The position numbers and the translations under genes were made by a program. Source: an uncultured Armatimonadota bacterium (GTDB taxonomy: Bacteria; Armatimonadota; Fimbriimonadia; Fimbriimonadales; Fimbriimonadaceae). From it: a DNA stretch of 41,002 bases. Below, one piece after another: positions 1 to 41,002 of this stretch (positions are counted from its first letter, which is position 1; every line of letters begins with the position of its first letter). The stretch is taken from contig CAILEM010000112.1 of the NCBI GenBank assembly GCA_903833215.1, positions 1 through 41,002 of the forward strand. Reading direction: 5' to 3'. The notes beneath the pieces are model-generated. The model was given only the letters and a program-made list of their open reading frames with translations, was not told the origin of the DNA and did not search any database.

Positions 1-124
1 AGCAAGCCCTTCACCGACCCGATCTCAATTCGACGCCACGTCCAATTCTCACGCCGCCTAGCCCAACATATTCCGCGAAATTCAAGCCGAAGATGTCGGG
101 AGCCTTGACAAAGTCAAATACTAT

Positions 125-160
125 CTGGGCTTTGAGGACAGAACGCTTTCAGCGTTCGAG
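125..160 (+). repeat. Solo fragment of module C repeat (hairpin)
   Basis: About 36 bases match the 3' part of repeat module C found 32 kb away: the phrase TGGGCTTTGAGGACA is followed by a hairpin with arms GAACGC and GCGTTC around a TTTCA loop. The fragment lies just beyond the stop codon of the minus-strand GH172 gene. The bases before it (1-124) do not resemble the rest of the module, so this is a partial or decayed copy. It shows that the family is dispersed and not confined to 31.7-35.6 kb. Confidence 0.7.
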
Positions 161-172
161 ACGGACAAGTGG

Positions 173-1237
173 TTACTTGTTGAGCACGTGGGGGACTCGC
201 TCGGCGTAAGGTTTGAGGGCGGGTCCTTCGCCTTCCGGGGTGTCTACGTAGTAGAGACCGACCGTCGTGTAATGGTTTCGCAACGGTGTGCGATCTTCAT
301 CCCATCCACCACGGCCGTGCTCTAGTGTGAAGAGCAGAGACTTGGTGAAGGGAACCGGGTCCTGGATGTGCCATCGGTAGACCGTGTTTTGGATACCGCG
401 CTTTTCGCCGCCGAAGTCTTTGTTATCGTAGTAGGTGACGCCGAAGAACGGAGTTTGGAAGGTGTGGCCGAAGTCCCACGCGCCGCAGAAGTAGTCTTCG
501 GTTCCAGTTCCGCTGATGGTTGGCTTGGTGGCGCCATCGACGAACCAGTTGTCGTTACCTTCACCCCACCAGCCATCGCTATTGGCGAGGACGGTGACGA
601 TCGTGCCGACGAAGTGTCCGCTACCTTTCGATTCGCAGATCGTAAGAGGCACACCTTTGGGGGCCGGGAAGAAGTTGCGGTACTGAGTGTGGAAGTATCG
701 AACATCCCTCTGCGAGCGATCGAGCCGGTAGTCGAGGTTGTAGTAAAGGGCATAAACCTCACCCGCGCCTTCGTTGGTCACGGTGATGACGGCATGCTTT
801 TTGAATGGCATCGGCCAGTAGCAGTTGAGGGCCATGCTGCCACCCACTGAAACCGGCGAGCTTTGGAACTCGACGTACTTGCCTGGGCCCTGAGCAAAGA
901 AATCACCGATTGGGCACTCGACGGCGGGGCGTTTGGCGTCGTCCCATGTGATGCGCAAGATCATCTCTCGCAGATGATCGCTGTCTTTGGCTGCGATCGT
1001 GAACCAAAGGTGGGTCAGTCGGCCGCTACCTTTGATATCTGCGACGGTGAGAGTCTCACCTGGATTCATGTGGCGAGCATCGCCGTTGTGGAGATTAGGG
1101 TCCGTACTAGACGACCGAAAAGCCTTGAAATCCTTCTTGTCTGCTAGATCTTGCGGAACCTGCGCCGACGCTGATTGAATCCCCACTGCGGCTACGATGC
1201 CGGCTAGCAGGACTCGTCTTAGAGTAATGCAAAACAT
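173..1237 (-). CDS. Secreted DUF2961 / GH172-type glycoside hydrolase
   Basis: 354 residues. An N-terminal signal peptide is visible (Arg-rich start, hydrophobic stretch to about residue 25 ending SASAQ). The body is DUF2961, the fold of glycoside hydrolase family 172, whose characterised members act on difructose anhydrides and on alpha-D-fructo- or arabinofuranosides. The family's best-conserved segment GTGTEDYFCGAWDFG is present; Glu247 in it lies where a catalytic acidic residue is expected. The likely role is release of sugars outside the cytoplasm. The gene is divergent from the sugar transporter starting at 1315, with fewer than 80 bp between, so the two are probably co-regulated and the transporter may import the product. 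The family is clear; the actual substrate cannot be read from sequence. Confidence 0.88.
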   Translation of the reverse strand: MFCITLRRVLLAGIVAAVGIQSASAQVPQDLADKKDFKAFRSSSTDPNLHNGDARHMNPGETLTVADIKGSGRLTHLWFTIAAKDSDHLREMILRITWDDAKRPAVECPIGDFFAQGPGKYVEFQSSPVSVGGSMALNCYWPMPFKKHAVITVTNEGAGEVYALYYNLDYRLDRSQRDVRYFHTQYRNFFPAPKGVPLTICESKGSGHFVGTIVTVLANSDGWWGEGNDNWFVDGATKPTISGTGTEDYFCGAWDFGHTFQTPFFGVTYYDNKDFGGEKRGIQNTVYRWHIQDPVPFTKSLLFTLEHGRGGWDEDRTPLRNHYTTVGLYYVDTPEGEGPALKPYAERVPHVLNK

Positions 1238-1266
1238 ATCGCAGTATGGTTCGCGATCAAGACTAG

Positions 1267-1295
1267 TTGTTCCTGCGTAAAACCTATGCTAGGAT
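1267..1295 (+). promoter_or_regulatory. Candidate promoter of the sugar transporter
   Basis: TTGTTC at 1267-1272, a 17-base spacer, then TAGGAT at 1290-1295 preceded by TG plus one base (extended -10). If real, it rules out the TTG codon at 1267 as the start of the transporter gene, because that codon would lie in the -35 element, and it supports the GTG at 1315. The leader would be short and there is no strong ribosome binding site, so this is a moderate call. Confidence 0.4.
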
Positions 1296-1314
1296 TCAGG
1301 GGTCCGGTTCAAAG

Positions 1315-3792
1315 GTGAACGCGATAATCAAACAAATCCTTTCTAGGCTATTTCTGACACTCGTTGCGCTGACCTGCGTGATGCCTTTGGCGCATGCCCA
1401 AAAATCTATCGACTTCTGGGCGGTCACCGGGAGTGATGACGATGTCTTGATGTTCAAGCGCATCGCGGCGAACTTCAAGAAGAAATCTGGCATCGACGTC
1501 CACATCACACCGCTGAGTTGGGGCAACTTCGCTACCAAGTACTTCACATCGATGGCGGCGGGCATTCCTCCCGACATCGGAGCGACCAACCTCGGTGGTC
1601 CCATGGATTACGGCAGTGTTGGTGGTTTGGTGGATCTCAACAAGGAATTCCCGAAGGAGATCGACGAACTCAAGTCTCACATCTTTCCGAACCTCCTTCC
1701 TATCTGCACCTGGCGTGGACAGCTGTTTGGGGTTCCTGCAGAGATGTCGACACTTGCCGTCTTTTACCGAACCGACACCTTTACACGGCTTGGGCTGGAA
1801 CCTCCAAAGACTTGGGCGGAACTTGAAAAGACGATTCAGAAACTCGCGGCATCGGGTTATCACTATTACTTTGGGTTCACAGCAAAGGCTCAGTGGGCTA
1901 TGGCCATCTATTCGATGCCCTACGATTTACCCGGTTTGACGGTAAAGGCGAACGACTCGGTGCAAGTCGATTGGATGAATCCCAAGTATCTCAATGCCGT
2001 CCATCGTGCGCTGAACCTATGGAATTCCTACGACGCACCCGGCACCGACCAAGGCGACCGTGTCGCGGGCATGTTCAAGTCGGACGATCCTAAAATCGGC
2101 GTCCCGATGGTGATCGAGCAGCCCAATTTCTACCTCCAACTGAAAGTTGCCGATCCAGAGATCGATGGCAAATGGGCGGTTGTTCCGTGGCCGAAGGCAG
2201 AAGACGGAAAGGCATTCAATATTGTCGGTGGAACGACCTACGTCATCTTCCGCAAGTCGAAGCACAAGAAAGAGGCGTTCGAGTGGCTGAAGTACCTGTA
2301 CAGCACGGAGGCACAAGAGGCAATGATCGTCGATCACGCCAATCGCAAGATCGACTCAAGCTTCCAAGTTTCACCTCTCGTTGATATGTGGCAACCCAAA
2401 ACCGACGCCTTCTGGGCACGGCCAGAAGTGGCTTCCGTCCTAGAATTGAAGAAGACTCTCGCACAAGCGATGCCAAGTCTCACCACCCTTCCTCCCGTTC
2501 ACGGTTCATCGGATGCGGGCATCTTGGAGGCCGACGTGATCGACAGAATGGGCACGTTCATCATCGACCAATATAGTGCGGTTGCTGGAAAGCACGGGAT
2601 GTCACGGTGGGAACTCATCCAAAGTTTCTCGCAAGGCAAATTCCCCGACGAATCGGCGGGAATTCAGCAGCGGATCGATGAGAGACTGCACCAAGAGTAT
2701 GGAAAAGCAGCCCCCAAGGCTACAGCCATCATTGAGAAAGCCATTCAATCTTGGGATCACCGGTTTGGCAGGGTGATCAATAACCTCAACAGCTTCGAAC
2801 AACAGAGCAGCGTTCTGACCATTATCAAGGTGATTGCCGCGTTGTTCTTGGGACTTCTGGCCAGCATCGTGGCGTTCGTTCCGAAATACCGCAAGCACTG
2901 GGCGTCTTATGCATTTATCGCAGCGCCGGTCGTCGCGGCAGTGGTCTTCATCTTTGTTCCGGCAGCGACGGCCTTGTACCTTTCGTTCACGCAATATCAT
3001 CCCGTTCTCCCGTTGTCGTCCGCAATCTGGGCGGGGTTCAATAACTACTCTGAGGTCATTTCTTCAGGCGATTTGTATAAGAGCATTGCGAGAACTGCAC
3101 TGTTTCTGTTCATTTCGCTGCCCATCTCTATCGGAATTTCGCTTCCGTTGGCATGGCTGCTGAATCAGCAGATCGTTGCCCAGCGGTATTGGCGGTTCCT
3201 CTATTTCTCCCCGATGGTGACGAGCATCGTGTCCATTGCGCTGATCTTTACGCAGCTCTTTTTGAGCTCGAACCAGGGGTGGCTGAACTCGCTCTTCATC
3301 AATTTGCATCTTGTGCGGGACCCGGTTCAGTTCCTGCATTCCGAACGGTCGTTCTTGTACTGCGTCATTGCCGTTGCGGTTTGGCAGGGATTGGCGTTCA
3401 ATATCCTGATATTTCTGGCGGGCTTGCAGCAGATTCCGCAGCAGCTCTACGAGGCAGCAGCTGTCGATGGAGCGAGTGTATTTCGTCGATTCCGCTCGAT
3501 ATCTTTGCCAGGTATTCGAGCGCAACTTGCCTTTATCTGTATTCTCGGTGTGATCGGAGGGTTCCAGGTATTCGAACCGATTTACGTGTTGGGAGGTGGC
3601 GCCGGAGAGGCGGGAGCGAAGTTCGGACCCAATAGTTCGGGAATGACGATGGTGCCGCTTGTCTATCACACAGGATTCGAAACATTCGAGATGGGCAAAT
3701 CCACGGCGATTGCCTACATCCTTTTCGCGATCATCCTCGTGTTCTCCCTTGTGCAGCTGAGGTTGTTCCGAGGCAAGGAGGATATGGCATGA
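1315..3792 (+). CDS. Fused sugar-binding protein and MalF-type ABC permease
   Basis: 825 residues from the GTG at 1315; an in-frame TTG at 1267 is the alternative but lies in a likely promoter. From the GTG, the product begins with a signal peptide ending AHAQ, then an extracellular solute-binding domain of the sugar type (about 400 residues), an alpha-helical linker, one extra membrane helix (about 500-525), a short basic segment, and a complete MalF-like permease domain. The EAA loop is visible as EAAAVDG followed downstream by SLPGI. Topology is consistent: exported binding domain, one helix inward, then the normal six-helix permease. Binding protein fused to permease is known for glycine betaine and glutamine importers but is unusual for CUT1 sugar importers. 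It overlaps the next gene by ATGA. No ATPase gene is adjacent, so a shared MsmK/MalK-type ATPase elsewhere is implied. Confidence 0.88.
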   Translation: MNAIIKQILSRLFLTLVALTCVMPLAHAQKSIDFWAVTGSDDDVLMFKRIAANFKKKSGIDVHITPLSWGNFATKYFTSMAAGIPPDIGATNLGGPMDYGSVGGLVDLNKEFPKEIDELKSHIFPNLLPICTWRGQLFGVPAEMSTLAVFYRTDTFTRLGLEPPKTWAELEKTIQKLAASGYHYYFGFTAKAQWAMAIYSMPYDLPGLTVKANDSVQVDWMNPKYLNAVHRALNLWNSYDAPGTDQGDRVAGMFKSDDPKIGVPMVIEQPNFYLQLKVADPEIDGKWAVVPWPKAEDGKAFNIVGGTTYVIFRKSKHKKEAFEWLKYLYSTEAQEAMIVDHANRKIDSSFQVSPLVDMWQPKTDAFWARPEVASVLELKKTLAQAMPSLTTLPPVHGSSDAGILEADVIDRMGTFIIDQYSAVAGKHGMSRWELIQSFSQGKFPDESAGIQQRIDERLHQEYGKAAPKATAIIEKAIQSWDHRFGRVINNLNSFEQQSSVLTIIKVIAALFLGLLASIVAFVPKYRKHWASYAFIAAPVVAAVVFIFVPAATALYLSFTQYHPVLPLSSAIWAGFNNYSEVISSGDLYKSIARTALFLFISLPISIGISLPLAWLLNQQIVAQRYWRFLYFSPMVTSIVSIALIFTQLFLSSNQGWLNSLFINLHLVRDPVQFLHSERSFLYCVIAVAVWQGLAFNILIFLAGLQQIPQQLYEAAAVDGASVFRRFRSISLPGIRAQLAFICILGVIGGFQVFEPIYVLGGGAGEAGAKFGPNSSGMTMVPLVYHTGFETFEMGKSTAIAYILFAIILVFSLVQLRLFRGKEDMA

Positions 3793-4616
3793 GACCCAGT
3801 CGCACCCAACTCACATTCACCTACGCGCTCCTCGCCGTTTTCGCGGTGGTGATGGCCCTGCCGTTCTACCACATGATTATCACGTCGATCAAATCACTCA
3901 AAGAGGTGTCTGAGCCGACGATTAGTTTGGTCGTACATCGACCGACGACTGACCCGTACCACGACTTGCTGAAAGGGTCGTTGTTCTTGTCTTCCGCGTT
4001 AAACAGTCTGTTCGTCGCATTGTTGTCGACAATTGGCAGCATGATTCTTTGCCCACTGGCGGGATATGCCTTCGCCAAGCACCAGTTTCCCGGGCGGGAC
4101 TTCATGTTCGTGTCTCTGCTGGCGACGATGATGATTCCGGGAACAGTATTGATGGTCCCTGGCTTCCTTCTCTTTCGGGACTTCGGATGGCTGGATACTT
4201 GGTTGCCTCTAATCGTTCCTGGGCTTGCCGGAGTCTTTGGCGTCTTTCTGAGTAGGCAATTCATTCAGAAACTCCCCGATAGCCTTATCGACGCTGCGAA
4301 AATGGATGGTCTTCCGGAATGGGGAATCTTTATGCGGGTGGTCATGCCATTGTCAAAGCCACTTTTGGCAACCCTGGCGATCTTTACCTTCTTAGGGTCC
4401 TGGAACAGTTTTCTCGGACCGCTGATCATTCTTCAGGATGAGAAGAAGTTCACGTTGCCGCTTGTGATCGCGATGCTTCAGGGCCGATTCCAAGGTAAGG
4501 AAAACGTGCAGATGGCAGGAGCAGTGATGTCGATTGTCCCTGTGCTGATCGTGTTCTTCATGTTCCAAAAACAGATCGTGGAGAGCCTGGCAAATACGGG
4601 GCTAAAAGAAGGCTAA
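3789..4616 (+). CDS. MalG-type sugar ABC transporter permease
   Basis: 275 residues, inner membrane, about six hydrophobic helices. The cytoplasmic EAA loop appears as DAAKMDG followed by VVMPLSKPLL. The family is the carbohydrate (CUT1) permease partner of MalF/UgpA. The ATG overlaps the previous gene's stop (ATGA), so the two are translationally coupled and form the heterodimeric membrane channel. Its stop codon TAA overlaps the stop codon of the convergent ppk gene in the tetranucleotide CTAA. Confidence 0.93.
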   Translation: MRPSRTQLTFTYALLAVFAVVMALPFYHMIITSIKSLKEVSEPTISLVVHRPTTDPYHDLLKGSLFLSSALNSLFVALLSTIGSMILCPLAGYAFAKHQFPGRDFMFVSLLATMMIPGTVLMVPGFLLFRDFGWLDTWLPLIVPGLAGVFGVFLSRQFIQKLPDSLIDAAKMDGLPEWGIFMRVVMPLSKPLLATLAIFTFLGSWNSFLGPLIILQDEKKFTLPLVIAMLQGRFQGKENVQMAGAVMSIVPVLIVFFMFQKQIVESLANTGLKEG

Positions 4617-6724
4617 GTTTTGGCAGCAGCCTTTGCTTTCGCCGGAATAGCAGCCGAAACGATGTCCTTGCTCGCAGGGTGGCTCATAAACCACTTCTGA
4701 GAGTCGAACGCCTTCTGGCCCTTTTGGACTTGACGTCGCGTGTAGTTGCCGCTGGCATCCATATCCCAACTCTGAACGTTATCTTTAAGGCACGTATAGA
4801 GGATGCGGTCTCGAATATGCTCAACGAGCTTGGGACTCTCAACCGGAGCAAGCACCTCGATTCGGCGATCCAGATTTCGTCGCATTGCATCGGCACTTCC
4901 AATCAGAACGTCGGGCTTGCCACCGCGTTCGAAGTAATACACGCGGCTATGCTCCAAGAATCGCCCAACAATGCTCATGACTCGAATGTTTTCACTCATT
5001 CCAGGCACGCCGGGTCGAAGGCAGCATACGCCTCGAATAATCAGGTCTATCTGAACCCCTGCATTACTTGCCTCATAAAGGGCTTCGATCACTTCGGGGT
5101 CGACCAATGCGTTTAGCTTCCAGATAATCCGGCCTGGAATAGCTTTCTTCGCGGTGGGGATCTCGTTTCGAATTCTCTGCAAGATGCCTTCTCGGAGATT
5201 GAGCGGTGCCACCAGAAGTTTTCGATAGCGCGTCTGCTTGCTGAAGCCCGTTAGATAATTGAACAGTTCGGAGATGTCTTGCGTCATCGCTTCGTCGCAA
5301 GTGAATAGGCCAAGGTCGGTGTAGGCGCGGGCTGTTCCTGGGTTGTAGTTCCCGGTGCCGACATGGGCGTACTGCCGCATGCTCTTACCGTGACGTCGGA
5401 CAACCAAGCACAACTTGCAATGCGTCTTCATCTCGGGAAAGCCGTAGGTGACGTGAACGCCAGCATGCTCAAGGGCTCGAGCCCAGACGAGATTATTGCT
5501 TTCGTCGAAGCGAGCCTTCAGTTCTACCATCGCGGCGACTTGCTTGCCTGCTTCCGCGGCATCTTGAAGGCTTTCTACGATAGGAGATTCACTTCCCATG
5601 CGATACATCGTTTGTTTGATGCCAACGACGTCGTGGTCGGTGGCGGCCGAGCCAACAAACGCTTCTACCGTGCGAAATCCATCATAGGGGTGGTGGACCA
5701 AAAGGTCACCCTTGGAGATAGCTTCATACAACCCAGCAGATGTCGACAGATTCTCGGCTACATGAGGCGGATGAGGAGGGAAGCGTAGGCCCGGTTTGTC
5801 GATCTTGGCCAACTCGTGAAAGACTTCCATGCCAAGAATTCCTGAGAGACTAAAGACATCTTCTTCGTCCAACTTGAGCATCGACATGAGGTGCTTGCGC
5901 ACGTTGGTCGGCATGGACGGGTTGTACTGAAGCATGACGGGGTCGCCGAATCGCCTCAGCCTCAAGGTCTCTTCAATGGTCGCGATCAGGTCGGCGGCTT
6001 CAAGCTCTCGGATTTCGACGTCCGCGTCTCGAATAACTCGGAAGCAGTAGGAACCCAAGATTTCGACTCCTGGGAACAGGGCTTGCATGTTGTTTGCGAT
6101 GACTTCTTCGAGCAAGACGAATTCGTTTTTGCGTTTGCCAATGCGCACCAGTCGAGGAATAACGGTTGGGACTTTGACGCGAGCGAGGCGCGTGTCGGTC
6201 CCTTTGTCTCGCAGTTCGACGGCAAGGTTCAAACTTCGATTGGATATGAACGGAACCGTCGGGGTTGGATGCAGGATGAGCGGGGTGCAGAGAGGGAAGA
6301 CGTCGCGCTCAAAGAACGCTTGCATCTCCTTCTTTTGCTTTTCGTTCAGCTCCTCATATCGGCGCAGAAACACGCCGCTACGCTCAAGTTGAGGTTTGAT
6401 CTGCTCGGCGTAGACGGTGGCGCAGCGTCGCCGGAGGGGAGCCGCGGCCTCGTAGATGACGTGAAGCTGCTCATTCGGACTGAGTCCATCTGGTGAGAGT
6501 TCCAGCACGCCGCTTTCAAATTGTTCGATAAGGCCGCTGACGCGAACCATGTAGAACTCATCCAGGTTGGACTCAAAGATCGCCAAGAACCGACACCGCT
6601 CAAGAAGAGGGTTTAGTGGATTGGCAGCCTCCTCAAGCACACGACGATTGAACTGCAGCCAACTTAGCTCGCGGTTCATGTAGCGACTTGATGCAATATC
6701 GGCAGGCGGCTTCAAGCGAGGCAC
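4613..6724 (-). CDS. ppk: Polyphosphate kinase PPK1
   Basis: 703 residues from a GTG start two bases after the ppx stop. PPK1 reversibly polymerises the gamma-phosphate of ATP into inorganic polyphosphate. The N domain (MNRELSWLQFN), head domain and both C domains are present. Histidines of the active site fall at residues 435 (motif KTHCKLCLVV) and 592 (motif EHSRVYYF), the same numbers as the autophosphorylation-site His435 and His592 of the E. coli enzyme. Also present are the HVGTGNYNPGTARAYTD and MRRNLDRRIE motifs. It is the last gene of a pheS-ppx-ppk run. An internal ATG (residue 16) is an alternative start but would cut into the conserved N domain. Confidence 0.97.
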   Translation of the reverse strand: MPRLKPPADIASSRYMNRELSWLQFNRRVLEEAANPLNPLLERCRFLAIFESNLDEFYMVRVSGLIEQFESGVLELSPDGLSPNEQLHVIYEAAAPLRRRCATVYAEQIKPQLERSGVFLRRYEELNEKQKKEMQAFFERDVFPLCTPLILHPTPTVPFISNRSLNLAVELRDKGTDTRLARVKVPTVIPRLVRIGKRKNEFVLLEEVIANNMQALFPGVEILGSYCFRVIRDADVEIRELEAADLIATIEETLRLRRFGDPVMLQYNPSMPTNVRKHLMSMLKLDEEDVFSLSGILGMEVFHELAKIDKPGLRFPPHPPHVAENLSTSAGLYEAISKGDLLVHHPYDGFRTVEAFVGSAATDHDVVGIKQTMYRMGSESPIVESLQDAAEAGKQVAAMVELKARFDESNNLVWARALEHAGVHVTYGFPEMKTHCKLCLVVRRHGKSMRQYAHVGTGNYNPGTARAYTDLGLFTCDEAMTQDISELFNYLTGFSKQTRYRKLLVAPLNLREGILQRIRNEIPTAKKAIPGRIIWKLNALVDPEVIEALYEASNAGVQIDLIIRGVCCLRPGVPGMSENIRVMSIVGRFLEHSRVYYFERGGKPDVLIGSADAMRRNLDRRIEVLAPVESPKLVEHIRDRILYTCLKDNVQSWDMDASGNYTRRQVQKGQKAFDSQKWFMSHPASKDIVSAAIPAKAKAAAKT

Positions 6725-6726
6725 AA

Positions 6727-7620
6727 CTAGATTTTCCCTGATGCCATCTCCAGAACGGCACCCTCGCGAATACCAAATTCGCTGATTGCTAGGTCGCGCA
6801 GGCCGTATTTTCGCATAAGCGCGCTATATACCAACGCTCCCGGCAACAGTGTGCTGGCACGTTTCTGCTTGACGCCAAATCGAGCTACGATTCTATCGGT
6901 TGGCAGGCGAGAACTCGACCATACGATGTAGTCCAGTTCTTCCAACGCGATGACTTTTTCGCTATCGGGGTGGAGTGCACGCCATAAACCTCGTCCAACA
7001 CCTCCGCTCGCAACACCGATGGAGGCAGATCCCTCCACCGTTGCTTTGGCGAGGATGGAGTCGATGTAGTTCACGGCTGCGCTGAGGGCGTAGTCGGGGC
7101 ACGGATTGCGAAGTCCCGATTCCGCGATAATTCTGCCTGTTCCAAGAGGGAGCGATTCCTCTTCGATCAGCTTATTCTTTGTGACCTTGCCGATTTGGGC
7201 GCTTCCGCCGCCCACTTCAAACATCATCTGAGCACCGTAGTTTTTGGTGTCGAGAAGAATTCCAGAAAGACTCAATTCAGCTTCTCGACGAGGGGAAATA
7301 ACATCCACCTTTACGCCGGTTTCAACCAGGATCTTCTTTAGGACTGCCTTGTGATTGAGGGCAGAACGCATCCCCTCGGTGGCAAAAACGTAAAGGGATT
7401 CAGCCTGTTTTGCGCTAGCTATTCGTCTGAACTCTTTGACGGCCTGGACAAGTTGCTGAACGATTTCTTTGGGTATCTCTCCGGTTCGAGCGACAACCTC
7501 ACCCAAGGGAATCCACTCGTTGAAGTTATCGATTCGCATCACAAGGTTGCCATCGGTTGCGGCAACAAGCAAGTGAGCAGTATTGCTGCCAATATCAGCA
7601 GCGGCGAGGATACGCGTCAT
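6727..7620 (-). CDS. ppx: Ppx/GppA family exopolyphosphatase
   Basis: 297 residues, the short two-domain actin-like (ASKHA) form of Ppx/GppA. Phosphate-binding signatures are visible: AAADIGSNTAHLLVA at the N terminus, the second phosphate loop EVGGGSAQIG, and PLGTGRI. The family hydrolyses terminal phosphates of polyphosphate and, in some members, pppGpp. It precedes ppk by two bases, so synthesis and breakdown of polyphosphate are encoded as one unit. The short form lacks the C-terminal HD-type domain of the E. coli protein, so substrate preference (polyphosphate or pppGpp) is uncertain. Confidence 0.93.
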   Translation of the reverse strand: MTRILAAADIGSNTAHLLVAATDGNLVMRIDNFNEWIPLGEVVARTGEIPKEIVQQLVQAVKEFRRIASAKQAESLYVFATEGMRSALNHKAVLKKILVETGVKVDVISPRREAELSLSGILLDTKNYGAQMMFEVGGGSAQIGKVTKNKLIEEESLPLGTGRIIAESGLRNPCPDYALSAAVNYIDSILAKATVEGSASIGVASGGVGRGLWRALHPDSEKVIALEELDYIVWSSSRLPTDRIVARFGVKQKRASTLLPGALVYSALMRKYGLRDLAISEFGIREGAVLEMASGKI

Positions 7621-7678
7621 CGAATTGAGTATGGCTGTTTAGCGTGTACTCATTGGCAGTCTGCGGGACCGATCTTGC

Positions 7679-8773
7679 TCAATGGTGTAGGTGAAGGCTA
7701 CTTGTGATCGTTTCCAGCGCGGGCTGGAGCCGTGCTAACTGATCCGCAAGCGTAGGGACCGGGTTGGGCAATGGTTCAAACTGGAACTGATTCAAGAATC
7801 TCAAATCGTTCTCTAGGAACTGGCGAAGGTCATCGATGCCGTACGCCATCATCGGAATTCGTTCAACACCCAAGCCGAAGGCAAAGCCGCTGTACCGCTC
7901 TGAGTCGATCCCGAATTTTTCGAGAATATTGGGATGGATCAATCCCGCGCCACCGAGTTCAACCCATCTACCGTTAAACAGTTTTGGAGTCGAAATCGCG
8001 TAGTCAACACCGGGTTCGACAAAAGGGAAGAAATCTGGTCGGAACCTAACGGATACCTCGTCACCAAACATTGCCCGCGCAAACACACCCAGTGTTCCCT
8101 TGAGATGGGCCATTGAAACACCCTCGTCGATCATGAAGCAGTCGACTTGGTGGAACGTGTGACCATGAGTTCGATCAACAGCTTCATTACGGAAGGTTCG
8201 CCCGACTGTGAACACGCGAAGAGGCGGCGGAGTTGTCTCGAAGACTCGGCCTTGGAGTGCCGTGCACTGGGTCCGCAGGAGATGAGTGTCATCGATGTAG
8301 AACGTGTCCTGATCATCCATCGCGGGATGGTCGGGCGGGTAATTGAGGTTTTCGAAGTTGTATCGAAACTCCTCAAGCTCTGGAGACTCCATATACCGGA
8401 ACCCCATGCCGCCTAGGACGCGCTTGATCTTGTTCGTGGCCTGTTGAAGGATGTGCTCCTGACCGATGCGGGGGCGCTCACCCGGCATCGTCACGTCGAT
8501 ACGTTCAGCTTCGAATTGGGCAGCCTGCTCCAGACTTCTTACAGACAATTGCTTTGAAGCGAGCAGGGCATCAACTTCGGCTTTGCTGCTGTTGACTCTC
8601 TGACCGAATGATGGGCGATCTTCCTTGGGTAACCCGCCAAGAAGCTTCATCAAACCAGGGATCGAACCGTTCTTTCCTAGGTAGCGCTGTTCGATGTCAC
8701 GAAGCTGCGCAGATGAACTGGCGCCTTCGATCTCGAGAGTGGCGGCTTGTCGAAGCTCTTCAGGAGTTTGCAT
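7679..8773 (-). CDS. pheS: Phenylalanyl-tRNA synthetase alpha subunit
   Basis: 364 residues from the ATG at 8773 (MQTPEELRQ). Upstream in-frame codons are open to 8854 but do not look like the family's N terminus. Class II synthetase motif 2 appears as TVGRTFRNEAVDRTH followed by FHQVDCF, and motif 3 as FGLGVERIPMMAYG. The enzyme is an alpha2-beta2 tetramer that charges tRNA-Phe. The usual downstream partner pheT (beta subunit) is absent; ppx follows after 58 bp instead. A tail of about 30 residues after the usual RFLNQF end is present and its role is unknown. Confidence 0.95.
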   Translation of the reverse strand: MQTPEELRQAATLEIEGASSSAQLRDIEQRYLGKNGSIPGLMKLLGGLPKEDRPSFGQRVNSSKAEVDALLASKQLSVRSLEQAAQFEAERIDVTMPGERPRIGQEHILQQATNKIKRVLGGMGFRYMESPELEEFRYNFENLNYPPDHPAMDDQDTFYIDDTHLLRTQCTALQGRVFETTPPPLRVFTVGRTFRNEAVDRTHGHTFHQVDCFMIDEGVSMAHLKGTLGVFARAMFGDEVSVRFRPDFFPFVEPGVDYAISTPKLFNGRWVELGGAGLIHPNILEKFGIDSERYSGFAFGLGVERIPMMAYGIDDLRQFLENDLRFLNQFQFEPLPNPVPTLADQLARLQPALETITSSLHLHH

Positions 8774-8976
8774 TCCGAGATAGTTGTGGCGCACTTGCCC
8801 TCGGGAAAGCAAGCAGTACCTTATTCGTAAAGATGCTGAGTTCCGCGCAAGCACTTAGGGTGAGCCAAGGTTGTTTAAGAAAGCATGTTAAAGTAGCGTC
8901 GAGTCAAGGAACGAAACTATTCTGTTGGTGATCGAGTTCTCGCCAACGGAAAAGATTCGCAAGTACTCGAATTGAA

Positions 8977-9351
8977 GTGGCAGATCGAAAAATTTATCTT
9001 TGGGAGAACGGACAGCACGATCCGACCCGGTGGTTATTGCTCGCGCATCGCGGGCCGGATTCTTGCGTGCTCCATCTCTCAAATCTCTGCAATACGGGGC
9101 GCGTAAGCCATCTTTCCTCGGTAAGTTGCCCAACTTCCTACCTTAAGGAATGCGTTTCGCGAGGTGGGGCACTTCAGTTGACGCTCAAAAACGGATTTCT
9201 CCTCTTGCACTGCTTCAAGGAAGTGCTTCGCGTTGAATTTCGTGCCAACGATGACACTTCGATCGTGAATGCCACCTTTCTGGCCGCAGAAGTCTTGGAC
9301 CATATCGAGGCCAAGGACGAATCTGAACGATTAGTGCTTTCTGGCACCTAA
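8977..9351 (+). CDS. Hypothetical protein, 124 residues
   Basis: An open frame from a GTG at 8977 between divergent pheS and the 9384 gene. No recognised domain, signal peptide or membrane segment. The second half (a stretch around LQLTLKNGFLLLHCFKEV and NATFLAAEVLDHIEAKDE) reads like folded protein; the first half is rich in Ser, Cys and His and is less convincing. There is no good ribosome binding site. It could be a real small gene co-directional with the next one, or an open frame by chance; the 200 bp before it carry the pheS promoter on the other strand. Confidence 0.42.
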   Translation: MADRKIYLWENGQHDPTRWLLLAHRGPDSCVLHLSNLCNTGRVSHLSSVSCPTSYLKECVSRGGALQLTLKNGFLLLHCFKEVLRVEFRANDDTSIVNATFLAAEVLDHIEAKDESERLVLSGT

Positions 9352-9383
9352 TCGTCACCGACGGCTATCGGTACACTCGACAA

Positions 9384-10604
9384 ATGGTTACTGAACGTCT
9401 CAGCTTGAGTGGGGATCTGCTCGACAGCAACTCCTTAGCAAAAGTCTTGGACCTTCTGAACCATTTTGGAATTGGATTTCAGATCCGTAAGTTCCGCGTG
9501 GGTGAGTATTCTTCTGAGCCCTCGCTCATCGAACTCTTTCTTACGGCACCGGACCTTCAGACGATGCGGTCTGCGTTGAAGGCGTGTGAGGAACATGGGG
9601 CGACCTTTAACCTGGATGAGGTCGTTTTGGCCGAGGCCGATATGGATGGCGTCCTCCCCGATGGATTCTATTCAACCACGAATTTCACGACCCACATACT
9701 GCTGGACGACCAGTGGATTGAGGTCGAGAACGTCGAGATGGATTGCGGGATTCGTGTTTGGAAGCAGGGTGAGACTTGGAATGCAGCGACCTGCGCCATG
9801 CACAGTGTGCGCAAGGGCGATCGATTGGTCGTTGGTTTCAGCGGAGTCAGAATCACGCCTCTCGATGAAGAGCAACGCGACGACCAAGAGTTTCGGTTCA
9901 TGAGCAACGACGTCAGCAGCGAGCGACCGAAGCGTCGGATGATTGCCCATGCGGCTGAAGCCATTCGAAAAGCGAAAGTTGAAGGAAAGAAAGTTCTGTT
10001 TGTGGGCGGTCCAGCCATTATTCACAGCGGATCGGCCCCGTTGCTTGCGCGCTTGGTGTCCGATGGTTGGATCGATGTTCTCTTTGCTGGCAATGCACTG
10101 GCTGCTCACGACATTGAGGCGAACATGCTCGGCACGTCTCTCGGAGTGGATCTCAAAACGGGCAGTAGTGGGCCTCACGGACATACACATCACTTAAGAG
10201 CTATCAACAAGGTTCGACGGGCAGGATCCATTGCCGAAGCGGTCAAGTCTGGGTTGATCAATGGTGGCGTGATGTACACCTGTGTAACACGCGGAATTCC
10301 GTTTGTGCTTTGTGGTTCGATTCGCGATGATGGTCCATTGCCCGATGTCATCACAGACAACGTGCTCGCTCAAGATACGATGCGAAAGTTCATCGGCGGC
10401 GTCGGTGTGTGCTTGATGGTTGCAACCACGTTGCATAGTGTGGCGGTCGGAAACATTTTGCCCGCCTCGGCGAAGACGTACTGTGTTGACAGTGACTCCG
10501 ACACCGTGATCAAACTTACCGATCGCGGAACCCACCAAGCCGTTGGATTAGTGACAGATTGCGAGTTTTTCCTTAATGAATTGGTCGCCAACCTCTCTGT
10601 TTGA
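9384..10604 (+). CDS. Ornithine cyclodeaminase-type LOR/SDH family protein (TIGR00300)
   Basis: 406 residues. It matches the LOR/SDH conserved region plus Rossmann-like C-terminal half of the TIGR00300 family, seen as a stand-alone protein in methanogens (archaeal ornithine cyclodeaminase, NAD-dependent) and as the C-terminal part of the cyanobacterial arginine-degrading enzyme AgrE/ArgZ. Recognisable segments are the Gly-rich GPAIIHSGSAPLLARLV, LGTSLGVDLKTG, GPHGHTHHLRAINKVR and DSDSDTVIKLTDRGTHQAVG. There is no arginine dihydrolase domain, so the expected reaction is ornithine to proline and ammonia, not arginine breakdown. It is unrelated to the common mu-crystallin-like Ocd. Neighbours give no further pathway clue. 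Confidence 0.8.
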   Translation: MVTERLSLSGDLLDSNSLAKVLDLLNHFGIGFQIRKFRVGEYSSEPSLIELFLTAPDLQTMRSALKACEEHGATFNLDEVVLAEADMDGVLPDGFYSTTNFTTHILLDDQWIEVENVEMDCGIRVWKQGETWNAATCAMHSVRKGDRLVVGFSGVRITPLDEEQRDDQEFRFMSNDVSSERPKRRMIAHAAEAIRKAKVEGKKVLFVGGPAIIHSGSAPLLARLVSDGWIDVLFAGNALAAHDIEANMLGTSLGVDLKTGSSGPHGHTHHLRAINKVRRAGSIAEAVKSGLINGGVMYTCVTRGIPFVLCGSIRDDGPLPDVITDNVLAQDTMRKFIGGVGVCLMVATTLHSVAVGNILPASAKTYCVDSDSDTVIKLTDRGTHQAVGLVTDCEFFLNELVANLSV

Positions 10605-10635
10605 CGATCTCACGGACGGGTAACCTGACTCTTCT

Positions 10636-10818
10636 ATGGAGCATGCTGGATTCGACAAACTTCAGAGCCCAATGGGCGTCATGCTTGTGTGCTTCGCCTT
10701 ACTGCTCGTCACCGCCGTGATTCTGTTTGGCGCCTTTATGGTCAAACAAGCGATGTTTCGCGAAAAAGAGGTCCGTAGTAAAATGCGGCGTTCGGCTGCT
10801 AAACCCAAAGATAAGTAA
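10636..10818 (+). CDS. Small single-pass membrane protein
   Basis: 60 residues with one hydrophobic helix (about residues 14-36, MGVMLVCFALLLVTAVILFG region) followed by a basic tail (RSKMRRSAAKPKDK), which predicts an N-out, C-in topology. It starts 31 bp after the previous gene and precedes the deacetylase by about 80 bp, all on one strand. No family recognised. Confidence 0.6.
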   Translation: MEHAGFDKLQSPMGVMLVCFALLLVTAVILFGAFMVKQAMFREKEVRSKMRRSAAKPKDK

Positions 10819-10899
10819 GCTCTCACAAGCTTAGAGCCGAGATTGATGGCACAATGCAGGGTAAATAGGCTCAAGCTTCGGTCGGCCCGCTAACAAGGC

Positions 10900-11622
10900 A
10901 TGTCGCAAACGTTCCGCATTCCCATCTTGATGTATCACAAAGTCGAACGCCTTAATCGGCGGTCCACGGTGCAAGGGCACTACGTCAGTCCCGCCCTTTT
11001 CCGGAAACAGATGGCCGTTTTGTCGGCAATGGGCTACTCAGCCGTCCCTTTGAATTCCCTCTACAACCCTGGTGCGAAATTGCCACGGAAGCCGGTCGTT
11101 ATTACTTTTGACGACGGATATGTGAATTTCCTGACGAATGCGCTCCCTATCTTGCGTACGTACAAATTCGTTTCCACGGTCTTTCTCGTTGCCAACCAAC
11201 TTGGCGGAACGAATGCTTGGGATACCAAACACGGTGATGTCGAAGAACGCTTGATGGACGTTCCGCAGATTCTTGAGGCGAAGGCGGCAGGGACCGCATT
11301 TGGTTCTCACACTCTTGATCATGCCGATTTGCAGGCCGTTTCTGCGGCCGAGGCGTGGCACCAGATCGAAGGCTCCAAGATGAAGCTGGAGAAGGAACTC
11401 CCCTTCGAAATCGACACATTTTGCTATCCGTATGGAAGGAAAACTCCAGAGGTGTGCGATATGGTGAAGCGAGCTGGATATCGACTGGCGTGCTCCACTG
11501 AGAAGGGTCAAAACACTGAGGATACGAATCCATTTGCGTTGAGGCGCATCAACGTTCGTCGTGACACGTCTGTACCTGTGTTTGCGATGAAGTTGTTAAG
11601 AGGCCCCAACCATGGACGATAG
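10900..11622 (+). CDS. Polysaccharide deacetylase (NodB domain)
   Basis: 240 residues forming a carbohydrate esterase family 4 / NodB domain, which removes N- or O-acetyl groups from polysaccharides. The metal-binding triad is visible: Asp72 in TFDDGY, and His137 and His141 in SHTLDH. The later motif CYPYGR is also present. No signal peptide is seen, so it may be cytoplasmic or act at the membrane face. It overlaps the downstream glycosyltransferase by 11 bp, which suggests joint work on a surface polysaccharide or glycolipid. Confidence 0.9.
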   Translation: MSQTFRIPILMYHKVERLNRRSTVQGHYVSPALFRKQMAVLSAMGYSAVPLNSLYNPGAKLPRKPVVITFDDGYVNFLTNALPILRTYKFVSTVFLVANQLGGTNAWDTKHGDVEERLMDVPQILEAKAAGTAFGSHTLDHADLQAVSAAEAWHQIEGSKMKLEKELPFEIDTFCYPYGRKTPEVCDMVKRAGYRLACSTEKGQNTEDTNPFALRRINVRRDTSVPVFAMKLLRGPNHGR

Positions 11623-12679
11623 GCGTCCACTGAAGATCCTTCAAGTTTGCAGCGCAAGTCAGGCTGTTTACGGTGCCGTCCAAAGCCTTCTCGTTCTTGC
11701 CAAAGCCCAACGTGAAGCGGGCCATACGGTGGAGTTTCTCACTTTTGCCGGGAAGAAGTTTGGAGAACAGGTTAGGGAGATGGGCTTTACGGTCCACGAG
11801 ACAAAAGTCAGAGCAAAAGTAGACCCCCTCGCAATTCTTCGAATGCGCCGATTGATGCGAGACCGTGGCTACGATATCATTCACACCCACCTTTCGACTT
11901 CGAGCGTGAATGGCTGTCTGGCAGCCCGTGCGGCAGGATTGCCATCGGTAGCCACTGTGCATGGCATGAGTAGCAAGATCTCGTTCGCGGCGGCAACTCA
12001 CATGATTGCGGTTTCCGAGGAGATCAAGCGACATCTCGTCTCCCAGGGAGTGAAGCCCGAAATCGTGTCGGTCGTCTACAACGGGTACGAGCTCGTCGGC
12101 GAACCAGGCCAGGTGCGAAGCGAGGGTGACCTTTTTCCTGTGCTTGGCACTGTTGCGAGGGTGACGCCGCTTAAGGGGATAGACAACGCGATCCGGGCCG
12201 TCGCGATTCTCAAACGTGATTTCCCAACTATTTCGTATCTCGTCGTCGGTGATGGGATTGGGGTTGAGCCCTGCAAAGCCCTCGCGGACGAACTCGGAGT
12301 TGCCGACAACGTTCATTTTGTGGGCTATCGGCGCGATATCGAGACATTCCTGACGAGGATGGATTTATTCGTGTTTCCTTCTCTGAAAGAGGGAATGGGG
12401 ATTGCACTTGTTGAAGCGATGGCTCAGGGCCTCGCTACGGTGGCCACCAATATTGGTGGAATTCCTGAAGTCATTACTCCTGACTGCGGAATTCTCGTCC
12501 CTGCGAAAAATCCAGATGAGTTGGCGAGAGAAATCTCTAAACTGCTGACCAACTCCGAACTACGCGCTTCTATGGCATCAGCGGCACAAAAAAGGGCCGC
12601 TGATGTCTTTAGCGTTTCTGCGATGGAGTCGTCAACCTACGACGTCTACCAACGTTTGCTATCGGCATCAGCGGCCTGA
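11612..12679 (+). CDS. GT4-family glycosyltransferase
   Basis: 355 residues with a GT-B fold. The N-terminal acceptor domain starts with LQVCSASQAVYGAVQSL and the C-terminal donor domain carries the E-x7-E motif in KEGMGIALVEAMAQG followed by IGGIPEVI. GT4 enzymes use a nucleotide-sugar donor with retention of configuration, typically in exopolysaccharide, LPS or glycolipid synthesis. Start at ATG 11612 inside the end of the deacetylase gene indicates translational coupling. It ends 5 bp before the convergent pspA stop. Confidence 0.92.
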   Translation: MDDRRPLKILQVCSASQAVYGAVQSLLVLAKAQREAGHTVEFLTFAGKKFGEQVREMGFTVHETKVRAKVDPLAILRMRRLMRDRGYDIIHTHLSTSSVNGCLAARAAGLPSVATVHGMSSKISFAAATHMIAVSEEIKRHLVSQGVKPEIVSVVYNGYELVGEPGQVRSEGDLFPVLGTVARVTPLKGIDNAIRAVAILKRDFPTISYLVVGDGIGVEPCKALADELGVADNVHFVGYRRDIETFLTRMDLFVFPSLKEGMGIALVEAMAQGLATVATNIGGIPEVITPDCGILVPAKNPDELAREISKLLTNSELRASMASAAQKRAADVFSVSAMESSTYDVYQRLLSASAA

Positions 12680-12684
12680 TTTCT

Positions 12685-13503
12685 CTACTGGTTTGAGTTC
12701 AGTCGCTTCTCAAGCTCTTCGAGTTGCTTCTCGGCTTCGCTTGCGCTAACACCCGCTGCAGGAGCGCCAGGGGCAGCTGGTGTGCCTCCACCGACGCCAA
12801 CGGACTGTGTTAGGTCTGGAGCGACCGTAGGAGCTGGAGCGGGCCGGAGTCCGAGTCGCTCTTCAAGCTTATCGAGTTCGCTTTCTGCTTCCAGGTCTCG
12901 AGCCTTGTCATCCATGGTTAGGATCTTGCCTTGAAGCGAAGAACCAAACATCTCTTGTCGTGCGCTTGCTTCGCTCTGGGCTTCTCGGATTTTCTCCTGG
13001 GCAGCGCCAAAGCCTTCGAACTGGTTCTCAAAGGTCAATCCATCGAGAGCCTTGGAAATGGAGTTCTGAATCTGAGCTTGCTTCCACTGCGCCTTAAGGG
13101 CAAGGGCTTCGGCGGTCTTCTTCCGAACTTCCTCTTCTTGACGCTTGATGGCCACTTTGACTTGGTCCACCGTGGCTGCAGCGCTTTCATACGACTGCTT
13201 CAGCGTGGTGACCGAGGCATCGTTGTTCATCTTTTCGCGCATGAACTGCGTGGCAAGATCTCGATCGCCTTGCTTCAGTGCCATCGTTGCTCGGGCTTCG
13301 AGCTCTGCCGACTTCTTTTGGGACTCGTCAAGCATGCCCTGAAGCCGGTTCTTCTGCGTGATTGCCTGAACCGCCTTCTCGCGATTGGCGATGAGTGCGC
13401 CCTGCATATCACGGCGAGCTTGGTCGAGCATGATGTCTGGGCTCTCGACCCTGTCCATTCCCCGGTTGAAAAGTGCCTTTATCCAGTTGAAAAATCGATT
13501 CAT
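12685..13503 (-). CDS. pspA: PspA/IM30 family membrane-protecting protein
   Basis: 272 residues from the ATG at 13503; an in-frame start at 13539 would overlap the -10 box. The product is a long alpha-helical coiled coil (about 1-220) of the PspA/Vipp1 (ESCRT-III-like) family, with the usual amphipathic start MNRFFNWIKALFNRG and the ESPDIMLDQARRDM segment. These proteins polymerise on stressed membranes. The tail is longer than in E. coli PspA: a Pro/Ala/Gly-rich linker followed by a short charged helix (EKQLEELEKRL). No pspF or pspBC lies nearby. Confidence 0.9.
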   Translation of the reverse strand: MNRFFNWIKALFNRGMDRVESPDIMLDQARRDMQGALIANREKAVQAITQKNRLQGMLDESQKKSAELEARATMALKQGDRDLATQFMREKMNNDASVTTLKQSYESAAATVDQVKVAIKRQEEEVRKKTAEALALKAQWKQAQIQNSISKALDGLTFENQFEGFGAAQEKIREAQSEASARQEMFGSSLQGKILTMDDKARDLEAESELDKLEERLGLRPAPAPTVAPDLTQSVGVGGGTPAAPGAPAAGVSASEAEKQLEELEKRLNSNQ

Positions 13504-13538
13504 CGGTTGTCCCAGAAATCCCCTATCAGGTTGACGCA

Positions 13539-13544
13539 ATTATA
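13539..13544 (-). promoter_or_regulatory. Candidate -10 box of pspA
   Basis: On the minus strand the sequence reads TATAAT, about 35 bp ahead of the pspA ATG. No convincing -35 box is visible at the proper distance, so the promoter may depend on an activator or on sequence I cannot recognise. Confidence 0.45.
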
Positions 13545-13601
13545 CACGCGAGTCCAAAAGCAGGGTTGCAGATGGAGAGGAAAACAGTCGGTGAGACGGC
13601 C

Positions 13602-13647
13602 CAATTTAGGGCAGATTGCCAAACAAAGGGCAATCTGCCCTAAATTG
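13602..13647. repeat. Perfect 19-bp inverted repeat between divergent promoters
   Basis: Left arm at 13602-13620 (CAATTTAGGGCAGATTGCC) and right arm at 13629-13647 are exact reverse complements around an 8-base A-rich loop. No T tract follows on either strand. Both flanking genes, pspA and atpD, are transcribed away from it, and the candidate -10 boxes lie outside it (13539-13544 and 13706-13711). So it is not in either predicted transcript, which argues against a terminator or attenuator and for a DNA site or mobile hairpin element. Confidence 0.9.
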
Positions 13648-13669
13648 TGGAGTTCGGACGAAATGATAA

Positions 13670-15211
<1,542 letters not shown>

Positions 15212-15215
15212 GCAA

Positions 15216-15626
15216 ATGGCGACACAGTTCTTACTTTCGGTGGTGTCACCGGACAAGTCGGTAGTGGAAGAGAAGGTTGATTCTCTGATCGCTCCAGGTA
15301 CCGAAGGGTACTTCGGAATTTGGCATGGGCACGTTCCGCTCATTGCCGCGCTTCGACCTGGCCTGGTGGAGTACACCGACTCGACAACGAACCGCCACTA
15401 CATTTACGTAGGCGGAGGCTTTGCCGAGATCCAAGGTGAGAAGGTAACCATTCTCGCCGACGAGGCAGAGCGAGCGACGGACATCGACATCGCTCGTGCA
15501 GAAGCTCACCTTGAAGAAGCTCGCAAGGCACTTCGTGGTGAGGATAGCTCGGTCGATAGTATGGATGCCGTGCTTGAAGTGGAACGAGCGGTCAGTCGCA
15601 TTAAAGCTGCACGCGCGGCCCGTTAA
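15216..15626 (+). CDS. atpC: ATP synthase F1 subunit epsilon
   Basis: 136 residues, 4 bp after atpD. The N-terminal beta-sandwich carries the conserved APGTEGYFGIWHGHVPLIAAL-like segment (visible from residue 26), and the C-terminal two-helix domain (about 90-136, Ala/Glu/Arg-rich) is full length, so the regulatory arm that inhibits ATP hydrolysis is present. It belongs to the central stalk with gamma. A strong terminator follows. Confidence 0.96.
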   Translation: MATQFLLSVVSPDKSVVEEKVDSLIAPGTEGYFGIWHGHVPLIAALRPGLVEYTDSTTNRHYIYVGGGFAEIQGEKVTILADEAERATDIDIARAEAHLEEARKALRGEDSSVDSMDAVLEVERAVSRIKAARAAR

Positions 15627-15650
15627 TCACTAAAAATATCGAAAAGAAGA

Positions 15651-15699
15651 GACTCGTTGGAACCTCCTTGCGGAGGTTTTCCAGCGGGTCTTTTTCGTT
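15651..15699 (+). terminator. Intrinsic terminator of atpDC
   Basis: A long hairpin: outer arms GACTCGTTGGA and TCCAGCGGGTC (with G-T pairs) enclose inner arms ACCTCC and GGAGGT around a TTGC loop, followed directly by TTTTTCGTTTT. It lies 24 bases after the atpC stop. Confidence 0.9.
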
Positions 15700-15726
15700 T
15701 TGACCGTGAATGGTAGGATATGTGCC

Positions 15727-16917
15727 ATGCCTCCCCTCCGTAGCAGTGTTGCATCCGCTCTTCCCATCGCCATCTCAACTCGGCATGATCTGCACATTCA
15801 TCCGGAGTTGGGATACAAGGAGCATCGAACCAGCGGAATCGTTCAACGGCGATTAGCAGAATGCGGTATCGATTTCAAAGGTGGATTGGCAGGAGGGACG
15901 GGGGTTCTGGGGTGGTTGCCCGCCACAGTGAATCCTGAAACGGCGCGAACGGTTGCGCTACGGGCTGACATGGACGCCTTACCAATCTTTGAGAATACTG
16001 GTTTGCCTTACAAATCGACGACCGATGGGGTCATGCATGCCTGCGGCCACGACGGTCACACCACGATCCTCATGACTGCCGCGGGTGTTCTCAAAGATCT
16101 CGCAGAAAGACCCAATAATGTTCTGTTTGTATTCCAGCCTGCGGAAGAGGGTGGTGCAGGTGGTCAGAGACTCTGTCAAGAAGGCGCACTTAAGGGTGAA
16201 ATCATAGGTAAGCCGGCCGATATCATCTTTGGTCTGCATGGCTATCCAGCCGGGGAATTGGGACATGTCAGCACAAGAACGGGCCCACTCATGGCGGCAG
16301 CCAGTCAGTTTGTAATACGAATTCGGGGCAAAGGTTCGCACGCTGCCTATCCGCATTTCGGGATTGATCCGATTGTCGTTGCAGCTCACATGGTGACGGC
16401 ACTCCAAACGATCGCATCTCGATCCACGAATCCTCTCGAGTCGATTGTTGTAACGATCGGTCAAATCGTTGCCGGCGTGGCACATAACGTGATCCCTGAA
16501 ACGGCGGTGTTGCATGGGACCTTACGGGCACTGAATGACGTCACGAACAATCTGGGAATTCGTCGGATTGGCGAGATTGCTGAAAACGTTGCGTTGGCTT
16601 TTGGAGCAACTGCTTCCGTCGAGTGGACGGGGGCCTATCCTGTTACCTACAACGATCCAGGCGCCACGGAGCGGTTTCGGCGGGTAGCTCGTCAGACATT
16701 GGGAGAATCGTTCGTGCACGAAGAACCTCATCCGTCCATGGGTGGCGAAGACTTTAGCTTCTATGGGCTGGAGATTCCAGCCGCGTTCTTCTTCTTGGGT
16801 ATCCGACCAAAAGGCCGGGACAGTTATCCAAACCTTCATTCACCAGAGTTTGATTTTAACGATGATGCGATCTCTACTGGCGTCGAAATGATGTGCGAAC
16901 TCGCCTTGAGCGATTAA
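15727..16917 (+). CDS. M20 family metallo-amidohydrolase (amidohydrolase/hippuricase type)
   Basis: 396 residues from the ATG at 15727. Peptidase family M20D, cytoplasmic, usually hydrolysing N-acyl amino acids such as hippurate or N-acetyl amino acids. Metal-binding signatures of the family are all visible: HPELGYKEHRTS, RADMDALP, the MHACGHDGHT box with its Cys and His, FQPAEEGGAGG with the catalytic Glu, and HPSMGGEDFSFY near the C terminus. A dimerisation domain sits in the middle. It follows the atpC terminator, so it is transcribed separately. Exact substrate cannot be inferred. Confidence 0.93.
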   Translation: MPPLRSSVASALPIAISTRHDLHIHPELGYKEHRTSGIVQRRLAECGIDFKGGLAGGTGVLGWLPATVNPETARTVALRADMDALPIFENTGLPYKSTTDGVMHACGHDGHTTILMTAAGVLKDLAERPNNVLFVFQPAEEGGAGGQRLCQEGALKGEIIGKPADIIFGLHGYPAGELGHVSTRTGPLMAAASQFVIRIRGKGSHAAYPHFGIDPIVVAAHMVTALQTIASRSTNPLESIVVTIGQIVAGVAHNVIPETAVLHGTLRALNDVTNNLGIRRIGEIAENVALAFGATASVEWTGAYPVTYNDPGATERFRRVARQTLGESFVHEEPHPSMGGEDFSFYGLEIPAAFFFLGIRPKGRDSYPNLHSPEFDFNDDAISTGVEMMCELALSD

Positions 16918-16980
16918 CGGTGCAGAAACCAGGACGGCCTTGGTACAGTGTGGTTTATTGTTTTGAACAGTTGAACCGTT

Positions 16981-17559
16981 ATGAGTAGAGTTGCAGAATT
17001 AGAAGCGATCATCGCCCTATACGATTTGAACACCCACCCTTTTTATCAGGAGTGGCGGGCAGGCACATTGCCGCTGACTAAGCTTGTGGACTACTCAGGA
17101 GAGTACGGACTCTTTATATCGACGATCGCGGCCGGTTGGGACACCATTGGTGAGCCCGTTTATGCGAACGAAGAGCGTGAGCACGAGGTTCTGTGGGACG
17201 ACTTTCGTGGTGCCTTGGGTTTTGAGACGCTTTCGCTTCGCGTGCAAACCGATACACTCGTCACTGCCGCCCGAAATCTGTTCTCGAAGAAAGTCGAAGC
17301 CGTTGGAGCGTTGTTCGCATTCGAGGCGCAGCAACCCAACACCGCGCAGAGCAAGCTTGACGGAATCAACGAGCATTACCCTCTGTCTGAGGAAGGGAAG
17401 CGGTACTTCGTCGTTCATGCCAGCGACTATGCTGAAGTCGAAGACCTCAAGTCGCATATTGCTGCGATGAGCGACGAGGAGTTCGCTCGAACGAAAACCG
17501 CGTGTGGAATTCTCTCTGCTGCAATGTGGGGAGCGCTCGACGGGATCTATTACGTTTAG
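16981..17559 (+). CDS. Haem-oxygenase-fold protein (TenA/PqqC/CADD-like)
   Basis: 192 residues, all alpha-helical by composition. The N terminus (NTHPFYQEWRAGTLPLTKLVDY) is typical of the haem-oxygenase-like superfamily that includes TenA, PqqC and the chlamydial CADD protein. Possible metal ligands of the diiron type are present: Glu64/Glu65/His68 in NEEREHEVLW, Glu115 in FAFEAQQP, and His146, Asp149 and Glu152 in VHASDYAEVED. CADD-type members make p-aminobenzoate by sacrificing a side chain; other members are oxygenases. Which reaction applies here is not known. It stands alone, 63 bp after the M20 gene. Confidence 0.72.
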   Translation: MSRVAELEAIIALYDLNTHPFYQEWRAGTLPLTKLVDYSGEYGLFISTIAAGWDTIGEPVYANEEREHEVLWDDFRGALGFETLSLRVQTDTLVTAARNLFSKKVEAVGALFAFEAQQPNTAQSKLDGINEHYPLSEEGKRYFVVHASDYAEVEDLKSHIAAMSDEEFARTKTACGILSAAMWGALDGIYYV

Positions 17560-17610
17560 GGATCAAACCTAACGATGTAACAAGGCACCAAAACGGTTGC
17601 CTTAAGCCAC

Positions 17611-17656
17611 AAAAAAAAGCGGGAACGTTGAAAGGAGAGCAAAGCACGTTCCCGCT
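17611..17656 (-). terminator. Intrinsic terminator reading on the minus strand
   Basis: Arms AGCGGGAACGT (17618-17628) and its exact reverse complement (17646-17656) around a 17-base loop; on the minus strand the stem is followed by eight T residues. Read on the plus strand there is no T tract. It is therefore a canonical terminator for minus-strand transcription, yet no minus-strand gene lies to its right until 26216. Confidence 0.7.
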
Positions 17657-17920
17657 AGGCATGTGTCAAGACCTTGTTCTTCGAAATGTTCAAAAAACTT
17701 CGAACGGTGAGAACTTTTGACGCTTGACCGTGGTTGAAGTATAGGCGAGACGGGTTGCCGTTTCGCGATGATTTATGTTGCTTATGTTGCCGCAAATTAA
17801 TCGCCGAATCTTAATCGGAGCCATTATCAATAAAGTGTTAACAATTGAGTTAGTGAGCGAATCTTGTGCGGCATATAGCAGCGAACTGAACCTGGGGGCG
17901 GCTTAGCCTAGCCCAGGGTG

Positions 17921-17926
17921 TATACT
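17921..17926 (+). promoter_or_regulatory. Possible -10 box of the exporter operon
   Basis: TATACT, about 34 bases ahead of the TTG start at 17961 and followed by a strong ribosome binding site (GGGAGG at 17945-17950). No clear -35 box is seen at normal spacing. Confidence 0.35.
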
Positions 17927-17960
17927 CCGATTCCAACCTACTTAGGGAGGTGCGCAGCCC

Positions 17961-18881
17961 TTGGCCGCCGCCATCGAAACCAAACAGCTCACGAAAAGCT
18001 ATAAATCACGACAAGCCGGAACGATCAATGTTGTCGATCATCTCGACCTCCACGTAGAGGAGGGCGAGATTTTCGGATTTCTTGGTCCTAACGGTGCTGG
18101 AAAAACCACTACTATCAAGATGCTCTTGGGCATCATCTACCCCACCTCAGGAGAGGGCTTCGTTCTCGGAAAAGAGATCGGAGATATGGACGTTCACCGT
18201 CTGATCAGCTACCTGCCAGAGCGCCCGTATTACTACGAGCACATGACGGGACTAGAGCTTCTCAAGTTCTACGGTTCGCTTTTTGGGATTACGGACAAGG
18301 ACAAATTCGTTCAGCTTTTGGAGAAGGTTAACCTTCACCGAGATATGACGAAGACGATTTCGCAGTACTCAAAGGGTATGCAGCAGCGCGTCGGTTTGGC
18401 GCAAAGCTTGTTAAATGACCCCAAGCTACTGTTCCTAGACGAGCCAACTGGTGGTCTCGACCCGATCGCTCACCGCGAAATTCGAGACTTGATCTTGAGC
18501 TTCCGTGATGAAGGACGAACGGTCTTTATCTCAAGCCACGAGCTTAGCGAAGTTGAGTTGATTTGCGACCGAGTCGCGATCATCAACCGCGGCGTTATCG
18601 CCGCCCAAGGCAAGCTGACGGACCTGTTGAAGGGTGGTCGAATTGAGATCGTCGTTGAAGGAGTGCAAGAAGCATTGCTCTCCGACATGAAGATTACGGA
18701 TGCCAATGTCCGCACGTTGCCAAACGGCTTCATGCTAGACATGCCCGAAGAGAACGACCCGAACAGCGTCATTGATGCTATCCGGTCGCAGAAAGGTAGG
18801 GTTATTAGCGTGGTACCGAGACGCAAGAGACTCGAAGACCTCTTTGTAGAAACGGTGTCTTCACGAGGAGCAAATTCTTGA
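17961..18881 (+). CDS. ABC transporter ATP-binding protein (ABC-2 type exporter)
   Basis: 306 residues from a TTG start placed by the GGGAGG site 10 bases upstream. Walker A is GPNGAGKTTT, the signature is YSKGMQQRVGLAQ, Walker B is LLFLDEPTGGLD and the switch His is in SSHEL. A C-terminal extension of about 80 residues follows the ATPase core, as in the CcmA/NatA-like group. Its TGA overlaps the TTG start of the permease (TTGA), so they form one complex. Substrate unknown. Confidence 0.95.
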   Translation: MAAAIETKQLTKSYKSRQAGTINVVDHLDLHVEEGEIFGFLGPNGAGKTTTIKMLLGIIYPTSGEGFVLGKEIGDMDVHRLISYLPERPYYYEHMTGLELLKFYGSLFGITDKDKFVQLLEKVNLHRDMTKTISQYSKGMQQRVGLAQSLLNDPKLLFLDEPTGGLDPIAHREIRDLILSFRDEGRTVFISSHELSEVELICDRVAIINRGVIAAQGKLTDLLKGGRIEIVVEGVQEALLSDMKITDANVRTLPNGFMLDMPEENDPNSVIDAIRSQKGRVISVVPRRKRLEDLFVETVSSRGANS

Positions 18882-19669
18882 GACCGATTCTAGCTATCGC
18901 TTCCACCACCGTTGGCGAGGCGATCCGCAGGCGCGTTCTGCTGGTCATCTTGCTCATCGGCGTATTGTTTATCGTCGTTGCTCCCGGCCTAGGAATTCTG
19001 TCGGCACGATCGGAGACAACTGTTCTTCGTGGATTTATGCTCGGCGTAACGCAGGGTGTCAGCTGCATCATTGCAGTCATCCTTACCGTTTACATGATTC
19101 CCAACGAGATTGAGCGGAGAACGATTTACACGATCCTCTCCAAACCGGTTCAACGTTGGCAGTTCCTTGTCGGCAAGTATCTCGGAGCCGTTTTCTCACT
19201 GCTGTTGATGATGGCAATGATGTCGGCGGTTATGGCGTTCGTGTTCTTCCTGCAGCAGCAGAGCAAGAATGTTGGTGAAGTCGCTGACCTTATGAAGGGT
19301 CCCATGATGTACTTCGTGCAAATGTGTCTGCTCGCAGCCGTTGGAATCTTTTTCTCAACGTTCGTCGCTCCTCTCGTCAATTTCTTCTTGACCATTGGCG
19401 TGTTCCTGCTCGGTACGTTCTTTAACCCGTTGTTCCAGACTCTTCAAGAGAATCAGAACACGGTGCCGTTTGTTAAGTTAGTTGCCAAGGGAGTGAACAC
19501 ATTCCTGCCCAACTTTGCCAACTATAACGTTCAGAACCCGATCATCAACCCGACCTCGGTCATTCAAAACGAGGGTCGATACTACTTAGGAATTACGGTT
19601 TATGGCGTGGTGTATATCAGCATCTTGCTCATTGTCGCGATTCTGATTTTCGATCGTCGAGAGGTTTAA
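18878..19669 (+). CDS. ABC-2 type transporter permease
   Basis: 263 residues with about six hydrophobic segments and no periplasmic binding protein, consistent with the membrane half of the exporter encoded by the gene before it. It starts with TTG overlapping the upstream stop. The segment NEIERRTIYTILSKPVQRWQ is the conserved cytoplasmic loop found in ABC-2 permeases (NosY/GldF-like). It is followed after 3 bp by the TPR-like gene. Confidence 0.9.
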   Translation: MRPILAIASTTVGEAIRRRVLLVILLIGVLFIVVAPGLGILSARSETTVLRGFMLGVTQGVSCIIAVILTVYMIPNEIERRTIYTILSKPVQRWQFLVGKYLGAVFSLLLMMAMMSAVMAFVFFLQQQSKNVGEVADLMKGPMMYFVQMCLLAAVGIFFSTFVAPLVNFFLTIGVFLLGTFFNPLFQTLQENQNTVPFVKLVAKGVNTFLPNFANYNVQNPIINPTSVIQNEGRYYLGITVYGVVYISILLIVAILIFDRREV

Positions 19670-19672
19670 TCC

Positions 19673-21055
19673 ATGAAGCATAGAAGCAGCCCAATATTGC
19701 TTGTAATGCTTTTGTTGGCAATCCTTGGCCAGGGTTTCCTGCAGCGTAAGGTCATCTTCCCGCAATGGAAGAGAGACTTCAACCCAGGAAAAGGAAAGCT
19801 CATGTCGAGCGCCATGTCGCCGGATCAGATCCTTGCCGTTCTCGCGGGTTTCCGTGAGATTACGGCTGGCATCCTCTGGGTAAAGGCGGACTCGTTCTTC
19901 GACAATGGTAACTACGACGCGATCCTTCCGTTGATTCGTTTGGTCACTTTGCTTGACCCGAACGAAATCGACGTGTATGCGACGGGTATGTGGCATATCG
20001 GTTACAACTTCACTGACGAAGAGCAACGCTCTGACCGTCGGTATCTTCCTTCAGCACTCGCTTTGGGCAAGGAAGGTTGCAAGCAAAATCCAGATACCTA
20101 TGAACTCTTCTTCGAAGAGGGTTGGCTGTGGTACCACAAGATTGACGACGACTACGATAACGCTGTGAAGTGGTTCCTTCAGGCTCAGACGAAGGCGGAC
20201 ATGATGCCGGCTCGAAAGAACCTTTTGGGAATGGCCTATCAGCGCGCCGGAGAAGTTGACAAGAGCATCGACACCTACTTCCGGTTGTATACCGATTCAG
20301 AGAAGCGGTACGAGAAGGAAGGTGCCTTCCAGAACCACCAGAATAGAGACACGTTGGAGAGTAACCTCGACAACATGTTGGTTCGTTCGGTTCAGCGTGG
20401 CTACCAAGCCATGCAACGAAAGGACACCCTGACAGGCTACGACGTGAACCCTCCATTCGATGTTGGATTCAGCGTGAAAGCGACGGTGGTTGAGCCGCGC
20501 GTCATTCGATTCGAGGGAACTTGGAACGTTCTTCCGGTTGGAACTCGTGTCAGAGTCGTACTGCGCGATGCAGACTTCCCTGGTGCTCATGGTGCTGAGC
20601 TTGACTGGGATGCCAAGGATTCTGTGAATCTTGATCCTCCCCGTGATCAGACGTTCATGCAGGAGCAGCTATTCGTTAAGAACCGCCGCTTCAACAAGAA
20701 AGTCGACATGAGCAAGGACCCGACGATGTACCCATTCACAAAAGACAAGTACATCCTTGAGTTCTACTACAATGCTCGAAGCGCTCCTCCCCACATCCAG
20801 GATAAGTTTGGATGGAGCGGCGAGGGAATGACGGACAAAAACTTCCTCAACACCAAGATTCGACCTAACGGGCAGAGAGTTGTATTCACATCGCTCACGC
20901 TAACGAAGGACCAAATCTTGAGATATGGCGAGTGGGTCGATAAGGCTCCAATCGTCAAAACTGCGAACTATGCTGAAACTGGCCCTGATAACTCGGCTGG
21001 CGAAGACGTGATCCTGAAGATCCCTTCGTTGCGCTCGGGTGCAGGTACCAAGTAA
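19673..21055 (+). CDS. Uncharacterised exported or membrane-anchored protein with TPR-like helices
   Basis: 460 residues. The first about 23 residues are an uncleaved-looking hydrophobic anchor (ILLVMLLLAILGQGFL) after a basic start. Residues about 50-230 look like helical repeats of the TPR type (for example LGMAYQRAGEVDKSIDTYFRLY). The C-terminal half is beta-rich with no family I recognise (EGTWNVLPVGTRVRVVLRDA region). Three bases separate it from the permease, so it probably works with the exporter as an extracytoplasmic partner. It ends just ahead of the SRP RNA gene. Confidence 0.8.
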   Translation: MKHRSSPILLVMLLLAILGQGFLQRKVIFPQWKRDFNPGKGKLMSSAMSPDQILAVLAGFREITAGILWVKADSFFDNGNYDAILPLIRLVTLLDPNEIDVYATGMWHIGYNFTDEEQRSDRRYLPSALALGKEGCKQNPDTYELFFEEGWLWYHKIDDDYDNAVKWFLQAQTKADMMPARKNLLGMAYQRAGEVDKSIDTYFRLYTDSEKRYEKEGAFQNHQNRDTLESNLDNMLVRSVQRGYQAMQRKDTLTGYDVNPPFDVGFSVKATVVEPRVIRFEGTWNVLPVGTRVRVVLRDADFPGAHGAELDWDAKDSVNLDPPRDQTFMQEQLFVKNRRFNKKVDMSKDPTMYPFTKDKYILEFYYNARSAPPHIQDKFGWSGEGMTDKNFLNTKIRPNGQRVVFTSLTLTKDQILRYGEWVDKAPIVKTANYAETGPDNSAGEDVILKIPSLRSGAGTK

Positions 21056-21090
21056 GCTAAGTCGCCTTGTTCCAGTCGCCCCCGGCGGTC

Positions 21091-21099
21091 TGCTAAACT
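21091..21099 (+). promoter_or_regulatory. Extended -10 promoter of the SRP RNA gene
   Basis: TGCTAAACT matches TGn plus a TAAACT -10 box. The predicted start falls 7-9 bases downstream at about 21106-21108, which is where the outer stem of the SRP RNA begins. Confidence 0.55.
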
Positions 21100-21107
21100 C
21101 AGTGGAC

Positions 21108-21203
21108 CGCCGGGAACTGCGCGGCAGCAGGTCGGTGAATCCCGTCAGGACCGGAAGGTAGCAGCGGTAAGTCGATTCTCTGTGCGACGCACCATTCCCG
21201 GCG
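21108..21203 (+). ncRNA. ffs: Signal recognition particle RNA (4.5S, small bacterial type)
   Basis: The universally conserved SRP domain IV is present: GTCAGGACCGGAAGGTAGCAGC, with the GGAA-type tetraloop and both internal loops. The ends pair as a long rod: GCCGGGAA at 21109-21116 with TTCCCGGC at 21195-21202. Length of about 95 bases fits the small 4.5S form without an Alu domain. It binds Ffh and targets membrane proteins to the translocon. Its place directly ahead of dnaX-ybaB-recR is the same as scr in Bacillus subtilis. A second hairpin (CCCGGCGGTC with GACCGCCGGG) straddles the promoter and 5' end. Confidence 0.95.
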
Positions 21204-21283
21204 ACTGGAATCCTCTTTCGAAAGTCCGCAGAACTCCGAGATGATCGGTAATCTACGGCTACTTGTGATCTCGCGACAACACT

Positions 21284-22963
21284 GTGGCCTACATCTCGCT
21301 TTACCGGAAATACCGTAGTCAGACCTTCTCTGATCTCCTCGGGCAGGATCATGTCGTGCGGACGCTACAGAATGCGATCACCTCCGGACGTATCGCCCAC
21401 AGTTACCTATTTACAGGACCCAGGGGAACGGGAAAGACATCTACGGCGCGCTTACTGTCGAAGGCGCTGAATTGCGAGCACGGTCCCAGTGCGGAGCCCG
21501 ATGACACGTGTGAGATCTGTCGAGCGATTACGGCGGGTAGTTGCGTGGATGTCATCGAGATGGACGCCGCCAGCGAATCCGGTGTCGAAGAAATTCGAAG
21601 ACAGATCGTCGAGTCGGTCGAATACTTGCCGATGATCTGCCGCTATAAGATCTACATCATCGACGAGGTTCACGACCTTTCTCCTAAAGCCTTCGACGCG
21701 TTGCTGAAGACGATCGAAGAGCCGCCTTCACACATTATTTTTATTCTGGCGACGACGGAATACAACAAGGTTCCCCCGACGATTCGCTCTCGGTGCCAAA
21801 AGTTTGAGTTTCACCGGGCAAGCATGCAGGACCTCATCAGTCGCTTGTCCTATGTCATTGAATCAGAGAAGATTTCGGCAGAGCCCGCCGCTCTCGCGGC
21901 GATTGCCCGCATGGCTGACGGTGGGTATCGTGACGCGCTGACGCTCCTGGAACAGGCGATTTTGACTGCCGAGGAAACGATTACTCTTCAACAGGTCTAT
22001 GACCAGTTGGGCTTGGTGTCAGAAGAAGTTGTGGATGCCATCCTTCTCGCGATCAAGGATAAGGACGTCGCGAAGATCATGGATTTGCTGGCGCAAGTGG
22101 CGCGGCTGGGACGAGATCCCCGGGCCATTCTCGATTCCATGATGTATCGGCTGTCTGACCTTACCCGCGCTTCTTACCAGGTGTCGTTGGAAGCAGGAGC
22201 GGAGGCGACACGAGAAGCCGCGATCTATGAGATGGCATCCCGAATCGGCCGAGAGACGATATTGAAGCTTCGCGGTTCATTGGCTGAAGCCCATAAGGCG
22301 ATTCGAGACATCTCTCTACCTAGGTTGTGGCTCGAAGCCGAATTGGTGCGCCTGTCACAGATTCCAGATGCTCCTGCTCATCGAGCCCCCGCTCACGAGC
22401 ACCCAGCACCGAGACCTGCCCCAGTTCAAGCTGCGCCGGCCCCCAAGCCGAAGGCAGCCGCTCCAGATACCCCCGCGCCCACTCCCACGTCTCCTTCGGA
22501 ACCAAAAGTGGTTGCCGAACCGGTTACTTCCGCCGACAATTCTGCGCCTGTCACATCGGCGACTTCGACGGACCCTTGGGGAAAGACAGTAAAAGAACTG
22601 ACAGTTCTTTCCAAGACTCTCGGATTCAAGCTTGAGGGCTCGACGGATCGACTCATCGATAACAGACTTGTTATCGAGTTCGATCTTGAGATCAATTTCG
22701 AGTGGGTTAATGAAAGGCCTAAGGTAAAAGCAGCAATACAAGAGGCTGTTCATCGGAATTTTGGCCCCAATACGGTGGTAGAACATACAGTTCGTCGCCG
22801 AGAGGCAAGCCGAGATGATACGAGCGCGGTAGAATTGCCCGCAGAGGGATCGAAGCTCGAACAGCTTGCCAGACAGGTGTTTGGCGCAGACCCAACGAAT
22901 CAACGCAACGGGAAGTCTCCGGATGTCGGAGAGATTGATAACGAGAATCCCGCCGAGAGCTAG
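21284..22963 (+). CDS. dnaX: DNA polymerase III subunit gamma/tau
   Basis: 559 residues from a GTG start that gives the family N terminus (AYISLYRKYRSQTFSDLLGQ). Clamp-loader AAA+ ATPase: Walker A GPRGTGKTS, a four-Cys zinc site spanning CEHGPSAEPDDTCEIC, DEVHDLS as Walker B, and the SRC sensor in IRSRCQKF. Domain III follows, then a Pro/Ala-rich linker (about 365-430) and a short C-terminal domain. No A6-type slippery site for a gamma product was noticed. It overlaps no gene; ybaB follows after 9 bp. Confidence 0.97.
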   Translation: MAYISLYRKYRSQTFSDLLGQDHVVRTLQNAITSGRIAHSYLFTGPRGTGKTSTARLLSKALNCEHGPSAEPDDTCEICRAITAGSCVDVIEMDAASESGVEEIRRQIVESVEYLPMICRYKIYIIDEVHDLSPKAFDALLKTIEEPPSHIIFILATTEYNKVPPTIRSRCQKFEFHRASMQDLISRLSYVIESEKISAEPAALAAIARMADGGYRDALTLLEQAILTAEETITLQQVYDQLGLVSEEVVDAILLAIKDKDVAKIMDLLAQVARLGRDPRAILDSMMYRLSDLTRASYQVSLEAGAEATREAAIYEMASRIGRETILKLRGSLAEAHKAIRDISLPRLWLEAELVRLSQIPDAPAHRAPAHEHPAPRPAPVQAAPAPKPKAAAPDTPAPTPTSPSEPKVVAEPVTSADNSAPVTSATSTDPWGKTVKELTVLSKTLGFKLEGSTDRLIDNRLVIEFDLEINFEWVNERPKVKAAIQEAVHRNFGPNTVVEHTVRRREASRDDTSAVELPAEGSKLEQLARQVFGADPTNQRNGKSPDVGEIDNENPAES

Positions 22964-22972
22964 GAACACAAA

Positions 22973-23302
22973 ATGAAATTGCCCAAAAACTTCGGCCCGC
23001 AGGGCTTTGGCGGCATGATGCAGCAGATGCAATCGGCCATGGCGAAAGCCAAGAACCTTGAAGAAGATCTGGCGAATGAGCGGATCGCTGTTGACAAAGG
23101 ACCAGTGAAGGCACTGTTTAACGGAACAGGTGAACTTCTCAAGATTTCGATAGATCCGTTGGTCGTGGACCCAGAAGACGTCGAAGCCCTTGAAGATCTC
23201 ATCGTGAGTGCTGTTCGTGACGGATTCAACTCGGCAACCGAGCTTCGAAATTCACGCGTTCAGGGCATCATGCCGAACTTGCCCGAAATTCCTGGGCTCT
23301 AG
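22973..23302 (+). CDS. ybaB: YbaB/EbfC family nucleoid-associated protein
   Basis: 109 residues. The family's N-terminal Met/Gln-rich helix (GGMMQQMQSAMAKAKNLEEDL) and the central NGTGELLKISIDP strand region are present. YbaB forms tweezer-like DNA-binding dimers. The position between dnaX and recR is conserved across most bacteria. Confidence 0.95.
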   Translation: MKLPKNFGPQGFGGMMQQMQSAMAKAKNLEEDLANERIAVDKGPVKALFNGTGELLKISIDPLVVDPEDVEALEDLIVSAVRDGFNSATELRNSRVQGIMPNLPEIPGL

Positions 23303-23455
23303 TCGCTAACAAAAGGCGGTGGCATTCTCGTAATCGAGGGTGTGGTGATAGGTATTACGGTTGGGGGAGTTTGCTCCGGGTTCATCCCGGTTTGACAGGT
23401 TCCCCTACCGTCATCTTTGCCATTTGAGAGGACCGTCCTCGCCATCCAGAAACCT

Positions 23456-24052
23456 ATGCTATTTGCCCGCCCCCTAGCCGAACTGATTGCCGAGCTTGAA
23501 AAACTGCCCGGCGTTGGACCGAAGTCGGCGCAACGGTTGGCATACCATCTTCTGCGAGTTACTGAGCATGAGGCGAATCGACTTGCTGATTCCATTCGGA
23601 ACGCAAAGCAGAAGCTTCGGTTCTGTGCGGAATGCCAGAACATCTCCGAATTTGAAATTTGCGAGATCTGCCAGGGTCCTCGCCGAGATCCCTCAACGAT
23701 TTGCGTTGTCGCCGAGCCGCGGGACATTGCCGCGCTTGAACGAATTCAGGAGTATAAGGGGAAGTACCACGTACTGCATGGCTTGTTGAGCCCAATGGAT
23801 GGCGTGGGACCTGATCAACTTCGCGTGAAGGAGTTGCTGCAACGCTTGTCAGGGAACGAAGTTGTGGAAATCATCTTGGCAACAAACCCAACCATTGAAG
23901 GAGATGCAACTGCGCTCTATCTGGCGAGGCTGCTTAGGCCAATCGGTTTGAAGGTTACTCGCCTGGCCCATGGCATGCCGGTCGGTGGAGAACTCGACTA
24001 TGCAGACTCGGCCACGCTACTCAGCGCTTTAGAGTATCGGCGGGAGGTGTAA
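23456..24052 (+). CDS. recR: Recombination protein RecR
   Basis: 198 residues from the ATG at 23456, chosen because it gives the usual family start (ARPLAELIAELEKLPGVG); an in-frame TTG at 23417 is possible. It has the helix-hairpin-helix PGVGPKSAQRLA, a four-Cys zinc finger (Cys57, Cys60, Cys69, Cys72), and a Toprim domain beginning ICVVAEPRDIAALE and including the acidic TNPTIEGDATALYL. RecR works with RecF/RecO to load RecA at gaps. 150 bp separate it from ybaB. Confidence 0.97.
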   Translation: MLFARPLAELIAELEKLPGVGPKSAQRLAYHLLRVTEHEANRLADSIRNAKQKLRFCAECQNISEFEICEICQGPRRDPSTICVVAEPRDIAALERIQEYKGKYHVLHGLLSPMDGVGPDQLRVKELLQRLSGNEVVEIILATNPTIEGDATALYLARLLRPIGLKVTRLAHGMPVGGELDYADSATLLSALEYRREV

Positions 24053-24054
24053 CC

Positions 24055-25167
24055 GTGGTGTCGCTTATCCTCCTCTCCCTGGCAGTAACTATTGACCAAG
24101 CCAAAACGATAAATCCCATCGTCGCTCCTATCAAGTTCTTCTTCAGTGGTGACCCTGTAATCGCCATCTCAATTGATGGAAAGGAGCCCCAAGAATTCGG
24201 ATTGACAATGACGACGCGTCACTCAATCGTAGTGAAGGGTGACGACGCGGGATCTGCGAAGCAGCTATCCATCAATGGCAAGCCCTTTGCCACAGCTAAC
24301 CTTGAGTCCGCGGGAGCAAGCGTACACCCCGTGCTCAATGCGCTTGGGCTCGGCGTGTTGAAGTCAATGGCAATCGGCGTCGATTATGCCAAGAATGAAA
24401 TCACGTTTTGGCCAGGTGGCAAACTGACACCAGAAGCGGCTAAGGCATGGATTCTCAAGGCACCCAAGTGGGGTGGTGAGTCAAAGGTTTGGACGACGCC
24501 AATCAAACGTCGAGCCGAAGTTGCGCCCGTGGTCACGCTGACCATTGGTGTGAAGAAAGCGGAAATGCTGCTCCGCATTGGGCAACAAGGGACGTCCTTC
24601 GCGCGTGGAGAAGATCCAACTACCGGGATCGGAGTTGAGTATGGGCCAGGCGGCAATCATGCGCTCATGTCGCGGGTTGGGGTTGGTTCCGTCAGCGTGC
24701 CCTGGATGCTGTACTTCAAAGGGGTTAGTTACGATCCCCGTAAAGAGATCGATCCCTCTATCGTGGGCCTCTTTACCGTCGACAACCTGCTCGCCCGCCG
24801 AGTCATTCTCGACTTGCCCGGTGACGCGATGTATGCCGAGCAACTCACGTCCGATGAGCAAATCTCGATGTTCTTGTCGGAGTGGTTCCAGATGCCCATC
24901 GATGTACAGGGTGACAAGATGGTTCTCCGAGAGATGCCGTCGACCAAGTTTTATCCGCAACTGACGCCGATTTACGAGAGTGAAATCCTAGAGATCATGG
25001 GACAGCCGGCTAAGCAACTCTTGGATGCGTCGCGAGATATCACGGATGCCCACACGACTTACCTAAAGCAACTCTTCGAACGGGTTTGGCAGGGGTACCG
25101 AGTCAAGTTCAAGCGAACGAGCGGGGAAGTAGTGGAAGCGACCTTCAGCCCACCAAAAGCTGGCTAA
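24055..25167 (+). CDS. Uncharacterised protein, retropepsin-like fold suspected
   Basis: 370 residues from GTG two bases after recR. A short hydrophobic N terminus (SLILLSLAVTIDQA) may be a signal peptide. Two halves each contain a pattern resembling aspartyl protease (retropepsin-like) repeats: VIAISIDGKEPQEFGL with LGLGVLKSMAIGVDYAKN, and later IVGLFTVDNLLARRVILDL. No DTG or DSG catalytic triad is visible, so if the fold is right it is likely non-catalytic. Coupled to recR by position only. The stop overlaps the convergent mcsB-like stop in CTAA. Confidence 0.75.
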   Translation: MVSLILLSLAVTIDQAKTINPIVAPIKFFFSGDPVIAISIDGKEPQEFGLTMTTRHSIVVKGDDAGSAKQLSINGKPFATANLESAGASVHPVLNALGLGVLKSMAIGVDYAKNEITFWPGGKLTPEAAKAWILKAPKWGGESKVWTTPIKRRAEVAPVVTLTIGVKKAEMLLRIGQQGTSFARGEDPTTGIGVEYGPGGNHALMSRVGVGSVSVPWMLYFKGVSYDPRKEIDPSIVGLFTVDNLLARRVILDLPGDAMYAEQLTSDEQISMFLSEWFQMPIDVQGDKMVLREMPSTKFYPQLTPIYESEILEIMGQPAKQLLDASRDITDAHTTYLKQLFERVWQGYRVKFKRTSGEVVEATFSPPKAG

Positions 25168-26216
25168 CGGTGAGGGCCCCAAGTCGATTCGCCCTTCAGC
25201 ATCGCCCTTAGCGAATCTGCTCGTTGCCTGCCCGAGATTTCCCCTGCACTTGGAACACGGATTTCGAGGGTGGCAAGAGTTCCATCAACGTCGCGAGTTG
25301 TGAACTCAAACGACTCAATGGCATCCGAAGCAGCCCACCGAACCCATGCAAGGACCCTTAGGGCATCGGCAAGTGAGATCGTGGGACTTCCTTCAGCGAA
25401 CTGCCGCGCTTGAAAGGCTCGCTCGCTTAGTGTCTCTCGCCCAACAGATCGCCTTGCCGCACGTTCTTCACTCAGCAAGTACTCGCAAGCGCCCGAGAAT
25501 TCCGATTTGGTGCCCCCAATGACGCTGACTTGGACGAAGGCACCAATGGCCCGACTTGATTCGCCAAACAGCCCCCTGACCGCAATTCCCTTCGCGCTCA
25601 GTGCTTTGATAACTGAAGGTAGTCGCCGCTGATGGGCGAGACCAATCAGGTGGAACATCGAAGACTGTCTTCGCCCAATTCCAGAGTTGAATGGGCTGGC
25701 GCTCAAGAAACCAAACGCTTCAGAGTAGGCAAAGTTCAATCGGGCTTCGAGTTCATCCACGCAAGTAGATGCTGCCCTGTCGCAATTCTCTATCGACCAA
25801 CCAGCACTCAAGGCTTGGATCCGAAGGTGATCCTCTTCATTGATCATGAGGCTTATCGATCTGGCTTCATCGACGAGCAGCGCCCTACCGGGAAGGGTCC
25901 ATTCGAAATCGGGGGAGACGAGCCGGCAGCCGACCAAGTAGTCCCTTTCGGCGTTGGTGAGGCCCTTAAACACCTCTAGCTCGAGGTGAGCCTCACGGGC
26001 TGCCTCGAAAATGGTCTGCATGACCTGCATGAGTTCATGCTCGTCAGCCTTGTTGGGGAACCTTCGCCCCTGCAAGTTGCGCATGTATCTGGTGCGCGAG
26101 CTGAGAACGACATCGCCGTGGGGAGCATCGTCGGAAAGCCAGGCTGGCTTTGGCATCGACTGCAAGACCATTCTCTTCCAAGATTCCTGGTCTCCGCTTC
26201 CGTGCCGCATACTCAT
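25164..26216 (-). CDS. McsB-like protein-arginine kinase homologue lacking the key Cys
   Basis: 350 residues of the ATP:guanido phosphotransferase catalytic domain. Bacterial members (McsB) phosphorylate arginine and mark proteins for ClpCP. Conserved pieces are SSRTRYMRNLQGRRFP, LMINEEDHLRIQ, and AVRGLFGESSRAIGAFVQVS. The segment that in McsB normally reads SCPTN followed by GTGLRASV is here SASPFN followed by GIGRRQSS: Ser174 replaces the conserved cysteine (Cys167 in B. subtilis). No mcsA, ctsR or clpC is nearby. Start at ATG 26216; ATG codons at residues 3 and 16 are alternatives, and the latter fits the family length. Function may be altered or lost. Confidence 0.85.
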   Translation of the reverse strand: MSMRHGSGDQESWKRMVLQSMPKPAWLSDDAPHGDVVLSSRTRYMRNLQGRRFPNKADEHELMQVMQTIFEAAREAHLELEVFKGLTNAERDYLVGCRLVSPDFEWTLPGRALLVDEARSISLMINEEDHLRIQALSAGWSIENCDRAASTCVDELEARLNFAYSEAFGFLSASPFNSGIGRRQSSMFHLIGLAHQRRLPSVIKALSAKGIAVRGLFGESSRAIGAFVQVSVIGGTKSEFSGACEYLLSEERAARRSVGRETLSERAFQARQFAEGSPTISLADALRVLAWVRWAASDAIESFEFTTRDVDGTLATLEIRVPSAGEISGRQRADSLRAMLKGESTWGPHR

Positions 26217-26278
26217 TCATTCTACTTCCGGGCAAGTTGTTCTTTCTGAAATCCAGAGTCCCAGCGTCGAATCTCGTT

Positions 26279-27214
26279 ATGCCTGATAATAATGCTGGCA
26301 ACCTCCGTATGACCCCAACCGAATCCCTTCCCAATCCTGCCCGATATACGCCCTGGATAAGTGGCGTGTATACGGTGGCACCTGGGCTGCGCCCGTTTGG
26401 GACGGATTTTGGGAATGAGAATCTCGATCAGGTCGTCTTCCAATTCGATTCTGAATTTGAGAAGTACCGGCGAAACAAGCTGGCGTGTTTAGCCGAGCGA
26501 ACGTCGAAGTATGTGGTTCGATCCGATCTCGATCCGCTGGTGGAGAAAGCGGTCGTCCAATTCATCAGGTCGAAGCTAGTGGGCGATTGGCCAAACCTGT
26601 TTGACCCACGAGGAGACAATCTTTGGTGCAATCTGACACAGGAGTTGGTACAAGCAGACCTCGGTGAACTCCTTCTTCAGATTGCGGAGGACATTGCCAT
26701 CGTTCAGGTCGATGGAGAGAGCGATTGGATTTCGTACCTAAACCTTTGCAGCCCAAGTCATTGGTCACCGGAAGTTAAGGCAGGGAAGTCGTTCTTCGAC
26801 GCCCATCTGCCCGTCCCTGGTTTCGAGAGGGTGAATGCAGTATCGAAGGCAATGATCGATTCGATGATTCACCGCGGGCCATTCGTCCGCTTTGTGTGGA
26901 CTCTGGAGTCAGATGATCGATTGAATCACCATCCCGAAGCCCCTCCAGGTGTCAACCCTGCCGATTGGTATGGGCGTCAATTCGAGCAAGGTTGGGTTAT
27001 TCGAACGGAGCGCCAAATCACGTGGGGACTTCCAGAAGTCAACGCGGCAATGTTTTTTATACGAGTGGGGTTCGTTTCGGCAGAAGTCATTAGGTCTTCT
27101 CCAGGACTATGGGACTCACTCCTATCGGCAATTCGAACAATGCCAGAGGCTTCGCTGAATTACAAAGGTGCTTCTGGGTTCCTTGAAAAGGTTTTCCCCA
27201 GCTCGGACGTATAA
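26279..27214 (+). CDS. DUF3445 haem-dependent oxidative N-demethylase-like protein
   Basis: 311 residues from the ATG at 26279; the open frame extends upstream to 26150 but that part overlaps the divergent McsB-like gene. The DUF3445 pattern is clear: early GLRPFGTDFGNE, an EL-rich helix, the segment SPSHWSPEVKAGKSFFDAH, then the signature ERQITWGLPEVNAAMFFIR, and YKG near the end. Characterised members (HODM) use haem to remove methyl groups from secondary amines such as dimethylamine. The usual reductase partner subunits are not adjacent. Haem ligand not assigned. Confidence 0.75.
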   Translation: MPDNNAGNLRMTPTESLPNPARYTPWISGVYTVAPGLRPFGTDFGNENLDQVVFQFDSEFEKYRRNKLACLAERTSKYVVRSDLDPLVEKAVVQFIRSKLVGDWPNLFDPRGDNLWCNLTQELVQADLGELLLQIAEDIAIVQVDGESDWISYLNLCSPSHWSPEVKAGKSFFDAHLPVPGFERVNAVSKAMIDSMIHRGPFVRFVWTLESDDRLNHHPEAPPGVNPADWYGRQFEQGWVIRTERQITWGLPEVNAAMFFIRVGFVSAEVIRSSPGLWDSLLSAIRTMPEASLNYKGASGFLEKVFPSSDV

Positions 27215-27226
27215 CTGGGGGAAAAC
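27191..27226 (+). terminator. Hairpin over the DUF3445 stop codon
   Basis: GTTTTCCCCAG at 27191-27201 pairs with CTGGGGGAAAAC at 27215-27226 (one extra G bulged); the stop codon is in the loop. No T tract follows on the plus strand, so termination efficiency is doubtful. It separates this gene from the nrdR promoter. Confidence 0.4.
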
Positions 27227-27276
27227 GGTGCGAAAAATGTGGTTAACCTGTTGACAATTTGTGCGCAATTATTTAC

Positions 27277-27306
27277 TTGACTTTCAACCGGTGGTGGCTA
27301 GATAAT
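27277..27306 (+). promoter_or_regulatory. Candidate nrdR-nrdJ promoter
   Basis: TTGACT at 27277-27282, 18-base spacer, GATAAT at 27301-27306. The predicted start is near 27313, directly at the NrdR box. A second TTGACA at 27251-27256 lies further upstream without a good -10 partner. Confidence 0.6.
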
Positions 27307-27313
27307 CCGGAAG

Positions 27314-27329
27314 CCACTATATATTGTGG
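27314..27329. promoter_or_regulatory. NrdR box (operator)
   Basis: CCACTATATATTGTGG is a near-perfect 16-bp palindrome matching the NrdR-box consensus (acaCwATATAtwGtgt type). It sits at the predicted transcription start and ends 15 bases before the nrdR ATG, a position suited to repression when dATP-bound NrdR is present. The usual second box about 31 bp away is not evident. Confidence 0.75.
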
Positions 27330-27344
27330 CCAAGAAGAAATCAC

Positions 27345-27809
27345 ATGCACTGCCCGTTTTGCGGATACATAGACCAGAAGGTTCTGGACTCTCGCCCAGC
27401 GCGAGATGGGGAAGCTATTCGCCGACGCCGCGAGTGTATTGGATGCGGCCGTAGATTCACTACGTTTGAAGAACCAGAAAGGCCGCGTCTATTTGTGATC
27501 AAGAGAGGCGGGTCTAGGCAAGAGTTCAGCCGTGATAAGGTTTTGAGCTCCATGTTGTTGGCCTGTCACAAGCGCCCCATCCAAGTTGAAACACTCCGAG
27601 ACGCTTCCGAGCGGGTCGAACGAGACCTGTTCCAAGAGAACGACGAAGAGGTCAGTTCTCAAGCTATCGGAAAACGAGTGATGGAGGAGCTTCTGCAATT
27701 CGATCCCGTCGCCTACGTTCGCTTTGCGAGTGTGTACAGAGAATTCACGACGATCGAAGATTTTAAAGAAATCGTTGATTCCGTTGGAAGGGAGATGCTC
27801 ACGGTGTGA
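27345..27809 (+). CDS. nrdR: Transcriptional repressor NrdR
   Basis: 154 residues from the ATG at 27345 (MHCPFCGY); upstream in-frame codons are not family-like. A zinc ribbon is formed by Cys3, Cys6, Cys31 and Cys34, followed by an ATP-cone domain (about 45-135) that senses ATP/dATP. NrdR represses ribonucleotide reductase genes; here it heads the operon with nrdJ and has a NrdR box at its own promoter, so autoregulation is expected. Confidence 0.96.
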   Translation: MHCPFCGYIDQKVLDSRPARDGEAIRRRRECIGCGRRFTTFEEPERPRLFVIKRGGSRQEFSRDKVLSSMLLACHKRPIQVETLRDASERVERDLFQENDEEVSSQAIGKRVMEELLQFDPVAYVRFASVYREFTTIEDFKEIVDSVGREMLTV

Positions 27810-27863
27810 GCCCCCAAGACATTTGTTTCCCGCTGCAGGCGCCGTCTGTAGCTCCAAACTGCT

Positions 27864-30800
27864 ATGAAAATTAACCGCTATTTTACGAACAAGGGCTCTG
27901 ACCCCTATTCGGGTATTCCGTTTGAGGCCCGCAAGAGCGAGATTCGGAATCCCGACGGCTCCACCGTTTTCTTGATGGAAAACGTCATGGTTCCGTCCCA
28001 CTGGTCGCAGGTTGCGACCGATATCCTCGCGCAGAAGTATTTCCGAAAAGCTGGATTGACTCCCGGTGTCATCAACGGCCTCGACGAGAGCGATCCAAAC
28101 CTCAAGTACGTCGTTCCGACCGCCGAGCACGAAACCGACAGCCGCCAGGTATTCCACCGACTCGCGGGTTGCTGGCGATTCTGGGGCGAATCCCATGGCT
28201 ATTTCGACTCCAGTGAGGATGCCCAGGCTTTCTACGATGAGTTGGTCCACATGTTGGCCAAGCAGATCGCCGCGCCAAACTCTCCGCAGTGGTTCAACAC
28301 CGGCCTTCACTACGCCTACGGAATCTCTGGTGTGCCTCAAGGGCATTACTACGTCGATCCCAAGTCCGGTGAACTGAGCCGAAGCCATAACGCCTACCAG
28401 CGCCCTCAGCCTCACGCTTGCTTCATCCTCAGCGTGAAAGATGACCTCGTTAATGACGGCGGCATCATGGACTTGTGGACGCGTGAAGCGCGCATCTTCA
28501 AGTACGGCTCCGGCGTCGGTACCAACTTCTCAAAGATCCGCGGCGAGAACGAGAAGCTCAGCGGAGGCGGCAAGTCTAGTGGATTGATGAGCTTCCTCCG
28601 GGTGGGAGACCGCAGTGCGGGTGCCATCAAATCAGGCGGAACGACACGTCGCGCCGCGAAGATGGTCTGCCTTGACATGGACCACCCTGATATCGAAACG
28701 TTCATCAACTGGAAGGTTGTCGAGGAGCAGAAGGTTGCCGCCCTCGTCACCGGCTCCAAGCTTAACGAGCGTCATCTCAACGCGATCATGAAAGCCTGCT
28801 GGCAGCCAAATCCAGCCATCCCCGATGGCCCTGAGCAGAAGCCAGATTACAACCCACGCTCCAACGCACACCTGCGACGAGCCATTGCCGAAGCCAAAGT
28901 TGCCCTGATCCCACTGAACTACATTCAGCGAGCCATTCAGTTTGCCCAACAAGGTTTCAAATCGATCGACTTTCCAACGTACGACACCGGTTACGAATCT
29001 GAGGCTTACCTCACTGTCTCCGGGCAGAACAGCAACAACTCGGTTCGTGTGCCCAACGATTTCTTCTATGCCGTCGAGCAGGGAAGAGAATGGAGTCTGA
29101 CCTCACGAACGTCAGGGAATCCCATCCGAAACGTGGATGCCCGAGACCTTTGGGAGCAGATTTGCGAGGCGGCCTGGAATAGTGCAGACCCTGGTCTTCA
29201 GTACGACACGACGATCAATGAGTGGCACACTTGCCCTGCCGATGGTCGCATCAACGCCAGCAACCCGTGCTCTGAGTACATGTTCTTGGATGACACGGCC
29301 TGTAATCTGGCCAGCATCAACCTCGTCCGGTTCTACGATCCGCAAACGGGTCAGTTTGATATTCAAGGTTATGAGCACGCAATCCGGCTCTGGACCATCG
29401 TGCTTGAAGTTTCCGTCCTCATGGCGCAGTTCCCATCCAAGGAGATCGCGAAGCTCAGCTACGAATTTCGAACGCTTGGCTTGGGTTATGCCAACCTCGG
29501 CGCTTTGCTGATGCAGATGGGCATTCCCTATGACAGCCCACAAGGTTTTGCCATCACCGGTGCGCTGACATCCATTCTTGGCGGTGGCAGCTACGCCACA
29601 AGTGCAGAGATGGCAAGCCAGTTGGGCACCTTCCCAGGCTATGACCGCAATGCCACCAATATGATGCGGGTTATCCGCAATCATCGCCGCGCCGCCTACA
29701 ACGCGCCTCGCGACGACTACGAGGGCCTAAGCATCTATCCCGTCGGAATCAGTGAAAAGGACTGTCCGTCCAACTTGATTCAAGCCGCCCGATCGGCATG
29801 GGATCATGCCGAGATGCTCGGTGTGATGCACGGCTTCAAAAACGCGCAGGTCACCGTTCTTGCCCCAACCGGCACCATCGGCTTGATCATGGATTGCGAT
29901 ACCACTGGTATCGAGCCGGACTTCGCGTTGGTCAAGTTCAAGAAGTTGGCCGGCGGCGGTTACTTCAAGATCATCAACCAGTCCATTCCGCCTGCCCTCA
30001 CCAAACTGGGATATTCGGAAGATCAGGTCGCCGACATCATCGGTTACACGCTTGGACATAAAACGCTTCAGGGTGCGCCGTATATCAACCACGAGAGCCT
30101 CACCCGCAAGGGATTCACTCGGGAAGCGCTCGCCAAGCTCGAAGGGGCTCTTGAGAATGCGTTTGAAATCGCGTTTGCGTTCAACAAGTGGACGTTCGGT
30201 GAAGACTTCTGCCGCGACGTGCTTGGCTTCTCCGACGATCAGTTGAATGATTGGACGTTCAACATGCTTACCGAACTCGGTTTCAGCAAGGCTGAAATCG
30301 ATGCAGCGAACGAGTACGTTTGCGGAACGATGACCGTCGAGGGTGCGCCACACCTTCTCAACGAGCACCTTCCCGTATTCGACTGCGCCAACCGTTGTGG
30401 CAAGAAAGGCCAACGGTTCATCAGTGCCGAAGGACATATTCGCCAGATGGCAGCGGCTCAGCCGTTCTTGTCGGGTGCGATCTCGAAGACGATTAACCTT
30501 CCTTCCGAAGCCTCGATCAAGAGCATCAACGATGCGTACTGGCTGTCTTGGACGCTCTGTCTCAAGGCGAACGCACTGTATCGAGATGGTTCGAAGCTGT
30601 CACAGCCGCTCAACGTTTCATCAGACGATGCCGCCGCTGCGATTCTCGAGGCGTCGATCGATCAGGAAACCGAAGTGGTCACTCTGAGAATTGAGGAGCC
30701 AACTCCTGTCGCGGTTGTGGCTGCGGTACCCGAGCCTGTGGCGGTCGTACCTGCATTCTCTGCATCGGCTCCTGCACCTGTTGCCTTGCCTGATCCAGTG

Positions 30801-31742
30801 ATGGAAGCGGCGACGAAGCTCGTCTATCGCTACATCTCGAAGCGACGGGTTCTGCCGGCTCGCCGACGTGGATACACCCAGAAAGCCCGCGTTGGTGGAC
30901 ACAAGGTCTACCTGCGAACCGGTGAATTCGAAGACGGCGCTCTTGGCGAGATCTTTGTCGACATGCACCGCGAGGGCGCTGCGTTCCGAAGCTTGATGAA
31001 CTGCTTCGCGATCGCGATCTCCCTCGGCCTGCAGTATGGTGTGCCGCTTGAGGAGTTCGTCGAGGCGTTTGTTTTCACTCGATTCGAGCCAAACGGCATC
31101 GTTCAGGGCCACGACAACATCAAGATGTCGACGTCCGTCATCGATTACATCTTCAGAGAGTTGGCCCTCAGCTACCTCGGCCGCACCGACCTGGTTCAAG
31201 TGAAGCCTGAAGATCTGCGTGGCGACGCCGTCGGCAGGCCGAGTCAATCTCCTGCATTCGAAGATGAAGAAGTCGAGAGCGACGACTTCCGGGGTCCTGT
31301 TCCAGGACGAGCCCAGGAAGACCACACCGCAGCCGGATTCCAGCCCAATTCGGGTCAAGAGGCGTTGCCGTTTGACGACAATCCTCAAGCCGTCGGCAGC
31401 CCGACCTGGGTGATCGAGCAGAGTCAGAAATCGGCTCAACCCCAATACGAAGAGCGGATCGTGAGCGGTCATGGCGCGAACGGAAAGATGCTGGTCGAAG
31501 CAAGTTCCGCTCCTGTCGCTCCTGCCCCCGAGGTTCCTGTCGTCCAAGTCCAGCTTGGAGCGACAGTGGCACCGAAGCGTCCCCCGCAAAGCGAAGTCTC
31601 CATGATCGTGGAGAAGATTCGCCAGGCGCGCCTGAAAGGCTACGAAGGCGACCCTTGCTCGAACTGCAACGCCTTCACCATGGTCCGCAACGGCGTCTGC
31701 CTCAAATGCGATTCCTGCGGCGAAACCAGCGGCTGCAGCTAG
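27864..31742 (+). CDS. nrdJ: Vitamin B12-dependent (class II) ribonucleotide reductase
   Basis: 1292 residues. It reduces ribonucleotides with adenosylcobalamin as radical source, without oxygen dependence. Catalytic cysteines can be placed: Cys186 in QPHACFIL, Cys469 in NPCSEYMFL and Cys480 in [11 protein letters not shown]; the 11-residue spacing equals Cys322-Cys333 of the Thermotoga enzyme, where Cys322 is the thiyl site and 333 is half of the redox pair. After the barrel there is a Pro/Ala/Val-rich linker (about 940-980), a second conserved domain, another acidic/Pro-rich linker, and a Cys-rich tail (six Cys in the last 31 residues, [14 protein letters not shown]) that probably re-reduces the active site. 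Transcribed with nrdR, 54 bp apart. Confidence 0.97.
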
Positions 31743-31764
31743 TCGGTTAGGTGGGTAGGTTCAA

Positions 31765-31805
31765 CGAGCCGGAAGGTCGGGCAAAGCCCGCCACCTTCCG
31801 GCTCG
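31765..31805 (+). terminator. Large hairpin after nrdJ (possible terminator)
   Basis: A 13-bp perfect stem (CGAGCCGGAAGGT with ACCTTCCGGCTCG) carrying an inner GGGC/GCCC stem. It lies 23 bases after the nrdJ stop. There is no T tract, so it may act as an mRNA 3'-end stabiliser or belong to the repeat family and not as a classic terminator. Confidence 0.5.
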
Positions 31806-31807
31806 TT

Positions 31808-32103
31808 CCGGTTCGCCAAAGGCGATGTTTCTCCAAAAAGCGAAGGCTTGGGCCGCGAAGCGGATCTAGCCTGGTGAGTTGGCACGGCACGATTCCTTCC
31901 CCAAAAGGGGATGCGTCTGGGAACGGTGGAACAAATCGGTTCGCCGAGCAAGGCATCCGCCTTGCCCATGATCGACGCGGAGCGTTTGGGGCGTTGCCCC
32001 TGACGTATATGTCGCACCTCCGGCGCTCATCAGGTTGGGTTGGCACCGGGAACCAGGCTTTCAGCCTGGGCTGGTATAGGGCCGCCCCTTTTTGGGGCTA
32101 CAT
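31808..32103 (+). repeat. Structured repeat, A-B unit, copy 1
   Basis: Module A (31808-31930) runs from CCGGTTCGCCAAAGG through AAAAAGCGAAGGC, a long imperfect hairpin GGCTTGGGCCGC / GCGGATCTAGCC and CCCCAAAAGGGG. A bridge with GCAAGGC/GCCTTGC follows. Module B (about 31978-32103) has a GGGGC/GCCCC hairpin, the invariant core CTGACGTATATGTCGCACCT, the hairpin CCAGGC/GCCTGG and finally GCCCC/GGGGC plus TACA. Confidence 0.92.
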
Positions 32104-32122
32104 TTGGGCGCGTTGTGATCCT

Positions 32123-32415
32123 CCGGTTCGCCAAAGGCGATCCTCTCCAAAAAGCGAAGGCTTGGGCCGCGAAGCGGACCTAGCCTGGTGAATACGGCAC
32201 GGCGCCATTCCTTCCCTGAAGGGGATGCGTCTGGGGACGGTGGAACTGATCGGTCTGGGGAGCAAGGCATTCGCGTTGCGCGTGAACGAGCCGGAGCGTT
32301 TGGGTCTCTGGCCCTTGACGTATATGTCGCACCTCCGGCGCTCTACTCGTTGGGTTGGCACCGAGAACCAGGCTTTCAGCCTGGGCTGGTATAGTGCCGC
32401 CCCTTCGGGGCTACA
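32123..32415 (+). repeat. Structured repeat, A-B unit, copy 2
   Basis: Second tandem copy, about 293 bp, same order of hairpins as copy 1, with many scattered substitutions (closing stem GCCCC TTC GGGGC instead of GCCCC TTTTT GGGGC; bridge stem partly decayed to GCAAGGC/GCGTTGC). Confidence 0.92.
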
Positions 32416-32469
32416 TTTTGGGGACGTCAATTTATCAGGTCCCCCGACGCTCCAATCACGAAATCGTTT

Positions 32470-32545
32470 CGTCGAACGCTGAAGGCGTTCTGTCCTCAAA
32501 GCCCAGTGTTGCGTCGCGAAGCGAGGCTACGCTGGGTGGCGTCGG
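32470..32545 (-). repeat. Module C, inverted copy
   Basis: Read on the minus strand it shows CCCAGCGTAGC...GCAACACTGGG as an outer stem, then the phrase TGGGCTTTGAGGACA, then a hairpin AACGC/GCGTT. Same family as 125-160, 32620-32753 and 35410-35533. Confidence 0.8.
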
Positions 32546-32619
32546 TGCGATCCGGTCAACGCCGCAGGTGTTGCGTCCCATACGGCCGCTCATTGGCGCG
32601 GGACCAACCAATACATGCG

Positions 32620-32753
32620 GTTTTCCTCCGTTTCCGGACTCAACGCCTACAGCGTTGGATGGATTGAACTTAGTTGACCCAGGGTAGAGCCTTTGCAGGC
32701 CCAACCTTGGGCTTTGCGGACAAAACACCTTGGGTGTTTGAGAAGCCACCACT
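32620..32753 (+). repeat. Module C, forward copy 1
   Basis: Contains TTTCCGGACT, a hairpin CAACGC/GCGTTG, the phrase GACCCAGGGTAG..., TGGGCTTTG.GGACA, and a hairpin AACACC/GGTGTT. It ends about 40 bp before the small gene at 32794. Confidence 0.85.
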
Positions 32754-32793
32754 TACCCGAAATAACGGTAGCCTTGCCGATGGGTGAATCAAC

Positions 32794-33231
32794 ATGGATA
32801 GAGAATTCAAATTCGCATTCAGCATCCTGAGCCTCGCAGCGATGGGAATGGTAGCCCTTGTCATCAACGCTCGCAAGGCACCTTACGATCCATTTCAGTC
32901 CCTGAAGGATTTCGACCCAATCATTACAGAAGCGAGCCTCGGGTATTCGCTTACACCCAATGAGATTCGCGAGATTAAGAAGGACCAGCCGACTATGACG
33001 GCTACCCTTTACACGTTCTACTGTGATCCTGCGACGGTGGAACAGAGTATTGAGAAAAACCTAAGTGATCGGAGCATTTGGAAAAGAACGGATCTAGGGC
33101 AGCATTTACTATCCTTTGAGCAAACAAAAGCCAAAGCAGTTTGTGTTTTCACCATAGGCGAACCTTTTGCCGTCGCATCCAAGCAACCCCCTCCGGGCGT
33201 GACCTGCTATGCGGTTATCATTCGGCATTAA
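32794..33231 (+). CDS. Hypothetical membrane-anchored protein, 145 residues
   Basis: Starts with ATG and has one hydrophobic segment (about 8-24, FAFSILSLAAMGMVALVI) followed by a soluble extracytoplasmic domain of about 120 residues, containing two Cys that could be disulphide-bonded. No family recognised. Base composition is lower in GC than nrdJ. It lies inside the repeat island, between a C module and the next small gene, 18 bp from the next open frame. Confidence 0.65.
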   Translation: MDREFKFAFSILSLAAMGMVALVINARKAPYDPFQSLKDFDPIITEASLGYSLTPNEIREIKKDQPTMTATLYTFYCDPATVEQSIEKNLSDRSIWKRTDLGQHLLSFEQTKAKAVCVFTIGEPFAVASKQPPPGVTCYAVIIRH

Positions 33232-33282
33232 GGAACTGTAACCGTTAATTTGGTTGTCTCTGGGATTGGGAATCCACACTTA

Positions 33283-33654
33283 ATGAAGAAAGTGCACGCC
33301 ATATGTGTCTTGTCGGTTTTCGGAATCTTGATGACAGGATGTACTGTTGATAAGAGCAGCGTCCTAAGTGTGAGTTCACCGAATAGGGCATATAACCTAT
33401 CCGTAGAAGCATGGGATGTTGGGGCGACTTCCGGCATCTCCTATCACGTGGACCTGACAAAATACGGATTTCTTGCCGGCGAAACACAAGAAGAGGTGGC
33501 GATCTTCGACAAGGTCTTCTACGAAGGTGATATCCAGATCAAATGGACTTCAGCAACCGAAGTCACCATCTTTGCTCCCGGTGCGAGGGTATTCAAGCAT
33601 CTGAAGACGGTCACATTCGGTCAACATCAGATCAGATTGATCCTGAAGACGTAG
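33283..33654 (+). CDS. Small lipoprotein
   Basis: 123 residues from the ATG at 33283 (upstream in-frame codons from 33250 lack a signal). Typical lipoprotein signal: MKKVHAICVLSVFGILMTGC, with the lipobox LMTGC and acylated Cys20. The mature part (LSVSSPNRAYNLSVEAWDVGATSGISYHV and onward) resembles the short beta-rich domain seen in many small lipoproteins that follow the pattern S-P-x-G/R-x-Y ... GATT. Function unknown. Repeat module B begins immediately after its stop. Confidence 0.7.
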   Translation: MKKVHAICVLSVFGILMTGCTVDKSSVLSVSSPNRAYNLSVEAWDVGATSGISYHVDLTKYGFLAGETQEEVAIFDKVFYEGDIQIKWTSATEVTIFAPGARVFKHLKTVTFGQHQIRLILKT

Positions 33655-33655
33655 T

Positions 33656-33716
33656 TTGGCCCCCGGAACCAGGCGTTCAGCCTGGACCGGCATAGAGAGG
33701 CCCCGCCGGTGCTACA
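33656..33716 (+). repeat. Module B, 3' fragment
   Basis: Starts at the stop of the lipoprotein gene; it contains only the terminal hairpins of module B: GGAACCAGGCGTTCAGCCTGG and GGCCCCGCCGGTGCTACA. Confidence 0.75.
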
Positions 33717-33738
33717 TTCAGCCCCGTTGTGCCCTTAC

Positions 33739-33991
33739 AGTCCGCCAAAGGCGATCTTCTCCAAAAAGCGAAGGCTTGGGCCGCGGAGAGGACCTAGCCT
33801 GGTAAATGTGGCACGGCACAATTTCTTCCCTGAAGGGGATGCGTCTGGGAACGGTGGCGTTCACCGAACCGGAGCGTTTGGGGCGATGCCCCTGACGTAT
33901 AAGTCGCACCTCCGGCGCTCATCTGGTTGGGTTGGCACCGGGAACCAGGCTTTCAGCCTGGGCTGGTATAGGGCCGCCCCTTTGGGGCTGC
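33739..33991 (+). repeat. Structured repeat, A-B unit, copy 3 (shorter)
   Basis: About 253 bp. It has modules A and B but lacks the GCAAGGC bridge hairpin of copies 1 and 2. The A stem is partly decayed (GCGG changed to GAGG), the B hairpins are intact. Confidence 0.9.
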
Positions 33992-34075
33992 CTGATCGCT
34001 TGGGCTCCTTGAAGAGCATGGGATGACGTGGGATGTGCTGAACGTTTGGGATTAGGATGTTATCATTCGTGACCG

Positions 34076-34184
34076 GACGCATCCCCTTTGGGGAAGGGGC
34101 GCTTGGACGATCGGGTTACCAGGCAAGCCCCGTCGACGGGGCATGCCTTCGCTTTATGGAGAGGATTGCCTTTGGCAAACCGGA
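34076..34184 (-). repeat. Module A, inverted copy with recoded stem
   Basis: On the minus strand this is module A: CCGGTTTGCCAAAGGCAATCC, AAAGCGAAGGC, the long hairpin, and CCCCAAAGGGGATGCGTC. The hairpin arms differ from other copies: AGGCA and TGCCT outside, GCCCCGT and ACGGGGC inside, around CG. Pairing is fully kept. Confidence 0.85.
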
Positions 34185-34314
34185 AGGGATTTGAGGCATG
34201 CCCGATATTATGGAAACTTCTCGTTTTCCCAAGGCGCTTCCGTTGGGGGAAGGAAGGATTGGTAGTCGTGAGACTGCGGCAGTCCTGGAATTCTAGGAGT
34301 ACGCTTTAGCGATT

Positions 34315-34569
34315 CCGGTTCGCCACAGGCGATCCTCTCAAAAAAGCGAAGGCTGGGGCCGCGGAGCGGGCCTAGCCTGGTAAGGCGGCACGGCACGATT
34401 CTTCCCTGAAGGGGATGCTTCTGGGAACGGTGGCGTTCATCGAACCGAAGCGTTTGGGGATTTGCCCCTGACGTATATGTCGCACCTCCGGCGCTCATCA
34501 GGTTGGGTTGGCACCGAGAACCAGGCTTTCAGCCTGGGCTGGTATCGGGCCGTCCCCGCTGGGGCTACA
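34315..34569 (+). repeat. Structured repeat, A-B unit, copy 4
   Basis: About 255 bp, without the bridge hairpin, like copy 3. The B hairpin loop reads GGGGATTTGCCCC and the closing stem CCCC GCT GGGG. It ends about 90 bp before the gene at 34657. Confidence 0.9.
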
Positions 34570-34656
34570 CGACCAGCGTTTTGGATGATTACGGGTAATC
34601 ACACTAGAGTTGGGTCCTACCCTCGCAACCGAATATGTCACGAATCGTGCGGGTGT

Positions 34657-35190
34657 ATGATGGGCTCAATGTGGCAAAGACTAATCAATCTAGGTGGGGT
34701 TATCGGGCTGCTGTTGATCGGTGGCTTCATTGGTTACGTCGCATTTCCGATTGTCGCGTCCTCGCGCGTATCACACATGTTGGTTGCAAGACACGTTCGC
34801 ATTCGTGAAATCGAACTTACGCTGTTCACTTACATGGGAGACCATCAGGATAGATTTCCGACGTTGTCCGAGTGGCAGAATGTCATTCAGAAGAAGCCAG
34901 ATCAGCCAGTGCGATGGCGCAATCTGTATGTCCATTACCAGCTAAATCCTCAGGTCCAAGGGAAGCGCCTGGAGGACTTGCCGTCTGATACGATTGCTGT
35001 GTTCGAGTATTTTTCGCTAGATCCAAAGCCGACTCTAGGTGGCGTACCACCGGCCGTTGCGTTGGCACCATTCGACTATGTCGATGTCATTTTCGCGAGT
35101 TCACAAGTAAAGTCGCTCCCCGTCAAAGAAGTCCTTGAGAACCTTCGGGGTGACAAAGGGGAAACGAAAACTCCACAGAGAGGAGGTTAA
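34657..35190 (+). CDS. Hypothetical single-pass membrane protein
   Basis: 177 residues from the first of three nearby ATG codons (34657, 34660, 34669); I cannot decide between them. One hydrophobic helix (GGVIGLLLIGGFIGYVAFPIV) is followed by about 145 residues outside the membrane. The helix plus the following RVSHMLVARHVRIREIELTLFTYMGDHQDRFPTLSEW recalls the type-IV-pilin-like (DUF1559/prepilin) layout, where a long N-terminal helix is followed by a variable domain, but no prepilin cleavage motif is seen. The frame is open upstream to 34462, where it runs through repeat module B; that extension is not credible. Confidence 0.6.
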   Translation: MMGSMWQRLINLGGVIGLLLIGGFIGYVAFPIVASSRVSHMLVARHVRIREIELTLFTYMGDHQDRFPTLSEWQNVIQKKPDQPVRWRNLYVHYQLNPQVQGKRLEDLPSDTIAVFEYFSLDPKPTLGGVPPAVALAPFDYVDVIFASSQVKSLPVKEVLENLRGDKGETKTPQRGG

Positions 35191-35231
35191 GATCATCAGG
35201 GCCGAAATTCCGAACCGTGAGAAATTCAAGC

Positions 35232-35379
35232 TCTGGGAACGGTGGCGTTCACCAACCGGAGCGTTTGGGGCGTTGGCCCTGACGTATATGTCGCACCTCC
35301 GGCGTTCATCTGGTTGGGTTGGCCCCCGGGAACCAGGCTTTCAGCCTGGGCTGATATGGGGCCGCCCCTTTGGGGCTTC
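35232..35379 (+). repeat. Module B with A end, copy without module A body
   Basis: Starts at TCTGGGAACGGTGG (the last bases of module A) and runs through module B to GCCCC TTT GGGGC. The invariant core CTGACGTATATGTCGCACCT is kept exactly. Confidence 0.9.
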
Positions 35380-35409
35380 ACGTTGGGTGCGGGTAATCCG
35401 ACAAGGGTG

Positions 35410-35566
35410 GTGTTTCTTCGTTTCCGGACTCAATGCCTTCAGCATTGGAGGGATTGGGCTTCGGCGACCCAGGGTAGGGCCTTTGCGGGCCCAACCATGG
35501 GCTTTGAGGACAAAACACCTTTGGTGTTTGGGACCCACCTCCGGCCACCCCTTTGGGGCTACATGT
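35410..35566 (+). repeat. Module C, forward copy 2, joined to a B-type end
   Basis: Has the hairpins CAATGC/GCATTG and AACACC/GGTGTT and the long stem CCCAGGGTAGGGCC / GGCCCAACCATGGG. It continues into CCACCCC TTT GGGGC TACAT, the closing hairpin of module B. Confidence 0.88.
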
Positions 35567-38218
35567 TTAGTTGCCTTTGTCTTTCATGTCTGCGCTTTGG
35601 CGGTAGCCGTCGCCGATGAGGTGTTCGCAGAAGTATTCGTAGAGCATCTCAGTGAAGTAGGGTTGGAGGTCGGCGTAGCCGTGAGGTTTGCCGGGCATGA
35701 GCATGAAGTCGAAGCGCTTGTTGGCGCGGATCAGGGCGTCCATTAGGCGATAGGTACCGGCATAGTGGACGTTGTCATCCATGTCACCGTGGACTAGCAG
35801 GAGTTTGCCTTTTAGGTTTGCGGCAATTTCGGCGTTGGTGGGGACGTGGATGTCGAACTTCTTGTCGCCGGTTGCGGTTTGGGCAGTTGTGGTGGTTTGG
35901 GTCTGGGTTGTGCCAGTTCCTTGCCCTCGTCGCTGCCGCCCTTGCGGATCATCTTGGCTTTCGGGGAGAAGGAGGCGGTCGAGAATCACGCCGTCTCGAT
36001 AGGTTTCGGCCAGGTCTGAGTCCGTCGGCCCCGTTTCTTCGCCGTCAGGACCTGCACCTGCGGTGGCTGCTTTGGCAGCGCCGGCTACCTCGCGGAGGCC
36101 GTGGTACTGCTCAGACCAGTTCTGGTTGTAGATGTTGTTGTCGTGGTTTCCTGAAGACGACACGCCGACTTTGAAGAACTCGTTATAAGGGGGAAGGAGC
36201 ATCGCGGCGGCTGTCATAAATCCACCGCCCGAGTGGCCAAAGATGCCGACGCGGTCAATGTCGATGAATGAGAAGCGAGATGCCAACTGCTGGACACCAG
36301 CCTTCTTATCCGCCAAACCGTAGTCCCGCAGGTTGAAGTAGCCGTAAGTGTCGTACGCTTTCGAACGCTTGGGGTTGCCGCCGCGGTTGCCAATCTGGAC
36401 CACGATGAAGCCGAGCTGGGCGAGACGTTGGGTTCCGGCATTCGCGGAAAAGGTCGTGCTGACGCTCTCCGTCTGGGGACCTGGATAGACGTTGAGGACG
36501 ATCGGGTACTTCTTCGAGCTGTCGAAGTCAAACGGCTTCCACATCACACCATAAATGTCGGTCACACCGTCTTCGGCTTTCACTTTGAACGTCTCTGGCA
36601 TCTTCCATCCGGTGCTGGTCAGCCTCGAAAGGTCCATCCTCTCAAGCTCCATGATGACTTTGCCACGATCGTCGCGGACAACCGAGATCGGGGCCAAGTC
36701 AGGGCGGGAGTAGGTGTCGACGACGAAATTGTGCGCCTTGGGTGAGAGGGTGGAGTTGTGGTCACCATCTCCGCCATCGAGAAGCGTGAGGTCGGTGCCG
36801 TCGAGTTTGGCACGATAAAGGTGGGTGAAGGAGGGGTTCTGATCCGCTTCTCGTCCGCTGCCGAGCATATAGATGTTTCCGTGGTCGGCATCCAACTCGA
36901 CCACGCTATCGGTTCGAAACGGCTCATTGGTGATCTCGTTTTTCAGTTTGCCGTCGTTGGAGTAGAGGTAGAAACGGCCCCAGCCGCTTCGCTCCGACCA
37001 CCAAATCATGTCTCCGCCCGGCTTGACGTATCGAACCGGCTGCACACCGATGAATCCCGTTTCCGTCTGATCAGCGAGTAGCGGCTTCACCGCGTTGATC
37101 TTCATGTCGATATCGCACAGCTCTACGTGCCGCTGGAGCCGGTCTCGACGTACAAATCGAAGATGATCGGAGGATTCCAGCCAGTGGATATTGAATAGCT
37201 GCTGGTCCTTCCATTTGTCGACCTTGAGCGGGTTGAAGGCTTTGGTGTCGCGGTGGAAGACGTACAACTCAGTTTGTCGAACATCGGTCTCGCCTGGCAT
37301 CGAATACTTGTAGGAGACGAGAGTCGGGCGGGGCATCGTTAGAGAATTGACGAGATACAGCTCTTTCACTTTGCGGGTGTCAAAGCGTTCGATCACAAAC
37401 GACTTCGAATCGGGAGACCACGTTGCGTTAACGCGAACTCGCTTCTCTTTAGCGCCAGCGGCGGCACTTCCGTAGCCGTAATACTTCTCGCCGTCTTTTG
37501 TGAGTTGGACGGGCTTGTCTTCAGCAGTTGTCTCGGCAAAGTATAGGTTCTCATCTTGAGCATACACATATGCCTTCTTATCGGGAGAAAGAGTCCTAAA
37601 GCCCTCAGCATTGGCGTTTGCACCCGCTCCAGCAGCCCCACGACCCCTTCCACCACGTCCGCCGAACCTAGTTGGAGGCGGAGTGTCCTCATCGGAGGTG
37701 TCATCGGCAGCGACTTTTCCTACCGATTTGAGTAAGCCTGTCGCCAATTCCATCTCATATCGGACGGATTCGACGACAAACCGAATCGACTTGCCATCTT
37801 TGGTGAATGTTATGCTTGTGATCGGAAGATTTGTGACGTCGTACGGTTTGTGAACCAGTTCCGATAACTTGCTCGCCATTTTGGCCGGATCAAAAAGTAG
37901 CTTCTTCGATCGGGCTCTGGGATCGACTCGGTAGTATTTGAGGCCGTTGGCGTCTTTCCAGCTATACCAAAAAGCGTCGGATTCATTTATCCAGTGCGGC
38001 GCGACTGACGTGGAGTAGATGTACTGGTTGATGTACTCGTTCGAGAACTGCTGCTCCAGTTTCCAGTTGGCATGGTTGACTCGCTTTTGAACTCCTTCGG
38101 CGCCAAAGGCACTGGCGAAAGCCATGAGCAAGGCGAGAGATGCGATCGACCGTTGAGCATGGATCGAGCAGTGAGAAGAAAGGTGATTGGAGTGAGAAAA
38201 CCCTTGGAGCAGCCCCAT
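35567..38218 (-). CDS. S9 family (dipeptidyl peptidase IV-like) serine peptidase
   Basis: 883 residues, exported: hydrophobic core SIASLALLMAFASAF after a long polar start. An N-terminal beta-propeller (about 60-560) precedes the alpha/beta-hydrolase domain. The catalytic triad can be placed at Ser663 (FGHSGGGF), Asp814 (HGDMDDNVH) and His846 (GKPHGY), in the DPP-IV order. Two low-complexity insertions are unusual: a Gly/Arg/Ala-rich one in the propeller (GGRGGRGRGAAGAGANANAEG region, about 195-215) and a Gly/Gln/Thr-rich one between Ser and Asp (about 700-790). The family releases dipeptides from peptide N termini, often after Pro. The stop codon lies at the edge of repeat module C. Confidence 0.95.
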   Translation of the reverse strand: MGLLQGFSHSNHLSSHCSIHAQRSIASLALLMAFASAFGAEGVQKRVNHANWKLEQQFSNEYINQYIYSTSVAPHWINESDAFWYSWKDANGLKYYRVDPRARSKKLLFDPAKMASKLSELVHKPYDVTNLPITSITFTKDGKSIRFVVESVRYEMELATGLLKSVGKVAADDTSDEDTPPPTRFGGRGGRGRGAAGAGANANAEGFRTLSPDKKAYVYAQDENLYFAETTAEDKPVQLTKDGEKYYGYGSAAAGAKEKRVRVNATWSPDSKSFVIERFDTRKVKELYLVNSLTMPRPTLVSYKYSMPGETDVRQTELYVFHRDTKAFNPLKVDKWKDQQLFNIHWLESSDHLRFVRRDRLQRHVELCDIDMKINAVKPLLADQTETGFIGVQPVRYVKPGGDMIWWSERSGWGRFYLYSNDGKLKNEITNEPFRTDSVVELDADHGNIYMLGSGREADQNPSFTHLYRAKLDGTDLTLLDGGDGDHNSTLSPKAHNFVVDTYSRPDLAPISVVRDDRGKVIMELERMDLSRLTSTGWKMPETFKVKAEDGVTDIYGVMWKPFDFDSSKKYPIVLNVYPGPQTESVSTTFSANAGTQRLAQLGFIVVQIGNRGGNPKRSKAYDTYGYFNLRDYGLADKKAGVQQLASRFSFIDIDRVGIFGHSGGGFMTAAAMLLPPYNEFFKVGVSSSGNHDNNIYNQNWSEQYHGLREVAGAAKAATAGAGPDGEETGPTDSDLAETYRDGVILDRLLLPESQDDPQGRQRRGQGTGTTQTQTTTTAQTATGDKKFDIHVPTNAEIAANLKGKLLLVHGDMDDNVHYAGTYRLMDALIRANKRFDFMLMPGKPHGYADLQPYFTEMLYEYFCEHLIGDGYRQSADMKDKGN

Positions 38219-38385
38219 CGAACCATTATCAAGCTTTGAACCTACGTCGATGCAAGGGTTTGAAACTTCTTACCAATCGAAATGGCCAAAGTGAGGCTGC
38301 TAATCGCACGTTTTGAGGGATGGAGTCTTCTCGTTGTGTTACGCTTTGTCGGAACGGGATCTTGCCTTTGTTCTTCCAACGAATC

Positions 38386-39864
38386 ATGAATGCGAATCGA
38401 GTTTGTGTCTTTGCGGTTGCCCTTGGCTTCACCGTATTGTGCTTTGGTCAGGTCTCGCCTACCAAGTTAGCAGAGACGCCAAGGACGCTCGTCGGAGAGG
38501 TTGTTGAGGTCCTCGATACGAAGGATGTAAGCAAGATCCGTCGATTTGTCCAAACTTGGCTGATTCCAAACTCCCCCGTCGAGCAGCGGGTCAATCGGTG
38601 GAAGGATCTCGCCGATAATGGCGCTCCCTTCAAGATTGCGAGAGACATGTCCCAGACTGCCGACCAGATCACGGTGATCATCGTGGATCGATTCGGGGCT
38701 CGTATCGCTCTTACGATGCACTTTGAGTCAAAGCCTCGACTCATGATCAGTGGACTTCAACTTGCTCCAGCACTAAAGGTCGAAGGTTCGTCCCCTGATT
38801 TGGGAAAGTGGAGCGACTATTCGGCTCTGGCCAAGCTGGTGGCGGCTAAATCGAAGTCGCCGGGGTTGGGGATCGCCGTCATTCGAAATGGTGAAGCTTC
38901 ATTCGGAATATCCGGCGTTAGAAAGCTGGGTGGCAAGGAACCCATTCGAGTCGATGACGTATGGAGCATCGGCTCGATTGGAAAATCCGTCTGCTCATCG
39001 GTAATTGGTCACTTGATTGAGCAAGGCAAGCTTTCGTGGAACGAACCGCTTAGCCGGGCGTTGCCCGGCGTGAAGATGGATCTGACTTTCGGGCACATCA
39101 CGCTCGACCAGATCATGCACCACCGTGGAGGAATTGCCCCGGATTTGGGATTCGGTGCCGCCGACATCAAGCGGATCGTCGGCAATGCAAAGACTCCCAC
39201 AGCGATTCGAAATAGGTACATGGCCGACATATTGGGTCGAAAGCCGGTGATCGCGGCAGGCGACCAGTTCATCTATTCCAATGCGGGCTACGCGCTTTTG
39301 TCCGTGATTGCGGAGCGAGCGGCGGGGAAGGCGTATGAGACGCTAGTTAGAGAGGTTGTATTCACACCTCTAGGCTTGAAACATAGCTATATCGGCATCG
39401 AAACCCTACCGAAGCAACGTCCGAGCGGCCACTTTGACGGTCAGAATGGCCCTGTGCCGGGTGACATGAGCGGACCGATGGAGTCGATGTTTGCGGGAGC
39501 CGGCGGCGGGATCTACATGTCGGTTGGGGATCTTGCGAAATACGGTAATGCGCACCTGAAAGGCCTGAAGGGGCAGAATGGGTTTCTCAAGGCCAGCACC
39601 ATCGCCAAGCTCCACCGTGGTTTTCCTGAGCAGCTTCGTGGCGGTCGGCTCTACGCTTGTGGATGGGGAATCGACACACTTCCCGGAGTCCTTCCGTTTC
39701 ATGGTCACAATGGCTCCAACGGTACGATGCGGGCTCAACTTGCGATCTTCCCAGGCGCGAATCTGGTGGTTGCCGCCATAGTAAATCGAGGGGGGGAAGA
39801 TGACCCCGCTCCCGGGATGCAGGCCGTGATGGCAGTCGCCGAGAGGTATGCCAAGGCCAAGTGA
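38386..39864 (+). CDS. Exported beta-lactamase-fold serine hydrolase (class C type)
   Basis: 492 residues from the ATG at 38386, which starts a clear signal peptide (NRVCVFAVALGFTVLCFGQ); upstream in-frame codons to 38320 are unlikely. The N-terminal domain of about 140 residues, DUF-like, precedes the beta-lactamase domain. Catalytic residues: Ser197 and Lys200 in GSIGKS (SxxK), Tyr297 and Asn299 in IYSNAGY (YxN), and HGHNGSNG as the third box. These proteins include esterases, peptidases and penicillin-binding-like enzymes; true beta-lactamase activity is not implied. Divergent from the S9 gene. Confidence 0.9.
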   Translation: MNANRVCVFAVALGFTVLCFGQVSPTKLAETPRTLVGEVVEVLDTKDVSKIRRFVQTWLIPNSPVEQRVNRWKDLADNGAPFKIARDMSQTADQITVIIVDRFGARIALTMHFESKPRLMISGLQLAPALKVEGSSPDLGKWSDYSALAKLVAAKSKSPGLGIAVIRNGEASFGISGVRKLGGKEPIRVDDVWSIGSIGKSVCSSVIGHLIEQGKLSWNEPLSRALPGVKMDLTFGHITLDQIMHHRGGIAPDLGFGAADIKRIVGNAKTPTAIRNRYMADILGRKPVIAAGDQFIYSNAGYALLSVIAERAAGKAYETLVREVVFTPLGLKHSYIGIETLPKQRPSGHFDGQNGPVPGDMSGPMESMFAGAGGGIYMSVGDLAKYGNAHLKGLKGQNGFLKASTIAKLHRGFPEQLRGGRLYACGWGIDTLPGVLPFHGHNGSNGTMRAQLAIFPGANLVVAAIVNRGGEDDPAPGMQAVMAVAERYAKAK

Positions 39865-39883
39865 AAGCTGTTAAGCTTTAGGG

Positions 39884-40870
39884 GTGTTAGCCTGCCTTTC
39901 GATCCTTGTCGCCCTCGGCGTTTCCGCACAAACTCCCAAAGTTCAGCTCTCCGGATGGATGCTGCTCGACGACGATGGCACGTCGTTCAAGACCTATAAG
40001 GCCCACGCAAACGTGACCAAGTCGGTAAGTACGGACTGGATTCATTGCAACAAGCAAGGTGTCGTTTCGCGAGGTCCTCATCCGACAGCGGCAGAGCGAA
40101 AGGAACTGATCTCAGTCGCCCATCAGCACGGAGGACGCGTCTTTGCGATGGCAGTCAATGAGAATTTCGAACCCGATGGCGTTGAGGTGGCCCTCGCTAG
40201 TCCAAAAGCGATGAAGGATCACGTCGCCGCAATCATGAAGATCGTGCTTGAGGACGGCGTCGATGGTCTGGATTTGGATTACGAGTCGCTGAATGCAAAG
40301 GATCGAGAACCATTTTCCGCTTTCGTTCAGATGCTGGGGACGAGCCTGCATGCGAAGCACAAGAAGCTGGTCATCGCCGTTCACGGAAAGGAGTCGGAGC
40401 CAGGGACATGGGGCGGTACTCAGTCCCAAGACTATGCCGCAATTGGCAAAGCGGTCGACTCGATTCGCGTGATGACGTACGACTTTCACTGGGAGACCAG
40501 CGAAGCTGGTCCGATCGCACCGCCCGATTGGGTTGAGCGGGTAATGACCTTCGCCAAATCGGTCGTCCCCGCGAACAAGCTTGAGCTAGGAATCCCTGCG
40601 TACGGTTACGACTGGTTAGGGAAGAAGGCCAACGGCATCGCGTGGGATCAATTCACCCCACTGGTCAAAACCTACGGTCCGGCCAAGCGGGATGCCAGCC
40701 AAGAGTTGGTTTTGAACTACAAGGGCCGCACGATCTACTTCGCAGACGGCGCCGCCTCGATCCCGAAATTCGGGATATCGAAGAAGCTCGGGTTGACTGG
40801 CCTTGCGATGTGGCGGCTAGGGGCCGAGGATCCGGCGTTTTGGGCGGTTTACGATAAGTACTCCAAGTAA
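39884..40870 (+). CDS. Exported glycoside hydrolase family 18-like protein
   Basis: 328 residues from the GTG at 39884; an in-frame TAA at 39872 excludes a longer start. A short signal peptide is seen (ACLSILVALGVSAQ). The GH18 catalytic motif DGLDLDYE is complete: Asp127, Asp130, Asp132 and catalytic Glu134. Other family pieces are VMTYDFHW and ELGIPAYGYDW, and a closing MWRLGAEDP. Chitinase, spore-cortex or peptidoglycan N-acetylglucosaminidase activities are possible. It lies 19 bp after the serine hydrolase and likely shares its transcript. Confidence 0.93.
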   Translation: MLACLSILVALGVSAQTPKVQLSGWMLLDDDGTSFKTYKAHANVTKSVSTDWIHCNKQGVVSRGPHPTAAERKELISVAHQHGGRVFAMAVNENFEPDGVEVALASPKAMKDHVAAIMKIVLEDGVDGLDLDYESLNAKDREPFSAFVQMLGTSLHAKHKKLVIAVHGKESEPGTWGGTQSQDYAAIGKAVDSIRVMTYDFHWETSEAGPIAPPDWVERVMTFAKSVVPANKLELGIPAYGYDWLGKKANGIAWDQFTPLVKTYGPAKRDASQELVLNYKGRTIYFADGAASIPKFGISKKLGLTGLAMWRLGAEDPAFWAVYDKYSK

Positions 40871-40923
40871 TTGGCTGAGGTCACTGATGTGAGATTTCGA
40901 CCAACCCTGTAGTCGGCGGTGAT

Positions 40924-41002
40924 CGTACCGACGCAGCAGCCTCGCAGGTTTTTGGGCCGATCGGTTCACGGTCTTTACATCGCGTTTCCGGACGTCGGTA
41001 CG
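40924..41002. repeat. Inverted 10-bp repeat at the window end
   Basis: CGTACCGACG at 40924-40933 and its exact reverse complement at 40993-41002, 59 bases apart. The window stops inside it, so whether it is the end of a larger element is unknown. No gene is seen in 40871-41002. Confidence 0.6.

Follow-up and report, generated by a model that had tools for sequence, protein, structure and literature searches.

A local cluster of three-hairpin REPIN-like elements in an Armatimonadota genome, probably served by subclass 1.2 Y1 transposases

REP, REPIN and BIME repeats with their RAYT transposases (TnpA-REP, class 2 TnpA-Y1; the 'REPtron') are dispersed, intergenic and palindromic, occur as inverted pairs and hetero-pairs, and have a single transposase gene for each repeat family, framed by its own repeats. 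IS200/IS605 elements (subclass 1.1, IS608, ISDra2) have one small subterminal hairpin at each end, recognised in single-stranded form, and near-identical copies. TIRtrons carry a tyrosine transposase (TIRYT) gene inside long inverted repeats, which also make up dispersed families and dimers (Di Nocera et al., 2013; PMC3733652). In class 3 of TnpA-Y1, 'atypical secondary structures' have been reported, for example about 600 copies in Solibacter usitatus (PMC6006769). Subclass 1.2 was described as occurring mainly in Cyanobacteria and Bacteroidetes and as having no REPs or terminal structures (Quentin et al., 2018; PMC6006769). Its proteins are about 148 aa long with a C-terminal domain conserved after a short core, and it averages 1.7 copies per genome at 36% identity, against 4.8 copies at 99% for IS200 (PMC6006769).

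The locus considered here, at positions 31743-35566 of the window (the whole 41,002-nt stretch of DNA that was analysed), belongs to a genome that falls in the GTDB genus of Fimbriimonas ginsengisoli (Armatimonadota). The initial annotation had described it as an island of long structured repeats built from modules A, B and C, and both the comparison of direct and inverted repeats and the covariation bear this out. Repeats cover 1,839 of its 3,824 bp (48%), that is, most of the non-coding part. Four A-B units (31802-32102, 32117-32415, 33731-33992 and 34309-34569; pairwise identity 88-93%), a further B copy, a B fragment and an inverted A all lie where that annotation had placed them, whereas its 'two forward C, one inverted C' proved to be a C/C inverted pair plus a lone half. 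Units were scored with two covariance models, R1 and R2. R1 was built solely from sequence that flanks genes for small IS200-like HUH transposases in other genomes, its training took in no sequence from the window or from its genome, and it recovers all five B modules of the window (E 1e-13 to 1e-9). The features of the island are:

31802-31929, + strand: A-type three-hairpin REP unit, left half of chimeric pair 1 (R2 covariance match, 100.8 bits; the unit itself is in training set A3)
32004-32102, - strand: B-type three-hairpin REP unit, right half of chimeric pair 1 (R1 match, E 1.3e-11, from the model without window sequence)
32117-32243, + strand: A-type REP unit, left half of chimeric pair 2 (R2 match, 114 bits)
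32319-32415, - strand: B-type REP unit, right half of chimeric pair 2 (R1 match, E 8e-13)
32465-32589, + strand: C-type REP unit, left half of the C/C inverted pair (R2 match, 92.1 bits; inverted arms in the repeat comparison)
32625-32748, - strand: C-type REP unit, right half of the C/C inverted pair (R2 match, 97.8 bits)
32794-33231, + strand: small ORF of 145 aa, a bystander without Pfam match
33250-33654, + strand: small ORF of 134 aa from its first start, a bystander whose sole Pfam match is DUF5412, below threshold
33633-33716, - strand: degenerate B-type fragment (R1 match, E 8e-4)
33731-33857, + strand: A-type REP unit, left half of chimeric pair 3 (R2 match, 104 bits)
33896-33992, - strand: B-type REP unit, right half of chimeric pair 3 (R1 match, E 1.5e-13)
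34064-34189, - strand: lone inverted A-type REP unit (R2 match, 116 bits)
34309-34433, + strand: A-type REP unit, left half of chimeric pair 4 (R2 match, 103.9 bits)
34472-34569, - strand: B-type REP unit, right half of chimeric pair 4 (R1 match, E 9.3e-10)
34462-35190, + strand: small ORF, a bystander without Pfam match; its real start is probably near 34669, because the listed start falls within REP sequence
35283-35380, - strand: lone B-type REP unit, the 'B-rich' copy of the initial annotation (R1 match, E 1e-11)
35415-35538, - strand: lone C-type REP half (R2 match, 98.2 bits; R1, E 6e-4)

A, B and C are related modules, versions of one unit of about 95-125 nt with three short hairpins (hpA-linker-hpB-linker-hpC), differing in orientation and sequence flavour. 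In an inverted pair of about 300 nt two units face each other (hpA-hpB-hpC ... hpC'-hpB'-hpA'), and the A-B units are chimeric pairs with A(+) as the left half and B(-) as the right. For the two models respectively, base pairs are formed in 98.4% and 96.6% of alignment cells, 15/18 and 17/21 pairs show double-sided changes, and these changes number 133 and 234 against shuffled means of 31 and 76 (0 of 500 shuffles). G-T wobbles exceed A-C mismatches by 28:6 and 62:6, which argues that the hairpins act on one strand. It is this covariation that carries the hairpin claim and not single-sequence folding energy, which is only moderately unusual (z -1.6 to -3.2). We note separately that CGTC lies 3' of hpC in 38 of 52 R2-type rows, a lead only.

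Four full Y1 TnpA genes of the small IS200-like HUH type are present in the genome, all outside the window, and each is framed by dispersed multi-hairpin repeats with one repeat family per gene; a transposase locus is an inverted REP pair with a gene of about 450 bp between its halves. The C family frames P0002; for the A family, which is only homologous to C, the genome offers no clear TnpA gene. A, B and C repeats were absent within the examined loci of three weaker PF01797 proteins (C99, C59 and C109). At 61 loci in other genomes, chosen by similarity to the proteins of this genome, the left flank of the homologous gene matches the right one with a median score of 86, against 22 in control windows, and 74% exceed the control 97.5th percentile. 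The same 88-nt REP lies within 400 nt of the gene in 61/64 loci and on both sides in 44, the nearest left copy being in + orientation in 45/59 and the nearest right copy in - orientation in 37/46, with median gaps to the gene of 17 and 12.5 nt. REP type tracks the TnpA tree (2 changes of the R1 label against 7.3 in shuffles, 0/500). Among 40 relatives, at least two REPs occur in 10/15 with TnpA and in 2/25 without (Fisher p=1.7e-4); G005 has 65 R1 matches yet no subclass 1.2 TnpA, and in five relatives (G011, G013, G014, G019 and G039) a TnpA match goes with fewer than two REPs under the R1/R2 models. On Bacteroidota plasmids, where R1 gives no score, the three hairpins come, by eye, in the same order in the Persicobacter flanks, and those of Bernardetia are inverted repeats.

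Judged from their sequences, the motifs of the four proteins are those of TnpA-Y1 subclass 1.2. All have DHVH, fitting the DH[IV]H form of the HuH motif, an invariant WQ, and a Y---Q--HH motif (YIHRQDEHH, YIGDQEDHH, YIDGQHEHH and YINNQEVHH); they are 149-151 aa long and end in a conserved FKEEY...GI..D..Y.WD tail that agrees with the description of the subclass. Four copies at 46-66% identity to P0001 likewise resemble its few, diverged copies (PMC6006769). The proteins differ from the published picture in the three-hairpin repeats that frame their genes, a descriptive trait the subclass was said to lack (PMC6006769), and in their occurrence in Verrucomicrobiota, Acidobacteriota, Planctomycetota, Armatimonadota and others. 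Class 3 is similar in that a class 1-like HUH gene is surrounded by non-canonical hairpin repeats, which are dispersed in Acidobacteria and Planctomycetes, but it is set apart by its protein motifs, NHVH and Y----Q; its repeats have a CnGA foot (PMC6006769). Pfam Y1_Tnp and NCBIfam transpos_IS200 both match the TnpA proteins, a likeness to IS200/IS605. A subclass 1.1 insertion sequence was nevertheless rejected, the gene-bearing copies being neither near-identical nor numerous.

The repeats could be strict MITEs, that is, deletion derivatives of an ordinary insertion sequence with inverted three-hairpin ends of about 90-120 nt, the full element being mobile as a unit. The gene sits as tightly inside its inverted REP pair as in an insertion sequence, gene-less pairs resemble internal deletions, and the NCBIfam name of the protein is 'IS200/IS605 family transposase'. 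However, the four genes are diverged as given above, the repeat family differs from gene to gene, and in this genome gene-less pairs far outnumber transposase genes. The published copy numbers and identities of subclass 1.2 and IS200 also speak against it, and inverted repeats framing a gene are the REPtron layout as well. We consider strict MITEs rather unlikely.

The initial annotation had proposed a covariance search for copies elsewhere, with confinement to this locus as the outcome that would count against it. BLAST placed copies at 63 and 47 sites in the genome and the covariance models gave 110 (R1) and at least 86 (R2) matches, so that the locus is not their sole home. Many of them stand between genes, in this genome and in its relatives, the outcome that the initial annotation had named as support. 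Long ORFs make up 77% of the DNA but hold only 14.5% of the mapped REPs; about 85% lie outside. Of 18 examined pairs, six lie between convergent and eight between tandem genes, which could point to transcribed structural RNAs (regulatory RNAs or stabilisers of transcript ends) spread for that function, as could the strong, strand-specific covariation. An enrichment between convergent genes is suggestive only, the share being not clearly above the background of 26/118 neighbouring ORF pairs. Such RNAs would also leave the two-sided framing of HUH transposase genes unexplained, both orientations are present as inverted pairs, and the repeats have no Rfam match: at the gathering threshold SRP RNA was the sole match in the window, where a tRNA scan found none. 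We regard this explanation as very improbable.

In relatives, the syntenic slot of the island is 639 and about 548 bp against 3,824 bp here and lacks the element, and two further copies are missing at syntenic sites (36 against 391 bp and 104 against 730 bp). The intergenic sequence at these gaps is too diverged for an exact insertion point or target duplication to be read; element copies are diverged and no transposition event was seen. A chromosomal landmark peculiar to this site, such as a protein-binding or segregation locus, could account for the unusual density of copies, among them four near-equal chimeric pairs, within a single 3.8 kb slot, but is already mostly refuted and scarcely credible, as homologous units occur throughout the genome and in two relatives the site is occupied by a different small gene, with no repeats.

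The island is very probably a local cluster of REPIN-like non-autonomous elements, part of a REP/REPIN-type system served by a subclass 1.2 TnpA. Mobile non-coding elements are the best supported of the three possibilities first raised, the structural RNA and the landmark having found no support here. The initial annotation had rightly set aside CRISPR, ERIC, BOX, integron and simple tandem layouts; 'no recognised class' held for these, but the repeats are of a recognisable kind, REP/REPIN-like and framing Y1 (HUH) transposase genes. As in REPtrons, they are palindromic, dispersed and extragenic, form inverted pairs and hetero-pairs, and match on both sides of a single-copy Y1 transposase gene. 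The system differs in that the GTAG and CGTC tags are absent and the ends are larger and three-hairpin, compared with the 20-65 nt and one hairpin of RAYT-REPs; RAYTs are class 2 (Y---NP), whereas the transposase here is class 1 (Y---Q--HH). GT[AG]G within 2 nt 5' of any helix, on either strand, was found in 0-1/62 and 0/52 rows, and CGTC within 2 nt 5' of a hairpin, which with an 8-9 bp stem defines its superfamily, in 0-4 rows per helix; both REP superfamilies were rejected. Unlike IS200, there are three-hairpin inverted ends, diverged genes and many gene-less pairs. TIRYTs, in the part of the account drawn on here, are mostly of subclass 2.1, with longer proteins and a common TIR motif, GGGGWSAS, and that part does not mention a three-hairpin architecture (PMC3733652).

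By analogy, we infer that the pairs may be mobilised by TnpA. When a strand turns single during replication, TnpA would bind the left and right REP hairpins and nick a short unpaired motif on the 3' side of hpA and hpC, for which CAT/TAT in the R1 type and GTC in the R2 type are candidates; gene-less pairs would be moved or copied in trans. The A-B units are hetero-pairs with halves from two repeat families, which were probably multiplied within the locus afterwards. Such mobilisation is the mechanism suggested for REPINs, and for IS200/IS605 ends it has been demonstrated. We lean towards the wider view that subclass 1.2 TnpA and three-hairpin repeats form a separate, widespread REP-transposase system arising from the IS200 side, independent of GTAG-RAYT, with a recognition code of its own in which two hairpin-plus-tag units enclose a central hairpin, and with hetero-pairs that swap ends between repeat families.

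What is new is the presence of repeats around a transposase type previously reported to have none (PMC6006769). A group of HUH transposases without a known substrate gains a clear candidate, conserved from Armatimonadota to Verrucomicrobiota, Acidobacteriota, Planctomycetota and Pseudomonadota, and a type of intergenic repeat that is common but unannotated in these phyla gets a name. The findings suggest that the IS200 branch, too, saw Y1 transposases domesticated in the REP manner, and common rules (inverted pairs, one gene per repeat family and no mobile gene copies) can therefore be compared between the two systems.

Profile searches established that module A of the repeat island is homologous to module C, and that outside the window both occur as inverted pairs of near-constant length (approximately 283-305 nt); module B is a third version of the same unit. 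On the proper strand all three share one order: hpA (5-6 bp stem, 3-nt loop), a linker of approximately 14-19 nt, the central hairpin hpB (8-11 bp), approximately 25 nt, and hpC (5-6 bp, 3-nt loop). As this order lies on the + strand in A and on the - strand in B, the two halves of an A-B unit differ in type and face each other as an inverted pair. In length, units 1 and 2 (301 and 299 nt) match the A/A pairs found elsewhere; the centre is shorter in units 3 and 4 (262 and 261 nt), and the fifth B of the island is solitary. Unlike pairs are rare outside the island (C72:1921-2230 in this genome; C85:766-1127 in the relative G012). The four A-B copies are clustered and mutually 88-93% identical, which suggests that they multiplied inside the island locus. 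A short head-to-tail A array with a period of approximately 105 nt, followed by an inverted partner, was seen at C54:12637-13148 (L072).

The genome comprises 6.2 Mb in 168 contigs, the window being all of contig C112. The island repeats noticed in the initial annotation were confirmed; they lie between two genes:

27864-31742, class II ribonucleotide reductase gene, its end bordering the repeats on one side
35567-38218, S9 peptidase gene, bordering the repeats on the other side

The sole Rfam match in the window is a bacterial small SRP RNA at 21108-21206 (+).

A Y1_Tnp (PF01797) search of the genome returned seven proteins, four of them strong:

C122, P0001, flanked on both sides by B copies
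C50:399, P0002, flanked by C halves
C50:84200, P0003, flanked by B-like copies
C25:8400-9160 (L058), P0004, flanked by a fourth repeat family (CCTAGGGCGATGCCCTAGGCTATTGTTGGGGCGCACCTTTGGTGCTACA) that is also dispersed elsewhere

No A, B or C repeats lie near the three weaker proteins (C99, C59 and C109; frames of 171-195 aa); these may be TnpA of class 2 or class 3 that have repeats of another kind. Scanning named genomes with P0001-P0004 gave 80 loci, selected by similarity to these proteins and mostly from Verrucomicrobiota, with Acidobacteriota, Planctomycetota, Lentisphaerota, Pseudomonadota and others. Left and right flanks of the TnpA loci resembled each other far more than did control windows from the same loci, and a profile search that started from six units of these flanks recovered 273 units across 75/80 loci. 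A unit lay within 400 nt of the TnpA gene in 61 of the 64 loci examined, the nearest units mostly pointing inward from both sides (median gaps 17 and 12.5 nt). R1, a covariance model of such foreign units, matches all five B modules of the window (E 1e-13 to 1e-9; E-values of R1 and R2, both made for this analysis, are rough) and the C halves weakly. The search for copies beyond the island that the initial annotation called for found them, R1 matching 110 places in the whole genome. Matches of R2, built from this genome's A and C units, frame TnpA genes in relatives G004, G007, G012 and G017, and REP type tracks the TnpA protein tree.

Pairing within the units is supported by covariation. Among 62 units flanking or near transposase genes of other genomes, 98.4% of cells are paired, 15/18 pairs show double-sided changes, and the covariation score is 0.391 versus 0.134 when shuffled (0/500) and at most 0.12 for slid pairings. 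The 52 A and C units taken from the present genome give 96.6% paired cells, changes on both sides in 17/21 pairs, and a score of 0.613 versus 0.208 when shuffled (0/500). On the modelled strand G-T wobbles far outnumber A-C mismatches (28:6, p = 2e-4; 62:6, p = 8e-13), so it is on one given strand, whether as DNA or as RNA, that the hairpins are important.

We propose that the system works like REP/REPIN, having likewise one HUH gene per repeat family and gene-less inverted pairs dispersed between genes. Membership of the GTAG or CGTC REP superfamilies was ruled out because the defining 5' tags are absent. CGTC does stand directly 3' of hpC, not 5' of a hairpin, in 38/52 A/C units; the CGTC-tagged REPs known from Proteobacteria reportedly have no transposase. 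Within each unit the same short motif follows both outer hairpins and is a candidate cleavage or guide motif. R1-type units have CAT or TAT there (58/62 rows after each hairpin), and R2-type units have (G)TC.

The evidence for mobility of the REPs is indirect: syntenic slots that lack the elements, and co-occurrence. The island slot measures 639 and approximately 548 bp in two relatives (L220, G012 C23:128620-129258; L221, G019) and holds no repeats there; it carries a conserved small reverse-strand gene (approximately 141 aa) with no match in the present genome. The spacer holding an A/A pair (C60:200471-200761) measures 391 bp, compared with 36 bp in G004, and the one holding an A array (C60:214964-215454) measures 730 bp, compared with 104 bp in G012; the target site was unreadable from these spacers, as intergenic sequence is too diverged. 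Across 40 relatives TnpA and REPs co-occur (10/15 versus 2/25; Fisher p = 1.7e-4, optimistic because related genomes are non-independent). G005 has 65 R1 matches and no subclass 1.2 TnpA was found in it; its repeats (L224, L225), centred on 'CATCATCGCAGCCTAGGGC', are either orphan REPs or served by another transposase.

The genome paper on Fimbriimonas ginsengisoli Gsoil 348 counts 12 transposase genes and notes a lack of IS elements; no mention of these repeats was found in it (PMC4072686). The literature search covered open-access papers, and an earlier description of the system may exist. P0001-P0004 have the motifs DHVH, WQ and Y---Q--HH, are approximately 150 aa long and share a conserved tail at the C-terminus, all marks of TnpA-Y1 subclass 1.2 (PMC6006769). 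A Persicobacter (Bacteroidota) plasmid copy has the same hairpin order by inspection, and no score with R1. Subclass 1.2 has been described as lacking REPs or terminal structures and as mostly confined to Cyanobacteria and Bacteroidetes (PMC6006769); the repeats contradict this absence of REPs for the phyla sampled here.
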